DNA of 64,000 nucleotides from Pseudarthrobacter phenanthrenivorans Sphe3 (GTDB lineage: Bacteria; Actinomycetota; Actinomycetes; Actinomycetales; Micrococcaceae), in the NCBI RefSeq assembly GCF_000189535.1, contig NC_015145.1, positions 186,001 to 250,000 of the forward strand. The letters are read 5' to 3'. Shown here piece after piece: positions 1 to 64,000 of the stretch (its first letter is position 1; every line of letters begins with the position of its first letter). The notes below the pieces were generated by a model that was not told the origin of the DNA, did not search any database, and saw only the letters and a program-made list of their open reading frames with translations. A program made the position numbers and the translations under genes.

Positions 1-147
1 GCCGGGTTCCAGCTCAATTGTCTTCACAGTGGTGTCCGCAATGTCCGCAACTATCTCCTGGGCTGTCCTGCGGGCAGCAATGATTTCCGGAGCCCAGTTG
101 AAGGTGCTGGCACAAAAGGTCCAGCTGCCGGGAACTTCAGAAGTCAT
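1..147 (-). CDS. Sugar phosphate isomerase/epimerase-like protein, N-terminal part (cut by window edge)
   Basis: Only the first 49 codons are visible; the gene runs off the left edge. The start reads MTSEVPGSWTFCASTFNWAP, a type of N-terminus I associate with xylose-isomerase-like TIM-barrel proteins (WTFC..TFNWAP). It is divergent from the deglycosidase-beta-like gene at 216, with 68 bases between the two starts. In characterised C-glycoside deglycosidases the catalytic alpha subunit is a TIM-barrel protein of this family encoded next to the small beta subunit. I therefore infer that this may be the alpha subunit. With so little sequence, a generic sugar isomerase cannot be excluded. Confidence 0.6.
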   Translation of the reverse strand, partial: MTSEVPGSWTFCASTFNWAPEIIAARRTAQEIVADIADTTVKTIELEPG

Positions 148-181
148 GGGGCATCTTCCCCTTTATGCTAGTTAGTGACAA

Positions 182-205
182 ACTTATGTCTGTTTCAGAA
201 TAAAG
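182..205 (+). promoter_or_regulatory. Operator-like site A (CTTATG...TAAAG), shared with two other promoters in the locus
   Basis: A 24-nt element lies in the divergent region between the TIM-barrel gene and the beta-subunit gene. It starts ACTTATGT and ends AGAATAAAG. It matches the site at 3895-3918 at 18 of 24 positions and shares its ends with 1990-2013. The outer arms CTTAT and ATAAG/TAAAG are roughly palindromic. It sits just upstream of the ribosome binding site at 203-207, so a bound repressor would block transcription. The ROK protein at 657-1919 is the likely binder; this is inference. Confidence 0.5.
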
Positions 206-215
206 GATGGAAGCC

Positions 216-632
216 ATGTTGGAAACCGCCTTGCGCGAAGATGCGCTGACCGCTGTTCCGGGGGGATTTGAGCTGCGGCTCGGCCTGCCATGGATCCGCT
301 CCATGCCCCTGTCCAGCATTGCCGGGCTGTCCGTGGCGGTGGACGGCGTCGGTGTCGAGCCGGGGGAGTTGTCGGTGATGTTGGGGCGGCGGCGCGTCCA
401 GCCCGCGGCCCTGCAGGCGGAGCCCGGCTGGTGGTTCGTGCAGGACAGGCTCGTCCTGGAGGGCCAGCGCAAACTCTCGAGGGGGCCGCATGACGTCGCC
501 GTCGACCTCCTGCTGATGGTGCCGTACCTGCAGGCCCGCCCCGGCTCTCCACTGGTCCTGCCGTTCCATTTGGAGGCCCGGCTTGGGCTTGACCGGGTAC
601 CGGTTCCAAGCGTGTCGCGCGATGTTGCCTGA
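216..632 (+). CDS. C-glycoside deglycosidase beta subunit-like protein (DUF6379 type)
   Basis: A small protein of 138 residues predicted to be all beta. It shows the pattern of the small subunit of bacterial C-glycoside deglycosidases: a G-FELRLGLPWIRSMPLSSI segment near residues 17-35, a VDGVGV hairpin, WWFVQDRL near 73-80, and HDVAVDLLLMVPYL near 95-108. In that family the beta subunit pairs with a TIM-barrel alpha subunit and cleaves the C-C glycosidic bond of 3-keto-C-glycosides. ATG 216 is preferred because AAAGGA at 203-208 lies 7 nt upstream of it; the in-frame ATG at 207 overlaps that ribosome binding site. The family match rests on motif recall, not on a search. Confidence 0.65.
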   Translation: MLETALREDALTAVPGGFELRLGLPWIRSMPLSSIAGLSVAVDGVGVEPGELSVMLGRRRVQPAALQAEPGWWFVQDRLVLEGQRKLSRGPHDVAVDLLLMVPYLQARPGSPLVLPFHLEARLGLDRVPVPSVSRDVA

Positions 633-656
633 AATTACCGCTGCGGAGCTGCGGAC

Positions 657-1919
657 CTAGGCGGGGACGGACATGCGTTCCGGCGATGGCCGCCCGCCGG
701 CGAACCAGCGCGGGAAGGTGACATCAAACAGCTGCTCGCGGGCCAGTTCGGCTCCGCCGCGCAGCGGCTCCCGCTCATCATTCACCGAGAGGGTGATGGT
801 GAGGTCCCGCGTGGCAAGGGGCAGTGACAGTTCGTAGACGCGCTGCCGCACTTCCGCGAGGAAAACTTCACCGGCCGAGCCCATGGCCCCGCCGATGACA
901 ATCACGCTGGGGTTGAACATGTTCACCAGCGCAGATATCGTCTCGCCAGCTACCCGGGCCGATTTCTGGACGAGGGAGATCGCCAGTGCGTCCCCGGCCT
1001 GGGCTGCGAGGGTGATCTCCTCCAGTGACAGCCCGCCCTTCCTGGCCGCCGCAGCAAGTGTGGTGTTGGCGCCGTCCTTGATGGCCTCTTCTGCGTCCCG
1101 CACCAGGGCCCAGCCGCCGGCCACCGCCTCCAGGCAGCCGATCTTGCCGCAGCGGCATTGGGCATCCGAATCCGAAACCCGGACATGGCCGATATCACCT
1201 GCCGCGCCATTGGCGCCACGATGGATCCTGCCCTTCGACAGCAGGCCGGCTCCGATGCCCGAGCCGATTTTGCAGTAGATGAGGTCCACCAGGGAGTCGC
1301 GCCGGCGGGCGCGTTCGCCAAGGGCCAGCAGGTTGGAATCGTTGTCCACCCACACGGGGGCATTAAAGCGCTCCTCAAACGGAGTCCGGACATCGAAACC
1401 GTTCCAGCCGGGCATGATGGGAGGCGCTACGGGTTGTCCCGTGTTGAAGTCGACCGGGCCGGGGAGTCCTACCACCACACTCCAGACGGGTACGTCGGGA
1501 TGCTTCTTGAGCACACTGTCGACGAGGGCCATGACGGCGTCGATGGTCTTCTCCGGTCCCTGCGCTATGTCCCAGGTGCGGTGCGCGTGGTCCACGATGT
1601 CGCCGTCGAGCGCGGCGATGCCTACGCGGATGTGGGCCGCTCCAAGGGCACAGATGATGATCCGCCCCTGCTCGGCGCGGAATCGCAGTGTGCGGGGCGC
1701 GCGGCCGCCGGAGGAGGCGCCGAATTCTCCCTCGCCGAGGAATCCGATGGAGATGGCCTGGTCAACGCGCTGGCTGACGACACCCCTGCCCAGTCCGGTG
1801 ACCTTGCCGATTTCGGGGCGGGTGGTGGCTTCACCCGTCCGCACCAGGTTGACGATCCGCAGCAGGCTGGTCACTTCGTCCGTCTGTGCCCCAAAGCGGA
1901 GGGTGGAGTCTGTCGTCAT
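657..1919 (-). CDS. ROK-family transcriptional regulator
   Basis: A 420-residue protein with an N-terminal winged helix (about residues 15-60, TTRPEIGKVTGLGRGVVSQR) followed by a ROK sugar-kinase-like fold. The ROK signature VDNDSNLLALGE is at 191-202. The zinc motif is present: His245, then CRCGKIGCLE with Cys255, Cys257 and Cys262. Proteins of this type repress sugar catabolic genes and release DNA when a sugar ligand binds. It sits inside the C-glycoside-like locus and is the obvious candidate to bind the CTTATG operator-like sites. An in-frame ATG five codons upstream (1934) is an alternative start; neither has a strong ribosome binding site. Confidence 0.85.
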   Translation of the reverse strand: MTTDSTLRFGAQTDEVTSLLRIVNLVRTGEATTRPEIGKVTGLGRGVVSQRVDQAISIGFLGEGEFGASSGGRAPRTLRFRAEQGRIIICALGAAHIRVGIAALDGDIVDHAHRTWDIAQGPEKTIDAVMALVDSVLKKHPDVPVWSVVVGLPGPVDFNTGQPVAPPIMPGWNGFDVRTPFEERFNAPVWVDNDSNLLALGERARRRDSLVDLIYCKIGSGIGAGLLSKGRIHRGANGAAGDIGHVRVSDSDAQCRCGKIGCLEAVAGGWALVRDAEEAIKDGANTTLAAAARKGGLSLEEITLAAQAGDALAISLVQKSARVAGETISALVNMFNPSVIVIGGAMGSAGEVFLAEVRQRVYELSLPLATRDLTITLSVNDEREPLRGGAELAREQLFDVTFPRWFAGGRPSPERMSVPA

Positions 1920-1989
1920 GGCAACAATTCTCACATATTGAGGCGCACTAAGGTGCAGGTTTGCCGGGACTATCGCTAAAACCTTCCGG

Positions 1990-2013
1990 ACTTATGAATA
2001 ATAAAGACATAAG
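1990..2013 (+). promoter_or_regulatory. Operator-like site B (CTTATG-N11-CATAAG)
   Basis: This is the most symmetrical of the three related 24-nt sites: CTTATG at 1991-1996 and CATAAG at 2008-2013 are perfect inverted arms around 11 AT-rich bases. It lies in the 107-base divergent region between the ROK gene (start 1919) and the Gfo/Idh/MocA gene (start 2027), directly before the ribosome binding site AAGGAGG (2014-2020). A repressor here could control the dehydrogenase gene and the ROK gene itself. Confidence 0.5.
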
Positions 2014-2026
2014 AAGGAGGGCAACG

Positions 2027-3067
2027 ATGCCTTGGAACGTTGGGATTCTTGGGGCAGGGCCGGGTGTCGCCGCCCTTCACCTGCCGGTGTTGGGGCGGCT
2101 TGCAGGCACGTTCAGCGTGGTGCACATTGCGGATGCCGGCAGCGGCAGGGCCCGGGAGCTGGCCGAACGGGTCGGCGCCCGCTGGTCAGAAGGAGAAGCG
2201 GAGGTGCTGGCGGATCCCAGTGTGGACGCTGTGCTGATCTGCAGCCCGCCGGCTGACCACGCGCGCCAGATCCTTGCCGCGCTGGCGGCGGATAAGCGCG
2301 CCATTTTCTGTGAAAAGCCGCTGGCCACCAGCCGGCTGGAAGCGGAGGATGTCATCCTGGCCTGCCGGGCAGCAGGAGCAGTGCTTCTGGTGGGCACGAA
2401 CCATCTGTTTGACGCTGCATGGGGGCGGGCCAGGCACCACCTTGTGGCACTCGAAGGAAAGGTGCAGAGCATCTCCGTGACGCTCGCGCTTCCGCCGAAT
2501 GACAGGTACCACCGGCTGGTCGCCGAAGGCGGTCCCTTCCAGGCGGGCAGGCGGGGGCGACCCGACCTTGGTGACCCTGCCGTGGCGGCCGGTGTCCTCA
2601 GGCAGTTGCTGACTGGTCTTGCGGTCCATGATCTTCCGGCAGTGAGGGACATCGCGCCAGGCATCGATGAGATTGTTTATGCCCGCCTCACTCCGCCCGT
2701 CGGGTATCTGGTGGGGTATCGGGCCGGTGGAGTCCTGGTCCAGTTGGCGCTCACCATGCTTCCGGCGGGTCCCGATGCCCTGTGGAGGATGGGCATCTGC
2801 ACGACCCACGACCGTATCGAAGTGAACTTCCCCCCTGCCTTTGTCCATGCCGGAAGCGCTGCCACCCGGGTGCGAAGCGTGGACGGGCAATGGACGGAGT
2901 ACCGGCGCGATGAGGAAGACGGCTATGTGACCGAATGGCGCCTGTTTGCCTCGCTCCTTGAAGGGGATGCCCCGGTGGAGTACGACGAACTGCTGGCTGA
3001 CTCGCACTATGCGATCGACCTTGCAGACGCTGCAGCAGCCAAAATGCTTGAAGGGGCGTGGCAGTGA
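2027..3067 (+). CDS. Gfo/Idh/MocA-family NAD(P)-dependent oxidoreductase
   Basis: A 346-residue dehydrogenase. The Rossmann motif GILGAGPG is at residues 6-13, and the family signature CEKPLA, with the catalytic Lys of EKP, is at 95-100. This family oxidises or reduces sugars at C-OH positions; DgpA-type members oxidise the C3-OH of glucosides before deglycosylation. Here it may handle the glycoside or the released 3-keto sugar (inference). ATG 2027 has AAGGAGG 6 nt upstream; an upstream in-frame start at 1961 lacks one and would lie before operator-like site B. Its stop codon overlaps the next gene's start as GTGA, so the two are probably translationally coupled. Confidence 0.85.
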   Translation: MPWNVGILGAGPGVAALHLPVLGRLAGTFSVVHIADAGSGRARELAERVGARWSEGEAEVLADPSVDAVLICSPPADHARQILAALAADKRAIFCEKPLATSRLEAEDVILACRAAGAVLLVGTNHLFDAAWGRARHHLVALEGKVQSISVTLALPPNDRYHRLVAEGGPFQAGRRGRPDLGDPAVAAGVLRQLLTGLAVHDLPAVRDIAPGIDEIVYARLTPPVGYLVGYRAGGVLVQLALTMLPAGPDALWRMGICTTHDRIEVNFPPAFVHAGSAATRVRSVDGQWTEYRRDEEDGYVTEWRLFASLLEGDAPVEYDELLADSHYAIDLADAAAAKMLEGAWQ

Positions 3068-3858
3068 ACCGGGCCCGCGTCTTCACGAAACTGCCTGAAT
3101 ATGCCGCTGCAGCGGCGGAACTTCCCGTCAGCGCCGCCCTTGCCGGTGACAGGCGGGGTGCCGTGGTTGTTGTCCCGGGATCGGGGGACTGGTGGAACGT
3201 CATGCTTGCTGCCCGGGCCGGGGGAGCTGCGGCTGTGGTGCTTGCCCAACCTTCGGTGCTTCGGCGGGAGGATGTTGGGGCTTTCCCCTGGCCCGGCGAT
3301 ATTCCGGTGGTTGTGGAGCGTCCCCGCCTGCGTCCCGATGTTGTTGCTGATGCGCTCCGGGCGCGTCGTGGCCTCCCTCCCCGCCTGGTGACTGTCGAAT
3401 GTGCGGCCCCCGCCGGGGCCCTGGACAGCGTCATCCTCGATGGCCTCGGCTGGGCACGGTTCCTGGCTGGGGGATCCTTGACCTTCCGGGCCGGTCTTGC
3501 CGCTGCCCACGGCAGGATGGCGCTCCTGGACTCGGTGGCACCAGCCGGCTCCGGCGGCGGATCGGTTTCCGCCACGCTGGCAGGCACACCCATTGGCGGG
3601 CGCCATTCGGGAGGCCTGCTCCAGGTGCTGGCCCTCGGCGAGGTGCGGTCCGAAATTACGGTGGACCAGCCTGCGGGGCTGACCCGGGTGGAGACCTGCA
3701 CTGAGGAAGGCGTGCTGAGGGCTCCCGAACGGTACGAATCGTCAGCCCGGCTGGCTCTTCGGCGGGCTCTCGAGGCCTGCTCGTCAAGTGCGCCGGTGCC
3801 GGACCTGGATGAGCTGGCCGAAGATCATGCCCTTGCCCGGGCGCTGCTTGAGGCGTAG
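3064..3858 (+). CDS. Protein of unknown function coupled to the Gfo/Idh/MocA gene
   Basis: I do not recognise this 264-residue protein. It has no signal peptide or membrane segment. The N-terminal half alternates hydrophobic strands and helices (GAVVVVPGSGDWW, AAAVVLAQPSV, IPVVVERPRLRPDVV), like a degenerate Rossmann fold. The second half, with LLDSVAPAGSGGGSVSATLAG and a run of Glu/Thr-rich strands, resembles the alpha/beta C-terminal domain of Gfo/Idh proteins. It may be a partner subunit of the preceding dehydrogenase. The GTG start at 3064 overlaps the upstream TGA, and AAGGGG at 3051-3056 is well spaced for it; GTG 3058 is too close to that site. Confidence 0.7.
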   Translation: MNRARVFTKLPEYAAAAAELPVSAALAGDRRGAVVVVPGSGDWWNVMLAARAGGAAAVVLAQPSVLRREDVGAFPWPGDIPVVVERPRLRPDVVADALRARRGLPPRLVTVECAAPAGALDSVILDGLGWARFLAGGSLTFRAGLAAAHGRMALLDSVAPAGSGGGSVSATLAGTPIGGRHSGGLLQVLALGEVRSEITVDQPAGLTRVETCTEEGVLRAPERYESSARLALRRALEACSSSAPVPDLDELAEDHALARALLEA

Positions 3859-3894
3859 GCCGGTGGGCCTCAGTCGAACGTCCATTCCTGACAG

Positions 3895-3918
3895 GCTTAT
3901 GTTGTTTTCTGACTAAAG
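3895..3918 (+). promoter_or_regulatory. Operator-like site C upstream of the MFS/3-oxidase genes
   Basis: A 24-nt element beginning GCTTATGTTG and ending TGACTAAAG, matching site A at 18 of 24 positions. It overlaps the -35 element of the promoter proposed at 3902-3929. Three copies in one locus, each in front of a different transcription unit, support a common regulator. Confidence 0.5.
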
Positions 3919-3929
3919 TGGGCTATGAT
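3902..3929 (+). promoter_or_regulatory. Predicted promoter of the MFS and 3-oxidase genes
   Basis: TTGTTT at 3902-3907 and TATGAT at 3924-3929 are separated by 16 nt, a sigma-A-like arrangement. The -35 lies inside operator-like site C. The implied 5' leader of about 95 nt supports ATG 4032, rather than codons near 3918, as the MFS start. Confidence 0.4.
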
Positions 3930-4031
3930 GGTAGCGGCGCCGGGGTTCCCCGCGGACCCGTTCTCCGTCGTGATGGTGCGCCGGAGGCACACCACGTCGC
4001 GTCGACGGCCCGATCGTTCGGGCAGATCACT

Positions 4032-5528
4032 ATGCCACTTTCGCCTGTAAGACTCCGCCTCCTCGTTGCCTCCCTGTTGGCTGTCTCCTTCCTGGGGGCG
4101 CTGGACCATACAGTGGTGTCCACGTCCCTGGCCACCATCGCCGGGGAGCTCGGTGCCCTCAAACTCATGAGCTGGGTTGTGGTGGGCTACACGCTGGCCA
4201 GCACCGTGCTGCTGCCCGTGCTGGGGAAACTCGGAGATGTCCTCGGTGCCCGCCGCATCTTCCTGGCATCGCTGGTGATGTTCCTGGCCGCTTCCCTGGC
4301 CTGCGGCTTTGCCACCGATATGGCCTGGCTCATCGCCGCCCGCATCCTGCAGGGCATGAGCTCCGCCGGCCTGCAGCTGATGTCCCAAACCATCATTGCC
4401 CGCGTGACCACCCAACGTGAACGGCCGCGCTACATGGCCATCATCGGCGCCGCGTTTCCCATCGCCATCCTGTTTGGCCCCGTCCTGGGTGGTGCCATCA
4501 CCGATTACTGGGGCTGGCAGTGGGTCTTCTGGATCAACATTCCTGTGGGTGCAGCCGCACTGGGCCTCGCGCTCATCGCTGTTCCCCACCTGGAACCGGG
4601 TTCCATGCCCCGCCGCTTCGATGTTGCCGGGTCGGTTGTTTTCACCGCAGCCCTGGTGGCCCTGGTACTGGCCGCCACGTGGGCGGCCGAACGAAGCTCC
4701 GGGCCAGCCACCGCCGTGGCGCTGGCAGCCAGCATTCTTGGCTTCATCGCGTTCTTCCTGATCGAGCGGCATGCAGCAGAGCCCATCGTGCCGCTGCATT
4801 TCTTCGCCAACCGCACGATAGCTGCCGGCACGGCGCTCTCGGCGATCATCGGCGTCGGGCTCTTCTCCATCACTGCCTACCTGCCCACGTACTTCCAGAT
4901 GGCGTACCAGACCACCGCCACCGTGTCAGGGCTCGTGCCCATCGCCACGGTGTTCGGCATGCTGATCAGCAACCTGCTCACCGGCTGGCTGGCCAGCCGC
5001 ACCGGACGGTACCGCATCTTTCCGATCCTGGGGACCATGCTGGGAGCCGCGGGGTTGTTCGTGATGGCAGGCCTGCCCGCAGGCCTTCCGCTGTGGGTTC
5101 CCATGATTGTCATGGGCCTTGTGGGCATGGGCACGGGCGCGTTCATGAGTCTGATCGTTGCCGTGGTCCAGGGCGCTGCCCCGGCACACCAGACCGGCAC
5201 CATCACCGCCACCATCAACCTCGTGCGGCAGGTGGGGTCGACGGTGGCGACGGCGGTCATCGGCGGGGTGATCGGCTCCGGGGTGGCGGCACTCCTGCCG
5301 GCAGGGCTGGACGCCTCCACGCTGACCCCGCAGCTGGTCCATGCGGCGGCGCCGGATGTGCAGGCCACCGTTGCCCAGATCTACGGCACCGTCTTTACCC
5401 CTATCTTCATCGCCCTGGCGGCCGCTTATGCCCTGGGAATCGTGGCGGCGGTCCTGCTTCCCCACGGCCGTCTTTCCGACGAGCCAATTCCCGCTCCCCA
5501 TACCCCTTCCGAAAAACTCTCGGCCTGA
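4032..5528 (+). CDS. MFS transporter of the DHA2 (EmrB/QacA) type
   Basis: A 498-residue membrane protein with about 14 hydrophobic helices. Helix 1 is followed by GALDHTVVSTSLATIAGELG, the typical start of DHA2 transporters (motif D1, LD.T.V..ALP). LGKLGDVLGARR after helix 2 is the loop 2-3 motif A. DHA2 members are mostly proton antiporters, but in this locus it may move a glycoside or aglycone across the membrane (inference). It is followed after 16 bases by the 3-oxidase gene, so the two are co-transcribed. The reading frame stays open upstream to 3918, but that lies before the predicted promoter -10; the ribosome binding site for 4032 is weak. Confidence 0.8.
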   Translation: MPLSPVRLRLLVASLLAVSFLGALDHTVVSTSLATIAGELGALKLMSWVVVGYTLASTVLLPVLGKLGDVLGARRIFLASLVMFLAASLACGFATDMAWLIAARILQGMSSAGLQLMSQTIIARVTTQRERPRYMAIIGAAFPIAILFGPVLGGAITDYWGWQWVFWINIPVGAAALGLALIAVPHLEPGSMPRRFDVAGSVVFTAALVALVLAATWAAERSSGPATAVALAASILGFIAFFLIERHAAEPIVPLHFFANRTIAAGTALSAIIGVGLFSITAYLPTYFQMAYQTTATVSGLVPIATVFGMLISNLLTGWLASRTGRYRIFPILGTMLGAAGLFVMAGLPAGLPLWVPMIVMGLVGMGTGAFMSLIVAVVQGAAPAHQTGTITATINLVRQVGSTVATAVIGGVIGSGVAALLPAGLDASTLTPQLVHAAAPDVQATVAQIYGTVFTPIFIALAAAYALGIVAAVLLPHGRLSDEPIPAPHTPSEKLSA

Positions 5529-5544
5529 TTTCAAAGGAGACATC

Positions 5545-7122
5545 ATGTCCAATCCCACTATCGCCATTGTCGGCAGCGGACCCATCGGTTCCACCTATGC
5601 CCGCGTGCTCCTGGAACAGGTCCCCAGCGCGCGGGTGGTCATGTTCGAGGCCGGACCGCAGCTGACGGACGTTCCCGGCGAGAGCGTGCGCAACATCGCC
5701 GACCCCGCCGAGAAGGCACGTGCCAGGGAAATGTCCCAGGGGCCCCAGGCGGGGGAGTTCCGGGAATCCCTCGGCATTCCTGCTGCCACAGTCACCGAGG
5801 GCATGTTCACGGCACGGCAGGGCACCCACCTGCTGGATTTCGGCGGAACGGGCTCCGCCCACGCTTCCTCCTTCCCGGCAGCGGCTGCGGCCACCAACGT
5901 GGGAGGCCAGGGTGCGCACTGGACCTGCGCGACGCCGTCGCCCGCCTTCAGCGAGAAGATCCCCTTCATCGCGGATGACGAATGGGACAGACTGATAGAG
6001 GAGGCCAAGCAGCTCCTGCACGTCCACAGCGCCGCGTTCGCCGACTCGAAAGTCGGCGAGGCCATCCGGTCCCTCCTGGACGAGGAATTCGGTGCGGAAC
6101 TGCCGGCAGGCTACGGCGTGGGCACCCTTCCGGTGGCCGGGGACCCGCAGCCCGACGGGTCCGTGCGCTGGGCGGGGGCCGACGTCGTCCTCGGCCCGCT
6201 GATCGACAAGGACAGCCCGTTGGCGACACGGTTCGAACTCCGCGACCTGACTCTGGTCCGCCGCGTGGAACTGGACGGAAAGCGGGTGACCGGCGTGACG
6301 GTCCAGGACCTCCGGACGGGGGAGGAGTCCTTCGTGGCAGCAGACCTTGTGGTGGTGGCCGCGGATGCGTTCCGTTCGCCGCAGCTGCTGTGGGCCTCCG
6401 GGGTCCGGCCGGCGGCCCTTGGCCACTACCTGACCGAACACCCTGTGGTGATCTCCACGGTGGCGCTCGACGCCGAAAAGATGCAGCGCTACGCCACGGA
6501 GGAGGACCTGAAAGCCGAACTGGCCCGGCGGGCGCAGAACCCCGCAGACCCGGTAGCGGCCGTGAACCGCATCCCGTTCTCGGAGCCCGAGCACCCGTTC
6601 TCGGTGCAGGTGATGTACACCGAGAACACGCCGTTCCCCATGGAACCGGGTACGCCGTACTCGGAGAACCGCTGGGGCTACGTGAACATGGGCTACGGCA
6701 TGCGCAAGCACCCCCGTTTCGAGGACGCCGTCACGTTCGATGACAACGAGTCCGACTACCGCGGCTTCCCGAACATGACCATCGACTACGCGCTCACCGA
6801 ACGCGAAGAAGCCGAGATCGCCGAGGCCACCGAGAGGCTGCGGCGTGCCGGCAAGGCGCTGGGCGTCTTTGTTGCCGAACCAAGGCTGATGCCCAACGGC
6901 TCGAGCCTGCACTACCAGGGCACCATGCGCATGGGCGAGACCGACGACGGTACCTCCGTGGCCGATCCGTGGTCCCGGGTGTGGGGCTACCAGAACCTGG
7001 TGGTGGGCGGCAATGCGCTCATCCCGACAGCAACGGCCATGAACCCGACGCTGATGAGTGTGGCCATCGCTGTCCGCGGTGCCCGGAAGGTTGCCGGGGA
7101 GCTGGGTCCAAGGAGCGAATGA
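5545..7122 (+). CDS. FAD-dependent glycoside 3-oxidase / pyranose-oxidase-like GMC oxidoreductase
   Basis: A 525-residue GMC flavoenzyme. The dinucleotide-binding start IAIVGSGPIGSTYAR is at residues 6-20, VVMFEAGP at 31-38, and the C-terminal catalytic pair is His456 (SSLHYQGTMRMG) and Asn500 (TATAMNPT). The sequence resembles the pyranose oxidase described from Pseudarthrobacter (Arthrobacter) siccitolerans and CarA-type enzymes, which oxidise the C3-OH of C-glycosides so that the C-C bond can then be cleaved. The deglycosidase-like genes 5 kb upstream fit that pathway. AAAGGAGA at 5533-5540 marks ATG 5545. Substrate (C-glycoside or free sugar) cannot be read from sequence alone. Confidence 0.8.
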   Translation: MSNPTIAIVGSGPIGSTYARVLLEQVPSARVVMFEAGPQLTDVPGESVRNIADPAEKARAREMSQGPQAGEFRESLGIPAATVTEGMFTARQGTHLLDFGGTGSAHASSFPAAAAATNVGGQGAHWTCATPSPAFSEKIPFIADDEWDRLIEEAKQLLHVHSAAFADSKVGEAIRSLLDEEFGAELPAGYGVGTLPVAGDPQPDGSVRWAGADVVLGPLIDKDSPLATRFELRDLTLVRRVELDGKRVTGVTVQDLRTGEESFVAADLVVVAADAFRSPQLLWASGVRPAALGHYLTEHPVVISTVALDAEKMQRYATEEDLKAELARRAQNPADPVAAVNRIPFSEPEHPFSVQVMYTENTPFPMEPGTPYSENRWGYVNMGYGMRKHPRFEDAVTFDDNESDYRGFPNMTIDYALTEREEAEIAEATERLRRAGKALGVFVAEPRLMPNGSSLHYQGTMRMGETDDGTSVADPWSRVWGYQNLVVGGNALIPTATAMNPTLMSVAIAVRGARKVAGELGPRSE

Positions 7123-7177
7123 GGCGACCTTTTGCGGGCGGGGGCGCGGCGGGACGGGGCACGGATAACCTGTGGGT

Positions 7178-8128
7178 ATGAAGAACCTGGACCTGAACCT
7201 GCTGCCCCACCTGCAGGTCATCCTGGAGTTGCGGAACATCACCAGGGCGGCGGAGCGGCTCCAACTGAGCCAGCCGGCCACCAGCGCGGCCATGTCCAGG
7301 CTCCGGCGCCATTTCGACGACGAACTCCTGGTCCGCAACGGCCGCACCTATGAGCTCACGCCCTTTGCGCAGTCGCTGGTCCCGCTGGTTGATGAAGCGA
7401 TGCTCCACATCCAGCGTGCCACGCGCGTCAGGTCAGGGTTTGATCCCGCAACCAGCGAGCGGGAGTTCGTTATTGCGGCGTCGGACTATGCGGCTGCGCT
7501 GATCGTGGGGCCGTTGCGTGGGATCCTCCGCGAAGAGGCGCCCGGGGTGTCGGTGGATTTCGTCCCCACCGCAAAGACCGGGATCCAGGGCCAGATGGCC
7601 GATTACTCCAAGATCGACCTGCTGGTGGGGCCCACCGGCTACCAGATGCAGGGAGCCAGCAAACAGGTGTTCCGCGACAGCTTCGTTGCCATCGCCGATG
7701 CCGGGAACCCCTTGCTGCAGCAGCCCCGCCTGACCCTGGCGGACCTGGCATCCGTGCCGCACGCCGTCGGCTACTTCGGCGAGGGCATCAGCACCCCGGC
7801 GGACAAGCTGTTTGAGTCCAGGGGCATGCAGCGCCGTGTGGCGGCGGTGGTGGCAGGGTTCCTGTCGCTGCCGCTCCTGGTCGAAGGGACGGACCTGGTG
7901 GCGCTGGTCCCGCGCATGTTGGCGGCCCGGGCCCAGCGCGGCGCGGACATCGTTGTGCTGGAGTTCTCCGAAGGCGCGGAAGCGTCCCTGGTGGAGGCGA
8001 TGTACTGGCACCCGTCCCAGGCGGAGGATCCTGCCAGCGTCTGGCTCCGGTCCGTGGTCCAGCGGTCCTGTGCCCGGCTGCATGAACTTTTCCCGGCCAC
8101 ATCCCACCCCGTGACTATTGGCACCTGA
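7178..8128 (+). CDS. LysR-family transcriptional regulator
   Basis: A 316-residue LysR regulator of the NodD/NahR-like subgroup: MKNLDLNLLPHLQVILELRN leads into a winged helix (ITRAAERLQLSQPATSAAMSRLR, about residues 21-43), followed by a LysR substrate-binding domain with an EREFVIAASDY start. It follows the 3-oxidase gene by 55 bases on the same strand and may report on an aromatic aglycone released in the pathway (inference). There is no clear ribosome binding site; ATG 7178 is chosen because the conserved family N-terminus begins there, and a GTG two codons upstream is the alternative. Confidence 0.85.
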   Translation: MKNLDLNLLPHLQVILELRNITRAAERLQLSQPATSAAMSRLRRHFDDELLVRNGRTYELTPFAQSLVPLVDEAMLHIQRATRVRSGFDPATSEREFVIAASDYAAALIVGPLRGILREEAPGVSVDFVPTAKTGIQGQMADYSKIDLLVGPTGYQMQGASKQVFRDSFVAIADAGNPLLQQPRLTLADLASVPHAVGYFGEGISTPADKLFESRGMQRRVAAVVAGFLSLPLLVEGTDLVALVPRMLAARAQRGADIVVLEFSEGAEASLVEAMYWHPSQAEDPASVWLRSVVQRSCARLHELFPATSHPVTIGT

Positions 8129-8214
8129 CTGCCCGCGCGCCGGACACCACCCCGGACGTAGAATCGAGCTCCAAGCGAGCCGTGCAGGCGACTCGGTCAT
8201 CGAGGAGGACTGTT

Positions 8215-8778
8215 ATGAGCAACGTAGCCACCAGCCCTGAGGCGACCGCCGCGGCGCAGACCCTGTTCCGGGTCGCGCTGGGAGGTGTGCTCTTCGCTCA
8301 CGGAACCCAAAAGCTGTTCGGCTGGTTCGGCGGGGGAGGCGTTGAGGGTACCAGTAAGGGCATGCACGCCATGGGGTTCCGCCCCGCAAAACCGAGCGCG
8401 GTCCTCGCCGGCGTGGGTGAAGCAGGAGCCGGGTTGGCCCTTGCCCTAGGGCTGGCCACCCCCGCCGCCGGCGCTGCGGCTGCAACCACCATGGGCGTGG
8501 CAGCCAGCGTTCACGCCCCGAACGGCTTCTTCGCCGCCGAGGGCGGCCTGGAGTACCCCGCGGTGCTGGGCATGGCAGCAGCGGCGTTCACCATTGGCGG
8601 CTCCGGACCCTTCGCCCTGGATGAGCTCACCGGTCATGTCCTGGACCGGCCCTGGATGCGCATTACGGCCCTGGCAGTGATTCCCACAGCCATCGCAATC
8701 CAGGTGCGCCGCCGGCGCCAGGCCCTGGCCGCCGACGCTGCAGCGCCGGCCGCAGCCACCACCGCAGAAGACACCTGA
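8215..8778 (+). CDS. DoxX-family membrane protein
   Basis: A 187-residue protein with four predicted membrane helices. It has the DoxX pattern: TLFRVALGGVLFAHGTQKLF, then GWFGGGG and a GVGEAGAGLALALGLATP helix. DoxX-type proteins are small membrane proteins linked in various bacteria to oxidative stress or redox exchange; the exact role is unknown. GAGGAGG at 8202-8208 precedes ATG 8215. It appears to be a single-gene unit and has an Ala-rich C-terminal tail after the last helix. Confidence 0.85.
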   Translation: MSNVATSPEATAAAQTLFRVALGGVLFAHGTQKLFGWFGGGGVEGTSKGMHAMGFRPAKPSAVLAGVGEAGAGLALALGLATPAAGAAAATTMGVAASVHAPNGFFAAEGGLEYPAVLGMAAAAFTIGGSGPFALDELTGHVLDRPWMRITALAVIPTAIAIQVRRRRQALAADAAAPAAATTAEDT

Positions 8779-8901
8779 GCCGTCCCCGTGACTATCCGCG
8801 GGACTATCCACGCTGTGCATACCACGTAGACCTAAAGCGCCGTTCCGCTCCCGCACCATCCCTGCGAAAGTCGAGGAAACCCGCTTTCGAAAGGATGTCC
8901 C

Positions 8902-9684
8902 ATGCCCGCTTCCAGCCAGCGCCTGGCCGGCAAGACCGCCGTCATCACCGGAACGGCCAGCGGCCAGGGCAGGGCAGCGGCGCTCGCCTTCGCGGCGGCA
9001 GGGGCTTTTGTGGTGGGCTGCGACATGGACGACGACGGCGCCGCGGCCACCGTCGCGGCGGTCACCGAAACCGGTGGCCGGATGAGCAGCAGCCGGGTTG
9101 ATCTCACGGATGAGTCAGCGGTGGCGGGATGGGCCTCTGATGTCGCCACGCAGCACGGCCAGGTCCACATCCTTTACGCCAATGCGGCAGTGACCCGTTT
9201 CGCCCCGGTGGAGCAGCTCACCTATGCCGACTGGAAGTGGAACGTTGAACACGAAATGGACGTGGTGTTCCTGCCGGTCAAGTATTTCTGGCCACAACTG
9301 ATCCAGGCGCGGAACGCCGCCATTGTGCTGGTGGGCTCCACTGCAGGGGTTACCGGGTCCATGACCAACGGCCGGCTGGCGCACACCGCCACGAAGGGTG
9401 CCGTGGTGGCGATGACAAAGCAGCTTGCGGCCGAGGGAGCACCTCACGGTTTGCGGGTTAACGCGGTCAGCCCCGGCATGATCCGGACCGCAGCCACGGA
9501 AGGAAATCTCCTCGCTTCCGACCACCCGATGCGGAGCATTGCCGGGAGCATTCCCCTGGGCCGGATCGGCTCGCCGGAAGAAGTCGCCCAATGCGCGCTG
9601 TTCCTGGCCTCCGACGAAGCGTCCTACGTCACCGGCGCCAACCTGATGGTCGACGGCGGGTGGTCGGCGGTGCTGCCGGGCTGA
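8902..9684 (+). CDS. Short-chain dehydrogenase/reductase with His in place of the catalytic Tyr
   Basis: A 260-residue SDR. The cofactor motif TGTASGQG is at residues 16-23, the Ser of the triad is at about 146 (VLVGSTAGVTGS), and the C-terminal MVDGGW strand is intact. The YxxxK motif reads HTATK, so His161 replaces Tyr while Lys165 is kept. The NNAG motif is also altered, to YANAAV. I recall SDRs with HxxxK as a recognised minority subfamily whose chemistry is less certain. GAAAGGA at 8889-8895 supports ATG 8902. It converges with the aromatic operon at a long hairpin and may serve that pathway. Confidence 0.8.
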   Translation: MPASSQRLAGKTAVITGTASGQGRAAALAFAAAGAFVVGCDMDDDGAAATVAAVTETGGRMSSSRVDLTDESAVAGWASDVATQHGQVHILYANAAVTRFAPVEQLTYADWKWNVEHEMDVVFLPVKYFWPQLIQARNAAIVLVGSTAGVTGSMTNGRLAHTATKGAVVAMTKQLAAEGAPHGLRVNAVSPGMIRTAATEGNLLASDHPMRSIAGSIPLGRIGSPEEVAQCALFLASDEASYVTGANLMVDGGWSAVLPG

Positions 9685-9698
9685 CCTTCGCCGTCCTC

Positions 9699-9766
9699 CC
9701 CCAACTAGGTAGCGCTAAGTGTCGTTTTGAGGGTTCAAAACGACACTTAGCGCTACTCAGTTGGGG
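9699..9766. repeat. 68-nt near-perfect inverted repeat between convergent genes
   Basis: Two 32-nt arms face each other around the 4-nt loop GGGT. They start CCCCAACT and end with TTTTGA/TCAAAA next to the loop. The arms differ only at a few positions near 9707-9709. The element lies between two convergent SDR genes (stops at 9684 and 9775), so it can act as a bidirectional terminator. It is far longer than an ordinary terminator stem and contains the palindrome AGCGCT, which suggests a dispersed repeat of the genome. Confidence 0.85.
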
Positions 9767-9774
9767 TGGAGGGG

Positions 9775-10551
9775 TCAGCGGAGGGCGTCGGAGATGGACT
9801 TGGCGCCGCCGTGGGAGGACTGGCCGCCGTCCACCGGGATCTCCGCGCCCGTCACGAAGGAGGACAGCGGGCTGAGCAGGAAGAGCACGACGCCGGCCAC
9901 CTCCTCCACGTTTCCGGTGCGTCCCAGCGGGGTCTCGGCGAGGGTGGCGTGGCGGAACCCAGGTTTGGCGCCCGCGGTCATGGGTGTCTCGATGAAACCC
10001 GGGTGGACCGTGTTCACCCTGATCCCGCGAGGACCAAGTTCCATCGCCGCCACCTGGGAGATCCCCCGCAGTGCCCACTTGCTGGCCGTGTAGGCAACCG
10101 GATAGTGCGCGGTCAGGCCGGCGACGGAGCCGACATTAACGATCGAAGCCCCGCTGTCCATCAGCGGCGCCAAGGCCTGGATTCCCAACAGGCTGCCGGC
10201 CACGTTCACGTCGTAGACCTTCTGAAGGTCCGCAGGCGAGGCGTCCAGGAGACGGCTGCGCTGCGTGACTCCGGCATTGTTGACCAGCCCGTCCACCTGC
10301 CAGCCCTCGGACCGGATCCATGCAGCGAGGCTGGACCAGCCTGCTGCGTCAGTGACATCAAGCTGCCGGTACAACAAGGATCCTCCGGGACTTGTGGACA
10401 CATCTGCCAGCCCGGCAGGCATGTTCGCCGCAAGGTCCGTGGCGATGACCCGCGCCCCGGCCTCCGCCAGCAGCCGTGATTCCGCGGCACCCTGGCCTCC
10501 GCCGGCGCCGGTAACCACCACGGTCCTGCCCTCAAGCTGAAGGGAAACCAC
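9775..10551 (-). CDS. Short-chain dehydrogenase/reductase, last gene of the aromatic operon
   Basis: A 258-residue classical SDR: TGAGGGQG cofactor motif, NNAG motif intact (LVNNAGVT), catalytic Ser (VNVGSVAGL), and YTASK carrying Tyr and Lys. It ends with the conserved VDGGQSS strand. The preferred start is GTG 10551, which begins one base after the TAG of the upstream hydrolase and has a GGAA stretch before it; TTG 10569 is an in-frame alternative overlapping that gene. As the distal gene of the operon it may oxidise or reduce an alcohol or ketone intermediate of the ring-cleavage route. Confidence 0.8.
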   Translation of the reverse strand: MVSLQLEGRTVVVTGAGGGQGAAESRLLAEAGARVIATDLAANMPAGLADVSTSPGGSLLYRQLDVTDAAGWSSLAAWIRSEGWQVDGLVNNAGVTQRSRLLDASPADLQKVYDVNVAGSLLGIQALAPLMDSGASIVNVGSVAGLTAHYPVAYTASKWALRGISQVAAMELGPRGIRVNTVHPGFIETPMTAGAKPGFRHATLAETPLGRTGNVEEVAGVVLFLLSPLSSFVTGAEIPVDGGQSSHGGAKSISDALR

Positions 10552-10552
10552 A

Positions 10553-11551
10553 CTAAGTTCCGGCGTCAACCGCGGCGGCCACCCGGTTCCGCGGACGCGG
10601 ACGGGCAGGAACCCGGGTGATGGCTTCGCGCCGGGAACCCACCGTGTTCTCGATGGTGCCGATGCCTTCCACGGTCATGCGGACCACGTCCCCCGTCTTC
10701 AGTGGCGGGGGAGTCTGGGAGCCGTTCCGTCCCCAGAGCTCGGCCAGGCAGCCGCTGCCGCAGGTGCCGGAGCCCAGCACATCGCCGGGCCGCACAACGG
10801 AATCCTGCGAGGCGTAGGCCACCAGTTCGGCGAACGGCCACCCCATGTTGGAGAGCAGGTCCTGGCCGATAGTCTCGCCGTTGACTTCCACGGCCATGGA
10901 AATGGGCAGGAACCCTTCGGCGTCGTGCCGGTCCTCGAACTCGTCCGTGGTGACAATCCAGGGCCCCAAGGTGTTGGAGAAGTCCTTGCCCTTGCACGGC
11001 CCCAGGCTGACTTTCATCTCCCGCCGCTGCAGGTCCCGCGCAGACCAGTCATTGAGGATGGTGTAGCCGAAGATGTGCCGGTGGGCCTGTTCTGCGGTCA
11101 GGTTCCGGCCGTCACTTCCGGGTACGCGTCCGACGACGGCAGCGACTTCCGTTTCAAAGTCCAGGTCCATGCAACCTGCCGGAATACCTATCACCTCGCC
11201 CGTGCCGGTCACCGTGTGCGGGTTGGTGAAGTAGAACGTGGGCGCCTCGTACCACTCGGGCACCACGCCGGCCACGCCGTCGATGCTCTTCCGCACTCCC
11301 TCGACATGTTCCTCGAAAGCCACGAAATCCCGCATGGTGGCGGGCAGCAGCGGGGCGAGCAACTGCACGTCCGCCAGCGCAACCGCGGCGGCGGAACCGA
11401 CGGTTTCCCGGGCAATAGCTAGGGTTTCGGCGAGTCCCGCTTCCAGCAATGTCTGGACGTCCTGGCCCTCGGGCAGGGCGTAGCAGTTGCCGCCCTCCAC
11501 AAAGCCGGACCGCGTCCCGCCGTCGTCATTCCAGCGAGCAATCTTGACCAT
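10553..11551 (-). CDS. Fumarylacetoacetate hydrolase-family protein (first of two in the operon)
   Basis: A 332-residue FAH-fold enzyme. The family core is clear: DLDFETEVAAVVGRVP with metal-binding acidic residues, FGYTILNDWSARDLQ, and SGTCGSGCLAELWG near the C-terminus. The family includes hydrolases and hydratase-decarboxylases acting on products of aromatic ring cleavage. TAAGGAGGAAC stands directly before ATG 11551, an unusually strong ribosome binding site. It lies 11 bases after the amidohydrolase gene and is followed by the SDR with almost no gap. Its exact substrate is unknown. Confidence 0.85.
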   Translation of the reverse strand: MVKIARWNDDGGTRSGFVEGGNCYALPEGQDVQTLLEAGLAETLAIARETVGSAAAVALADVQLLAPLLPATMRDFVAFEEHVEGVRKSIDGVAGVVPEWYEAPTFYFTNPHTVTGTGEVIGIPAGCMDLDFETEVAAVVGRVPGSDGRNLTAEQAHRHIFGYTILNDWSARDLQRREMKVSLGPCKGKDFSNTLGPWIVTTDEFEDRHDAEGFLPISMAVEVNGETIGQDLLSNMGWPFAELVAYASQDSVVRPGDVLGSGTCGSGCLAELWGRNGSQTPPPLKTGDVVRMTVEGIGTIENTVGSRREAITRVPARPRPRNRVAAAVDAGT

Positions 11552-11562
11552 GAAGTTCCTCC

Positions 11563-12630
11563 TTAGGCTGTGCGGCGGGCAGGGACTGAAGCGGCCGTAA
11601 TGCCAAGGGCGGCGGCATTGCCGGCCAGCACGTTGCCTTCGTCCCCGGCAGAAAGTCCGGCAGCCTGAACCTCGTCCACCGGGAGGTCGGAACCCATGTC
11701 GAACGGGTAGTCCGAACCGAGTAACACCTGCTCCGCGCCGGCGGCTGCGACGAGAGCCCGCAGCTCGGCAGCACTGTGGACCAGCGAATCGAAGTACAGC
11801 TTTTTCAGGTAGGACGACGGCGGCTGGGCGCAGCCGTGCGCCTCCGGGCGGACCCGCCAAGCGTGGTCGGAGCGGCCGAGTTTCGTGGGCAGGTAGCCGC
11901 CTCCATGCGCCGCCAGCACTTTCAGGTCCGGGTGCCGGTCCAGGACTCCACTGAAGATCAGGTGGGACAGGGCCACCGCATTTTCAGCGGGCTGGGAGAC
12001 GGTATTTGCAAGGTAGAACCGGTCCAGCCGCTCATCCAGCGAGCAGCCGAACGGGTGCAGGAACACCAGCGCGCCCAGTTCCCCGGCGCGGCTCCAGAAC
12101 GGTTCCAGCCGGGAGTCGGAGAGTTCCACCGTTGTCCGTTCCCCGTCCGGGGTGGCAGCGAACGAGCCGATCTCGACGCCGAGCAGCCCGCACTCCAGCA
12201 CTGCGTGCTCCAGCGCCTGAACCATCAGGGCGGGGTGCTGCAGCGGGACCAGGCCCAGGCCGTTGAGCCGCTCCGGTGCACGGTCAACGAACTCGCGCAC
12301 CGCCTGGTTGGCCGCCTTGGCCACCTGCAGCGCAAGTTCCTCGCCGGCAAAGTAGTAAAAGTGCGACGGCGACGGCGAGACCAGCTGCACGTCCACGCCC
12401 TGGGCGTCCATGTCAGCGAGCCGGCGGTCCAGATCAGTCAGCTGCGGCCACCGCTCCTTGATCATCTTGCCCGAAGCAGCCATGGACTCCGGCCCGTTAC
12501 GCCGCACCTCCAGCTCCTGCTGCGCGCCGAAGCCCGCGGGATCGGCCTCGGCCGCGAGCTGCTGCAGGGCCGGGAGCAGGACGTGGGCGTGGACGTCGAC
12601 TGTGGGGCTTTCACCAGGGCGGGTACTCAT
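11563..12630 (-). CDS. Amidohydrolase resembling aminocarboxymuconate-semialdehyde decarboxylase
   Basis: A 355-residue amidohydrolase-2 protein. VDVHAHV near residue 11 holds the HxH metal motif, FLHPFGC and AAHGGGYLP give further His ligands, and LLGSDYPFDMG carries the metal-binding Asp as in ACMSD. Enzymes of this group decarboxylate carboxylated muconate semialdehydes or hydroxybenzoates without redox cofactors. GAAGGAA precedes ATG 12630, which overlaps the upstream monooxygenase stop as ATGA, so the two are coupled. Next to an extradiol dioxygenase, decarboxylation of a ring-cleavage semialdehyde is the likely job (inference). Confidence 0.8.
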   Translation of the reverse strand: MSTRPGESPTVDVHAHVLLPALQQLAAEADPAGFGAQQELEVRRNGPESMAASGKMIKERWPQLTDLDRRLADMDAQGVDVQLVSPSPSHFYYFAGEELALQVAKAANQAVREFVDRAPERLNGLGLVPLQHPALMVQALEHAVLECGLLGVEIGSFAATPDGERTTVELSDSRLEPFWSRAGELGALVFLHPFGCSLDERLDRFYLANTVSQPAENAVALSHLIFSGVLDRHPDLKVLAAHGGGYLPTKLGRSDHAWRVRPEAHGCAQPPSSYLKKLYFDSLVHSAAELRALVAAAGAEQVLLGSDYPFDMGSDLPVDEVQAAGLSAGDEGNVLAGNAAALGITAASVPARRTA

Positions 12631-13751
12631 GCAGGTTCCTTCAGCATGGTGGAGAGGGAGTGCATCAGGCCCGGCACATCGGCGTCGCGGACGCCGTCGA
12701 GCATCCACTGGCCCAGCTGGACTGACGCGTTAACCACGGTCCTGGCCCGGTCCAGGCGGCGGTCAGTGAATTCCTTCCAGAGCGTTTCGGTGACGTCATC
12801 GGCCTGGATCAGCAACTCCGCCAGCACCGCGGCGTCCTCCAGGGCCATCGCGGCACCCTGCGCCACCGTGGGCGGGCAGCTGTGGGCGGCGTCGCCGATG
12901 ATCACGGTGCGGCCGCGGTTCCACGGGCCGTCCACCAGATGGGTGGTGAACCACGTGTAGTTAATGCGGGCGCTGTGGTCCAGGTTGGCCCGGATTTCGT
13001 TCCACGGGCCGCCGTAGGCGGCCGCGAGTTCGGTCATGATGCGGGGGCCGTCCTCGTGCTTGCGCTCCTGGGCCTTCTCCACGAGGTAGGCGTAGATAGT
13101 GTCTGGGCCGGTGGGGCAGTAACCGGCGATGAAGCAGGGGCCGCCGTATGTCAGGTCCGTGCGGACCACTTCCTCGGGCCGTTCCACGAAAGCGCGCCAA
13201 ATGCCCATGCCGGTGGGCTGGGGCTCCACCTCGATGCCGATCGCTTTGCGGACGGCGGAGTGCAGACCGTCGGCACCGATCACGAGGTCATAGGTGGCGC
13301 TGCCGCCGTCGGCGGTGCTGACGGTGACGGAACCGCCGTCGTCCGTAATGTCGGTGACCGTCTTGCCGTAGCTGATCCGCGCGCCTGCCTGCTCCGCACG
13401 TTCGCGGAGGATGGCGGTGAGGTCGGGGCGGTACATGCCCATGGTGGCAGGCAGGTCGTCGCCGCCGGTGCGGATGTCCTCCAGGACGGCGATGACGGTG
13501 CCCTCCGGGTTGGGAGCTCGCAGGCCAAGGGTGCTGAAGCCATAGCCCTTTGCCTCCACCTTGTCCCAGACGCCCAGCTGGCGGAGCACCCGCAGGGCGT
13601 TTCCCTGCAGGGTGATCCCGGACCCGAGGGTCTGCGGGGCGTCGGCCTTCTCCAGGATTTCAACCTGGACTCCGGCGTCGGCCAGGAGGATGGCTGCGGC
13701 AAGCCCGGCGGCTCCCGCCCCAACGATTCCGACGTTCTGTACTGCTGCCAT
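12627..13751 (-). CDS. FAD-dependent aromatic-ring monooxygenase
   Basis: A 374-residue class A flavin monooxygenase. The FAD/NAD Rossmann motif GIVGAGAAGLAAA starts at residue 8, the DG motif is YDLVIGADGLHSAVRK, and the GD motif is RTVIIGDAAHSCPP. Such enzymes hydroxylate phenolic acids using NAD(P)H and oxygen, giving a catechol-type product. AAAGGAGT stands before ATG 13751. It probably makes the diol that the VOC dioxygenase of the same operon cleaves. Salicylate, hydroxybenzoate or hydroxyanthranilate-like substrates are all possible. Confidence 0.85.
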   Translation of the reverse strand: MAAVQNVGIVGAGAAGLAAAILLADAGVQVEILEKADAPQTLGSGITLQGNALRVLRQLGVWDKVEAKGYGFSTLGLRAPNPEGTVIAVLEDIRTGGDDLPATMGMYRPDLTAILRERAEQAGARISYGKTVTDITDDGGSVTVSTADGGSATYDLVIGADGLHSAVRKAIGIEVEPQPTGMGIWRAFVERPEEVVRTDLTYGGPCFIAGYCPTGPDTIYAYLVEKAQERKHEDGPRIMTELAAAYGGPWNEIRANLDHSARINYTWFTTHLVDGPWNRGRTVIIGDAAHSCPPTVAQGAAMALEDAAVLAELLIQADDVTETLWKEFTDRRLDRARTVVNASVQLGQWMLDGVRDADVPGLMHSLSTMLKEPA

Positions 13752-13818
13752 CGCTGACTCCTTTGTATTGACGGCGTTACTGCTGGTGGTTGTTGTACTG
13801 CAAGTTACCGGACTGTCT

Positions 13819-14859
13819 TTATCGAACGGCGATCGGGTTCACGGGAGATCCGACGGCTCCTGTAATGGGGAGCGGGGCTGCGGTAAGCAGGAAGTCGTAC
13901 CTGTCGTCGGCCGCGCATGCCTCTGCCAGTCCGTCCGGATCCCACATCTCGCCCAGGAACAGGCCGAGGTTGGGGATGGCGATCTGGTGGAGGGGCTGGA
14001 ACGCGCCATCGAATTCGTTGGGGCGGACCTCGAAGCCCCAGGTGTCAGTGGCGATCCCGGCGATCTCGCTGCGGTGCAGCCAGGGGGCGGTGCTGAAAGA
14101 CAATCCCGGGGCTGAGCCTCCGGCGTAGTCACCCCAGCCGTCGCGCCGCACCCGGGTGTACTGGCCGGTGCGGATGACCACGATGTCGCCCCGGCCCACC
14201 TTGGAAGTGGTCCCCTGGAGCTCAATGGTCCGTTGGAGGTGCTCCGGGGTGATCGCGAATCCGTCCGGCAGTTCGCCGTCGTTCCTTCCCAGCTCCGGGC
14301 CGAGGGCACGGCCGACGTCGAGCAGGACCCCGCGGGTGACGATCTTGGCGGCGGCGGTCTCGATACCGGTGACCAGGTCGCCTTCGGAGGTGACCACGTC
14401 CCCGGCGGCGCGGCCGTTCCAGGCCTTGCCTTGGTCGAAGATGTGGCCCAGCCCGTCCCACTGCGTGGAGCACTGCAGCGGCATGGCGATCACATCGTCC
14501 GCGCCGCCGAAGCCGTGCGGGAAGCCCTGGTTGCCGCGTTCGGCATCCACGCCGGTGTCCGTCATGGTGTGCACGGGGTTGGTGCGCCGGCGCCAGCCCT
14601 TCTGCGGGCCGTTGGTGTCGAATGGCTGGGAGAGCGAGAAGGCCTCTCCCGTCCGTACCAGGGCGGCGGCTTCGACGCGCTTGCCGGCGTCGATGAAGTT
14701 CAGCGTCCCCAGGACGTCGTCCTGGCCCCAGCGGCCCCAGTTGTTGTGGGCCTGGGCCATGGCGCGGATGCTGCCAAGGGGATCGTCACGCCGGATAACC
14801 GGGGAATCAGTGGTTGATTCCCCGGTTCCGGTGGTAGGTGCTGTGTCCTGGGTGGTCAC
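13819..14859 (-). CDS. Cyclase-family metal-dependent hydrolase (kynurenine formamidase fold)
   Basis: A 346-residue cyclase-family protein. The metal motif, normally HxGTHxD, reads STQWDGLGHIFDQG: the central His/Asp positions are partly replaced, a variation I have seen in actinobacterial members of this family. The core RGVLLDVGRALG and GDIVVIRTGQYTRV strands are present. The family hydrolyses cyclic amides or lactones. It starts at GTG 14859, which overlaps the preceding FAH gene's stop as GTGA. In the pathway it may open a lactone or hydrolyse an amide intermediate. Confidence 0.8.
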   Translation of the reverse strand: MTTQDTAPTTGTGESTTDSPVIRRDDPLGSIRAMAQAHNNWGRWGQDDVLGTLNFIDAGKRVEAAALVRTGEAFSLSQPFDTNGPQKGWRRRTNPVHTMTDTGVDAERGNQGFPHGFGGADDVIAMPLQCSTQWDGLGHIFDQGKAWNGRAAGDVVTSEGDLVTGIETAAAKIVTRGVLLDVGRALGPELGRNDGELPDGFAITPEHLQRTIELQGTTSKVGRGDIVVIRTGQYTRVRRDGWGDYAGGSAPGLSFSTAPWLHRSEIAGIATDTWGFEVRPNEFDGAFQPLHQIAIPNLGLFLGEMWDPDGLAEACAADDRYDFLLTAAPLPITGAVGSPVNPIAVR

Positions 14860-15818
14860 GGCTTGCTGCTTTCGGTGGTGGTTTCGTCTTTGCAGTGGAT
14901 GAGCTGGGTGCCCAGCCCGGTGATGGTGCCTTCCATGACGTCCCCGTCCTGCAGGAGCCGGCCCCAGTGCTGGCCGTTTCCGGCAGGGCTGCCGGTGAGG
15001 ACCAGATCGCCCGGGCGCAGCGGCATGATCTGCGAGGCTTCGCTGACGAGCTTGGCGACGCCGAAGATCATGTCGGACGTGGATTCGTCCTGCATGGCCT
15101 TGCCGTTGAGCTTGAGGGTGACCTGGACATTCTGCGGGTCGCCGAAGAACTTGGCCGGCACCAGCAGCGGCCCGGTGGGCAGGAAGCCCGGCGCGTTCTT
15201 TGCCCGGTACCAGTCCGACCCGATGGCCGGCATGTCCTTGCGGAAGACGTACTCACGGGTGGTGATGTCGTTGACCATGGTGTAGCCGAACACGTGGTCC
15301 AGGGCTTCCTCGGGGGTGACCCGGAACGCTGTCTTCCCGATCACTGCCGCCAGTTCGAGCTCCCAGTCGTGGGACTTGGAGTAGGCAGGCAGGGTGAGGT
15401 CGTCCGTGGCGGACGCGATCGCCGTCGGAAGCCCGATGAAGAAGTACGGCGTGCCCTGGCCCGCGCGCTTGTCCATCATAGCGGCCGTCCTGGCGCGCAC
15501 TTCCTCTGCGTCCTCGCCAGGCTCGCGGTGCGCGACGGCAAGGTCGATCACATGCTTGCGGTAGTTCGCGCCCGTCTGCAGGATCTGGACCGGCTCCACC
15601 GGGACGAGGATTTCGACGTCGGCCAGCGCCAGGCCGGCTTCCTTGCCCGCGGAGGCGGCCAGTGAGTCCAGCTGGCTTTCCGTGGTGTCCCAGTGCTCGA
15701 TTAGGGAGTTGATGTCCCCGTCCAGCGGCAGGACGCGGTCTTCAACCGCCAGTCCCACGCGCGCCTTGCCGTCACCGGACTCCTGGTACCGGATGAGTGC
15801 ATACTGTGCTTCGGCCAT
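14856..15818 (-). CDS. Fumarylacetoacetate hydrolase-family protein (second of two in the operon)
   Basis: A 320-residue FAH-fold enzyme, clearly different from the one at 10553-11551. It has the metal-site strand HDWELELAAVIGKTA, FGYTMVNDITTREYVF, and MPLRPGDLVLTGSPAGNGQ near the C-terminus. Two members in one operon suggest two successive hydrolysis or hydration steps rather than redundancy. It starts 6 bases after the dioxygenase stop and overlaps the next gene by 4 bases. Confidence 0.85.
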   Translation of the reverse strand: MAEAQYALIRYQESGDGKARVGLAVEDRVLPLDGDINSLIEHWDTTESQLDSLAASAGKEAGLALADVEILVPVEPVQILQTGANYRKHVIDLAVAHREPGEDAEEVRARTAAMMDKRAGQGTPYFFIGLPTAIASATDDLTLPAYSKSHDWELELAAVIGKTAFRVTPEEALDHVFGYTMVNDITTREYVFRKDMPAIGSDWYRAKNAPGFLPTGPLLVPAKFFGDPQNVQVTLKLNGKAMQDESTSDMIFGVAKLVSEASQIMPLRPGDLVLTGSPAGNGQHWGRLLQDGDVMEGTITGLGTQLIHCKDETTTESSKP

Positions 15819-15824
15819 GATGCC

Positions 15825-16844
15825 TTAGCCCCGGCCGTGCTTGGCGTACGGGTTCAGCAGGGCTTCCTTCATTTCGGGCGAGGCGCCTTCCTCCGTGGCG
15901 GTGAAGCCCTCGGCAGGCGGGAAGGATTCGGTCATCGAGTGCGGCATGGCGCCGTTCTTGTAGAAGTTGTTCGAACCCAGGGACGGCTTCCAGGTGTTGG
16001 CTTCCCAGTCGGGGACGTAGTTGCGGTAGCCGCCGGAGTTCAGCTCCACGCGCAGGCCGGACGGCTCGCGGAAGTAGAGGAAGTTCTGCTCGCCCACGCC
16101 GTGGATGGAGGGGCCGTATTCCATGGGGGTGCCGTTTTCCATCATCACGTCGGCGGTGCGGAGCAGGTCCTCGGTTGCGTCCACCCAGAAGGCGATGTGG
16201 TTGACGCGGCCGGGACGGCTGGACGTGTCCAGGACAACGCCGAGGTCGTGCGACTTTTCGTTCGTGGTCAGGACGGAGAAGACGGTGATGGGTGCTTCGT
16301 CCAGGTCAACGAAGGCCATCACGCGGAAGCCCAAAGCCTCGTTGTACCACTTGGCGAAGCCGCGGACGTCGGAGGTGGCCACCGTGACGTGGTCCAGGAA
16401 ACGGGGCGCTGCGGCGTGGCTGCTGCGGCGTTCCGGGCGGTCCGGGTAGGTGGACTCGAAGCCGGGCTCGGCCACGAACTTCTCCACGTCATAAAAGAGG
16501 CGCATGTGGTGGCCGTAGGGCCCGGTGAATTCGTAGGCCTTGCCGTAGCCGTGGCCGCCGGCGGTCCAGGTGCCCTGCACGCCGGTGGCTTCGACGCGCT
16601 GGGCCGCGGCTTCCAGGGCTGCCTGGGAATTGGTGCGCCAGGCCATCCGGCCCAGGGACGCTTCCGGGCCTTCAGTGACTACCAGGCTGTAGCGGTAGTA
16701 GTCGCCCCAGCAGCGGAGGTAGACGTTGCCGTCCACGCGGTCGATGATGCGCATGCCGAACTTTTCCTCATAGAAGCGTGCCGACGCTTCGACGTCCGGG
16801 CTGGTGATTTCGAGGTGTGCAAGATGGGAGAGGGGAGTTTCCAC
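15825..16844 (-). CDS. Extradiol ring-cleavage dioxygenase (two-domain VOC type)
   Basis: A 339-residue protein with two VOC modules: residues about 5-120 (HLEITSPDVEASARFYEEKF) and 150-270. The second holds the Fe(II) ligands His152 (DHVTVA), His216 (NHIAF) and Glu267 (LRVELN), as in catechol 2,3-dioxygenases. GTG 16844 is preceded by AGAAGGA. It is the first gene of a seven-gene unit on this strand, so its promoter should lie in 16845-17024. It is the ring-cleaving step of the pathway; the substrate is not identifiable from sequence. Confidence 0.85.
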   Translation of the reverse strand: METPLSHLAHLEITSPDVEASARFYEEKFGMRIIDRVDGNVYLRCWGDYYRYSLVVTEGPEASLGRMAWRTNSQAALEAAAQRVEATGVQGTWTAGGHGYGKAYEFTGPYGHHMRLFYDVEKFVAEPGFESTYPDRPERRSSHAAAPRFLDHVTVATSDVRGFAKWYNEALGFRVMAFVDLDEAPITVFSVLTTNEKSHDLGVVLDTSSRPGRVNHIAFWVDATEDLLRTADVMMENGTPMEYGPSIHGVGEQNFLYFREPSGLRVELNSGGYRNYVPDWEANTWKPSLGSNNFYKNGAMPHSMTESFPPAEGFTATEEGASPEMKEALLNPYAKHGRG

Positions 16845-17024
16845 GTTGAAGTCCTTCTGGTTACTGGCTGCGGTTTCTTGGTGCAGGTCCTGTAACTACT
16901 GTGAGGCACTTCATATATTCGGGGAAGGCGGTGTTTTTGATATCAAGTATCCGTCTCGCTGATACTGATGCTTGCGGGTACAAGGGCTCTATCGCTGGCC
17001 CGCCCAGGCGTCCATGCTGGGCAG

Positions 17025-17723
17025 ATGACCGGTGAACTGGCGCTGCCGCCCGACGTCGAACGCCATGCCTCCGCCAACCATGCCTTGCACCCGGACCGTG
17101 TCTGGGTCCGGGTGCTGCGGGGTGCGGTGGGCATCTTCCTGCTCGTGGCCATCATCCAAAAGACCTACGATGCGACGTTGCCAGGCAACGACGTGGACAT
17201 CCCCCAGCTCTACTCGGAGTTCACTGTGCAGGCGAACCTCGTCGTCGGACTGGTGCTCCTGGCCTCGGCGGGGCGGCCAAGGGCCCGGCTCCCACAATGG
17301 TGGGACCACCTGTTCGGCGCCCTCGTCCTGTATCTGGTGATGACCGGCATCATCTACATCGTCCTGATAGCCCCTGCCGACGAGCCCTGGTGGAGCTGGG
17401 ACCTCTACTGGCCGCAGATGGCGCACCACCGGCTGGCCCCTTTGTTCGTGGCGCTGGACTGGCTGCTGGTGACCAAGACTGCCCGGGGTGCGTGGTGGCG
17501 CCCCCTGGCATGGTTGGGCTACCCCGTCGCTTTCCTCGTCTTTTCCTGGCTGCGCGGCGGCATGGATGGCTGGTACGTCTACGACTTTCTTGATCCGACC
17601 CTCGAAGGTGGCTGGGCGGCCGTTCTCATCACGACGGCGGAGGTACTTATCGCGTTCCTCGTGGCCGGGCTCCTGGTGCACTTGGCCGGAAACCTTCGTG
17701 CCAGGCTTGCTGCGGAGCGCTAA
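17025..17723 (+). CDS. Pr6Pr-family membrane protein
   Basis: A 232-residue protein with about six hydrophobic helices and conserved polar/aromatic loops (DLYWPQMAHHRLAPLFVALDW; RGGMDGWYVYDFLDP). The pattern fits the Pr6Pr (FAR-17a/AIG1-like) family, uncharacterised in bacteria and possibly hydrolytic in eukaryotic relatives. ATG 17025 follows a GGGCAG stretch; the frame is open further upstream but that part has no family character. It is divergent from the aromatic operon and converges on the binding-protein gene; no functional link is evident. Confidence 0.75.
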   Translation: MTGELALPPDVERHASANHALHPDRVWVRVLRGAVGIFLLVAIIQKTYDATLPGNDVDIPQLYSEFTVQANLVVGLVLLASAGRPRARLPQWWDHLFGALVLYLVMTGIIYIVLIAPADEPWWSWDLYWPQMAHHRLAPLFVALDWLLVTKTARGAWWRPLAWLGYPVAFLVFSWLRGGMDGWYVYDFLDPTLEGGWAAVLITTAEVLIAFLVAGLLVHLAGNLRARLAAER

Positions 17724-17747
17724 GGCTGCTGACCGGTTCGGAGGCCG

Positions 17748-18920
17748 CTACTCCTTCCCCAGCCCCGCGGCCGAGGTCTTCTTGCCGGCCACCTGGTTGA
17801 GCGCCACCAGGTCGAAGATGCCCTTGATGTCGGCCTGCTTGGTGGTGCCTGCCGCGACGCCGTCCGCCAGGAGCTTTTCGTAGGTGCCGGCCAGCGGGTC
17901 CACCGTGAACACAATGTTCTGCAGGGACCTGGTGATCACGTCCGCCTTCAGCTCCGCTCCCGCGGCTTCCTTCAATGCTGCGTTGATGACGGCAGCCTTC
18001 TCGCCGTCGGCTGCATTGTTCAGCCACTCCACCGACTTCACGTGGCCCTTCAGCAGCGCCTTGACGGTGTCCGGATGATCTGCGGCGAACTTCTGGTTCA
18101 CGATCAGGACGGTTGTGGGGAACTCGCCCGGCTTGCCGGACAGCGAGCCGTCCCACAGGTCTTTTTCGTCCACCAGGACCTTGGCGCCGGCGGTCAGCAC
18201 CAGGCGGGAGGCCCAGGGCTCGGGCAACCACGCGCCGTCGAGTTTTCCGTCCTGGAACAGCTTGAGGGTCTGGGCGTTTTCCGTGGGGTTGATGGCCACG
18301 TCGCCGCTGCCGTCCACGTTGGTTTTGTACCCTTCGCCAGCGAGCCAGCCCCGGAGGGCGACATCCTGCGTGCCGCCCAGCTGCGGGGAGGCGAGGGTCT
18401 TGCCCTTGAGGTCCGCCGCGGAGTTGATCTCCGGCTTGACCACCAGCTGGGCGCCGCCGGCGGCTGCACCGGCGATGATGTTGACCGACTCGCCGCCGCT
18501 CTTGACGAACGAGTTGATGGCCGGATTCGGGCCGATGTAGGTGGCGTCGATGGCGCCGGCGTTGAGTGCTTCGATGGCTGCTGGGCCTGCGTTGAACACC
18601 TGGGTGCTGAGCTTGGTGCCGCCCAGTTCGTCCGCGATATGGCCCTGGCTGTCGCCCACCAGGGCGGGAGCGTGGGTGACGTTGCCAAAGTAGCCCAGCT
18701 TCAGCTCGACGGCGGGGTTGCCGGCGGAAGCGGTCTCCTGGACTGCCGCCGGGCTGCTGTTGACGGCGGAGGCGACGGCGGCGCCACCACCGATGAGGGC
18801 CAGGGCAGCGGCAGCAATGCCGATCTTGAGGCCGAACGGGCGCTTGGGAGCGGCGGGCTGGCCTGCAACAATGCGGGTTGAGCCTTGCTGCTCCGGGCGC
18901 TTGTCCGATGGTTCTGACAT
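17748..18920 (-). CDS. ABC transporter substrate-binding protein, aliphatic sulfonate/nitrate (SsuA/TauA) type
   Basis: A 390-residue protein. Residues about 28-52 form one hydrophobic signal/anchor segment after a basic stretch (PKRPFGLKIGIAAAALALIG), without a lipobox Cys. The mature part starts VELKLGYFGNVTHAPAL and contains GKTLASPQLGGTQDVALRGW and LDGAWLPEPWAS, typical of SsuA-like binding proteins for sulfonates, taurine, nitrate or thiamine precursors. No permease or ATPase gene is adjacent, so it is an orphan here or serves a remote transporter. AAAGGAA precedes ATG 18920. Confidence 0.85.
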   Translation of the reverse strand: MSEPSDKRPEQQGSTRIVAGQPAAPKRPFGLKIGIAAAALALIGGGAAVASAVNSSPAAVQETASAGNPAVELKLGYFGNVTHAPALVGDSQGHIADELGGTKLSTQVFNAGPAAIEALNAGAIDATYIGPNPAINSFVKSGGESVNIIAGAAAGGAQLVVKPEINSAADLKGKTLASPQLGGTQDVALRGWLAGEGYKTNVDGSGDVAINPTENAQTLKLFQDGKLDGAWLPEPWASRLVLTAGAKVLVDEKDLWDGSLSGKPGEFPTTVLIVNQKFAADHPDTVKALLKGHVKSVEWLNNAADGEKAAVINAALKEAAGAELKADVITRSLQNIVFTVDPLAGTYEKLLADGVAAGTTKQADIKGIFDLVALNQVAGKKTSAAGLGKE

Positions 18921-19043
18921 GGGAATTCCTTTGCTGGGGCGGATGCTGAGATGAGATTACGGAGGCTCCAGCAGTGCCACAATCGTTCCCGTAGCAGGCG
19001 TTCACGGGACGTCGCGAACACTCAATGCGGCGTAGCCGAGCGT

Positions 19044-19057
19044 CACGAAACGTCGTG
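19044..19057. promoter_or_regulatory. Palindrome in the divergent SBP/TetR intergenic region
   Basis: CACGA and TCGTG arms around AACG form a perfect 14-nt dyad between the binding-protein gene (start 18920) and the TetR gene (start 19126). It could be an operator for either gene. There is no second copy nearby, so confidence is low. Confidence 0.25.
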
Positions 19058-19125
19058 CGGCGTCTTGTGGGTGGGGCCCTGGGCCCCGGGATGCACGGGC
19101 ATCGCTTTCACCATAGGCTGGCCGG

Positions 19126-19719
19126 GTGGATACAGATACCGTGAATTCCCGCGAACAGGGCGGGCAGCTCGACAGGCAGTCGCGCATTCTTGAAGCAGCG
19201 CTGGAACTGCTGTCGCGCCACGGGATCTCCGGGGTCAGCATGCGCGCGGTGGCGCGCGAGGCGGGAGTCGCCCTGGGCCTGGTGAACTACTACTACGAGG
19301 ACAAATCAAGCCTGATCCGGGCGGCACTGCACAGCGTGGACAAGCACGACCTTGCACTGGTTGCGCCGGACCCTGCGCTGCCCCCGGACGAGCAGCTCCG
19401 GAATGCCCTCCACCGTGTTGCAGGGCCGGAACTGCTGACCACGCGCTACCTGTCCCTGCGCCTTCACCTGTGGGCGCTCGCGAAGGCAGACGACGATTTC
19501 GCCCTGATCAATGCGGCGGCGTTCGACCGGTACCTCGACGGGCTTGCGGCGCTGATCGGGAATGCCAGGCCGGAGCTGTCCGCCAAGGAATGCAAGGAGC
19601 GGGCCGCGGACATCGTTGTCCTGCAGAACGGCATGTGGCTCACCGCGCTTCTTGGCGTGGACAAGGAGTCAATCCGCCGGAGTATCGCCCGCACCGAAGA
19701 GATCGCCTTCGCCGCATAG
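19126..19719 (+). CDS. TetR-family regulator, probable BetI-like repressor of choline oxidation
   Basis: A 197-residue TetR protein. The DNA-binding domain spans about residues 17-63, with helix-turn-helix GVSMRAVAREAGVALGLVNY and the YYYEDKSSLI segment that follows it in TetR proteins. It directly precedes betA-betB on the same strand, and two TTGAAC palindromes of BetI type lie in the gap, so it very likely represses that operon and is induced by choline (inference). The GTG start lacks a ribosome binding site; TAGGCT at 19114-19119 lies 6 nt before it, which suits a leaderless transcript. Confidence 0.8.
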   Translation: MDTDTVNSREQGGQLDRQSRILEAALELLSRHGISGVSMRAVAREAGVALGLVNYYYEDKSSLIRAALHSVDKHDLALVAPDPALPPDEQLRNALHRVAGPELLTTRYLSLRLHLWALAKADDDFALINAAAFDRYLDGLAALIGNARPELSAKECKERAADIVVLQNGMWLTALLGVDKESIRRSIARTEEIAFAA

Positions 19720-19826
19720 CGGCGGGAGCTACCCTGTCACATTCGGGCGGAAGCGCGACACCTGGGAAGGCGGAAAGGCACATTCCCGCACGTCACCGCA
19801 GGCCTGATGTTTCGGCGTCGTAAATT

Positions 19827-19838
19827 TTGAACGTTTGT
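19827..19838. promoter_or_regulatory. Half-conserved BetI-type box upstream of betA
   Basis: TTGAACGTTTGT matches the palindrome TTGAACGTTCAA at 9 of 12 positions. It lies 13 nt before the full palindrome at 19851-19866. Two boxes on similar faces of the helix suggest cooperative binding of the TetR-type regulator. Confidence 0.4.
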
Positions 19839-19850
19839 CCAGTTTTCCTA

Positions 19851-19879
19851 TTGAACACTCGTTCAAGGTGCACTACTCT
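19851..19879 (+). promoter_or_regulatory. betA promoter with overlapping TTGAAC-N4-GTTCAA operator
   Basis: TTGAAC at 19851-19856 and TACTCT at 19874-19879 are separated by 17 nt, a good promoter. The same TTGAAC is the left arm of a perfect palindrome, TTGAAC ACTC GTTCAA (19851-19866). A repressor bound there would cover the -35 region. E. coli BetI also binds a dyad built on TTGAACGTTCAA-like arms, which supports the assignment of the upstream TetR gene. Confidence 0.6.
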
Positions 19880-20015
19880 CCTTGGATATGACCTACGCCA
19901 CACCAGGGGATACCGCGGATTCTCCGGCCAACACGGTCAACCTTTCGCTTTCGAAAGAACGACGACCCGCCCTGGGCTGCTGTCACCGGCACCAGGTAGA
20001 AGGAGAGTTTGCAGC

Positions 20016-21725
20016 ATGACAAAAAACCACTACGACTACGTCATCGTCGGCGGTGGAAGCGCCGGTTCGGTGCTGGCCAACCGCCTGAGCGAAGGAGGCC
20101 AGAGCAGCGTCCTGGTCCTCGAAGCCGGGCGGAGCGACTACCCCTGGGACCTGTTCATCCAGATGCCCGCCGCGCTGACCTTCCCCAGCGGCAACCCGCT
20201 CTATGACTGGCGCTACCAGTCGGATCCCGAGCCGTACATGGGCGGCCGCCGCGTGGCCCACGCCCGCGGCAAGGTCCTGGGTGGCTCCAGCTCCATCAAC
20301 GGCATGATCTTCCAGCGCGGAAACCCGCTGGACTACGAGCGCTGGGGCGCCGATGCCGGCATGGAAACCTGGGACTTCGCCCACTGCCTTCCGTACTTCA
20401 ACAAGATGGAAAACGCGCTCGCAGCGGATCCCGACGACGAGCTCCGCGGGCACGACGGTCCCCTGGTCCTTGAGCGTGGCCCCGCCACGAATCCGCTCTT
20501 CCAGGCGTTTTTCATGGCCGCCCAGCAGGCCGGCTACCCGATGACCGATGATGTCAACGGGTACCGCCAGGAAGGCTTCGCCCCCTTTGACCGGAACGTC
20601 CACAAGGGCCAGCGGCTCTCGGCCTCCAGGGCGCACATCCGGCCCAACTCCTCCCGGAAAAACCTCACCGTCCTGACCCGGGCGCTGGCCACGAAGGTCA
20701 ACTTCAAGGGCAATGTGGCAACGGGCGTGACCTACCGCCGCAACGGCAAGACCCACCAGGTCAACGCCGGTGAAGTGATCCTGGCCGGCGGCGCCATCAA
20801 CACCCCGCAGCTGCTGCAGCTCAGCGGCGTGGGCAACGCCGCCCACCTGAACTCACTGGGCATCAACACGGTGTCCAACCTGCCCGGCGTCGGCGAAAAC
20901 CTCCAGGACCACCTTGAGGTCTACATCCAGCACGCCTGCACCGAGCCGGTCTCCATGCAGCCGGCGCTGGACGTCTGGCGCATGCCGTGGATCGGCATGC
21001 AGTGGCTCTTTGGCCGCAAGGGCCCGGCAGCCACCAACCACTTCGAGGGAGGCGGCTTTGTCCGCTCCAACGAGGACGTTGCCTACCCCAACCTGATGTT
21101 CCACTTCCTCCCGGTTGCCGTCCGCTACGACGGACAGAAGGCGGACGCCAAGCACGGCTACCAGGTGCACATTGGCCCCATGTACTCCGACGCCCGCGGC
21201 ACCCTGAAGATCAAGTCCACGGACCCGACGGTCCACCCGTCCATGGTGTTCAACTACCTGTCCACGGACCAGGACCGGCGCGAATGGGTGGAGGCCATCC
21301 ATGTTGCCCGCGACATCCTGGGCCAGTCCGCCATGTCGCCGTTCAACGGCGGGGAGCTTTCCCCGGGCCGGTCCGTGCAGACGGACGCCGAGATCCTTGA
21401 CTGGGTTGCCCGCGACGCCGAGACGGCGCTTCACCCGTCCTGCACAGCGAAGATGGGCCCGGACTCCGACCCCATGGCCGTGGTCAACCCGCTGGACATG
21501 ACGGTCCATGGCACCAGCGGCCTGCGCGTGGTGGACGCCTCCGCCATGCCGTACGTCACCAACGGAAACATCTACGCCCCCGTCATGATGCTTGCGGAAA
21601 AAGCCGCCGACCTCATCGCCGGCAAGGCACCCTTGGCGCCCCAGCACGCAGAGTTCTACCGGCACGGCGTTAGCCCGCTGGAGCGTAACAGTGCCGCTGC
21701 CACCGCAGCGGCAGGGCGGGCCTAG
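20016..21725 (+). CDS. betA: Choline dehydrogenase (GMC family)
   Basis: A 569-residue GMC flavoprotein, close to the usual BetA length. It begins [21 protein letters not shown] with the FAD motif, has the GMC signature [16 protein letters not shown], and ends with [20 protein letters not shown] (catalytic His), then [20 protein letters not shown]. It oxidises choline to betaine aldehyde at the membrane. AGAAGGAGAG before ATG 20016 fixes the start. It is followed after 31 bases by the aldehyde dehydrogenase gene. An ethanolamine- or other alcohol-specific GMC enzyme is possible, but the neighbours make choline the best call. Confidence 0.88.
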
Positions 21726-21756
21726 GCATGATGGATGTGCAGGAAAAGGAGAAACC

Positions 21757-23310
21757 ATGACCGCCACCGTTGAGCAAGTCCAGCAGTCCCGGGAGGCACA
21801 GGGCACCGTCAAAGGCCTGTACATCGACGGCGCCTGGCAGGAAGCGTCCGACGGCGGCACGACAGTTGTGCGCTGCCCTGCGGACGGGCGCGAGGTAGCA
21901 GAAGTAGCGTCCTCGACGGCGGACGACGCAGAGCGGGCGATCGCGGCTGCGCGCTCAGCTTTTGACCACGGCCCCTGGCGGCGGCTCACCGACCTTGAGC
22001 GCGGGGCGGTCATGCTCCGCGTGGCCGAACTGCTGGAGCGGGACAAGGCTGCCTACGCCCGGGCCGAGGCGCTCGATACGGGCAAGCGGCTCGTCGAGGC
22101 CGAGTACGACATTGACGATATTGCCGCCTGCTTCCGCTACTACGGAAAGATCGCAGGCCTCGATGCCGGCAGGGTCATCGACACGGGCCGGCCGAACGCC
22201 ATCAGCCGCGTGGTGTATGAACCGCTCGGCGTGTGCGCCCTCATCGCCCCTTGGAACTACCCGCTGCTTCAGGCGGCATGGAAGGTGGCGCCAGCACTGG
22301 TTGCGGGGAACTCGTTCGTGCTCAAGCCCAGCGAGCTGACGCCGTCGACCTCCATCCTGCTCATGGAGACTCTCGCGGAGGCCGGCGTTCCTGCCGGCGT
22401 GGCGAACCTCGTCACCGGATCCGGGTCCAGGGTGGGGCCGCTGCTGAGCTCGGACCCGCGCGTCGACCTGGTTTCCCTGACCGGGAGCCTGGCCACCGGA
22501 CAGACCATCATGGCCGCCGCTGCAGAGACAGTGAAGCGGGTCGCCTTTGAGCTCGGGGGGAAGAACCCCAATGTCGTCTTCGCAGACGCGGACTGGGACG
22601 CCGCCGTCGACAATGCCCTGACGGCTGTCTTCCTGCACTCCGGCCAGGTGTGCTCGGCAGGAGCGCGGCTCGTCGTCGAGGAGACGATCGCCGAGCGCTT
22701 TGTGGCCGAGGTGGTGGAACGGGCGAAGAAGATCCGGATGGGCGGACCGTTCGACTCCTCGGCTGAGACGGGGCCGCTCATCTCCGAGAAGCACCGCAGC
22801 CAGGTTCACGCCTACGTGCAGGCCGGGATCGCGGAGGGCGCAGAACTGTTGTGCGGCGGCTACATCCCTGACGAGGGGCCGCTCGCCGACGGATTCTTCT
22901 ACCCGCCCACCGTGCTCGCCAACTGCCGCTCCGGCATGAGCGTGCTGCGGGAGGAGTCATTCGGGCCGGTACTCACGGTGGAGACGTTCCGCACGGAGGA
23001 CGAGGCGGTGGCCATCGCCAACGACACGGAGTACGGACTGGCCGGTGCGGTGTGGACATCCGACGCCTCCAAGGCGCAGCGCGTCGCTGCCGGCCTCCGG
23101 CACGGAACAGTGTGGATCAACGACTACCACCCGTACGTGCCGCAGGCGGAATGGGGCGGTTTCGGGAAGTCGGGGATCGGCCGCGAGCTGGGCAGCGCGG
23201 GCCTCAACGAGTACCGCGAAGCCAAACATATCTGGCAGAACATCCAGCCCGCGCCCAGCGGCTGGTTCGGCGCATCCCATCCGGAAGCGGGGGCAGGCGT
23301 AGCCGAATAG
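21757..23310 (+). CDS. betB: Betaine-aldehyde dehydrogenase
   Basis: A 517-residue NAD-dependent aldehyde dehydrogenase, about 25 residues longer than usual because of its N-terminus. The catalytic Glu265 is in FELGGKNPN and the nucleophile Cys299 is in HSGQVCSAG. APWNYPLLQAAWKVAPALVAGN is the cofactor-binding region. It oxidises betaine aldehyde to glycine betaine in the cytoplasm. AAAAGGAGA precedes ATG 21757. It forms an operon with betA and, 124 bases on, the APC permease. Confidence 0.88.
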   Translation: MTATVEQVQQSREAQGTVKGLYIDGAWQEASDGGTTVVRCPADGREVAEVASSTADDAERAIAAARSAFDHGPWRRLTDLERGAVMLRVAELLERDKAAYARAEALDTGKRLVEAEYDIDDIAACFRYYGKIAGLDAGRVIDTGRPNAISRVVYEPLGVCALIAPWNYPLLQAAWKVAPALVAGNSFVLKPSELTPSTSILLMETLAEAGVPAGVANLVTGSGSRVGPLLSSDPRVDLVSLTGSLATGQTIMAAAAETVKRVAFELGGKNPNVVFADADWDAAVDNALTAVFLHSGQVCSAGARLVVEETIAERFVAEVVERAKKIRMGGPFDSSAETGPLISEKHRSQVHAYVQAGIAEGAELLCGGYIPDEGPLADGFFYPPTVLANCRSGMSVLREESFGPVLTVETFRTEDEAVAIANDTEYGLAGAVWTSDASKAQRVAAGLRHGTVWINDYHPYVPQAEWGGFGKSGIGRELGSAGLNEYREAKHIWQNIQPAPSGWFGASHPEAGAGVAE

Positions 23311-23434
23311 GCACCAAACAGCAACGGGGGAACGGCGGGGCATCGCGCACGGCGGTGCCCGGCCGGTTGCATCACCTGCGTCCAACGGCGGCCGCAGGTC
23401 AACACCACTGTGCTTTTCTGACTTAGGAGTTCAG

Positions 23435-25093
23435 ATGTTGGAACCCAGCAAGAGTACTGATTCAAGCGGCATGGCCGAATTCGGCTATGCCCAGACTTTG
23501 GACCGCAGCATCGGCAAGTTCGCCAGCTTCGCGGCCGGAGTCAGCTACATTTCCATCCTCACCGGCGTTTTTCAATTGTTCTACTTTGGTTTCTCCATGG
23601 CTGGCCCCGCCTACGCGTGGTCCTGGCCCATCGTCTTCGTCGGCCAACTGATGGTGGCGCTCTGCTTCGCCGAGCTCGCCGGCCGCTATCCGGTGGCCGG
23701 GTCCGTCTACAACTGGGCCAAACAGCTCTCGTCGAGTACGTTCGCCTGGCTGGCCGGGTGGCTGCTGCTCATTTCCTCCATGGTGGCGCTCGGAGCGGTC
23801 GCCCTGGCGCTGCAGCTAACCCTGCCCCAGATATGGTCTGGTTTCCAGATCATCGGTGACGGCACCGGCACCTACGACTTCGCCCTCAACGGCGTCCTGC
23901 TGGCGAGCATCATGATCACCATCTCCACCCTCATCAATGCCTTCGGCGTGAAGCTGATGACCAAAATCAACAGCATCGGCGTCTTCGTTGAGCTGGCCGC
24001 CGCCGTACTCCTCATCCTGGCATTGGGATGGCACGTGGTGCGGGGGCCGGAAGTCCTGTTCAGCACCGCGGGCTACGGCGAAGGGCACGACCTTGGCTTC
24101 TTCGGGGTCTTCCTTATCGGCGCGATGGCATCCGGGTACGTGATGTACGGCTTCGACACGGCCAGTTCCCTGGGCGAGGAGACGAAGGACCCCAAGAAGA
24201 CCGCTCCAAAGGCGATCCTGCGGGCGATCACGGCTTCCTTCATCCTCGGCGGTCTGATCCTCCTCGGTGGACTCTTGGCCGCTCCCGACCTGAACGATCC
24301 CAAGCTGGGCAGCGCAGACGGCGGTCTGCAGTACATCGTGCTCTCCGTGCTGGGAGGGCCCTTCGGCAAGGCATTCCTGGCCTGCATCGTCGTTGCAGTG
24401 TTCGTCTGCACCCTCGCAGTCCACGCAGCCGCCATCCGCATGATGTTCGCCATGGCCCGTGACAACAACCTGCCTTTCAGCCGGCAGCTCAGCAAAGTCC
24501 ACCCCGAGCGCAAGACGCCCACCGTGGCGGCCATCGTTATTGGGGTCATCGCCATCATTCCGCTGGTCGTCAATGTCTCTCAGCCAGCGATCTTCACCAT
24601 CCTGTCAAGCATCAGCATCGTCCTGATCTACCTGTCCTACCTGCTGGTCACCGTGCCCCTGCTGCGGCGGCGCTTCCTGAAGAAATGGCCGCTGTCCGAC
24701 GAAACCCACGGCAAGGCCGGGTTCAGCCTGGGAAAGTGGGGCCTGCCCGTGAATATCCTCGCTGTCCTGTGGGGCGGTGCCATGACGCTGAACCTGATCT
24801 GGCCGCGGCCCGAGATCTACAACTCGGTGCCGCCGTTTGAGTGGTACCTGCAGTGGGGCGGCGTCATCTTTGTTACTGCGGTCACCGTTATCGGCGTCCT
24901 GATGTACAGGCTGAAGCTCCGGCACCACACCGGTGTCCTCGCCGGGCACGCCGCCGGGTCCCCGGAAGCTCCAGCTGCTCCCTCGGCCCCGGCACATGCT
25001 GCGGCCCTTATCCAACCGGTGCCTGCAGCTGCCGCAACTGCAGCTGTAGCCGTACCCGCAGCCGACCAGGAGGTCATGGACGGGGCCCGGTAG
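23435..25093 (+). CDS. APC-superfamily amino acid/choline permease
   Basis: A 552-residue transporter with 12 predicted helices. Helix 1 carries GVSYISILTGVFQLFYFG and the loop before helix 3 reads FAELAGRYPVAGSVYNWAKQ, typical of the ACT/BAT (eukaryote-like) APC group that transports amino acids, GABA or choline. The last about 70 residues are a disordered Ala/Pro-rich cytoplasmic tail. Placed after betA-betB, it probably imports choline or a related quaternary amine (inference). TTAGGAGTT precedes ATG 23435. Confidence 0.8.
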   Translation: MLEPSKSTDSSGMAEFGYAQTLDRSIGKFASFAAGVSYISILTGVFQLFYFGFSMAGPAYAWSWPIVFVGQLMVALCFAELAGRYPVAGSVYNWAKQLSSSTFAWLAGWLLLISSMVALGAVALALQLTLPQIWSGFQIIGDGTGTYDFALNGVLLASIMITISTLINAFGVKLMTKINSIGVFVELAAAVLLILALGWHVVRGPEVLFSTAGYGEGHDLGFFGVFLIGAMASGYVMYGFDTASSLGEETKDPKKTAPKAILRAITASFILGGLILLGGLLAAPDLNDPKLGSADGGLQYIVLSVLGGPFGKAFLACIVVAVFVCTLAVHAAAIRMMFAMARDNNLPFSRQLSKVHPERKTPTVAAIVIGVIAIIPLVVNVSQPAIFTILSSISIVLIYLSYLLVTVPLLRRRFLKKWPLSDETHGKAGFSLGKWGLPVNILAVLWGGAMTLNLIWPRPEIYNSVPPFEWYLQWGGVIFVTAVTVIGVLMYRLKLRHHTGVLAGHAAGSPEAPAAPSAPAHAAALIQPVPAAAATAAVAVPAADQEVMDGAR

Positions 25094-25116
25094 GTCAACT
25101 TTCGTAGCACGGACGG

Positions 25117-25151
25117 GCATCCCTCCGCCACGCCCCGCGGCGGAGGGGTGC
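25117..25151. terminator. Bidirectional hairpin terminator between the APC permease and umuC
   Basis: GCATCCCTCCGCC (25117-25129) pairs with GGCGGAGGGGTGC (25139-25151) through 13 base pairs, including one G-T wobble, around a 9-nt loop. There is no T tract, as is common in GC-rich actinobacteria. It lies between two convergent genes. Confidence 0.7.
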
Positions 25152-25177
25152 TCGCCGTCGTCGTACAGGGCTGTATG

Positions 25178-26476
25178 TCATGCAGCCTTGACCAGGGGAA
25201 GCTCGTCCCAGTGGGTGGTGTACCGGGGCGAACGCATGGTGCGTTTCATGCTCCAGTCCAGGCCGGTCTTGATGCCGGCGTGGCCCAACCCGATGGAGCC
25301 CCGCCCGAAGCGGCGGCTGACGTCCTCCAGGAGTGTGCCGATATGGCGTTCCTCGTGCGGGTTCTCAAACGGCTCCAGCGGGGATTGGTTGCCCGTGGGC
25401 CTCAGGTCCGTGAGCATCAGCCCCACCTTCACGTATTTCACGCCTTCCCGAATGCTGGGCAACAGGGCATGCGCCGCGCGCGTGAGCAGCAGGGGATCGG
25501 CCGTCGGCATGGGCAGGGCGACGCATACAGAGGGATAGGCCTGTTCCTCGCCCCTGAAGGGAGACGTGCCCGCGAAGGCCGTCAGGACTTTGGCCTGCAG
25601 CCCGTGCTTCGCCAGACGGGCGCCCGCGTGCTGGCCGTAGACGCTCAAGACCTGACGCAGCCCGCCAGCAGTGGTGACGGGAGTGGAAAAGGAGCGGGAA
25701 AAGATGAGCTGGTCCCTGCCGATCCGTTCCTCCTCCATGGGGATACAGGGGGTCCCGTTGAGTTCAAGGACGGTGCGCATCATCACCACGGAGAACTTGT
25801 CCCGAACGGCCACGGGGTCTGTGCGGGTGAGGTCCAGGATGGTGTGGATGCCGATGGCGTTCAGGCGCCGGGTGAGCCGTCCGGCAACGCCCCAGATTTC
25901 CTCGACGGACAGGCGCCCGAGCAGGCGCTCCCGCATTGCTGCCGGCACGCTGTCCCAGTGGCATACCCCCGCAAACGCGGGATTGTTTTTGGCCCACTTG
26001 TTGCAGAGTTTGGCCAGGGTTTTCGTGGGCGCAATACCCACGCACACGGGCACGCCCACATGGCGGCGGACGGCCTCCTTCATGGTCTTGCCCAGCGCCA
26101 GCAGCTCCTCCGGGCTGCCCTTCACGCCAAGGAATGCTTCATCGATGCTGTAGACCTCCAGCCATGCCGAGTACCTTCCGAGCAGCTCCATGACCCGGGC
26201 GCTGATGTCCCCGTACAGCTCATAGTTGCTGGATTTCGCCACCAGCCCCCATTCCTTGGCACGCGGTGCGAGTTTGAACCATGGCTCGCCGGTGGCAATG
26301 CCCAGGGCTTTTGCCTCGGGGGAGCGGGTCACGGCGCAGCCGTCATTGTTGGACAGCACCACCAGGGGCCTGCCTTCCAGCGAGGGATCGAAGGCACGCT
26401 CCGCGGAGGCGTAAAAGCAGTTCACGTCCACGTGGGCGATCTGCGGCATCTGCCGCATCGGCGCGGGTCTAGACAT
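25178..26476 (-). CDS. umuC: Y-family DNA polymerase, UmuC-type
   Basis: A 432-residue translesion polymerase. It starts IAHVDVNCFYASAERAFDP with the first catalytic Asp, has LVVLSNNDGCAVTRSPEAK (the UmuC-specific N-N-D-G-C motif), then YSIDEAFL with the catalytic Asp-Glu pair, and VGIAPTKTLAKLCNKWAK. The C-terminal little-finger domain contains RSFSTPVTTAGGL. It copies over damaged DNA during the SOS response. ATG 26476 lies 8 bases inside the end of umuD, so the two are co-translated. Confidence 0.9.
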   Translation of the reverse strand: MSRPAPMRQMPQIAHVDVNCFYASAERAFDPSLEGRPLVVLSNNDGCAVTRSPEAKALGIATGEPWFKLAPRAKEWGLVAKSSNYELYGDISARVMELLGRYSAWLEVYSIDEAFLGVKGSPEELLALGKTMKEAVRRHVGVPVCVGIAPTKTLAKLCNKWAKNNPAFAGVCHWDSVPAAMRERLLGRLSVEEIWGVAGRLTRRLNAIGIHTILDLTRTDPVAVRDKFSVVMMRTVLELNGTPCIPMEEERIGRDQLIFSRSFSTPVTTAGGLRQVLSVYGQHAGARLAKHGLQAKVLTAFAGTSPFRGEEQAYPSVCVALPMPTADPLLLTRAAHALLPSIREGVKYVKVGLMLTDLRPTGNQSPLEPFENPHEERHIGTLLEDVSRRFGRGSIGLGHAGIKTGLDWSMKRTMRSPRYTTHWDELPLVKAA

Positions 26477-26900
26477 GGTGCAGGCACCTTGTGGCCACGC
26501 CCCAGATGGTCAGCTCGGACAGCGCAGGCACCCTGATGTCCGGATATTTCGGATTCTCCGCCTGCAGCACCACGCCCGCGGCGGTCAGGCGGAGGCGCTT
26601 CACGGTCAGTTCGCCATCCAGCACGGCGATGACCACCGAGCCATCCTTCGGCTCCAGCGCCCTGTTGACGATCAGTTCATCGCCGTCGCTGATCCCGGCC
26701 CCTTCCATGGAGTCTCCCGTCACCCGGACCACGAAAGTGCTGGTGATGTCCTTGATCAGGTGGGCATTCAGGTCGATCCGGCCATCAAAGTAATCCTGCG
26801 CCGGCGAAGGAAACCCCGCAGCGACGGGCACCGGCGCGATCAGCACCGAGAACAACGAAGCGCCCGCATCTATCACACGGGGACCCACAATAACGCCCAC
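26469..26900 (-). CDS. umuD: UmuD-type SOS mutagenesis protein, self-cleaving S24 peptidase family
   Basis: A 143-residue protein of normal UmuD length. The Ser/Lys dyad is Ser64 (VTGDSMEGAG) and Lys101 (GELTVKRLRL). A probable self-cleavage site is Ala28-Gly29 (PVAAGFPSPAQDYFD). After RecA-promoted cleavage such proteins activate the partner polymerase. GTG 26900 follows AAAGGTG, and an SOS box stands 14 bases upstream. Confidence 0.9.
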   Translation of the reverse strand: MGVIVGPRVIDAGASLFSVLIAPVPVAAGFPSPAQDYFDGRIDLNAHLIKDITSTFVVRVTGDSMEGAGISDGDELIVNRALEPKDGSVVIAVLDGELTVKRLRLTAAGVVLQAENPKYPDIRVPALSELTIWGVATRCLHHV

Positions 26901-26913
26901 AACACACCTTTAT

Positions 26914-26929
26914 TCGAATATATGTTCGA
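26914..26929 (-). promoter_or_regulatory. SOS (LexA) box upstream of umuDC
   Basis: On the gene strand the site reads TCGAACATATATTCGA, matching the actinobacterial LexA consensus TCGAAC-N4-GTTCGA with a single mismatch. It lies immediately upstream of the umuD ribosome binding site, so LexA would block the promoter or start of transcription until DNA damage. Confidence 0.85.
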
Positions 26930-27134
26930 TACGGTTCAGTGTAGTCCTTGCCTCGGACAACCGATACTGTCCCGTCTTAGCCAGGGGTGCTCCAGGGAAA
27001 GCACGACGGCGGCCCGGCGCCGGGGAAGCAGGGAATAAAGGCAGGGGAAGCGTCCTTCTTGTAGCGAACGCCAGAGAAGAAGATCCTGATGTGGTCGCAG
27101 CCGCTTGACTGATCTCAAACCGAAGAGGGGCATC

Positions 27135-27500
27135 ATGACCAGCGGGACTCACCACAACAACGCCAGCCTGGAAGGCGCACAGCAGCGTGCCATGGAAATC
27201 CGGGCGCTGTACGAAATCCTCGAGCAACGGCTGAACGGCCAAGTGTGGACCTTGCACGAACTGATGCTCGGGTTCACCAATGACGTCGGCATGGTGGGGC
27301 GCCTCATCCTCGCAAACGATGGAACGTGGGACATCGACGGGGACGTGACGGCCCAGCTCAAGCACAAGCTGGGGGAGTCGCTGTGGTGGATCATGGTTCT
27401 GGCCGAACGGCTGGACATCGATATTACGGAGGCATTCACCGGGACCATGGACAACATTGAACGGGGGTTGGCGGCGGCCGTCGGCCGCCAGGGCGGGTAG
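27135..27500 (+). CDS. MazG-like all-alpha NTP pyrophosphohydrolase family protein
   Basis: A 121-residue, mostly helical protein. TLHELMLGFTNDVGMVGRLIL and ESLWWIMVLAERLDIDITEAF form two helices with the acidic spacing seen in MazG-like proteins, which hydrolyse or bind nucleoside triphosphates with Mg2+. Trp residues replace some usual positions, so activity is uncertain. GAAGAGGGG before ATG 27135 marks the start. It is divergent from umuDC and ends before a strong terminator; a role in nucleotide sanitation during stress would fit but is not shown. Confidence 0.7.
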   Translation: MTSGTHHNNASLEGAQQRAMEIRALYEILEQRLNGQVWTLHELMLGFTNDVGMVGRLILANDGTWDIDGDVTAQLKHKLGESLWWIMVLAERLDIDITEAFTGTMDNIERGLAAAVGRQGG

Positions 27501-27540
27501 CCTCCCCGGCTCGTGGTCCAGGCCCGACTGCAGTCCTTAA

Positions 27541-27590
27541 CACAGCAGGAGCGGTGCTGCCCCCGGTGGGGCGGCACCGCTCCTGCTGTG
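27541..27590. terminator. Bidirectional terminator, 21-bp stem
   Basis: The arms at 27541-27561 (start CACAGCAGGAGCGG) and 27570-27590 pair over 21 positions with one wobble, around an 8-nt loop. It lies between the convergent MazG-like (stop 27500) and deacetylase (stop 27611) genes. Confidence 0.85.
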
Positions 27591-27610
27591 GTTCAGTATG
27601 CTTCCCGTAC

Positions 27611-28564
27611 CTAGCTGATCGCGGGCACGGATTCGCGCACGGCCGGCGCCGTGAACCGCGCCCCGGTGTCGGGGAAGGATGGAACCTCGATCCGTGCGTG
27701 GGTGTGCACCTCCTGGACCGTCCGCCGGGTGTGCTCCGCGATTTCCTCCATGGTGGCCACCCACATGCCGTCCATTCCCTTGACCCGCTCCATCAGCCGT
27801 TCCAGGGCCACCGCCTTGGAGGGCCGGCCGGAGATGAAGGGGTGGTTGGTCAGGACGAAGCAGCTGCCCTGCGCGTGGTGCGCCTCCGCCTCGAGTGTCC
27901 ACATCTCCAGGACCTTGGCCGGGCTTTCAATGACGCCGCTGCCGGTCACGCCGGGGTAGAAGGCGTACTGCTCCCAGTCGTCAAGGGCCCAGTCGACCGG
28001 GATTTCCACTAGGTCCCTGCTGTCGCCCGGGGCGACGCTGAAGCGGTAGGGGGCATCGCCGTCGAGCAGGCTTGAATCGTAGAGGAAGCCGCGGTCCGCC
28101 AGGAGGCCGGCGGAGTGCCAGTTCAGCTCCCACCACGGTGCCCTGTAGCCCACCGGCTCAACCCCGGCTGCCTTGGCCAGCGCCTCCAGTCCGCGGTCGA
28201 TGTAGCGGGCCTCCGTGTCGGCGTCGATGCCCTGCATGGGCTCGTGCAGGTAGCCGTGGTGGGCCACCTCGTGCCCGGCGTCCACGATCTGGCGTACGGT
28301 GTCCGGGTAGCACTCGGCGGTGAAGCCGGGGACGAAGAACGTGGCGCGGATGTCCTGCCGCTGGAGGATCTGCAGCAGCCGTGGAACTGCCACCTTGGGC
28401 CCGTAGGACTGGTGGGTCATCAGCGACATCCGGCGGGTGCTCTTGGGGTCGTGGGCGATGGTGCAGGATTCGGCATCGACGTCGAACGTGAAGGATGCTG
28501 CGGCGCGCTTGCCCTCGGGCCAGGCGATCGGGTGGGCGGCGTCGGAAAATGCTTCAAGGGTCAT
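27611..28564 (-). CDS. Polysaccharide deacetylase-family hydrolase, PuuE/cyclic-imide hydrolase-like
   Basis: A 317-residue NodB-fold protein without a signal peptide. The metal site is visible as FTFDVDAES (Asp pair) and GHEVAHHGYLHE (two His). TNHPFISGRPSKAVALE near residue 250 is typical of the PuuE/imide-hydrolase branch rather than of cell-wall deacetylases. That branch opens allantoin or cyclic imides in the cytoplasm. The neighbouring NCS1 permease and PucR regulator support a role in nucleobase, hydantoin or imide catabolism (inference). Upstream it is separated from the permease by 54 bases on the same strand. Confidence 0.75.
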   Translation of the reverse strand: MTLEAFSDAAHPIAWPEGKRAAASFTFDVDAESCTIAHDPKSTRRMSLMTHQSYGPKVAVPRLLQILQRQDIRATFFVPGFTAECYPDTVRQIVDAGHEVAHHGYLHEPMQGIDADTEARYIDRGLEALAKAAGVEPVGYRAPWWELNWHSAGLLADRGFLYDSSLLDGDAPYRFSVAPGDSRDLVEIPVDWALDDWEQYAFYPGVTGSGVIESPAKVLEMWTLEAEAHHAQGSCFVLTNHPFISGRPSKAVALERLMERVKGMDGMWVATMEEIAEHTRRTVQEVHTHARIEVPSFPDTGARFTAPAVRESVPAIS

Positions 28565-28618
28565 GGTGGTCCTAGCGTTGCGGGGAGTTCGGCGAGCGGG
28601 AGTGTCGGGAGGCGCGGT

Positions 28619-30148
28619 TCAGAGTGCGGCCGGCGTGCCTGGTGCCGAGGCTCCGGTGAGTTCGGTGGCGTGTTGCCCGTGGACCGTGGCGGCCGGCGCA
28701 GGTTCAAGGAACTTGCGGTGCATCCTCGGGCCGAGGATGGCGTAGCTGGTGGCGCTGGCAAGGCCGCCGGCGAGCCAGGACAGGTCCCAGCCGCCCAGGG
28801 CCACGGCGACGGGGCCCTGCATGGCGGGGACGAGCCCGTACATGAACAGCCACGTGGCGAAGATGCCCACCAGGAGGGAGGTGACTCCTGCCCAGTTGAC
28901 GCCGGGCAGCCGCCTGGTGCCGACGCCGTCGAACAGCCGCTCCGGGTTGCCGGGCCAGCGCTTGTCGATCCAGAAGTAGTGCACCAGCATCACGCCGCCC
29001 CAGGCGGCCACCCAGGCAACGAGGCCGATGAGCCAGGCGTCCAGGACTGCAGCGAAGTCCTCCTGGAAGATGAAGAAGACGACGGCGATGAGCGAGAATG
29101 CGCCGACGAACAGGTTGAGCTTGCGGCGGCTGATGGTGATGTCCAGCGCCTGGGTGGCAACGGAGAAGGTGTAGATGTTCAGGATGTTGGTGGCGATGGG
29201 GCCGTGCAGCACCATCAGCAGGACCGGGAGGGCCAGGACGCCGAAGTTCTGGACGATGAGCTTTCCGGGATCGATCTCGCCGCTGTTGGTGGCGAGGCTT
29301 GCGCCCAGGACGCCAAGCCAGACCACGGGGATGAACTGGCCCAGCACGGAGGCCAGGTAGACCTTCTTCTTGGGCACTTCGGTGCTGACGAAGCGGGAGT
29401 AGTCGGCGGCGTAGGTGAACCAGGTGATGCCCCAGCCGATGCCGATGGCGGTCATGACCGCGCTCATGGCGGCGATGCGTTCGGAGCCTTCCAGAATGTT
29501 GCCTGCAGGGCCGGCGTAGGTCCAGTCGATTTCCATCCCGAACCAGGCCACGGCGGACATGACCGCCAGGATGATGATGGTGGGCGGGACGGTCCATTTT
29601 TCGAACGCGGCGATGGCTTTGTAGCCGAACCAGGCGATGGCTACCTGTGCGGCCATGATTCCGGTGGCCACGGCGATCTTCCAGCCGTAGTTTGTAGCTG
29701 CAGGGTCCACCCAGCCGAGGGTCCCGAACAGTGCCATGACCAGGTCCAGGATGATCCAGGTGTTGACCGCGCACCAGCCGATCACCAGGAGCGCCTGGAT
29801 GGCCGCCGGCAGGTAGTTGCCCCGCCGGCCGAACGCGGCCCGGGCCAGGACCATGCCGGTGGCCCCGGTTTTCTGGCCCAGCAGGACGAAGCAGCCGAAG
29901 AGCAGCATGCCGATCAGGTTGCCCAGGACCAGCACGGTGACAGTGTCCGCGAAACCCAACCCCAGATGGATTCCGAGGGCACCCAGTACCCAGTTGATCG
30001 GTGCAAGGTTGGCGCCGGCCCAGATCCAGAACTGGCCGGAAACTTTGTGCGTGCGCTGGGACTCGGGAATGGGCTGGAGCCAGGCTTCGACGTCTTGGGC
30101 CGGCGCCATTGCCGGCCCAGTCTGCGTCGTGGAGAGGTTGTCTTGCAT
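28619..30148 (-). CDS. NCS1-family nucleobase/hydantoin permease
   Basis: A 509-residue transporter with about 12 helices. FWIWAGANLAPINWVLGAL is the typical helix 1 of cytosine/purine/hydantoin permeases. WFTYAADYSRFV corresponds to the conserved family motif in the middle of the protein. It imports a heterocyclic base, hydantoin or related compound with a cation. ATG 30148 has GGAGG 8 bases upstream. The downstream deacetylase-like hydrolase is probably co-transcribed, and PucR is divergent, giving an import-hydrolyse-sense module. Confidence 0.85.
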   Translation of the reverse strand: MQDNLSTTQTGPAMAPAQDVEAWLQPIPESQRTHKVSGQFWIWAGANLAPINWVLGALGIHLGLGFADTVTVLVLGNLIGMLLFGCFVLLGQKTGATGMVLARAAFGRRGNYLPAAIQALLVIGWCAVNTWIILDLVMALFGTLGWVDPAATNYGWKIAVATGIMAAQVAIAWFGYKAIAAFEKWTVPPTIIILAVMSAVAWFGMEIDWTYAGPAGNILEGSERIAAMSAVMTAIGIGWGITWFTYAADYSRFVSTEVPKKKVYLASVLGQFIPVVWLGVLGASLATNSGEIDPGKLIVQNFGVLALPVLLMVLHGPIATNILNIYTFSVATQALDITISRRKLNLFVGAFSLIAVVFFIFQEDFAAVLDAWLIGLVAWVAAWGGVMLVHYFWIDKRWPGNPERLFDGVGTRRLPGVNWAGVTSLLVGIFATWLFMYGLVPAMQGPVAVALGGWDLSWLAGGLASATSYAILGPRMHRKFLEPAPAATVHGQHATELTGASAPGTPAAL

Positions 30149-30256
30149 GGGGAAAGCCTCCATAAGTGAAAGGGATAGATCCAGATTATGTGGCTCATGC
30201 CACAACCACCACATACAATGTGTCGTGAAGATTTACCTTTTATGCGACGGAGTGTC

Positions 30257-31807
30257 ATGCCGATAAGCCTGCAAGATGTTTTGAAACATTCCACCCTCAC
30301 ACCTGCTGATCCCGTGGTCCGCGCAGCGGCGGCGATTGCGGCGCAAACGCAGCTGCGCTGGATCCACTCCAGTGAGGTTTTGGACATTGCCCCGTTACTT
30401 GGCGGTGGTGAGCTGCTGCTTACCGGCGGTCAGGCCTTGGCCTCAGCATCGGACAAGCGGCGCATCGGCTACATCTGGGAGCTGGCGGAACGCGGAGTGG
30501 CTGCGCTTGCCATCGAGACAGGAGCGGCCCTGCCTTCCATTCCGTCCTCCATGGTGGGAGCAGCCGAAGCCGCGGGGCTTCCCTTGATTGAGCTGCGGAA
30601 AGTGGTGCCCTTCGTGGGCGTCATGGAAGCCATCAATTCGCTGCTGGTAAGCGAGTCGGCTGCGCACCTGCAGCAGGCTGACCGGGCCAGCCATGCCATG
30701 GCGGTGGAGCTGGCCCACGGCGGCAGCCTTGACCGGATCCTGGCCGTCCTCGCCGACGCTGCAGGTGCGGAAGTTGTCCTGACCTCCAACGCGGGCGCTC
30801 CGCTGGCGAGTGCGGTCCCTGCTGGCTATGCCGGGGATGGTGGCCTCGCTCCGATGGGGGAGGCCGACCAGGACCGTGCACGCACCACCCATATCGATGT
30901 GTCCGTGCGGGGCATACCTTCAGCGCGCCTGAGCCTTCACACTCCGGCGGGAGGAGATGTGAACCTGGCACGGATTGCCGGGAACCGCTCGGTGGACATC
31001 CTGGCCTTGGCCCTGCTGCAGCGCATGCCGCCCGGCCTGAAGGAAATGGCGGGTGCCGCACTGATCCGCGCCGTTGATTCCGGCATGCAGAACTGGCGGC
31101 TCCAGCAGCTGGCCCCGGCTGCCGGTATCCCCCCGGCTGCACAGCTGGTGGCCGTGGTGATCCGTTCCCCTGGCTCCCGGCAGCTGCGTACGACAATTGA
31201 GCAGCTGCTGGACCGGGTGGGCCGGCACAGCGCCAGCTATGCGGATAGCGAGGAGCTGTTGGCGCTCGCGGTGTTGCGGACCGGTAAAGCCCAGGAGGAC
31301 CGGGGCGGGATCCTGGCCGGGCTCCGGACGCTCGAATTGCCGGAGGGCACCGTCAGTGCGGTGGGTCCCGTGGCTTCCGGAATTTCCGCGGCACCCTGGT
31401 CGCTGGCAGAGGCGCGGCTGACGCTGGACGTGGGAGCCGGTTATGAGCCGCCCTCATTTTCGCCGCGACAGGCCAGCGAGGTGCTCGACGCCGAGGCCTT
31501 CGCGGTGGAACGCCTTGCGTCCCACTCCCTGGACGAGGTGCAGCGAACCGATTTTGTCCGGCAGCAGCTCGGAGCCCTCCTTGAGCACGATGACCAGCGC
31601 CGTTCGGCCTTGGTGGAAACCTTGCGGGTCTGGCTTGATTCGGGCTGCAACACGGCACAGGCTGCGCGGGAACTCCATCTGGAGCGGCAGTCTATGCATC
31701 AGCGCCTGCAGCGGATTTTCGCGCTCTGCGGCGGTGATCCGCGCGGCACCGGCCGGCTGCCTGCGCTGCATCTGGCCACCCGCCTCGCCGCCCTCCAGCC
31801 CAAGTAA
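30257..31807 (+). CDS. PucR-family transcriptional regulator
   Basis: A 516-residue activator-type regulator. The N-terminal PucR domain begins MPISLQDVLKHSTLTPADPVVRA and contains WIHSSEVLDIAPLLGGGELLLTGG. A GGDEF-like middle region follows, and the C-terminus has the PucR helix-turn-helix (LRVWLDSGCNTAQAARELHL, then RQSMHQRLQRI). It is divergent from the NCS1 permease with 108 bases between starts, so it most likely regulates that unit in response to the imported compound. ACGGAGT precedes ATG 30257; ATG 30242 is an alternative. Its stop is followed within 6 bases by a 32-nt repeat array. Confidence 0.87.
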   Translation: MPISLQDVLKHSTLTPADPVVRAAAAIAAQTQLRWIHSSEVLDIAPLLGGGELLLTGGQALASASDKRRIGYIWELAERGVAALAIETGAALPSIPSSMVGAAEAAGLPLIELRKVVPFVGVMEAINSLLVSESAAHLQQADRASHAMAVELAHGGSLDRILAVLADAAGAEVVLTSNAGAPLASAVPAGYAGDGGLAPMGEADQDRARTTHIDVSVRGIPSARLSLHTPAGGDVNLARIAGNRSVDILALALLQRMPPGLKEMAGAALIRAVDSGMQNWRLQQLAPAAGIPPAAQLVAVVIRSPGSRQLRTTIEQLLDRVGRHSASYADSEELLALAVLRTGKAQEDRGGILAGLRTLELPEGTVSAVGPVASGISAAPWSLAEARLTLDVGAGYEPPSFSPRQASEVLDAEAFAVERLASHSLDEVQRTDFVRQQLGALLEHDDQRRSALVETLRVWLDSGCNTAQAARELHLERQSMHQRLQRIFALCGGDPRGTGRLPALHLATRLAALQPK

Positions 31808-31812
31808 CCCCC

Positions 31813-31890
31813 GGACGCTCTCTCACTCAACGTGGGTTTCCTGCGGACGCTCTCTCACTCAACGTCGGTTTCCCACGGACGCTCTCTCAC
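31813..31890 (+). repeat. 32-nt-period array 1 (three cores), 3' of pucR
   Basis: The core GACGCTCTCTCAC occurs at 31814-31826, 31846-31858 and 31878-31890, an exact 32-nt period. The 19-nt linkers are also similar (TCAACG, then GGGTTTCC or CGGTTTCC). The first core starts 6 bases after the pucR stop, and the pyrimidine-rich strand is the sense strand of pucR. The last unit breaks off after the core. No cas genes and no variable spacers are present, so this is not a CRISPR array. Confidence 0.9.
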
Positions 31891-31963
31891 CTTCCGGAGG
31901 CGCCTGCAGGGGGCCTGTGGATAACTTCTGCAGGTCCCGGCCCTCCCGGGGCAGAATGCCACC

Positions 31964-32917
31964 ATGCGAAAGCAAGTCTTGCCCCTGCCGCTGGCGACAG
32001 CTCCCTTCACCATCGTCTCCGCGAGGGCTTCCGGCGTCACCGCAAACCGGCTCCGGCGCAAGGACGTAGTGAACGTGGGCCGGGGTCTCTACCGGCCAGC
32101 GGAGTGGGACTTCGATCTGGAGGATGCCGCAAGGGCGCTATCCGCAGTATCGCCCGGAGCCTGGATCTCACACGTGACGGCGGCCCGGCTCCGGCGCCAA
32201 CTGCTGCCACCATGGTTGGCCGATTCCACAGAGCTGCACCTCAGTAAGCCGCGTGCACTGCCGTCAGTCCGCCGGAAGGGCGTGATCGGCCATACTGTCC
32301 TGGCGCACGAAGATGAGATCGAAGTGGTGGACGGGATCCGCTTGAGCACCAGGTCCCGTACCTGGCTCGATCTGGCACGCGTCCTCCCACTTGAGGATCT
32401 GGTGAGCATGGGTGACGAACTGATCCGCGTACCGCGGGTCGAGTTCGAGGGCAGGACGCAGCCGCACGCCACCCTGGCAGGGCTGCGCATCCTGGCCCGC
32501 CGGCACCCCAACCTCCAAGGCATCGTCCGCATCCGGGAGGCGTTGGAACTGATGCGCGTGGGCGCCGATTCGGCTCCCGAATCGCTGCTCCGCCTGGCCA
32601 TGATCAGCGCGGGCTTACCCGAGCCAGAACTCCAGGTGCTGTTGCGCGCCGAAGACGCGAGATCGCCGTCGGCCGACCTTGGCTACCGTCATCGCCGCCT
32701 TGCCATTCAGTACGACGGCGGACATCACCTCGGCGAGGCGCAGGTGTTCAGCGACAGGAGGCGGGACAAGGCCTTCGAGGCCGCTGGCTGGACAGTCCTC
32801 GTCTTCGATAAGGACGATCTTGCTGACGGCTTCCAAGCCGCAGTAAGACTCATTAAACGGGCGCTGCGGAACGCGTGGCTTGACCATCCCCAGGCGTCCG
32901 GATTTGCCAGCGAATAA
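31964..32917 (+). CDS. AbiEi-like winged-helix plus DUF559 nuclease-fold protein
   Basis: A 317-residue protein. Residues about 17-45 look like the AbiEi-type winged helix (LRRKDVVNVGRGLYRPAEW). The C-terminal 120 residues carry the DUF559 restriction-endonuclease-like fold: Glu206, Asp238 (ADLGYRHRRLAIQYDG) and a final WTVLVFDKDDL strand. The usual Glu of the E-x-K/EYDG motif is Gln249 here, so catalysis is uncertain. Actinobacterial genomes contain many such genes of unknown function. It is a lone gene lying between two repeat arrays that point towards it. The start ATG 31964 has no clear ribosome binding site. Confidence 0.75.
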   Translation: MRKQVLPLPLATAPFTIVSARASGVTANRLRRKDVVNVGRGLYRPAEWDFDLEDAARALSAVSPGAWISHVTAARLRRQLLPPWLADSTELHLSKPRALPSVRRKGVIGHTVLAHEDEIEVVDGIRLSTRSRTWLDLARVLPLEDLVSMGDELIRVPRVEFEGRTQPHATLAGLRILARRHPNLQGIVRIREALELMRVGADSAPESLLRLAMISAGLPEPELQVLLRAEDARSPSADLGYRHRRLAIQYDGGHHLGEAQVFSDRRRDKAFEAAGWTVLVFDKDDLADGFQAAVRLIKRALRNAWLDHPQASGFASE

Positions 32918-32964
32918 ACGTTTGGCGGAGACGGACACATTACGACGGCGGTGCTAAAGGCCGT

Positions 32965-33090
32965 GACGCCCCCTCACCAAGGTGAGAGGGCGTCAGGCCA
33001 AAATCGGCATCGAGTGAGAGAGCGTCAGGCCAAAACCCGCATCAGGTGAGAGAGCGTCACGCAAAAGCCTGCGTTAAGTGAGAGAGCGTC
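32965..33090 (-). repeat. 32-nt-period array 2 (four cores plus an inverted core), 3' of purU
   Basis: Reading on the purU strand, cores occur at 33090-33078, 33058-33046, 33026-33014 (GACGCTCTCTCAC each) and 32994-32982 (GACGCCCTCTCAC), again exactly 32 nt apart. The fourth core is followed by an inverted copy at 32978-32965, giving a stem of about 14 bp with a very short loop. The first core starts 8 bases after the purU stop. Linkers are related to those of array 1 (TTAACG/TGATGC, then GGGTTTT). Confidence 0.9.
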
Positions 33091-33098
33091 GCAGGGGG

Positions 33099-33995
33099 TT
33101 ACCGGAGGACCACCGTGCGGTTGCCCTGCAGGATCACCCGGCCTTCGCAGTGCCAGCGGACCGCGTTGGACAGGGCCTTGCACTCGGTGTCGCGGCCGGC
33201 GGCTACCAGGTCCTCGGGCCCGTAGGTGTGGTTCACCTCCACGGTCTGCTGGGCGATGATCGGTCCCTCGTCCAGTTCGGCGTTGACGTAGTGCGCCGTT
33301 GCCCCAACAGTTTTCACACCGCGCGCATACGCCTGGTGGTACGGCTTGGCGCCCTTGAAACTGGGCAGGAACGAGTGGTGGATGTTGATCGCCTTCCCGT
33401 CCAGCTTCCGGGTCAGGTTGTCGCTGAGCACCTGCATGTAGCGGGCCAGCACCACAAGTTCCACGTCGAACTCGTCCACCAGCTCCAGCAGCCGGGCCTC
33501 AGCCGCGGGCTTGGTCTCCGGCGTCACCGGCACGTGGAAGAACGGAATCCCGTGCCATTCCACCAGCGCCTGGTGGTCCGTGTGGTTGGACACCACGGCC
33601 ACCACGTCCATCGGCAGTTCACCGATGCGCGCCCGGAACAGCAGGTCGTTCAGGCAGTGCCCGAACTTGGACACCATGATCAGCACTTTCCGCTTGGAAC
33701 CCTGCCGCTCCAGCCGCCAGCGCATCCCGAAGCGCTCCGCAACCGGACCAAAAGCCGCCCGCAGCGTGTCCACGGTGGAGGCATCGCCGTCGGACGCAAA
33801 ATGCACCCGCATGAAGAAATGCCCTTCGGAACGCTCGCCGAACTGCTGGTTGTCGATGATGTCGCAGCCGTGCTCCAGCAGGAAGCCGGACACGGCGTGG
33901 ACAATCCCAGGCGATTCCGAGCAGTCCAAAGTCAGGACGTGCTCCACGGTGGTCGGGGAAGAAACAGGGACAGTTTCAGTCTCAGTAGCAGTCAT
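33099..33995 (-). CDS. purU: Formyltetrahydrofolate deformylase (sarcosine-operon copy)
   Basis: A 298-residue PurU. The N-terminal ACT domain (about 18-100) begins VLTLDCSESPGIVHAVSGFL; the formyltransferase-like catalytic domain has INIHHSFLPSFKGAKPYHQA and VGATAHYVNAELDEGPII, with the Asn-His-Asp active-site residues. It hydrolyses 10-formyl-THF to formate and THF, which returns folate needed to accept methyl-derived C1 units from sarcosine. It is the last gene of glyA-soxBDAG-sdaA-purU, 3 bases after sdaA. A second copy lies at 54658-55587. Confidence 0.92.
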   Translation of the reverse strand: MTATETETVPVSSPTTVEHVLTLDCSESPGIVHAVSGFLLEHGCDIIDNQQFGERSEGHFFMRVHFASDGDASTVDTLRAAFGPVAERFGMRWRLERQGSKRKVLIMVSKFGHCLNDLLFRARIGELPMDVVAVVSNHTDHQALVEWHGIPFFHVPVTPETKPAAEARLLELVDEFDVELVVLARYMQVLSDNLTRKLDGKAINIHHSFLPSFKGAKPYHQAYARGVKTVGATAHYVNAELDEGPIIAQQTVEVNHTYGPEDLVAAGRDTECKALSNAVRWHCEGRVILQGNRTVVLR

Positions 33996-33998
33996 GGT

Positions 33999-35372
33999 TC
34001 AGCACTCGATTACGTTGACGGCAAGGCCTCCGCGGGAGGTTTCCTTGTACTTGGTTTTCATGTCGGCTCCGGTCTCGCGCATCGTTTTGATGGCTTTGTC
34101 GAGGGACACCTTGTGGCTGCCATCGCCGTGCAGGGCAAGGCGGGCGGCGTTGATGGCCTTCACGCTGGCGATGGCGTTGCGCTCAATGCAGGGGATCTGC
34201 ACCAGCCCGCCCACCGGGTCACACGTCAGGCCAAGGTTGTGTTCAATGCCCACCTCGGCGGCGTTTTCCACCTGGGCAGGCGTCCCGCCCAGCACCTCGC
34301 ACAATCCGGCGGCTGCCATCGAGCAGGCGGAGCCCACTTCACCCTGGCAGCCCACCTCGGCACCGGAGATGGAGGCGTTGATCTTGAACAGGATTCCGAC
34401 GGCGGCCGCGGCCAGCAGGAAGCGGACCACACCGTCCTCGTTGGCGCCGGGGACGAACTTCACGTAGTAGTGCAGCACCGCCGGGACGATCCCCGCCGCG
34501 CCGTTGGTGGGGGCGGTGACGATCCGCCCGCCGGCGGCGTTCTCCTCGTTCACGGCCAGCGCGAACAGGTTCACCCATTCCATGGCCCGCAGCGGATCGG
34601 TCTCGCCGGTGTCCGCGGTCAGGGTCTGGAATAACGACGGCGCGCGGCGGCGCACGTTAAGCCCGCCGGGAAGGATGCCTTCCGCGGTGCAGCCGTTGTC
34701 CACGCATTCGCGCATGACGGCCCACAGCTTCAGGAGTTCCTCGCGCAGTTCCGCCTCGGACCGCCAGGAAAGCTCGTTGGCCAGCATCACGTCCGAGATG
34801 GACATGCCCTCGCGGCTGCAGATCTCGAGGAGTTCGTCAGCCGTATTGAACGGGTAGGGAAGGACAGTGGAGTCAGCCACCACACGGTCGCCCGCGTCAG
34901 CATCGCCGTCAACGACGAAGCCGCCCCCAATCGAATAGAAGCTCCGTTCGCTGAGCACCGCGCCGGTGTGGTCCAAAGCCCGGAAGGTCATCCCATTCGG
35001 GTGGGCGGGAAGGGACTTGCGCCGGTGCAGGACCACGTCCTCATCCCAGTTGAAGTCCACGCGGTGGTCGCCGCAGATCCACAGCTCGGCATCCAGCGCG
35101 GCCGCGGCCACCTGGTCATCGGCGGTGGTGGTGTCCACCGTTTCGGGGTCCAGGCCCTTGAAGCCCAAGACCACGGCCTTGTCCGAACCGTGGCCCCGCC
35201 CGGTGGCGCCCAGGGAGCCGAACAGCTCGGCCTGGACCCGGGTGGTGGAGCTCAGGTGTCCGTCGCCCTTGAGCCCGTCAGCGAACAGCTTCGCTGCCCG
35301 CATCGGGCCGACCGTGTGTGACGACGACGGCCCGATGCCAACGGAGAACAGGTCCAGGACGCTGAGCGCCAT
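33999..35372 (-). CDS. sdaA: L-serine ammonia-lyase, iron-sulfur type
   Basis: A 457-residue single-chain L-serine dehydratase. [25 protein letters not shown] opens the beta domain. The [4Fe-4S] cysteines lie in [19 protein letters not shown] and [15 protein letters not shown]. The chain ends ...VNVIEC, the C-terminal Cys tail known from Legionella L-serine dehydratase to reach the cluster. It converts serine made by GlyA from sarcosine-derived glycine to pyruvate and ammonia. Its ATG lies one base after the soxG stop, so it is translated from the same mRNA. Confidence 0.93.
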
Positions 35373-35373
35373 G

Positions 35374-36012
35374 TCAGGGGACCTCGGGGGAGGCGTACTC
35401 CCGCATTGCGTCCAGGAGCCAGCGGCCCAGGAAATCGGCGAACGAGGCGCGGGGGAAGATCCGGAACGACTCGTCGCCCGTCTTCCACAGCACTGCCGGG
35501 ATGTTGCCGATCTCCGTGGACAGGGCCGTGCCGGCCGCCAGGGCGCGGGGGTGCAGGTCCAGCGAGCAGCCCTTTTCCAGGACCGCCCTGGCCCGCGGGC
35601 CCGTGAGCTCGAACGTGGTGCGGTTGGCGGAAAGATCCACCACCTGCCCTGCGTCGCTGCCCTGTGCCTCGCGCAGTGCCTGGATCAGGTCGCCGCCCAG
35701 GGACTCGTGGGCTTCGGTGGGCGCCACCACCAGGAACTCTTCCGGGCCAAGCCACAGTACGGAGGTGTCCCCGGTGCCGCTGACGTTGCCGCAGCCTTCG
35801 GGCAGGCCGCCGGTGATTGCGGCGACGCGCTGGCCGGCTTCGCTGTTCCGGTTGACCCGGAGGCCCACCATGGTCAGGAACGGCACTTCACGGAGTTCCA
35901 CCACGCCCGGGACGGAACCGGTTTCAAACTCTGCCCGGAGCTGGGCCGCGGGGCTGACCCGGAGGGAGAGGTTCTTCTCGTAGGAAGTTGCGGGTGTTGC
36001 TGTTTCAGCCAT
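35374..36012 (-). CDS. soxG: Sarcosine oxidase gamma subunit
   Basis: A 212-residue subunit of the heterotetrameric enzyme, of typical length. It contains [14 protein letters not shown] and [30 protein letters not shown], the conserved SoxG/GcvT-like region. It is structural and has no catalytic site of its own. ATG 36012 overlaps the end of soxA by 8 bases, and the conserved sequence starts soon after; an open frame upstream has no family character. Confidence 0.92.
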
Positions 36013-38950
36013 CTTTGCGGGTCCCTTCGGGGTCAAAAAGTACGGTTTCGGCGACGACGACGTCCACCAGCTGGTCGCCGGCGGCTGCAACCAGGGTTTC
36101 GCCGATCCGGTTGCGGCCGTTCTTGATCAGTGCCAGGCCGAATGACCGGCCCAGTGCTGCGCTGTGGTAGCTGGAGGTGACGAAGCCTTCCATCGGAACC
36201 GGGCCGTAGGCGGGGTTGGTGGAACGGCCCTTCTCCACGAGCTGGCTGCCTTCCGGGAGCCGGAGCGTTCCGTCTACCGGCAGGACACTCACCAGGTGCT
36301 TGCGGTCCTCGCGCTGGGCGTCGGTGCGGGAGTAGGAGCGCTTGCCGATGAAGTCCTTGGCCTTGGAGACGATCCATTCCATGCCGGCATCCTGCGGGGT
36401 GACAGTGCCGTCAGTGTCCTGGCCAACGATCGGGTAGCCCTTTTCGGCGCGGAGTACGTGCATCGTCTCCGTGCCGTAGGGGGTGATGTTGAACTCGGCC
36501 CCGGCGGCTGCCACGGCTTCCCACGTGTTCAGTCCGTACCAGGACGGCACGTTGATCTCGTAGGCCAGTTCACCGGAGAAGGAGATCCGGCAGACCCGGG
36601 CGCGGACGCCCGAGGCCAGGGTGGTTTCGCGGAACGTCATGAAGGGGAACGCTTCGGCTTCCAGCCCGCCGTTGGCGGCCAGTTCCGGTGCCACTTTGGC
36701 GAGGACCTCGCGGGACTTGGGGCCGACGACGGCAATGGTGCTCCACTGCTCCGTCACGGAGGTGCAGTGCACGTCCAGTTCCGGCCACTCGGTCTGCAGC
36801 CATTCCTCCAGCCAGTCCAGCACCTTGGCGGCACCGCCGGTGGTGGTGGTCATGAAGTAGGTTTCCTCGTCAAGGCGCAGGGTCACGCCGTCGTCGAAGA
36901 TCATGCCGTCAGGGGTGCACATCACGCCGTAGCGGGCCGAACCCGGGGCGAGCTTCTTGAACGCGTTGGTGTAGATCCGGTTGAGGAACTCACCGGCATC
37001 CTTGCCGCGGATCTCGATCTTGCCCAGGGTGGTGGCGTCCATGAAGCCCACGGATTCGCGGACGGCGGCGCACTCGCGCAGCACTGCAGCGTCCATGTCC
37101 TCCCCGTCCTGCGGGTAGTACCAGGGCCGCTTCCACTGCCCGACATCCTCGAACAGGGCGCCCTTGGCCACGTGCCACGGGTGGATCGAGGTCTTGCGGG
37201 CGGGATCGAACAGTTCGCCGCGCTGGCGTCCGGCCAGTGCAGCGAACGCCACCGGGGTGAACGGTGCGCGGTAGGTGGTGGTGCCGATGTCGCCGATGCC
37301 GCGGGAAGCTTCGCCGGCGGTCCGGAGTGCGGCGGCGATGACGCCGATCGCGTTGACGCCGGAGGTCTTGCCCTGGTCGTTGGCGGTGCTGATGGAGGTG
37401 TACCGCTTGATGTGCTCCACTGAGCGCATGCCGGCTCCGGTGGAACGCAGTACGTCAGCCACGGACTGGTCGCGCTGGAAGTCCACGAAGTGGTGGTGCC
37501 AGTCATCCGGGGTGCCCTGCTCGCCCGGAACCAACCACAGCTGGCGGGTGGGGGCGGCGGCCTTCGGCTCGCCCAGCGGGGAAGGTTCGACGGCGGTGCT
37601 GAAGCCGGCAGCGCGGGCCGCGGTGAGCCCTGCTGAAACGCCCTCGGCGAGGCAGTCGGTCAGGGCGAAGCTGCCCCGGCCCGAACCGATCGTCTGCTGG
37701 TTGGGGACCACGGTGCTGGGCACAAACGCGGCCAGGTCGTCGTCCCAGCGCAGCTTGCCCTGGCGCTGGGAGTGCAGGTGCACCAGCGGGCTCCAGCCAC
37801 CGGACACGGCCAGCAGGTCGCAGGCGATCTGCTCGATGCCCGAGGTGAGTTCGCCGTCGTCGTTAATGCTGCGGACGGTGACGCCGTCCACGCGGCCGTC
37901 TGCACCAGAGGCGGAGGTGTTGGCCACTGCGCTGCCGATCAGTACACGCGTTCCGGCTTCGACGGCGGCGGCAGCCGCCTCGGTGAGCTGCGGACGGGCG
38001 TCCACCACGGCAGCGATCTTGACGCCGGCGGCGCGGAGGTCCGCGGCCACGGCGTAGGCACTGTCATTGGTGGTGCTGATGACCACGCGCTGACCGGCGG
38101 CAACTCCGTAGCGGTTCAGGTAGCTGCGGACGGCGGAGGCGAGCATGATGCCCGGGCGGTCGTTGTTTTCGAAGACCAGCGGGCGTTCGTGGGCGCCGGG
38201 TGCCAGGACCACCTGGTTGGCACGGATGTGCCAAATGCGCTGCCGGGAAACTCCCGGTGCCGCGGGGGAGGACAGGTGGTCCGTGCGGTTCTGGACGGCG
38301 ATGACGTAGTTGGCGTCATAGGCGCCGAAGGCGGTGGTGCGGTTCAGGACGGTGGATTCGGCGCCGGAAACCAGTTCGGCTTCAACGTCGGCCACCCATT
38401 CCAGGGCCGGCTTGCCTTCGATGGTCTCGGCCAGTTCAGGGGACGTGGACCCGGACAGGAGGGAGCCGCCCAGTTCCGGCTGGTCGTCCAGGAGCATCAC
38501 GCGGGCACCGCTGCGGACAGCTTCACGCGCTGCGGCGAGGCCGGCGGGGCCGCCGCCGATCACCAGGACGTCGGTGTGGACGTACTTCTTGTCGTATTCG
38601 GCCCGGTCCTCCTCCGGGTCCAGCTTGCCCAGTCCGCTGAGCAGCTCAGCCTTGAGGCCGTCCACCAGGGTGACCGTGGTGGCGGGGAGCATGGACTCGG
38701 CAACGTCACCCGGGAAGCGCGCGGCGATCTTCACCATGGCGTTGGATTCCTCCACGCCGGCGGACATGATGCCGCGGGGCCGGTCCTCGTAGAGGGAGTT
38801 GCCGGCGTTGATGCGGCCATTGGCGATCAGGGCTGAGGCGAGGGTGTCGCCCGGGTGGCCGGTGAACTCTTCGCCGTCCACCGTGAAGCGCCAGGAAATG
38901 GTGCGGTCGATGCGTCCGCCGGCGGCGAGGCGGGCGTTCTGGGAAGTCAC
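36005..38950 (-). CDS. soxA: Sarcosine oxidase alpha subunit
   Basis: A 981-residue subunit. The N-terminal about 100 residues are the ferredoxin-like domain ([20 protein letters not shown]); a Rossmann domain follows with [18 protein letters not shown] near 127-144. The C-terminal 370 residues are a GcvT-like folate-binding domain. In the complex, NAD+ and THF bind this subunit, and the sarcosine-derived methylene is transferred to THF as 5,10-methylene-THF, or released as formaldehyde when THF is absent. It overlaps soxD by 4 bases. Confidence 0.94.
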
Positions 38951-39351
38951 TTGGTTGCTCCTTCCGGGGCGGTGGTGCTGGAGATGCTGGTGGTGGAGAG
39001 GCTGGGGGCCGCGTTTCCCGTGGTGGTGCTGTCAGCGGCGGTGCTGGCAGTGCCGGTGTCGGCGGTGACCTTGCCGGCGGCATCGGGACGGGGTGAACCC
39101 ATCGGGTAGATGGCCTGGATCTCGTAGGTGACGGTGTCGCGGAGCATGTTGAACCACTGGCGGCAGCCGGTGCTGTGCAGCCAGCGCTCGGCGAATGCGC
39201 CCTTGGTGTTGTCGCGGTAGAACAGGTACTCGGCCCATTCGCGGTCGGTCAGCTCGTTCGGGTTTTCCGGGTAGGCCACGTGGGCCTGGCCGCCGTAGTG
39301 GAACTCGGTCTCGTCGCGGGAGCCGCAGTTGGGGCAGGAGATGAGCAGCAT
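38947..39351 (-). CDS. soxD: Sarcosine oxidase delta subunit with extended C-terminus
   Basis: A 134-residue subunit. [19 protein letters not shown] holds two Cys and His residues of the zinc site; [30 protein letters not shown] is the conserved core with a further Cys. The last about 36 residues are an Ala/Ser/Thr-rich low-complexity tail not needed by typical SoxD (usually near 90-100 residues). It follows soxB by 31 bases and overlaps soxA by 4. Confidence 0.92.
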
Positions 39352-39382
39352 GTGCGTCTTCTTTCTAAAGTGCGTCTGGCAG

Positions 39383-40603
39383 CTAGTGGGCGACGGCGGC
39401 GGCGCCGTGTTCGTCGATCAGGGCGCCGGTCTCGAAGCGCTCCAGCGCGAACGGCTTGTTCAGCCTGTGCGGTTCACCCGTGGCGATGTTGTGCGCGAAG
39501 GTCATGCCGGCCGCGGGGGTGGCCTTGAAGCCGCCGGTGCCCCAGCCGCAGTTCACGAACATGTTCTCCACGGGGGTGTTGCCCACGATCGGCGAGGCGT
39601 CCAGCGTGGTGTCCACGATGCCGCCCCAGGTGCGGAGCACGTGGGCCCGTGCGAAGATCGGGAACAGCTCGACGGCGGCTGCCATCTGGTGCTCGATCAC
39701 GTGGAAGGAGCCGCGCTGGCCGTAGCCGTTGTAGGAGTCAACGCCGGCGCCCATCACCAGTTCGCCCTTGTGTGCCTGTGAGACGTACACGTGCACGTGG
39801 TTGGACATGACTACGGTGGGGTGGACGGGCTCATGCAGTTCGGAAACCAGCGCCTGCAGCGGGTGGGACTGGATGGGGAGCCGGAAGCCTGCCATTTCGG
39901 CCAGGACCGAGCTGTGGCCAGCGGCGGCGAGACCCACCTTTTCGGTGTTGATGGTGCCGCGGTTGGTCTTGACGCCCACCACGCGGTTGCCGTCCTTGAC
40001 GAAGCCGGTGACTTCGCAGTTCTGGATGATGTCCACGCCCATTTCGTCGCACTTCCGGGCGAAGGCCCAGGCCACGTGGTCGTGCTTGGCGATCCCCGCG
40101 CGCGGCTGGTAGGTGGCGCCCATGACGGGGTAGCGGATGTTGTCGCTGATGTTCAGGATGGGGCAGAGTTCCTTGACCTGCTTGGGATCCAGCCACTCCG
40201 CGTCAACGCCGTTGAGCTTGTTGGCGCCCACGCGCCGCATGCTTTCCCGGACGTCGCCCAGGGTGTGGGCCAGGTTCATCACGCCGCGCTGGCTGAAGAG
40301 GAAGTCGTACTCAAGCTCCTCGGGCAGGATTTCCCAGAGCTTGAGGGCGTGCTCGTAGATGGCTGCGCTCTCGTCCCAGAGGTAGTTGGAGCGGATGATG
40401 GTGGTGTTCCGGGCCATGTTGCCGCCCGCCAGCCAGCCCTTTTCCAGGACCGCGATGTTGGTCATGCCGTGGTTCTTCGCCAGGAAGTAGGCCGTGGCCA
40501 GGCCGTGCCCGCCGCCGCCCACAATCACAGCGTCGTAGGAGGACTTGGGCTCCGGGTTGCGCCAGAGGAAGGCGGGGTGCTCGGGGAGGAGGTCTGCGCT
40601 CAC
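39383..40603 (-). CDS. soxB: Sarcosine oxidase beta subunit
   Basis: A 406-residue flavoprotein of usual length. The FAD motif [18 protein letters not shown] starts at residue 27; [20 protein letters not shown] is the conserved substrate-proximal segment. [15 protein letters not shown] around His174/His176 corresponds to the covalent FMN-binding region. It oxidises sarcosine to glycine plus a C1 unit. ATG 40603 overlaps the glyA stop as ATGA, showing translational coupling. Confidence 0.95.
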
Positions 40604-41955
40604 TGGGCTGCTCCAATCAGGTCTGCTTCGAAGGCGGCAACTTCAGTGCCGTCCTTGAGGTGGGGATACAGGGGGAACTTCTCCGCCAGGGCGGTGACGC
40701 GGGCGCGGAGTTCGACGGCGGTGCTGTCGCCCAGGGAAGTGCTCCCGGAGGCGACGCTGCCTGCCGAGGCGATCAGCGCCGTCGCGATGATGTCCGCGAC
40801 CTCTGCGAATTCCTCCGCGCCGAAGCCGCGGGTGGCCAGGGCCGGGGTGCCGATCCGGAGGCCGGAGGACACCATCGGCGGGCGGGGGTCGAACGGGACA
40901 GCGTTGCGGTTCACGGTGATGCCGATCTTGTGCAGGGCGTCTTCGGCCTGCTGGCCGTCCAGTTCGGAGTTGCGCAGGTCCACCAGGACCAGGTGGACGT
41001 CGGTGCCGCCGTTGACCACGGAAATTCCTGCTGCAGCGACGTCGTCCTTGAGGAGACGCTCGGCGAGGAGCTTGGATCCCTGCAGGACGCGTTCCTGGCG
41101 TTCCTTGAACTCGGGGGAGGCGGCGAGCTTGAAGGCCACGGCCTTGGCGGCGATCACGTGCTCCAGCGGGCCGCCCTGCTGGCCGGGGAACACGGCGCTG
41201 TTGATCTTCTTGCCGTACTGCTCCTTGGCGAGGATGACGCCACCGCGGGGGCCGCCCAGGGTCTTGTGCGTGGTGGTGGTGACAACGTCGGCGTAGGGCA
41301 CCGGGTTCGGGTGCAGGCCCGCTGCAACCAGTCCGGCGAAGTGGGCCATGTCCACCATGAGGTAGGCGCCAACGAGGTCGGCGATGCGGCGGAACTCGGC
41401 GAAGTCCAGCTGGCGGGAGTAGGCGGACCAGCCGGCAACGATCAGCCTGGGCCGGTGTTCCAAGGCAAGGGCCTCGACCTCGGCCATATCGATACGGAGG
41501 TCGGATTCGCTGACGTGGTACGGGACCACGTTGTAGAGCTTGCCGGAGAAGTTGATCTTCATGCCGTGGGTCAGGTGGCCGCCGTGGGCCAGGCTCAGTC
41601 CCATGATGGTGTCGCCCGGGTTCAGCAGGGCGAACATGGCGGCGGCGTTGGCCTGGGCGCCGGAGTGCGGCTGGACGTTGGCGAACTCTGCGCCGAAGAG
41701 CGCCTTGACCCGGTCGATGGCCAGCTGCTCCACAACATCCACATGCTCGCAGCCGCCGTAGTAGCGCTTGCCCGGGTAGCCCTCGGCGTACTTGTTGGTG
41801 AGGACCGAGCCCTGTGCCTCCATGACGGCGGACGGGGCGAAATTCTCGGAGGCGATCATTTCCAGCGTCGACTGCTGGCGGCCCAGCTCACTGGCGATGG
41901 CCTGCTGGACCTCAGGATCGACTACGGAAAGTCGCTCGTTCAACTGCTCAACCAC
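40600..41955 (-). CDS. glyA: Serine hydroxymethyltransferase (sarcosine-operon copy)
   Basis: A 451-residue Gly[36 protein letters not shown] is at the N-terminus (only partly quoted in motif terms: SENF...[13 protein letters not shown]), and the PLP-lysine lies in [16 protein letters not shown]. It joins glycine with 5,10-methylene-THF to give serine, so both products of sarcosine oxidase are consumed. The GTG start at 41955 follows AAAGGAGC with 4 bases between; the earlier ATG at 41985 precedes that ribosome binding site and is rejected. It leads the soxBDAG-sdaA-purU operon, so it is probably a dedicated copy. Confidence 0.93.
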
Positions 41956-41987
41956 GGATGCTCCTTTGAAATACCACTTGTCCAATT

Positions 41988-42001
41988 ACTGATATATCAG
42001 T
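41988..42001. promoter_or_regulatory. Perfect palindrome between glyA and the GntR gene
   Basis: ACTGATATATCAGT is a perfect 14-nt dyad in the 154-base divergent region between the glyA-sox operon and the GntR gene at 42110. It lies 33 bases upstream of the glyA start codon, close to where a promoter is expected. It is the best candidate operator for the GntR protein; no second copy was seen. Confidence 0.5.
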
Positions 42002-42109
42002 GTTGGCTCAATGGTATGATCGGGATCACAGCAGAGTCAATAGCGGGACCAAAAGCGGCGCTGAGCTACCGTTTCGGTTTCGGCGGCCATCAAAGAACGG
42101 AGCGGCGTC

Positions 42110-42781
42110 TTGAATGCACTTCTTGCCCTGGCCCCCGCGGAGGAGGAAGCCCCTTCCCAGGCGGAGGCCGCGTACCGGCAGTTGCGCGACAAACTGATCA
42201 TGCTGGAGATCCGCCCGGGCGAGCCCATCAATGACGGCCAGCTTGCGGCAGAGCTTGGGTTCAGCCGGACGCCCGTGCGCGAGGCGATCAAGCGCCTCGA
42301 GGTGGACCATCTGGTGATCTCCTATCCCCGGCGCGGGACGTTTGCCACCACTGTGGATTTCACCGAGCTTGCCGATGTCTCCGAAATCCGGGAGCTGCTG
42401 GAGCCCCTGGCTGCCCGCAGGGCTGCAGCCAGGGCGAGCGAAGGCATGCGGAGGGAACTCCTGAAAGTTGCCGATGCGATTGCCAGCATCGGTCCCGGGG
42501 CAGGGGAGTCGCGCGAGCTGATGCGCTACGACCTTATGGTGCACCGGCTGATCTACAAGGCGGCTGCCAACCCGCACCTGGAAGACACCCTGATCCGCTA
42601 CGACAACCTGGCCACCCGCATCTGGTGCGTGGTGCTGGACAAGGTTCCCTCCGTGACCGGCCACATCACCGAACACGTGGACCTGCTGAAAGCTGTGGCG
42701 GCCGGCGACGCGGACAAAGCGGGAGAGCTCGCCTTGCACCACGTCACCAGCTTCGAGGAGACCATCCGCAAGGTGCTGTAG
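42110..42781 (+). CDS. GntR-family (FadR/FCD subgroup) regulator of the sarcosine operon
   Basis: A 223-residue regulator. The winged helix (about 22-85) contains INDGQLAAELGFSRTPVREAIKRLEVDHLV; the C-terminal FCD domain has the metal/ligand-binding His pattern (RYDLMVHRLIYKAAANP; EHVDLLKAV). It is divergent from glyA-soxBDAG-sdaA-purU and most likely represses it until glycine, sarcosine or a relative binds (inference). The only suitable start is TTG 42110, preceded by CGGAGCGG. Its stop is followed after 4 bases by repeat array 3, and a copy of its last codons lies at 44071-44118. Confidence 0.85.
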   Translation: MNALLALAPAEEEAPSQAEAAYRQLRDKLIMLEIRPGEPINDGQLAAELGFSRTPVREAIKRLEVDHLVISYPRRGTFATTVDFTELADVSEIRELLEPLAARRAAARASEGMRRELLKVADAIASIGPGAGESRELMRYDLMVHRLIYKAAANPHLEDTLIRYDNLATRIWCVVLDKVPSVTGHITEHVDLLKAVAAGDADKAGELALHHVTSFEETIRKVL

Positions 42782-42784
42782 CCC

Positions 42785-42830
42785 GGACCCTCTCGCACTT
42801 ACCGTCGCTTCTGCCAGGACCCTCTCGCAC
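42785..42830 (+). repeat. 32-nt-period array 3 (two cores, variant), 3' of the GntR gene
   Basis: GACCCTCTCGCAC occurs at 42786-42798 and 42818-42830, exactly 32 nt apart. It differs from the core of arrays 1 and 2 at two positions (GACgCTCTCtCAC). It begins 4 bases after the GntR stop, with the pyrimidine-rich strand as sense, just like the other arrays. The second core ends 25 bases before the MFS start codon. Confidence 0.8.
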
Positions 42831-42855
42831 TTTCTAAAGGATGGAACCCGCAACG

Positions 42856-44061
42856 ATGCCCGCTGCCACCCGGAACGCCCCGGACCGAACCGTCAGGTTC
42901 GGTTACGCCTTCATCGGTGTCCTGCTCATCGCAGTCAACCTTCGGGTGTCCTTTGTCAGTGTGGGACCGGTCCTGCAGAACATCAGCTCCGACCTTGGCC
43001 TGTCCAGCGCTGCAGCGGGGTTCCTGACGGGCCTTCCGCTCATTGCTTTCGCAGCCTTTTCGCCCTTGGCGCCCGGCTTCGCTTCCCGTCTGGGCCTCGA
43101 CCGTGCGCTGTGGATGTCGCTGCTGATCCTGGCCTCGGGCATTGTGCTCCGCTCCGTGCCTGTTCCCGGATTCATCTGGCTGGGCACAGCACTCATAGGC
43201 CTCGCGATCGCGTTCCTCAATGTCCTGGTCCCTTCGCTGGTGAAGCGGGACTTTCCCGCGAGGGTCAGCCAGCTCACCGGAAGCTACACCGCCACCCAGG
43301 CCGCCTTCGCCGCCATGGGGGCCGCCGTCGTCGTACCCGTTGCCCAAACTTCCACCGCGGGATGGCGGCTTGCCCTCGGTATCTGGGTGGGACTTGCACT
43401 CATCGCCATGGCGGTGCTCCTGCCCTGGCTGCGCCGGCACAGCTCCGGCACTGTGAACGCCGCCAGGCCTGCGGTCTCCTACCGGTCGCCCTGGGTCTCA
43501 GCCTTGGGCTGGCAGGTGACCATTTTCATGGGGCTGCAGTCGATAGCCTTCTACGTCCTGATGGCATGGCTGCCTACCATCGAACAAAGCCGCGGGGTCA
43601 CGGCCACTACCGCCGGGATCCATCTGTCCATTTTCCTGCTCATCAGCGTCTTCGCCAGCCTTGCAGCAGGCGGAATCCTTCACCGGGGTTCGGACCAGCG
43701 GTTCGTTGCCTTTGCCAGCGGCGCCGTGATGGTTGTGACGTTCGTGGGCCTGGCGCTTGCGCCCGAACTCATCCTGCTGTGGGTTGTCCTGGGGGCAATA
43801 GGATGCGGAAGCCTCATTGTCATTGCCCTGTCCCTGTTCAGCCTCCGGACCGTTAACTATTCGCAGGCGGCATCATTGTCCGGCATGGCCCAGTCCGTTG
43901 GTTATGGCCTGGCTGCCGCAGGGCCGGTGATGTTCGGTGCTCTTCGCGATCTGAGCGGAGACTGGACGCTTCCGCTCCTGGTCACCGCGGGCATCATGGT
44001 GGTGCTTGCCGTGACGGGCGTGCTCGCAGGGCGGAGCCGGGTCATCAGCCCATCGGCATAA
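42856..44061 (+). CDS. MFS transporter, CynX/NimT-like
   Basis: A 401-residue membrane protein with about 12 helices. RFGYAFIGVLLIAVNLRVSFVSVGPVL is typical of the CynX/NimT (cyanate/2-nitroimidazole transporter) group, and GLPLIAFAAFSPLAPGFASRLG is its loop 2-3 region. Substrate is unknown. The start is uncertain: ATG 42841 directly abuts AAAGG, while ATG 42856 has a GGAAC 7 bases before it; I prefer the latter. It lies between the GntR gene and a relic of a GntR gene end, which suggests insertion or duplication here. Confidence 0.8.
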   Translation: MPAATRNAPDRTVRFGYAFIGVLLIAVNLRVSFVSVGPVLQNISSDLGLSSAAAGFLTGLPLIAFAAFSPLAPGFASRLGLDRALWMSLLILASGIVLRSVPVPGFIWLGTALIGLAIAFLNVLVPSLVKRDFPARVSQLTGSYTATQAAFAAMGAAVVVPVAQTSTAGWRLALGIWVGLALIAMAVLLPWLRRHSSGTVNAARPAVSYRSPWVSALGWQVTIFMGLQSIAFYVLMAWLPTIEQSRGVTATTAGIHLSIFLLISVFASLAAGGILHRGSDQRFVAFASGAVMVVTFVGLALAPELILLWVVLGAIGCGSLIVIALSLFSLRTVNYSQAASLSGMAQSVGYGLAAAGPVMFGALRDLSGDWTLPLLVTAGIMVVLAVTGVLAGRSRVISPSA

Positions 44062-44070
44062 CCTCGACTC

Positions 44071-44118
44071 CTGCATCACGCCGCGAGCTTCGAGCAGACC
44101 ACCCGCAAGGTGCTGTAG
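44071..44118 (+). pseudogene. Relic of a GntR gene 3' end (last 15 codons and stop)
   Basis: Translated in frame, this stretch reads LHHAASFEQTTRKVL followed by TAG. The end of the intact GntR gene reads LHHVTSFEETIRKVL then TAG: 11 of 15 residues match and the nucleotide match is stronger at the end (CGCAAGGTGCTGTAG). Nothing of the gene remains upstream, where the MFS gene lies. It is the scar of a duplicated GntR gene, whose body was replaced by or lost next to the transporter gene. Confidence 0.7.
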
Positions 44119-44299
44119 GGGGTACCCTATGGTGGCAGATTAGGGATCGACAAGCAGTGCCATCCGGAGCAAACTGGGCCTACGCTGGGCGCTCTGTCCA
44201 CGGACTGGAGGAAGTTCGCGGGCATCAAGATAAAGGCGCCGCCGCAGCTGGACAGTCCCCAGGGACGGGCAGCCCGGCGGCTGGCAGCGAGGGCACAAA

Positions 44300-45073
44300 A
44301 TGAAAAAGCTACTTACTTTGCTGGTTTCCGTGCTTCTGGTCCTGACTCTTGGCGGCTTCGCCAGGGCTGACGGATTCAGCAGGGGACTGATCAGCGTCAC
44401 CTTTGATGACGGCTGGGCCAGCCAGCATGAGAACGCTCTGCCAATCCTGGACGAGTACGGTATTCCGGCCACCTTGTACATCACCTCCGGAGTGATCGAC
44501 CAGCAGCCTACGTTCATGACGCAGTCGCAGATCCAGGATTTTGCGGACCGGGGCCATGAAATTGCGTCCCACACCGTGACGCATCCGCACCTCCGGGAGC
44601 TCTCCCCGGATCAGCTCGCCGCCGAGCTGACAGAAAGCCAGGCCACGCTGCGGCGGCTTTTCGGCCCGTCCGCTGCCACCAGCTTCGCTTCCCCATACGC
44701 GGAGTACAACAACGCCACTCTTGCAGCCATCAGGCAGGTGTACTCCAACCACCGCGCCTTCGACGACGACGGGACCGACAACTCGGGCTTCAACACCCGT
44801 GCAGCGTATGACCCGTACAACCTCAGGGTGAAGTTCGTGGAGTCCACCACCACCACGGACACGGTGCAGGGGTGGATCGATTCCGCCAGGGCGAATAACG
44901 CCTGGCTGATCCTGGCCTATCACGAGGTGGGGGCCAATATCGGCGGCGGCACGTACACCACGGACACGGCAGTATTCGACGCCGACATGAAGGCCGTCAG
45001 GGACAGTGGCCTTGGCCTTGTCACCGTTGGGCAGGGTGCAGCTGAAGTCCTCCTGCAGGCGGCAAGGAACTAG
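44300..45073 (+). CDS. Secreted polysaccharide deacetylase (NodB domain)
   Basis: A 257-residue exported protein. The signal peptide MKKLLTLLVSVLLVLTLGG plus FARA ends near residue 23. The NodB metal site is present: ISVTFDDGWASQ (Asp-Asp) and GHEIASHTVTHPHL (two His), then SFASPYAEYNN. The C-terminal HEVG (WLILAYHEVG) provides the late catalytic His. It probably removes acetyl groups from a cell-wall or environmental polysaccharide outside the cell. The 181 bases upstream (44119-44299) hold no gene or structure I can name. It converges with hxlA. Confidence 0.85.
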   Translation: MKKLLTLLVSVLLVLTLGGFARADGFSRGLISVTFDDGWASQHENALPILDEYGIPATLYITSGVIDQQPTFMTQSQIQDFADRGHEIASHTVTHPHLRELSPDQLAAELTESQATLRRLFGPSAATSFASPYAEYNNATLAAIRQVYSNHRAFDDDGTDNSGFNTRAAYDPYNLRVKFVESTTTTDTVQGWIDSARANNAWLILAYHEVGANIGGGTYTTDTAVFDADMKAVRDSGLGLVTVGQGAAEVLLQAARN

Positions 45074-45079
45074 CGCGTG

Positions 45080-45111
45080 GACGGCGGCCCCCGGAAGTGG
45101 GGACCGCCGTC
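45080..45111. terminator. Bidirectional terminator between the deacetylase and hxlA
   Basis: GACGGCGG (45080-45087) pairs with CCGCCGTC (45104-45111); inside it CCCC pairs with GGGG with a single bulged A. It lies between convergent genes, with a T-rich stretch shortly after it on the plus strand. Confidence 0.65.
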
Positions 45112-45141
45112 GTCCTTTACCGCTTTTTCCTGCGAGGGAAC

Positions 45142-45765
45142 CTAGATGATCGCTGCCTTCAGTTCCTTGGCGGCGACGCCGGGGTCGTCGGCGCTGTAAA
45201 TGGAACCCCCGACGACGGCCACCTCAGCACCTGCGCGCTGTACGGCTCCGATGGTGGAAAGGTTCACGCCACCTGCGACGGAGAACGGCACGCGGGCCTC
45301 CTCACCGGCGCTCAGCAGCACATCCAGGTTGTAGCCGGGCTTCGCCTGCTCGTCCAGGCCGGCGTGGAACTCGATGAACTTTGCCCCCAGGGCGCGGGCT
45401 TCCTTGGCGCGGCCCACCTTGTCCGCCACACCGATCAGGTCCACCACGATGCCCTTGTTGTGGGCTTTGGCGGCCTTGACGGCGCCGGCGATGGTGGAGT
45501 CGTCGGCGCTGCCGAGCACGGAGACCAGGTCCGCGCCGGCCGCGAAGGCGATCTCGGCCTCGAGCTCGCCGGCATCCATGGTCTTCATGTCCGCGAAGAC
45601 GATCTTGTCCGGGTGGGCAGTCTTGACGGCGGTGACGGCTGCCAGGCCGGCGTTCTTCACCAGCGGCGTGCCCAGCTCAATGATGTCCACGTATTCGGCA
45701 ACCTTGCCGGCCAGGTCGAGTGCTGCTTCGACGGTGAGGACATCCATGGCTACTTGCAGTTTCAT
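45142..45765 (-). CDS. hxlA: 3-hexulose-6-phosphate synthase
   Basis: A 207-residue orotidine-decarboxylase-fold enzyme of standard length. It starts KLQVAMDVLTVEAALDLAGKV, has DIIELGTPLVKNAG, FADMKTMDAGELEAEIAF (the D-x-K-T/M-x-D metal/substrate motif) and ends SVAGGVN with VVGGSIY. It condenses formaldehyde with ribulose 5-phosphate, the first step of the ribulose monophosphate route. It follows hxlB by 47 bases on the same strand. In this window it would capture formaldehyde from betaine, dimethylglycine and sarcosine demethylation. Confidence 0.92.
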   Translation of the reverse strand: MKLQVAMDVLTVEAALDLAGKVAEYVDIIELGTPLVKNAGLAAVTAVKTAHPDKIVFADMKTMDAGELEAEIAFAAGADLVSVLGSADDSTIAGAVKAAKAHNKGIVVDLIGVADKVGRAKEARALGAKFIEFHAGLDEQAKPGYNLDVLLSAGEEARVPFSVAGGVNLSTIGAVQRAGAEVAVVGGSIYSADDPGVAAKELKAAII

Positions 45766-45812
45766 TCTGTGTCTCTTTCGGGTTGGGAAACGGACGGTAA
45801 GGGAAGGGGAAC

Positions 45813-46430
45813 TTATTCGAGGTTGGCGTGGCGCTGCCAGAGGTCCTCAGGAGCGGAGGCGTCTTCGTCCCACAGGCTCTGGAACACGGCCTCCGTGGTG
45901 GCAAACAGCACCTGTTCGAACAGGCTGCCGGAATACTGCCGGGTCACTGCCGAAGCGTGGTCCGTCTTCTGTGCTGCAGGGATAAGTACGACGGCGGCGG
46001 CCGCTGCGGCGAGCGGGGAACCTTTGCTGGTGGTGTAGGCAGCCACGCGGGCTCCCTGCGCGACGGCGGTTTCGGCAGCTTTGACCACTCCGGCCGTGGT
46101 GCCGGAACCGGAGGCCGCGAGCAGCAGGTCACCGGCACGAATGGCCGGTGCGGTGGTCTCGCCCACCACGTGCACCGCCAGGCCGAGGTGCATGAGCCGC
46201 ATCGCCGCCATCTTCAGGACCAGGCCGCTGCGGCCTGCACCGGTCACGAAGATCCTGTCCGCCAGCCGAAGCTCGGTGACCAAAGCAGCCACTTCTGCCG
46301 GATCGACGCCCTGGAAGACATCGCTGATCTCGTCCAGGACCAGCGCCCTATTGACGGCAAAGGCCCTGCCCGCTCCGGTGACGGAAGCTCCGGCGAACTC
46401 CGCCGGGACTGTCTCTGCAATGGTGCTCAT
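45813..46430 (-). CDS. hxlB: 6-phospho-3-hexuloisomerase
   Basis: A 205-residue SIS-domain isomerase. IFVTGAGRSGLVLKMAAMRLMHLG is the sugar-phosphate-binding P-loop region, followed by HVVGETTAPAIRAGDLLLAASGSG. It turns the HxlA product into fructose 6-phosphate. AAGGAGGT precedes ATG 46430. The pair HxlB-HxlA fixes formaldehyde into central metabolism. The 131 bases upstream carry two similar operator-like motifs next to a divergent LuxR-type regulator. Confidence 0.92.
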   Translation of the reverse strand: MSTIAETVPAEFAGASVTGAGRAFAVNRALVLDEISDVFQGVDPAEVAALVTELRLADRIFVTGAGRSGLVLKMAAMRLMHLGLAVHVVGETTAPAIRAGDLLLAASGSGTTAGVVKAAETAVAQGARVAAYTTSKGSPLAAAAAAVVLIPAAQKTDHASAVTRQYSGSLFEQVLFATTEAVFQSLWDEDASAPEDLWQRHANLE

Positions 46431-46468
46431 GCACCTACCTCCTTGAACGTTGTGACCCTTCAATGCTC

Positions 46469-46532
46469 ACCCGTCCAAAGGGTGGGTCCAACGCCGCCTC
46501 CGGGCAGTCATACCTGCCCAAAGGGGTAGGTG
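46469..46532. promoter_or_regulatory. Two related operator-like motifs between hxlB and the LuxR-type gene
   Basis: ACCCGTCCAAAGGGTGGGT at 46469-46487 and ACCTGCCCAAAGGGGTAGGT at 46512-46531 share the pattern ACC-y-G-y-CCAAAGGG...GGT and are each imperfect dyads. They lie 43 nt apart, about four helical turns. The second covers the -35 region of the promoter at 46550. A regulator binding both could control hxlBA and its own gene; the LuxR-type protein is the natural candidate. Confidence 0.5.
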
Positions 46533-46549
46533 CATAAGCCGGTGAGCCG

Positions 46550-46555
46550 TATACT
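46550..46555 (+). promoter_or_regulatory. -10 element of a probable leaderless promoter
   Basis: TATACT ends 6 bases before the GTG start codon at 46562. Transcription would start at or next to that codon, giving a leaderless mRNA, which is common in actinobacteria. No ribosome binding site is present, consistent with this. Confidence 0.55.
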
Positions 46556-46561
46556 GGGCGG

Positions 46562-47836
46562 GTGGAACGCCTCAACCCAGCTCTGTTGGAAGCAATCGCA
46601 GCCCTGGCCACTGCTCCTTTGATGGACATCGCACACCGGTTGCGGGAAGCCCTCGCCCCCTACTGGGAATCAAGCGCCCTGGTGGTCTTCACCGAGGACT
46701 GCACCGGGCGGCCGCAGAAGAAGGCCGGCGCCGAGGCCATCATCAGCCGCGTGTCCATTGCGGAACTGGACACCATCCGGGCCTCGCTGGCTGAGGGGGA
46801 GGGCGGCGGGATGTGGCTTGGCGAAGCCGGCTTCGGAGGCGCCCGGCGCCCGGTGCTTGCTCTGACTTCGCCCAGCAACGCGCTGATGGTCCTCTCCGAT
46901 CCGGAACCAACACCGGACACATCCGCCCCAATCGACCCGCGATGGGTCCTGCACTATCTGTGGACGCTCGCAGCCGAACGGATCCGCGAAAAGGTGGCTG
47001 ATGCGCCGCCGTCGTACCTCATCGAGTCCCGGGCCGCCTCAGCCGAGCGCCTGCGCGTGACAGCCGAACTGGTGGACCAGCACTCCACCACCCTGGAAAC
47101 ACTGCTCGCGGCGCTCAGGTCTCCCGCCCTTGCGGACGCTGCCGCACGCACCGCAGCAACCGACGTGGCGGCCAAGGCCCTGGTGGGACTGCGCACGCTC
47201 AGTGACCGCACCACGGACCTCGTGGAGGAACCGGTGGCCTCCGCGTTCCAGCGCCTCCGCGAAGACCTCCGCCCGCTGATGAACTTCAGCGGGATCGACG
47301 TCCAGTTCATCGAGCCGCCGGTCAACGGGAGGGCACTTCCGGGCGAAGTGGCGCATGCCGCGCGGGCCATCGTGCGCGGCCTGGTGCTTGCGATGGTGGA
47401 CCAGCAGGGGGTCCGCCGGATCCGCACGCAGTGGGATTGCGACGGCGCCAACCTCCTCATCAACGTCCGGGACGACGGACCCGGCGAACTTTCGTCCTCG
47501 GCCCCCGCGATGGCACGCCTCGTCCAGCGCGTCGAGGCGCTGAACGGCAGCATGGGCGTGGATGTGATGCCCGGCTGGGGGGCCGACGTCGCCGTCGTGA
47601 TTCCGCTGGACCCGCCGGCCCGCCCGCTGGCCGAAGCGGCGGACTGGAACCTGGGGGAGCGGGAGCTGGAGGTGCTGCAGCTGCTGGCCGCGGGCCAGCG
47701 GAACCGCAGCATCGCCGCGAAACTGCACATCAGCGAGAACACCGTGAAGTTCCACCTCCGCAACCTCTACCGGAAGATTGGGGCGTCGTCCCGGACGGAA
47801 GCCATGGCGCTCGCCCACAGCAACGGGCTGCGCTGA
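46562..47836 (+). CDS. LuxR-type regulator with an internal histidine-kinase-like ATPase region
   Basis: A 424-residue regulator without a receiver domain. The C-terminal helix-turn-helix is clear: LGERELEVLQLLAAGQRNRSIAAKLHISENTVKFHLRNLYRKIG. The middle (about 170-340) looks like a degenerate sensor kinase, with a DHp-like helical part (RVTAELVDQHSTTLETLLAAL) and an ATPase-like LLINVRDDGPGELSSS then GWGADVAVVIPL. The N-terminal about 150 residues may sense a ligand (GAF-like). It is divergent from hxlBA and may regulate formaldehyde fixation (inference). The GTG start is probably leaderless. Confidence 0.75.
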   Translation: MERLNPALLEAIAALATAPLMDIAHRLREALAPYWESSALVVFTEDCTGRPQKKAGAEAIISRVSIAELDTIRASLAEGEGGGMWLGEAGFGGARRPVLALTSPSNALMVLSDPEPTPDTSAPIDPRWVLHYLWTLAAERIREKVADAPPSYLIESRAASAERLRVTAELVDQHSTTLETLLAALRSPALADAAARTAATDVAAKALVGLRTLSDRTTDLVEEPVASAFQRLREDLRPLMNFSGIDVQFIEPPVNGRALPGEVAHAARAIVRGLVLAMVDQQGVRRIRTQWDCDGANLLINVRDDGPGELSSSAPAMARLVQRVEALNGSMGVDVMPGWGADVAVVIPLDPPARPLAEAADWNLGERELEVLQLLAAGQRNRSIAAKLHISENTVKFHLRNLYRKIGASSRTEAMALAHSNGLR

Positions 47837-47930
47837 CTGCCTGCCTGATTCGATTCCCCCATTGCCGCCGGGCGTTGTTGTTCCTGGCGTTGTGATTTCA
47901 TCCACCGCAAGCTGGTTGAGAGTATTAGCC

Positions 47931-48743
47931 ATGGCTTCGAACAATGAGCGCGAACCCGGGATCGATGGTGAACCGGGTCAGTCCGGCGGCGTGCAGTCTG
48001 TTGACCGCGCCCTCACGGTGCTGGAAATCCTGGCGCGGGAAGGCCATGCCAGCGTCAGCGAGATCGCCGAGGAAATGGGGATCCACAAGTCCACCGTCTC
48101 CCGGCTGCTCGGTTCCCTGGTCACCCGGGAAATGGTCCACCAGAACAGCGACCGCGGCAAATACCAGCTGGGCTTCGGCATCCTGCGCCTGGCGAGCTCC
48201 ATTCCCGGGCGGCTCAGCCTGGTCCGGGAGGCCCGGCCGGTGCTGGAGGCGCTGGCGGAGGAATTCAAGGAGACGGTGAACCTTGCCGTCCTCCGCTCCA
48301 ATTACGCAGTGAACGTGGACCAGGCGATGGGCCCCTCCACTTTGGCCACCTATGACTGGGTGGGCAACCTGACCCCGCTGCACGCCACCTCAAGCGGCAA
48401 GGTCCTGCTGGCTGCGCTGCCGGCCGAGGAACGGGACCGCATTTTGAAGGAGACCGGCCTGCCGCCCAGGACTCCGCGGACCATCACCAACCGCAAAGAG
48501 CTTGAAACCCAGCTGATTGACGTCGCCCGCGAGGGCTACGGCGTGGTGCGGGAGGAGTTTGAGATCGGGCTGGCTGCTGTTGCCGTGCCGGTCCACAACC
48601 ACCTGGGTGCCGTGATCGGGGCCATCAGCATCTCCGGCCCGGCCTTCCGCTTTGACCCGGAGAAAACGCCCGGACTGATCGAAGCCCTCAAAGACGCGGG
48701 ACTGCAGGTCAGCGCCAGGATGGGCTACACCGGCGGCCGCTGA
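47931..48743 (+). CDS. IclR-family transcriptional regulator
   Basis: A 270-residue IclR protein. After a polar N-terminus, VQSVDRALTVLEILAREG leads into the winged helix (SVSEIAEEMGIHKSTVSRLLGSLV), and the effector domain holds LTPLHATSSGKVLLAALP and GYGVVREEFEIGLAAVAVPV. Such proteins sense small acids or aromatics. It lies between the LuxR-type gene and the gbc locus. Its target is not obvious; the glycine betaine genes at 49907 onward are one possibility. ATG 47931 is the first start before the conserved part; upstream GAGAG is a weak ribosome binding site. Confidence 0.85.
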   Translation: MASNNEREPGIDGEPGQSGGVQSVDRALTVLEILAREGHASVSEIAEEMGIHKSTVSRLLGSLVTREMVHQNSDRGKYQLGFGILRLASSIPGRLSLVREARPVLEALAEEFKETVNLAVLRSNYAVNVDQAMGPSTLATYDWVGNLTPLHATSSGKVLLAALPAEERDRILKETGLPPRTPRTITNRKELETQLIDVAREGYGVVREEFEIGLAAVAVPVHNHLGAVIGAISISGPAFRFDPEKTPGLIEALKDAGLQVSARMGYTGGR

Positions 48744-48810
48744 CGCATCAGCTTCCCCGGGGAGGACAAGGAAGCCCCCCGAGCACCAGGACGCCCCAAG
48801 CCGGCAGCGC

Positions 48811-49746
48811 TCAAAGTTCCTCCTCTTCGAGCCGTTCGGTGAGGATCCGGTTGGCGTTGACCTGCAGGATGCCGAGCGACTCCTGGATCAGGGGTGCGGC
48901 GATGCTTCCCCTGCGCACCGCGGCGACGATGCGGCGCGTGGGTTTCGACTTGCCCGTGATACGTAACCGGACCACGTTTTCGGCACCGTGCAGTGGCGCC
49001 AGCCGGGGCAGCAGGCCGACGCCGAGCCCCGCACCCACGAACGCGATGTGGGTTTCCCATTCGACGGCTTCATGGGCGATCCGCGGTGTCACCCCCACTG
49101 CCGTGAATGCGGCTGTGAAGAGGGAATGGTAGGTGGAACCCGCGGCCTCCGTGATCCAGGGTTCCGATGCCAGCTCTTCAAGAGTCGCTGTTTCCCTTGA
49201 CGCCAGCGGATGGTCACCGGGAATGATCACGTCCAGGGGATCGTCGAGCAGGACCCTCTGCTCAAAGCGCGGATCGTCCTCACCGTAACTGTCGGACTGC
49301 ATGGCGATGATGACTGCAAGGTCGATGCGTTCCGCAATCAACAAGTCGAAGCAGCGGGCCGGATCAGCCTCAAGAACCTGCACCTCCAGCAGGGGGTGTG
49401 TTGAGCGCAGGGTGGCGGCCAGCGGCGCGAGCAACTGGGCGGCGGCAGAGGAGAATCCGCCGAGGCCAAAGTGGGACTGCACCTGGTCGCCGGCCTCCAT
49501 GGCTGCCGCGCGCAGGGTCTCCCACTGGGCAATGAGGGGATCCGCGCCCGCCACGAGAAACCGCCCCGTAGCGGTAAGCCGCACGCCCCGGCCGTCTTTC
49601 GTCAGCAACTGCATCCCAAGCACGCGCTGGAGCTCCCGCAATTGGGCGGAGACGGCAGAGGGGGAGTAGCCGGTGAGTTCCGCCGTCCCGCCGATGGTGC
49701 CGCAGCGGGCGAACACCCGCAGTGTGATGAGCCTGGCGTCGATCAT
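48811..49746 (-). CDS. LysR-family regulator divergent from gbcAB
   Basis: A 311-residue LysR protein. The winged helix is near the start: LITLRVFARCGTIGGTAELTGYSPSAVSAQLRELQRVLG. The effector-binding domain has LDVIIPGDHPLA and AGLGVGLLPRLAPL. It is divergent from the Rieske oxygenase gene with 160 bases between starts, the usual arrangement for a LysR activator and its target. This makes it the leading candidate to control gbcA-gbcB-BCCT-purU-dmg. In Pseudomonas the equivalent role is played by GbdR, an AraC-type protein, so the wiring here would be different. ATG 49746 is chosen at the start of the conserved region; 49773 is an alternative. Confidence 0.85.
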   Translation of the reverse strand: MIDARLITLRVFARCGTIGGTAELTGYSPSAVSAQLRELQRVLGMQLLTKDGRGVRLTATGRFLVAGADPLIAQWETLRAAAMEAGDQVQSHFGLGGFSSAAAQLLAPLAATLRSTHPLLEVQVLEADPARCFDLLIAERIDLAVIIAMQSDSYGEDDPRFEQRVLLDDPLDVIIPGDHPLASRETATLEELASEPWITEAAGSTYHSLFTAAFTAVGVTPRIAHEAVEWETHIAFVGAGLGVGLLPRLAPLHGAENVVRLRITGKSKPTRRIVAAVRRGSIAAPLIQESLGILQVNANRILTERLEEEEL

Positions 49747-49906
49747 GCACCTATTCTGCATGATTATGTTCAATATCTCGCGCTTTTATTGCAGCGCCTG
49801 TGACCCTAATCTCATCACTACAAAGCTTTTCGACCACGCCGCCCGCCCCCATGCATCCGTGGTCACAACGCAACACCCACTACCCATGCCTCCCGGGAGG
49901 AAACCC

Positions 49907-51211
49907 ATGACCGCTTCAGTGAACGTGCCCCTCAATACACGCGGAAAACTCGCTGCATCATTGCCTGACGAGCAACTGGCAGAAATCACCGCTTTGTTTC
50001 AGTTCCGGCGCACCGGCTACTCCCTCGATGCCCCTTTCTACACCGATCCCTCGATCTTCAAGATCGACATGGAGGCCATTTTCGGCCAGCACTGGATCTT
50101 TGCCGCGAGTACTGCTGAACTGCCGGAGCCGGGCGACTACGTCACCGTCGACTACGGGCCCTACTCGCTGATTGTGCTGCGCAACGACGACGGCGGCGTC
50201 AACGTCCTGCACAACGTGTGCCGCCACCGCGGTGCCCGGGTCCTGACCGAGTCCGCCGGCTCCACCGGTAACCTCGTCTGCGGCTACCACTCCTGGACCT
50301 ATTCCCCCGAGGGCAACCTGATCCACGCCTCCGCCCCCGGCGAAGCCAAGTTCGACAAGAACTGCTTTGCCCTCAAGCGCGCCCACGGCCGCGAGGTCGC
50401 CGGCCTGATCTTCGTCTGCATCGCGGACGAACCGCCAGCCGACTTCGACGAAACCGCCAAGATCTTTGAGCCCTACCTGGCGCCCCACGATCTCTCAAAG
50501 ACAAAGATTGCCTACCAGCAGAACATCATCGAAGAGGGCAACTGGAAGCTCGTCATGGAGAACAACCGTGAGTGCTACCACTGCGACGGCCACCCTGAGC
50601 TGGCCTGCTCCCTCTTCCCCACCTGGGGCCTGACGGAGGGCCTGATCCCGCCGCATCTTGAGGAAGTGTGGGACCGGAACAAGCAGGCCCAGTCCTCCCT
50701 CGAGGAGCGTTGCCGCCGCTACGGCCTTCCCTACGAGGTGGTGGAGCAGCTTGACACCCGCATTGCCGGAATCCGTATTTCACGGGAATCACTCGATGGC
50801 GAGGGTGAGTCATTCTCCGCTGACGGGCGCAGGCTTTCCAAGAAGCTGCTTGGTGACTTGCGGGACTTCCGTCTTGGCCGCTGCTCGATGCACCTGCAGC
50901 CCAACAGCTGGTTCCATTTCCTTGGCGACCACGTCATCACGTTCGGTGTCTTCCCCATCAACGAACACCAGAGCCTCGTGCGCACCACGTGGCTGGTGGC
51001 TGACGACGCCGTGGAAGGCGTCGACTACGACCTGGAGAAGCTCACCTACACCTGGAAGCAAACGAACCTGCAGGACAAGGCGTTCGTGGAACTCTGCCAG
51101 CAGGGTGCCGGCAGCCCCGCCTACGAGCCTGGTCCCTACATGAAGAGCGAATACCAGGTGGAGGCATTCATCAACTGGTACGTGCAGCGCGTGCAGGAGC
51201 ACTTGGCATGA
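49907..51211 (+). CDS. gbcA: Glycine betaine monooxygenase, Rieske oxygenase subunit
   Basis: A 434-residue Rieske-type oxygenase. The [2Fe-2S] ligands are Cys105 and His107 (NVCRHRGARV) and Cys125 and His128 (VCGYHSWTY). The mononuclear iron site has His225 and His229 in ENNRECYHCDGHPEL. This matches GbcA/stachydrine-demethylase-like enzymes, which N-demethylate glycine betaine to dimethylglycine with release of formaldehyde. GGGAGGAAA precedes ATG 49907. Its stop overlaps the reductase start as ATGA. The dmg gene 4.4 kb downstream supports glycine betaine as the substrate. Confidence 0.9.
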   Translation: MTASVNVPLNTRGKLAASLPDEQLAEITALFQFRRTGYSLDAPFYTDPSIFKIDMEAIFGQHWIFAASTAELPEPGDYVTVDYGPYSLIVLRNDDGGVNVLHNVCRHRGARVLTESAGSTGNLVCGYHSWTYSPEGNLIHASAPGEAKFDKNCFALKRAHGREVAGLIFVCIADEPPADFDETAKIFEPYLAPHDLSKTKIAYQQNIIEEGNWKLVMENNRECYHCDGHPELACSLFPTWGLTEGLIPPHLEEVWDRNKQAQSSLEERCRRYGLPYEVVEQLDTRIAGIRISRESLDGEGESFSADGRRLSKKLLGDLRDFRLGRCSMHLQPNSWFHFLGDHVITFGVFPINEHQSLVRTTWLVADDAVEGVDYDLEKLTYTWKQTNLQDKAFVELCQQGAGSPAYEPGPYMKSEYQVEAFINWYVQRVQEHLA

Positions 51212-52629
51212 TTGAACTCCTCACTGAAACGGCAATCCAGGAACCACAGCGAATTCGCGGTCTTGAGATGCCGTGGAACAGGGTGATGGGAAGCACTGAG
51301 GCACCCGCCCGGGCAGCCCGTGTATTGAACCCCTGGCATCCGCAGGAGTTCATGGCTGAATGCGTCGAGACCGTTCCCGAGGCCGGCGCCATGATGACCT
51401 TCGTGTTCCGCCGCTGCGACGGTGCGCCCCTGGCGTTCCGTGCGGGCCAGTACGTGAACATCGCATTCCCCGTGAATGGCGAGGACCAGGAACCGGTGGA
51501 CCGCAGCTACTCGCTGTCCAGCTCGCCCACCCAGCCGTGGACCTTCAGCATCACCGTCAAGTGCGACCCCACGGGACTGGTCTCCCCGTGGGTGCACGAG
51601 AACGTCAAACCCGGCACCGTTCTTGAGATGCTGGGACCGGTGGGAGCGTTCCACCTGCCCGACGCCGACCGCCGGGCACGGTATCTCCTGCTTGCCGCCG
51701 GCGCGGGCATCACTCCCATCATGTCCATGGTCCGGACCATCCACTCCCTGCCCGGACACGCCGATGTCGTGGTGCTCTACCACGGCTCCGATGCCGGTGG
51801 CTTTGCCTTCCACCGGGAACTGGCCTATATCGCCTCCGTGGATTCACGCCTCAAGGTCTACTACTCCCTGGGGGACCGCAGTGTGCCGGAGGGATGGGAA
51901 GGACTCAGCGGAAGGCTGACGGCGGCCATGCTCGAGGAGGTGGCCCCGGACGCCAACGGCCGGCAGGTGTACGCATGTGGTCCTGAGGGTTACCTGAACA
52001 CCGCCACCGAGCTTCTGAAGAAGGTCGGCGTGGACGACACTTCCATCTACATGGAGTTCTTCTCGGGGGACCGCCAGACGCTCCTTGAATACCAGGCGGA
52101 GGTGGCACTGGCAGCCGACTTCGCGGAGGAAATCGCCGAGGAGATCGCCGATTCCGCCGAGGACTACTTTGAGAGCCAGCCCGCCGCGTTCGGCCTCTAC
52201 GAGCCTGGTTACGACGCCGACGGAACCCTGCAGGCCTCGGGGCTGCCGCTGGAAGTCGTCGACCCCGAGACACCCGGATCCGATTCCGATTCCGACGCCG
52301 GCATCCCGGGCAGCGAGCCGGAAGCCGGTTCCCCTGATGCCTCCAGCTTCGACACGGTGGGAACAGGCAGCCTCACCATGTCCTTCATGCGCACCGGCAT
52401 CAATGTGCGGATCGACCCCACCGAGCACATCCTCGAGGCGGCCCAGCGCGCGGGCGTCAGGATTGGCGCGAACTGCAAGGAAGGCATGTGCGGCTCCTGC
52501 AAGGTCGTCAAGCTTTCCGGGGACGTCGAGATGAACCACCAGGGCGGAATCCGTGCACGGGAAATCTCCGCAGGCAAGTTCCTGCCCTGCTGCTCCACCG
52601 CGCAGACGGACCTGGTGATCGATGCCTGA
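51208..52629 (+). CDS. gbcB: Glycine betaine monooxygenase, reductase subunit with a 100-residue acidic insertion
   Basis: A 473-residue reductase, about 100 residues longer than the Pseudomonas GbcB known to me. An FNR-like FAD/NAD domain spans about 45-285, with the FAD motif RSYSLSS at 99-105 and CGPEGYL near 257. A C-terminal [2Fe-2S] ferredoxin domain has Cys423, Cys428, Cys431 and a Cys at 461/462. Between them (about 286-385) lies an extra Glu/Asp/Ser-rich, probably disordered segment. It passes electrons from NAD(P)H to GbcA. It is in frame with no sign of a frameshift. Confidence 0.9.
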   Translation: MIELLTETAIQEPQRIRGLEMPWNRVMGSTEAPARAARVLNPWHPQEFMAECVETVPEAGAMMTFVFRRCDGAPLAFRAGQYVNIAFPVNGEDQEPVDRSYSLSSSPTQPWTFSITVKCDPTGLVSPWVHENVKPGTVLEMLGPVGAFHLPDADRRARYLLLAAGAGITPIMSMVRTIHSLPGHADVVVLYHGSDAGGFAFHRELAYIASVDSRLKVYYSLGDRSVPEGWEGLSGRLTAAMLEEVAPDANGRQVYACGPEGYLNTATELLKKVGVDDTSIYMEFFSGDRQTLLEYQAEVALAADFAEEIAEEIADSAEDYFESQPAAFGLYEPGYDADGTLQASGLPLEVVDPETPGSDSDSDAGIPGSEPEAGSPDASSFDTVGTGSLTMSFMRTGINVRIDPTEHILEAAQRAGVRIGANCKEGMCGSCKVVKLSGDVEMNHQGGIRAREISAGKFLPCCSTAQTDLVIDA

Positions 52630-52725
52630 CCACTGTGACTCTGATAACTGACTGCCAATCTTCCGCCCGGCCTGGGGACGCCGGAGCACCACGCGAGCCC
52701 ATGAATTCAAACCAAAGGACCTGAC

Positions 52726-54654
52726 ATGGCTTTGAACAGCGACATCCGCCCGGATGCCCAATCCCCCATTGAGCTGGAGGAGTCCCAACCCGTTCCTGCA
52801 CCGGAAAGCTCTTTTTCCTCCCACGAGCCGCACGACGCGGAGGACACCCAGCAGATCCTCCAGGAACTCCGGCAGAGCAAGACTGAACGCGCGGTAACGG
52901 AACGCCGCAACCGCAAACTTGTCCTGGACAAGTGGACCTTCGGCATCACAGGCGTCATTGCCCTGGCCTTCGTCGCATGGGGCTTCCTCGGCCGGGACAG
53001 CCTGGCCACGGTTTCCACGGACGTCCTTGGCTGGGTCATGGAATACACCGGCTGGCTGTTTATGGTCCTGGCTTCCCTCTTCGTCGTGTTCGTGCTGTGG
53101 CTGGCACTTGGCCGCTTCGGCAACATTCCGCTGGGCAAAGACGGCGAGAAGCCCGAATTCCGGACGATCTCCTGGATCGCCATGATGTTCGCCGCCGGCA
53201 TGGGCATCGGCCTGATGTTCTACGGCGTAGCTGAACCGCTGTACCACTTCATCTCTCCGCCGCCGGGAACGGTGGACGGTCACACTCCCGAGGCAATCCA
53301 GACGGCCATGGCCACCTCGATTTTCCACTGGACCCTGCACCCCTGGGCGATGTACGCCGTCGTCGGTATTGCCATGGCATACGGAACGTACCGGCTGGGC
53401 CGCCGCCAGCTGATCTCCGCCGCCTTCACCTCCATCTTCGGAGTGCGGACGGTTGAAGGCCCGGTGGGCAAGTTCATCAACATCCTCGCCATCTTCGCCA
53501 CGCTCTTCGGCACCGCGGCCTCACTGGGCCTGGGCGCCCTGCAAATCGGCAGCGGCCTCAGCTCCAACGGATGGGCCGGCGAAATCGGCACCCCTGTGCT
53601 GGTGGTCATTGTCGCCATCCTGACCCTCTGCTTCGTGGCCTCCGCAGTGTCCGGCATCAGCCGCGGCATCCAGTGGTTGTCCAACATCAACATGGTCCTG
53701 GCCGTGGTCCTCGCCCTCATCGTGTTCGTGGCCGGCCCCACCCTGTTCATCCTCAACCTGATCCCCTCGGCCGTGGGCGACTACGCCCGCGACGTCGCCG
53801 AAATGTCCACCCGCACCGAGGCTGTCGGCGACGAGTCGCTGCGTGCCTGGCTGTCCGGCTGGACCATCTTCTACTGGGCCTGGTGGATCTCCTGGACGCC
53901 GTTCGTAGGCATGTTCATCGCCCGGATCAGCCGGGGCCGGACCATCCGCCAGTTCGTCACCGGCGTGCTGCTGGTGCCGAGCATCGTGAGCGTCATCTGG
54001 TTCGGTATCTTCGGCGGCACTGCGTTCCAGATCCAGCAGCAGGCCGACAAGACGGACAACCCAACCGACGGCATCGCCAAGATGGTCGACGGCGCCTCCA
54101 CCATCGACTTCGACGGTGCGCTGTTCGACCTGGTCAAGAACCTGCAGATGCCCGGCTGGGCCGTCACTGCGGTGATCGTCCTGGCCATGGTGCTGGTTGC
54201 CATCTTCTTCGTTACCGGTGCCGACTCCGCCTCGATCGTGATGTCCTCCCTGAGCTCCAACGGCTCCAGCGAACCGCGCCGCGGCCTGGTGATCTTCTGG
54301 GGCAGCCTCACCGGTGCAGTAGCAGCCGTCATGCTCCTCGCCGGCGGCGATGAACCGTCCGAGGCCCTATCCGGGCTGCAGCGCATCACCATCGTGGCCG
54401 CCCTGCCCTTCGTGCTGGTGATGTTCCTGCTCTGCATCGCCCTCACCCGCGACCTGCGCCGGGATCCCATTTCCCTGCGCCGCCGGCTCGCCGACACGGT
54501 AGTGGAGCGCGCCATCCGCAGCGGCGTGGACCAGCACGGCGGAGCCCAGTTCGATCTCGTTACCAAGCATGAATGTGATCAGCATTGCCCGGAAGACAGC
54601 CCCTGCGCCGCTTCCCCCGCTGACACCCAAGCCCCCGCAAAGAACCAGGAGTAG
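52726..54654 (+). CDS. BCCT-family glycine betaine/choline transporter
   Basis: A 642-residue transporter with 12 helices between long hydrophilic tails (about 65 residues N-terminal and 70 C-terminal). AAGMGIGLMFYGVAEPLYHF is the glycine stretch of helix 1' in BetP-type carriers, and WTIFYWAWWISWTPFVGMF is the Trp/aromatic substrate box of helix 8. It imports glycine betaine or choline with Na+. AAAGGAC precedes ATG 52726. Located between gbcB and purU, it probably feeds the catabolic pathway rather than serving osmotic protection only. Confidence 0.9.
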   Translation: MALNSDIRPDAQSPIELEESQPVPAPESSFSSHEPHDAEDTQQILQELRQSKTERAVTERRNRKLVLDKWTFGITGVIALAFVAWGFLGRDSLATVSTDVLGWVMEYTGWLFMVLASLFVVFVLWLALGRFGNIPLGKDGEKPEFRTISWIAMMFAAGMGIGLMFYGVAEPLYHFISPPPGTVDGHTPEAIQTAMATSIFHWTLHPWAMYAVVGIAMAYGTYRLGRRQLISAAFTSIFGVRTVEGPVGKFINILAIFATLFGTAASLGLGALQIGSGLSSNGWAGEIGTPVLVVIVAILTLCFVASAVSGISRGIQWLSNINMVLAVVLALIVFVAGPTLFILNLIPSAVGDYARDVAEMSTRTEAVGDESLRAWLSGWTIFYWAWWISWTPFVGMFIARISRGRTIRQFVTGVLLVPSIVSVIWFGIFGGTAFQIQQQADKTDNPTDGIAKMVDGASTIDFDGALFDLVKNLQMPGWAVTAVIVLAMVLVAIFFVTGADSASIVMSSLSSNGSSEPRRGLVIFWGSLTGAVAAVMLLAGGDEPSEALSGLQRITIVAALPFVLVMFLLCIALTRDLRRDPISLRRRLADTVVERAIRSGVDQHGGAQFDLVTKHECDQHCPEDSPCAASPADTQAPAKNQE

Positions 54655-54657
54655 ACC

Positions 54658-55587
54658 ATGACCACAGTCCTCGAGGGCCGCCCTACCGCTAACGCGACGG
54701 CGGAAGCCGGCGCGGTCCCCAGCGTGCGCAGTACCGGCACCGCACAGTACGTCCTCACCCTTGCCTGCCCTGAGCGCCCCGGAATCGTCCGGGCGATCAC
54801 CGCATTCCTCGCTGACCGCGGCTTTGACATCGTTGAACACCAGCAGTTCGATGACCACATGAGCGGCAAGCTCTACCTGCGCACGGCCTTCACCCCCGGA
54901 GACAAGGAAGTTTCCGCGGAAGGCCTCAGCGCGGAGTTCGCGGCCGTTGCCGATGAGTTCGACATGGAGTTCGCCATCCACGACGGCCGGCCCCAGCGCG
55001 TGCTGGTGATGGTTTCAAAGTTCGGCCACTGCCTCAACGACCTGATCTTCCGCTGGCGCGCCGGCAGCCTGGGTGCGGAGATCGCCGTCGTGGTTTCCAA
55101 CCACGAGGACCTCCGCCCGATGGCGGAAGCCGCCGGCCTGCCATTCATCCACGTCCCGGTCACGGCGGACACCAAGCCGCAGGCCGAGGCGCGCCTGCTT
55201 GAACTGGTCGAGGAGTACGACGCGGACCTTGTCGTCCTGGCCCGCTACATGCAGGTGCTCTCCGACAGCCTGAGCGAGACCCTCCGCGGCCGTGCCATCA
55301 ACATCCACCACTCCTTCCTGCCGGGGTTCAAGGGGGCCAAGCCCTACCACCAGGCTTATGACCGCGGCGTGAAGCTTATCGGCGCCACCGCGCACTACGT
55401 CACCGCAGACCTGGACGAGGGCCCGATCATCGAGCAGGAAGTGTTCCGGGTGGATCACAGCCTGGACCCGAACGCACTGGTCACTGTTGGCAGGGACGCC
55501 GAATCGCAGGCACTGTCCCGCGCAGTCAAGTGGCACTGCCAGCACCGGGTCCTGCTCAACAACACCCGCACCGTCGTCTTCCGCTAA
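54658..55587 (+). CDS. purU: Formyltetrahydrofolate deformylase (betaine-operon copy)
   Basis: A 309-residue PurU, homologous to the copy at 33099-33995. The ACT domain starts VLTLACPERPGIVRAITAFL, and the catalytic region has INIHHSFLPGFKGAKPYHQA and IGATAHYVTADLDEGPII. It starts 3 bases after the BCCT stop and is followed after 27 bases by dimethylglycine oxidase, whose folate domain makes 5,10-methylene-THF. Releasing formate from formyl-THF would keep free THF available to that enzyme. Confidence 0.92.
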   Translation: MTTVLEGRPTANATAEAGAVPSVRSTGTAQYVLTLACPERPGIVRAITAFLADRGFDIVEHQQFDDHMSGKLYLRTAFTPGDKEVSAEGLSAEFAAVADEFDMEFAIHDGRPQRVLVMVSKFGHCLNDLIFRWRAGSLGAEIAVVVSNHEDLRPMAEAAGLPFIHVPVTADTKPQAEARLLELVEEYDADLVVLARYMQVLSDSLSETLRGRAINIHHSFLPGFKGAKPYHQAYDRGVKLIGATAHYVTADLDEGPIIEQEVFRVDHSLDPNALVTVGRDAESQALSRAVKWHCQHRVLLNNTRTVVFR

Positions 55588-58122
<2,535 letters not shown>

Positions 58123-58137
58123 CAGTTGGGGAACGAG

Positions 58138-58172
58138 ACCGGGGGTTGCCGATCAGGCGGCCCCCGGTTTTT
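58138..58172 (+). terminator. Intrinsic terminator of the gbc-dmg operon
   Basis: ACCGGGGG (58138-58145) pairs with CCCCCGGT (58161-58168), with a small inner GCC/GGC stem, and a run of T follows directly. This is a textbook rho-independent terminator 15 bases after the dmg stop. Confidence 0.9.
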
Positions 58173-58247
58173 CGTGCATGTGGGCCGTCCCGCGGAGCTG
58201 AACGGTCCGGTCCTAAAAATGTCAGACCCCCTTGTCATGATGGGGTT

Positions 58248-59756
58248 ATGGGACAGGCAGCGGTGGCAAAGGCTTTTGCGGAGTTCAAGGCCGCCCTCGC
58301 TGTGCTTAACGCCGAGGTGGATGGGTGTGCTTCGGAGCCGTTCCTGGCTGCTGATCCTTTGGCGGCGCTGGCGGACGGGTGCCTTGACATCCTTGCCGGG
58401 GTGCGGGAGGTGGAGGCCGGTTTCGCAGGCCTGAAGGCCCGTGCTGCCGTGACGTATGCGGACAGCGTCCAAGCTATAGCGCCGGATATGCCGGTGCAGG
58501 CGCAGGAGATGGCTGTCGCGGCGGAAATCGGCTGCCTCCTGGCCCTGGGACACCGGGCAGCGGGTTCGTTCCTGGCCGCGTCCCACGCGCTGACCAAGGA
58601 GTTGCCGCGGACGTTATCGGCACTGCAGTCCGGGACGATCTCCTGGCAGCACGCCCTGGTCATAGTGGACGAGGCCGCAACCCTGGACCCGGCCGGGGTC
58701 GCCGCCTTGGAAGCCCACTTCCTCGACCCCGACACACCCAGGCCTGCGACCGCCGCGGCGATCGGGGAAGTGCCGGCGTACCGGCTCCGGCACAAAGCCC
58801 GCACCTGGCGTGAACGCCACCACGTCGAATCCATCGAAAAGCGCCATGCCAAGGGGGTTGCTGAACGGCGGGTGGAATGCCGGCCGGACCAGGACGGCAT
58901 GGCATGGCTCTCCGCTTATTTGCCCGCGGACCAGGCGCTGGCAGGCTGGAACCGCCTTAACGCCCTCACGCGGGCCGCGCAAGGACCAAACGAACCCCGC
59001 ACCCTCACCCAACTCCGGACCGACAAATTCGCCGAAGCGATCCTCACCAGCGGAACCAGTACAACCTTCCATGCAGACAACAGGGCAGGTAACGGCGAGG
59101 AAGCAGGTGACAGCGACGGAGCGGGCGCCGGAACCGGTGCCGGCCTGGCGTTCCCGGGGATCCGGGCCCAGGTCCTGGTCACCGTGCCGGTGTTCTCGCT
59201 GATGGGCCTGACGGAGGAGCCGGCGGTGCTGGACGGGTTTGGCCCCATTCCGCCGTCCATGGCACGGGACCTGGTTGCACACGGAGCAGACTCCTTTCAC
59301 CGCGTCCTGGTCGATCCGCGGGACGGGGCACCACTGGAGATCGGGCGCACCAGTTACCGGGTGACCAAGGCGATGCGCAATTGGCTCAGGCTGCGGGACG
59401 GCAAATGCCCCTTCCCCGGCTGCAGCAACCACTCCCTCGACAACGAGGCAGACCACCTCCTCGCGTGGGCCAAGGGCGGCACCACCGGGATCAGCAACCT
59501 GGGACAGCCCTGCCCGAAGCACCACAGGCTTCGGCATATCAGCCGCTGGAGGCCCACCCCGGCCAGCGCAACCGGACCACCCGGCTGGATCTCACCTGCC
59601 GGCCGGCACTACAAGAGCGAACACCAGGACTGGGAACCACCCCAGTGGCCCGGAGCAGCACATGCTGCCACCGGCAGCCCACCCGATTTTCTCTACATCG
59701 GCGGCTCCCCAGGAGAAGAAGTACTGACCCGCTTCCTGCACGCCCCATCCGGCTGA
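58248..59756 (+). CDS. DUF222 / HNH endonuclease-domain protein (13E12 repeat-like)
   Basis: A 502-residue protein. The N-terminal about 300 residues are the DUF222 helical region (LADGCLDILAGVREVEAGFAGL; GLKARAAVTYADS). The C-terminus has an HNH nuclease motif: RDGKCPFPGCSNHSLDNEADHLLAWAKGG, then NLGQPCPKHHRLRH. Such genes occur in many copies in actinobacteria and are related to the mycobacterial 13E12 repeats; function is unproven, and mobility has been suggested. CATGAT at 58235-58240 lies just before ATG 58248, so the mRNA may be leaderless. Nothing ties it to its metabolic neighbours. Confidence 0.88.
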   Translation: MGQAAVAKAFAEFKAALAVLNAEVDGCASEPFLAADPLAALADGCLDILAGVREVEAGFAGLKARAAVTYADSVQAIAPDMPVQAQEMAVAAEIGCLLALGHRAAGSFLAASHALTKELPRTLSALQSGTISWQHALVIVDEAATLDPAGVAALEAHFLDPDTPRPATAAAIGEVPAYRLRHKARTWRERHHVESIEKRHAKGVAERRVECRPDQDGMAWLSAYLPADQALAGWNRLNALTRAAQGPNEPRTLTQLRTDKFAEAILTSGTSTTFHADNRAGNGEEAGDSDGAGAGTGAGLAFPGIRAQVLVTVPVFSLMGLTEEPAVLDGFGPIPPSMARDLVAHGADSFHRVLVDPRDGAPLEIGRTSYRVTKAMRNWLRLRDGKCPFPGCSNHSLDNEADHLLAWAKGGTTGISNLGQPCPKHHRLRHISRWRPTPASATGPPGWISPAGRHYKSEHQDWEPPQWPGAAHAATGSPPDFLYIGGSPGEEVLTRFLHAPSG

Positions 59757-59905
59757 TGGGCGCTGGGGAACGCTCAAAAAGCCGGACCAAGCCGGACCAA
59801 GCCGGCCTCGCTCCTGCTGCCCTGCGCCCTGGATGCTTACCTGCCAGCCTTGCCGGTGCCACGGCTGCCCTTGTCCCTGGCTTCGCCCGGTGGTTGGCTG
59901 GTGGG

Positions 59906-60124
59906 ATGGCTGATGAAGAGGTATCCAGGAACATTCCGTCCGACGAGCACCTGCGCCAGGATGTGGCACCGGAGACCGAGGGTGAACCCCAAGGCACCCC
60001 GGACAGCGGGTTCACGCCGGGACAAACCAACGCCGGGCAGCAGGTGTCAGGTCTGGCCTCGGCCACGGGCTACGGCAAGGACCTGGATCCAGAGGCGGAG
60101 CCTGACGGCAACAACCCTGTGTAG
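59906..60124 (+). CDS. Small acidic protein of unknown function
   Basis: A 72-residue protein rich in Glu, Asp, Gly, Pro and Asn, with no hydrophobic core: MADEEVSRNIPSDEHLRQDV at the start and GLASATGYGKDLDPEAEPDG near the end. It is probably disordered. CTGGTGGG before ATG 59906 could serve as a ribosome binding site. I do not recognise a family. It ends 14 bases before a large hairpin, which supports it being a real transcribed gene. The 149 bases between the DUF222 gene and this start contain nothing I can name. Confidence 0.5.
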   Translation: MADEEVSRNIPSDEHLRQDVAPETEGEPQGTPDSGFTPGQTNAGQQVSGLASATGYGKDLDPEAEPDGNNPV

Positions 60125-60138
60125 CCCTGACAGTCCCA

Positions 60139-60198
60139 GCGACAAAAAGCGACGGCGGCATTCGGCAGATGCCGAGTGCCGCCGTCGCTCCTTGTCGC
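60139..60198. terminator. Large bidirectional hairpin terminator
   Basis: The inner stem pairs 60148-60166 (start AGCGACGGCGGC) with 60171-60189 over 19 positions with one wobble around the loop AGAT. Outer GCGACAA and TTGTCGC (60139-60145, 60192-60198) extend it after a small internal bulge. It lies between the small protein gene and the convergent formate-dehydrogenase-like gene. Confidence 0.75.
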
Positions 60199-60230
60199 CT
60201 TATGCCGGCTGTCGCCTTATGCCGGCTGTC
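60197..60230 (+). repeat. 17-bp tandem duplication
   Basis: GCCTTATGCCGGCTGTC occurs twice head to tail (60197-60213, 60214-60230). It follows directly on the hairpin and shares its GTCGC ends, so it probably arose by slippage during replication of the hairpin. Confidence 0.8.
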
Positions 60231-60257
60231 GCTTGAACTGGGCCTGGTGCGGAAGGG

Positions 60258-62612
60258 CTACCTGGCTGCGGCAGGCTCCAGTCCCCCCGCAGCTGCCTCG
60301 GCGGCCGTTTCGGCAACGTGCGGGACGAACCGGACGAACATGGCTTTGAAGCCGGGGGTGTTGGATTCCCGCGCCACGTTTTCCTTGTGGACCAGGACGT
60401 TGGCTTCGGGGAAGTACGCGGCGGCGCAGCCCTTGGCCGTGGGGTAGGCCACCAGGCGGAACTTGTCCGCTTTGCGGTCGTGGCCGCCGAAGGTGCTGAT
60501 GACGTCCACGAGGTCGCGGTCCTTGAAGCCCAGTTCCACCAAATCCTCAGGGTGGATCAGGATGACGCGGCGGCCGCCGGAAATGCCGCGGTAGCGGTCG
60601 TCCAGGCCGTAGTAGGTGGTGTTGTACTGGTCGTGGCTCCGGATGGTCTGCAGGACCAGGTGCCCCGGCGGCGGGGTGAGGTATTCCAGCGGACTGACCG
60701 TGAAGCGGCCGCGGCCGATGTCCGTGGCGAAGGAGCGGGTGTCCCGGGGCGGGTTGGGCAGCACGAACCCGTTTTTGGTCCGGACCCGGGCATTGAAGTC
60801 CTCGAAGCCGGGCAGGACACGTTCGATGTGGTCGCGGATGACGTCGTAGTCCTCGGCCATGGCTTTCCAGTCCACGGAGTGGTCCGGGCCGAAGGTGGCC
60901 TCGGCCATTCGGGCGACGATAACCGGCTCGGCGAGCAGGTGCTCCGAGACGGGGGTGAGGCGGCCTTGGGTGGAGTGGACCACGGACATGGAGTCCTCCA
61001 CGGAGAGGAACTGGGCGCCCTTGGGGTGCTTGTCGTCCTTGTCCGTCCGGCCCAGGGTGGGCAGGATCAGGGAGGTTCGGCCGTGGACGATGTGGGAGCG
61101 GTTGGGTTTGGTGGAAATATGCACGGTCAGACCGATCCGCTGCATCCCGGCCTCCAGCATCTCGGTGTCCGAGCAGGCCAGGGAGAAGTTGCCGCCCATG
61201 GACACGAACACGTCCACTTCGTCGCGTTCGAAGGCTTCCATGGCCTCCACCGCGTCGTAGCCGTGGTGCCGGGGGGAGGTGATGCCGAACTCGGTGTCCA
61301 GGGCCTGCAGGAGCCCTTCCTTGGGCTTCTCCCAGATGCCCATAGTCCGGTCGCCCTGGACGTTGGAGTGCCCGCGGACGGGGCAGGCGCCGGCGCCGGG
61401 TTTGCCGAAGTTGCCCTGCAGGAGCAGGACATTGACCATTTCCTTGATGGTGTCCACCGAGTGCGGCTGCTGGGTGACACCGAGGGCCCAGCAAAAGATG
61501 GTGGCCTTGGAGGCAATGAGCATGCCGGCTACTTTTTCGATCTGGGCGCGGGTGAGGCCGGTGGCCTTCTCCGTTTCGGCCCAGTCCAGGTCCTTGCGGG
61601 CGTCGCGGTAGGCGTCAAACCCGTCCGTCTGCGCGGCGATGAAGGAATGGTCGACGACGGTCCCCGGGTTCCGCTCTTCCTCTGCGAGGAGGAGGTGGCC
61701 GAGGGCCTGGAACAGTGCCAGGTCACCGCCCACCTTGATCTGCAGGTATTCGTCCGCGAGCGGGGTGCCGCCGCCGACGACGCCGGAGACGGTCTGCGGG
61801 TCCTTGAAGTTGAACAGGCCGGCCTCGGGCAGCGGGTTGACCGCCACTACCTTCCCGCCTTTGTCCTTGCATTCCTTGAGCGCGGAGAGCATGCGGGGGT
61901 GGTTGGTTCCCGGGTTCTGCCCGACCACGAAGATCAGTTCGGAATCGTGGATGTCGTCCAGGGACACTGTGCCCTTGCCGATGCCGATGGTCGGGTTCAG
62001 GGCCGAACCCGAGGACTCGTGGCACATGTTTGAGCAGTCCGGCAGGTTGTTGGTGCCGATTGCCCGGGCGTAGAGCTGGTACATGAAGGCGGTCTCGTTC
62101 GCGGTCCGCCCGGAAGTGTAGAAAACGCACCGGTCTGCCGTGGTGGCACGCACGTGCTCGCCGATCAGCTCGAACGCCTCAGCCCAGGAGATCGGGGAGT
62201 AGTGGGTATCGCCTTCCCGGATCACCACCGGCTCGCTGAGCCGGCCCTGGTTGCCCAGCCAGTACTCCGTCTTCGTCGAAAGCTCGGCAATGGAATGCTT
62301 CGCCCAGAACTCGGCGCCCACGGTGCGGAGGGTGTTTTCCTCCGCCACGGCCTTCGCGCCGTTCTCGCAGAACTCGGCCGCCTTGCGCTTCTTGTCCGAC
62401 TCCGGCCAGGCGCAGCCCGGGCAGTCGAAGCCGCCCCGCTGGTTCAGCCGCAGCAATGAATGGGCGGTGCGGGCAACGCCCGCCTGCGCCACGGCGCGTT
62501 CCAGGGCCACCATGACCGCTTTGACGCCGGCGGCCTCAGTCTTGGGCTTGTGGACTTCGAGGTCGTCCTCGTTGATGTCCGCGACGGGGGCGGGCTGCTT
62601 ACCGAACTTCAT
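60258..62612 (-). CDS. FdhF/YdeP-type molybdopterin oxidoreductase (formate dehydrogenase alpha-like)
   Basis: A 784-residue molybdoenzyme. An N-terminal FDCPGCAWPESDKKRKAAEFC stretch (quoted in part: CPGC...FC) gives cysteines for an Fe-S cluster; CSNMCHESSG holds the likely Cys ligand of molybdenum; VVGQNPGTNHPRML and GHSNVQGDRTMG are cofactor-binding segments. This is the YdeP-like branch of formate dehydrogenases, without selenocysteine and without adjacent NAD or quinone subunits. Lying downstream of mscR-mbl, it probably oxidises the formate they produce (inference; E. coli YdeP is instead linked to acid resistance). ATG 62612 is preceded by AAGGAAG. Confidence 0.8.
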   Translation of the reverse strand: MKFGKQPAPVADINEDDLEVHKPKTEAAGVKAVMVALERAVAQAGVARTAHSLLRLNQRGGFDCPGCAWPESDKKRKAAEFCENGAKAVAEENTLRTVGAEFWAKHSIAELSTKTEYWLGNQGRLSEPVVIREGDTHYSPISWAEAFELIGEHVRATTADRCVFYTSGRTANETAFMYQLYARAIGTNNLPDCSNMCHESSGSALNPTIGIGKGTVSLDDIHDSELIFVVGQNPGTNHPRMLSALKECKDKGGKVVAVNPLPEAGLFNFKDPQTVSGVVGGGTPLADEYLQIKVGGDLALFQALGHLLLAEEERNPGTVVDHSFIAAQTDGFDAYRDARKDLDWAETEKATGLTRAQIEKVAGMLIASKATIFCWALGVTQQPHSVDTIKEMVNVLLLQGNFGKPGAGACPVRGHSNVQGDRTMGIWEKPKEGLLQALDTEFGITSPRHHGYDAVEAMEAFERDEVDVFVSMGGNFSLACSDTEMLEAGMQRIGLTVHISTKPNRSHIVHGRTSLILPTLGRTDKDDKHPKGAQFLSVEDSMSVVHSTQGRLTPVSEHLLAEPVIVARMAEATFGPDHSVDWKAMAEDYDVIRDHIERVLPGFEDFNARVRTKNGFVLPNPPRDTRSFATDIGRGRFTVSPLEYLTPPPGHLVLQTIRSHDQYNTTYYGLDDRYRGISGGRRVILIHPEDLVELGFKDRDLVDVISTFGGHDRKADKFRLVAYPTAKGCAAAYFPEANVLVHKENVARESNTPGFKAMFVRFVPHVAETAAEAAAGGLEPAAAR

Positions 62613-62656
62613 CGTTCCAACTTCCTTACCGGCATACGCCGTTCTTTCCATGACCG

Positions 62657-62692
62657 GCAATGGCGTGCCGGGTTATCCCGGCACGCCATTGC
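62657..62692. terminator. Perfect 16-bp hairpin between mbl and the formate-dehydrogenase-like gene
   Basis: GCAATGGCGTGCCGGG (62657-62672) and its exact complement (62677-62692) surround the loop TTAT. It lies 14 bases after the mbl stop on the minus strand, without a T tract. It may terminate mscR-mbl transcription partially, so the downstream gene would be expressed at a lower level or from its own promoter. Confidence 0.7.
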
Positions 62693-62705
62693 TGCTGAAT
62701 CCCTG

Positions 62706-63326
62706 TTACTGCGAAACCTTCGCCAGCGTTTCCTGCTCCGCAGCGATGGTGGTGTTGTCCCCGTGCCCGGTGCGGACCACGGTTTCCGGCGGGAGGGTGA
62801 GCAGCCGTTCCCGGATCGAGGCCAGGATGGTGGGGTAGTCACTGTAGGACCGCCCGGTCGCACCGGGCCCGCCGTTGAACAGCGTGTCCCCGGTGAACAC
62901 CGTCCCTTCGCTTTCCAGGTAGAAGCAGGTGGAACCGGGGGAATGTCCGGGGGTGTGGATGGCCCGCAGTGTTGCCCCGGCCACCTCGAAGACGTCCCCG
63001 TCGGCCAGTTCCCGGTCCGGCTTGGCGTCCGGATAGACCTGCTCCCAGAGGACCAGGTCCGCGGGGTTGAGGTAGATCGGCGCGCCGACCGCGTCAGCAA
63101 CGTCCCGGGCAGCGCCGATGTGGTCATTGTGCGCGTGGGTCTGCAGGATCGCGAGGACCTTCCGGCCCTTCACCTGGTTGATGATCGCCGCGGCGTCATG
63201 CGGGGAGTCAATAACCACGCACTCCTCGTCGTTGCCGACGATCCAAACGTTGTTGTCCACATCCCAGGTGCCGCCGTCGAGCGAAAACGTGCCCGAGGTG
63301 ACCAGGTTCTCGATGGTGACCGCCAT
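62706..63326 (-). CDS. Metallo-beta-lactamase-fold hydrolase, probable S-formylmycothiol hydrolase
   Basis: A 206-residue glyoxalase-II-like protein. The metal motif THAHNDHIGAA (HxHxDH) is at about residues 63-73, HTPGHSPGST supplies a further His, FTGDTLFNGG the bridging Asp, and TGHGDNT the last His. Its ATG overlaps the mscR stop by one base (TAATG), so it is tightly coupled to the mycothiol-dependent formaldehyde dehydrogenase. Hydrolysis of S-formylmycothiol to formate and mycothiol is the expected role from this context; activity on other thioesters is possible. Confidence 0.82.
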   Translation of the reverse strand: MAVTIENLVTSGTFSLDGGTWDVDNNVWIVGNDEECVVIDSPHDAAAIINQVKGRKVLAILQTHAHNDHIGAARDVADAVGAPIYLNPADLVLWEQVYPDAKPDRELADGDVFEVAGATLRAIHTPGHSPGSTCFYLESEGTVFTGDTLFNGGPGATGRSYSDYPTILASIRERLLTLPPETVVRTGHGDNTTIAAEQETLAKVSQ

Positions 63327-64000
63327 TAGAGTTCCACCACCGAACGCAGAACCTTGCCCTCGTGCATCCTGTCAAAGGCTTCCTCCACCTGGTCGATGGT
63401 GATCCGTTCGGAAACGAAAGCGTCCAGGTCAAGGTTGCCCAGCTTGTAGTGCGCCACGAGCATCGGGAAGTCACGGGAGGGCAGGCAGTCCCCGTACCAG
63501 GAGGACTTCAGCGACCCGCCCCGGCCAAAGACGTCCAGCAGCGGCAGTTCCAGCTTCATGGCCGGCGTCGGAACGCCCACCAACACCACGCGGCCGGCGA
63601 GGTCGCGGGCGTAGAACGCCTGCTTGTACGTTTCGGGACGGCCGACGGCGTCAATCACCACGTCTGCGCCGTGGCCTCCCGTGAGGGCGCGGATGGCCTC
63701 GATGGGGTCTTCCTTGCTGGAATCGATGCCGTGCGTGGCGCCGTGGGACGTTGCCATTTCCACTTTGTTGGCGTCAATGTCCACCGCGATGATCGTGGTG
63801 GCCCCGGCAAGCTTGGCGCCGGCGATCGCGGCGATGCCAACACCGCCGCAGCCGATCACTGCCACGGACTCGCCGCGCTTGATCTCGCCGGTGTTGATGG
63901 CGGCGCCGATGCCGGCCATGATGCCGCAGCCGAGCAGCCCGACGGCGGCAGCATCGGCTTCGGGGTCCACCTTGGTGCACTGCCCGGCGGCAACCAGCGT
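63326..64000 (-). CDS. mscR: S-(hydroxymethyl)mycothiol dehydrogenase, C-terminal part (cut by window edge)
   Basis: The visible 224 residues are the C-terminal two thirds of a zinc alcohol dehydrogenase of the mycothiol-dependent class. They begin [20 protein letters not shown] and contain [20 protein letters not shown], then the NAD motif [18 protein letters not shown], and [20 protein letters not shown], a segment I associate with this class. It oxidises the formaldehyde-mycothiol adduct to S-formylmycothiol with NAD+. The start lies beyond 64000. It heads the mscR-mbl pair and completes a formaldehyde oxidation route beside the RuMP pair in the same window. Confidence 0.85.

Follow-up and report, generated by a model that had tools for sequence, protein, structure and literature searches.

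A REP-like family of 32-nt-pitch repeat arrays in the Arthrobacter group that may help to end transcripts

Behind three genes of the window (the whole 64,000-nucleotide stretch of DNA analyzed here) lie arrays of a short core repeated every 32 nt. They belong to what is apparently an undescribed short-repeat family of Arthrobacter-type soil bacteria, and we lean, if only slightly, toward reading them as a dispersed, REP-like family that sits at the 3′ ends of genes in the Arthrobacter group and contributes to ending transcripts. The first-pass annotation of this DNA knew of no description of such an element; we likewise found neither the family nor its core sequence described in the literature searched, which spans open-licence PMC papers only.

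RESULTS

Three arrays in the window

The arrays and the genes that flank them are as follows.

30188..31807, plus strand: PucR-type regulator, upstream of array 1 (Pfam PF07905, PF13556)
31814..31890, plus strand: array 1, three 32-nt-pitch units, one-way, sense to pucR, first unit 6 nt past the stop, no hairpin
31964..32917, plus strand: DUF559-domain protein, between arrays 1 and 2 (Pfam PF04480)
32965..33090, minus strand: array 2, four 32-nt-pitch units and an inverted fifth copy as closure, sense to purU, 8 nt past the stop
32965..32994, minus strand: purU array hairpin, formed by unit 4 and the inverted copy around a 4-nt loop, at the end of the array distal to purU
33099..33995, minus strand: PurU (formyltetrahydrofolate deformylase-like), upstream of array 2 (Pfam PF00551)
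42110..42781, plus strand: GntR/FCD regulator, upstream of array 3 (Pfam PF00392, PF07729)
42786..42830, plus strand: array 3, two units, one-way, core GACCCTCTCGCAC, sense to the GntR gene, 4 nt past the stop
42841..44061, plus strand: MFS transporter, downstream of array 3 (Pfam PF07690)

The names pucR, purU, and GntR are backed by Pfam, the ACT match of PurU falling slightly below the cutoff of that Pfam family. Units start at 31814, 31846, and 31878 (plus) in array 1, lie at 33078, 33046, 33014, and 32982 (minus) in array 2, the last with one mismatch, and lie at 42786 and 42818 (plus) in array 3, which ends 10 nt ahead of the MFS start. The description from which we set out, nine GACGCTCTCTCAC-like units in three arrays at exact 32-nt spacing, placed in sense 4, 6, and 8 nt past the stops of GntR, pucR, and purU, is borne out at all nine positions and all three stops, and Tandem Repeats Finder independently gave a period of 32 for arrays 1 and 2. 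What it lacked was an inverted core copy with 2 mismatches (32965-32977), by which the purU array is closed as a hairpin. The fold z of the array RNA is −0.13 for array 1, −5.20 for array 2, and 2.21 for array 3. There is no T run directly 3′ of the stem of the window purU hairpin; a short-loop hairpin resembling it occurs in several purU orthologs.

A protein-coding repeat was rejected because 32 is not divisible by 3, and Rfam gave zero matches in window positions 29000-45000 at E values up to 1. A link between the arrays and DUF559 was also rejected; the genome has four matches to that domain, one near an array and the other three with no cluster within 10 kb. Elsewhere in the window there are perfect tandem repeats of 17 nt (60193-60232) and of 10 nt (59779-59805).

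Copy number, distribution, and dialects of the core

The core is the 9-nt CTCNCTCAC, and single units are non-palindromic. In the home genome, the exact core GACSCTCTCKCAC occurs 58 times, compared to 2 for a reversed-pattern control, and these exact cores form 34 clusters, none of them inside a called gene. The core allowed 2 mismatches is not unusual in the window by itself (13 matches, compared to 9.8 expected, a count attained in 19 of 100 shuffles), and four of the outside loci are 8-nt microsatellites. A reading of the arrays as chance or a microsatellite artifact could lean on these two facts, but it is refuted by the reversed control and by a control for paired cores, which number up to 104 per genome, compared to 0 in the control; we regard it as having almost no chance of being right. 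CRISPR was rejected as well, given a core of 9 to 13 nt compared to a repeat of at least 24 nt, spacers that share a consensus, and dispersal in 34 clusters.

Among 101 genomes of the genus, 53 contain the pair CTCTCTCAC-N23-CTCTCTCAC, which we call the T dialect, and the control gave 0 matches; freeing the fourth core base raises this to 76 of 101, with one control match overall. Across the family, where only the T dialect was searched, 13 of 245 genomes have the pattern, 12 of 18 in the home genus and 1 of 227 in other genera. At least 118 outside loci carry it, and among the 80 listed by name, 69 are Arthrobacter, Pseudarthrobacter, Paenarthrobacter, or Micrococcaceae. Six viral contigs (L183-L188) also match the paired-core pattern. 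Plasmid or phage arrays gave no match in one blastn query each with the low-complexity filter on.

Genomes differ in the fourth core base. It is T in 39 of 44 pairs (both cores) in the home genome and C in every one of the 76 pairs in G048, a count from a listing that covered G048 and G034 out of four genomes. In G064 it is G at 77 of 78 letters (39 pairs listed of 41), and in G032 it is C at 52 of 64 letters. On this sequence evidence, the fourth base is a genome dialect, though no strict rule, because G034 is mixed: it combines C-rich, nearly G-free units of the A/G dialect with T-dialect units that have G-richer spacers, mostly in separate arrays. The two unit types of G034 (L249-L263) read CTC[AG]CTCAC-ATCCCACCCCC, nearly free of G, and CTCTCTCAC-GTCCCGCC, and at several of its loci one type stands behind the plus-strand gene and the other behind the minus-strand gene. 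A replication-strand rule for the two types was rejected; they look sorted by strand on one contig of G034, but contig C14 of G048 has both types on one strand.

A strict pitch

With one mismatch and spacings of 28 to 36 allowed, 65 of 67 neighboring core pairs in the home genome are 32 nt apart. The figure for outside loci is 290 of 301, biased in pitch since these loci were found via a 32-nt pattern; the home clusters were found via the single core and are unbiased. Among the best 30 purU flanks from 61 genomes, 10 have arrays, with 24 intervals of 32 nt and one of 64 nt. Leaders there vary from 3 to 24 nt, and the 32-nt pitch therefore appears to persist where neighboring lengths change.

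Adjacent units differ on average at 4.2 to 5.0 of the 23 spacer bases (4.2 at outside loci). Among 41 outside triples with at least 6 differences or odd spacing, the spacing is odd in 8. Recent duplication would thus partly account for the constant pitch, and recent tandem or inverted duplication could lie in part behind both the pitch and the arm covariation described below. Given so strict a pitch, the arrays may be read by a DNA-bound protein.

Placement relative to genes

Placement was analyzed in 126 clusters, from the home genome and 102 outside loci, with genes called by our own codon-model script. Eleven of 118 outside loci were dropped for titles that were not Arthrobacter-like (80 titles listed), and 5 more for a GC content below 0.58 or as 8-nt microsatellites, one of these (L124) being a genuine Paenarthrobacter. 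Clusters less than 400 nt from a locus end and those lacking two flanking genes (2 own, 4 outside) were left out. Counts of pitch, covariation, T runs, hairpin fraction, and composition use the outside set with those 5 loci; placement and spacing counts were repeated without them. Orthologous loci recur in the outside sample, so that counts are not independent events.

Arrays favor convergent gaps, which make up 52 of 122 array gaps but 37 of 309 array-less gaps of at least 60 nt (Fisher p 1.5e-11), and avoid divergent ones (12 of 122, compared to 107 of 309). No divergent core pair (minus, then plus) within 150 nt was found in the 102 outside loci. Rare arrays in divergent order, minus units and then plus units, were seen at L256 (G034) and at G064:C16:41967-42066.

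The first-pass annotation held that each of the three window arrays follows a stop and lies in sense, and it proposed a genome-wide tabulation of stop distance and strand. Across the pooled clusters both biases hold, but neither is absolute. One-way arrays in co-directional gaps are sense in 31 cases and antisense in 9 (6:2 in the home genome alone), and the 9 of 40 in antisense speak against the explanation that we favor. Among 129 ends of sense arrays, 17 run into the called end of the gene; in 10 of these the overlap is exactly 2 nt, and the unit itself completes the stop codon with its final two bases. Among the remaining 112, 47 lie 0 to 10 nt past the stop, compared to 28.9 expected if placed at random in the same gap; with gap room of at least 40 nt, it is 29 of 82, compared to 7.9.

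Sense arrays also stand behind two rRNA operon ends, some 85 to 100 nt past the 5S rRNA, as identified with Rfam in 13 of 23 home loci; at gathering scores, Rfam found only rRNA in those 13. Since sense arrays trail two rRNA operons, a stop codon is not required, and the position kept by the arrays would be the transcript end rather than the stop codon as such.

For crp, we could read 19 out of 30 flanks (the rest were wrongly oriented), and 7 of the 19 have arrays. By eye, an ordinary hairpin follows the stop in all readable flanks except G076. Again except in G076, the arrays lie beyond that hairpin, and several belong to the convergent gene. Because an ordinary hairpin already precedes them, crp itself would have no need of arrays, which counts against a role in termination; L052, L133, and L167 point the same way. 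At L238 (G049), a different repeat, with GGACATGC/GGCATGCCC motifs, lies 3′ of crp where other species have a 32-nt array; L246 (G032) has similar motifs.

Hairpins where arrays face each other

An inverted core lies near enough for a central hairpin in 63 of 128 clusters. The other 65 have no hairpin, as is the case for 60 of 81 one-way clusters. Arrays with inverted units (n = 3) have fold z values of −5 to −15, and one-way arrays (n = 3) have values of −0.13, 2.21, and −0.28. The 50 distinct central inverted pairs have loops of 13 nt (29 pairs), 2 to 5 nt (14), 12 nt (1), 23 to 25 nt (5), and 20 nt (1); lengths of 2 to 5, 12 to 13, and 23 to 25 nt, in steps of about 11 nt, thus cover 49 of 50. 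At L093, a 20-nt hairpin loop contains GAACTGGTCC, which resembles the GAACTGGTCCCCG-like sequence seen beside IS3-type proteins (see Discussion).

In 47 of these hairpins (3 of 50 were left out), the arms covary. Beyond the core, positions 1, 2, 4, 5, 6, and 7 pair better than in all 1,000 shuffles; position 3 is reached by 6 of 1,000 shuffles and positions 8 and 9 by 187 and 45. The stem extends 5.7 nt past the core, compared to 3.0 in shuffles. A T run within 18 nt is present on at least one side of 38 of the 47 pairs. Where both sides have a clear A or T run (n = 31), the letter on one strand is the same in 25 (T and T in 13, A and A in 12) and mixed in 6 (A and T in 5, T and A in 1); the same letter on both sides would put a U run behind the hairpin in one direction. 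Of 18 hairpins in co-directional gaps, the T run follows the gene in 12 and opposes it in 2, with both or none in 4. In convergent gaps, it points to plus in 8, minus in 10, both in 6, and none in 3. Such central hairpins, with T runs directed along the gene in co-directional gaps, look like intrinsic terminators.

In purU flanks, a simple finder detected T-tailed hairpins in 8 of 20 without arrays and in 3 of 10 with arrays, and all 3 of the latter are array hairpins. These counts fit, but do not prove, an array hairpin taking the place of an ordinary terminator.

The arrays might instead act at the DNA level. A sequence-specific protein, or gyrase, might sit on one helix face and make the array an orientation-dependent roadblock or a supercoil sink at transcript ends. 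The exact 32-nt pitch, the loop lengths in steps of about 11 nt, and the enrichment in convergent gaps would all be expected from this. We nevertheless think it rather unlikely: we identified no protein that binds the arrays, a home hairpin at 624684/624705 with an 8-nt loop falls outside the search pattern, and the polarity of the T runs, as well as U-G pairs in the hairpins of several purU orthologs, points to RNA.

RNA of one-way arrays

One-way sense arrays have more C than G in 63 of 64 cases, compared to 179 of 281 control 3′ flanks, a YC density of 0.24 per nt, compared to 0.167, and a fold energy of −0.158 kcal per nt, compared to −0.404, a composition partly dictated by the core itself. 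They thus have the hallmark of rut sites, RNA that is C-rich, G-poor, and unstructured, and one unit type of G034 is almost without G (0.00 to 0.10 of bases in six stretches). The earlier suggestion that the CT-rich RNA could be a rut-like site or a 3′-UTR element is therefore upheld in part, by the rut-like composition and by the terminator-like hairpins, with the rut composition confined to one-way arrays. It is conceivable that one-way array RNA simply recruits Rho and that the pitch is left over from tandem duplication; composition and the nearly G-free units of G034 are in line with this. Rho, however, demands neither an exact 9-nt core nor a 32-nt pitch, and the other G034 unit type has a G-richer spacer, so that we are doubtful of rut-like sites as the whole explanation.

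DISCUSSION

That leaves the question of what kind of repeat this is. REPs of the GTAG and CGTC superfamilies and BIMEs resemble the arrays in being extragenic and multicopy, in lying near 3′ ends in convergent and unidirectional gaps, in supplying stop codons, in inverted pairing, and in patchy distribution (PMC3733652). According to that paper, known REP families are found no more than 20 bp from the 3′ ends of ORFs and may supply the stop codon, which makes unsound the first-pass argument that a neutral repeat would land anywhere. The likeness ends at the unit. The REP unit is a palindrome with a stem of 5 to 13 bp, while the array unit is non-palindromic and one-way arrays fold no better than shuffles. 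REPs carry a GTAG or CGTC tag that stays unpaired. The array core is often preceded by GACG, which reads CGTC on the opposite strand, but this tetranucleotide varies (AACG, AACC, GATC) and for the most part takes part in the hairpin stem. The arrays run head to tail at a fixed 32-nt pitch as a rule, unlike REPs, and head-tail dimers are negligible among CGTC REPs (PMC3733652). Because a palindromic unit and the tag are both wanting, the arrays are better viewed, on sequence grounds, as a REP-like variant than as members of a REP family.

Nor does a known mover present itself. GTAG-type REPs are tied to RAYT, and RAYT (Y1_Tnp, PF01797) has 0 matches in the home genome and is absent from 40 of 41 genomes, with two matches in G032; a RAYT mover was therefore rejected. 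An autonomous, array-flanked transposon was rejected as well, the 25 largest of 425 flanking-protein groups being, IS copies aside, mostly orthologous neighbors and common families. REP elements are known IS targets, with the IS3 family included (PMC1525189). Among IS types that target REPs (IS3, IS110, IS4, IS256, and IS5), an IS3-type element with identical proteins adjoins three home arrays (L033, L037, and L045); at these loci, a GAACTGGTCCCCG-like sequence lies behind the last core, beside the IS3-type proteins, and is a putative IS end. At L038 and L050, also in the home genome, the parts of an array are separated by a transposase that is itself split into HTH_38 and rve pieces. An identical IS110 transposase is present at both, and IS110 inside arrays was rejected since its genes are bordered by fragments of these other transposases rather than by array units.

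One alternative is selfish REP-like DNA, spread by some form of transposition or gene conversion and tolerated only where the harm is slight, at 3′ ends and in convergent gaps, with hairpins and T runs that are incidental or co-opted. Patchiness among genomes (76 of 101), the genome dialects, presence or absence at crp where ordinary terminators already stand, insertion sequences that adjoin or split arrays, and a placement like that of known REPs (PMC3733652) can all be accommodated. Not so readily explained are a T-run direction that fits the upstream gene by 12:2, a spacing of 32 kept though spacers and leaders diverge, and arrays kept at orthologous sites across species. We regard this alternative as a real, if minority, possibility.

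Other systems share some of these features. E. coli REPs no more than 15 nt from stop codons lower translation (PMC12306157), and the arrays resemble them in distance to the stop codon. They are unlike them in that one-way arrays have no palindrome there and that two rRNA operons also carry arrays. Ordinary intrinsic terminators, a GC-rich hairpin with a U run, are matched by the central inverted pairs, where two inverted units form the hairpin and a T run usually lies on the transcribed side, but not by one-way arrays or the window purU hairpin. The arrays also differ from them in being built from dispersed repeat units, with the hairpin missing in about half of the clusters. Among actinobacteria, the mycobacterial interspersed repetitive units (MIRU) are likewise tandem repeats in the sense orientation that overlap stop codons; their unit length and sequence differ from those of the 32-nt arrays, and we know of no central terminator in them. 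The uptake sequences of Neisseria and Haemophilus, like the arrays, have a short core, species dialects, and inverted pairs that serve as terminators. The arrays are fewer, have a tandem 32-nt pitch, and have no cluster inside a called home gene.

In the reading that we favor, of REP-like repeats that help to end transcripts, we imagine that two facing arrays would form a central hairpin with a T run and so act as an intrinsic terminator, and that the C/U-rich, G-poor, unstructured RNA of a one-way array may serve to load Rho or some other factor. Reading of the units in phase, for which a DNA-bound protein would be the simplest agent, would explain why a pitch close to three helical turns is preserved, and the dispersal and homogenization of units would be REP-like. 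Speaking for this view are the placement, the covarying hairpins with directed T runs, the pitch, and the composition of one-way sense arrays; against it speak the ordinary hairpins ahead of arrays at crp, the many clusters with no hairpin, the lack of a T run at the window purU hairpin, and recent duplication as a partial source of pitch and covariation. One can envision a more specific, phased terminator system. Behind genes, and with the polarity of transcription, a factor particular to the lineage would recognize a CTCNCTCAC core at every third helical turn; a shift of its specificity at the fourth base between species would carry an entire genome to a new dialect and leave the 32-nt pitch unchanged. 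We put this forward as speculation that is probably wrong in this full form.

If our favored reading is correct, a large soil genus carries a repeat family that marks transcript ends. Half-site units at a fixed pitch, yielding terminators only where arrays face each other, would set it apart from the REPs described in the papers cited here. Dialects of the core base on a constant frame would then be a natural experiment for the factor that reads or spreads the repeats, and would bear on REPs that lack a transposase.
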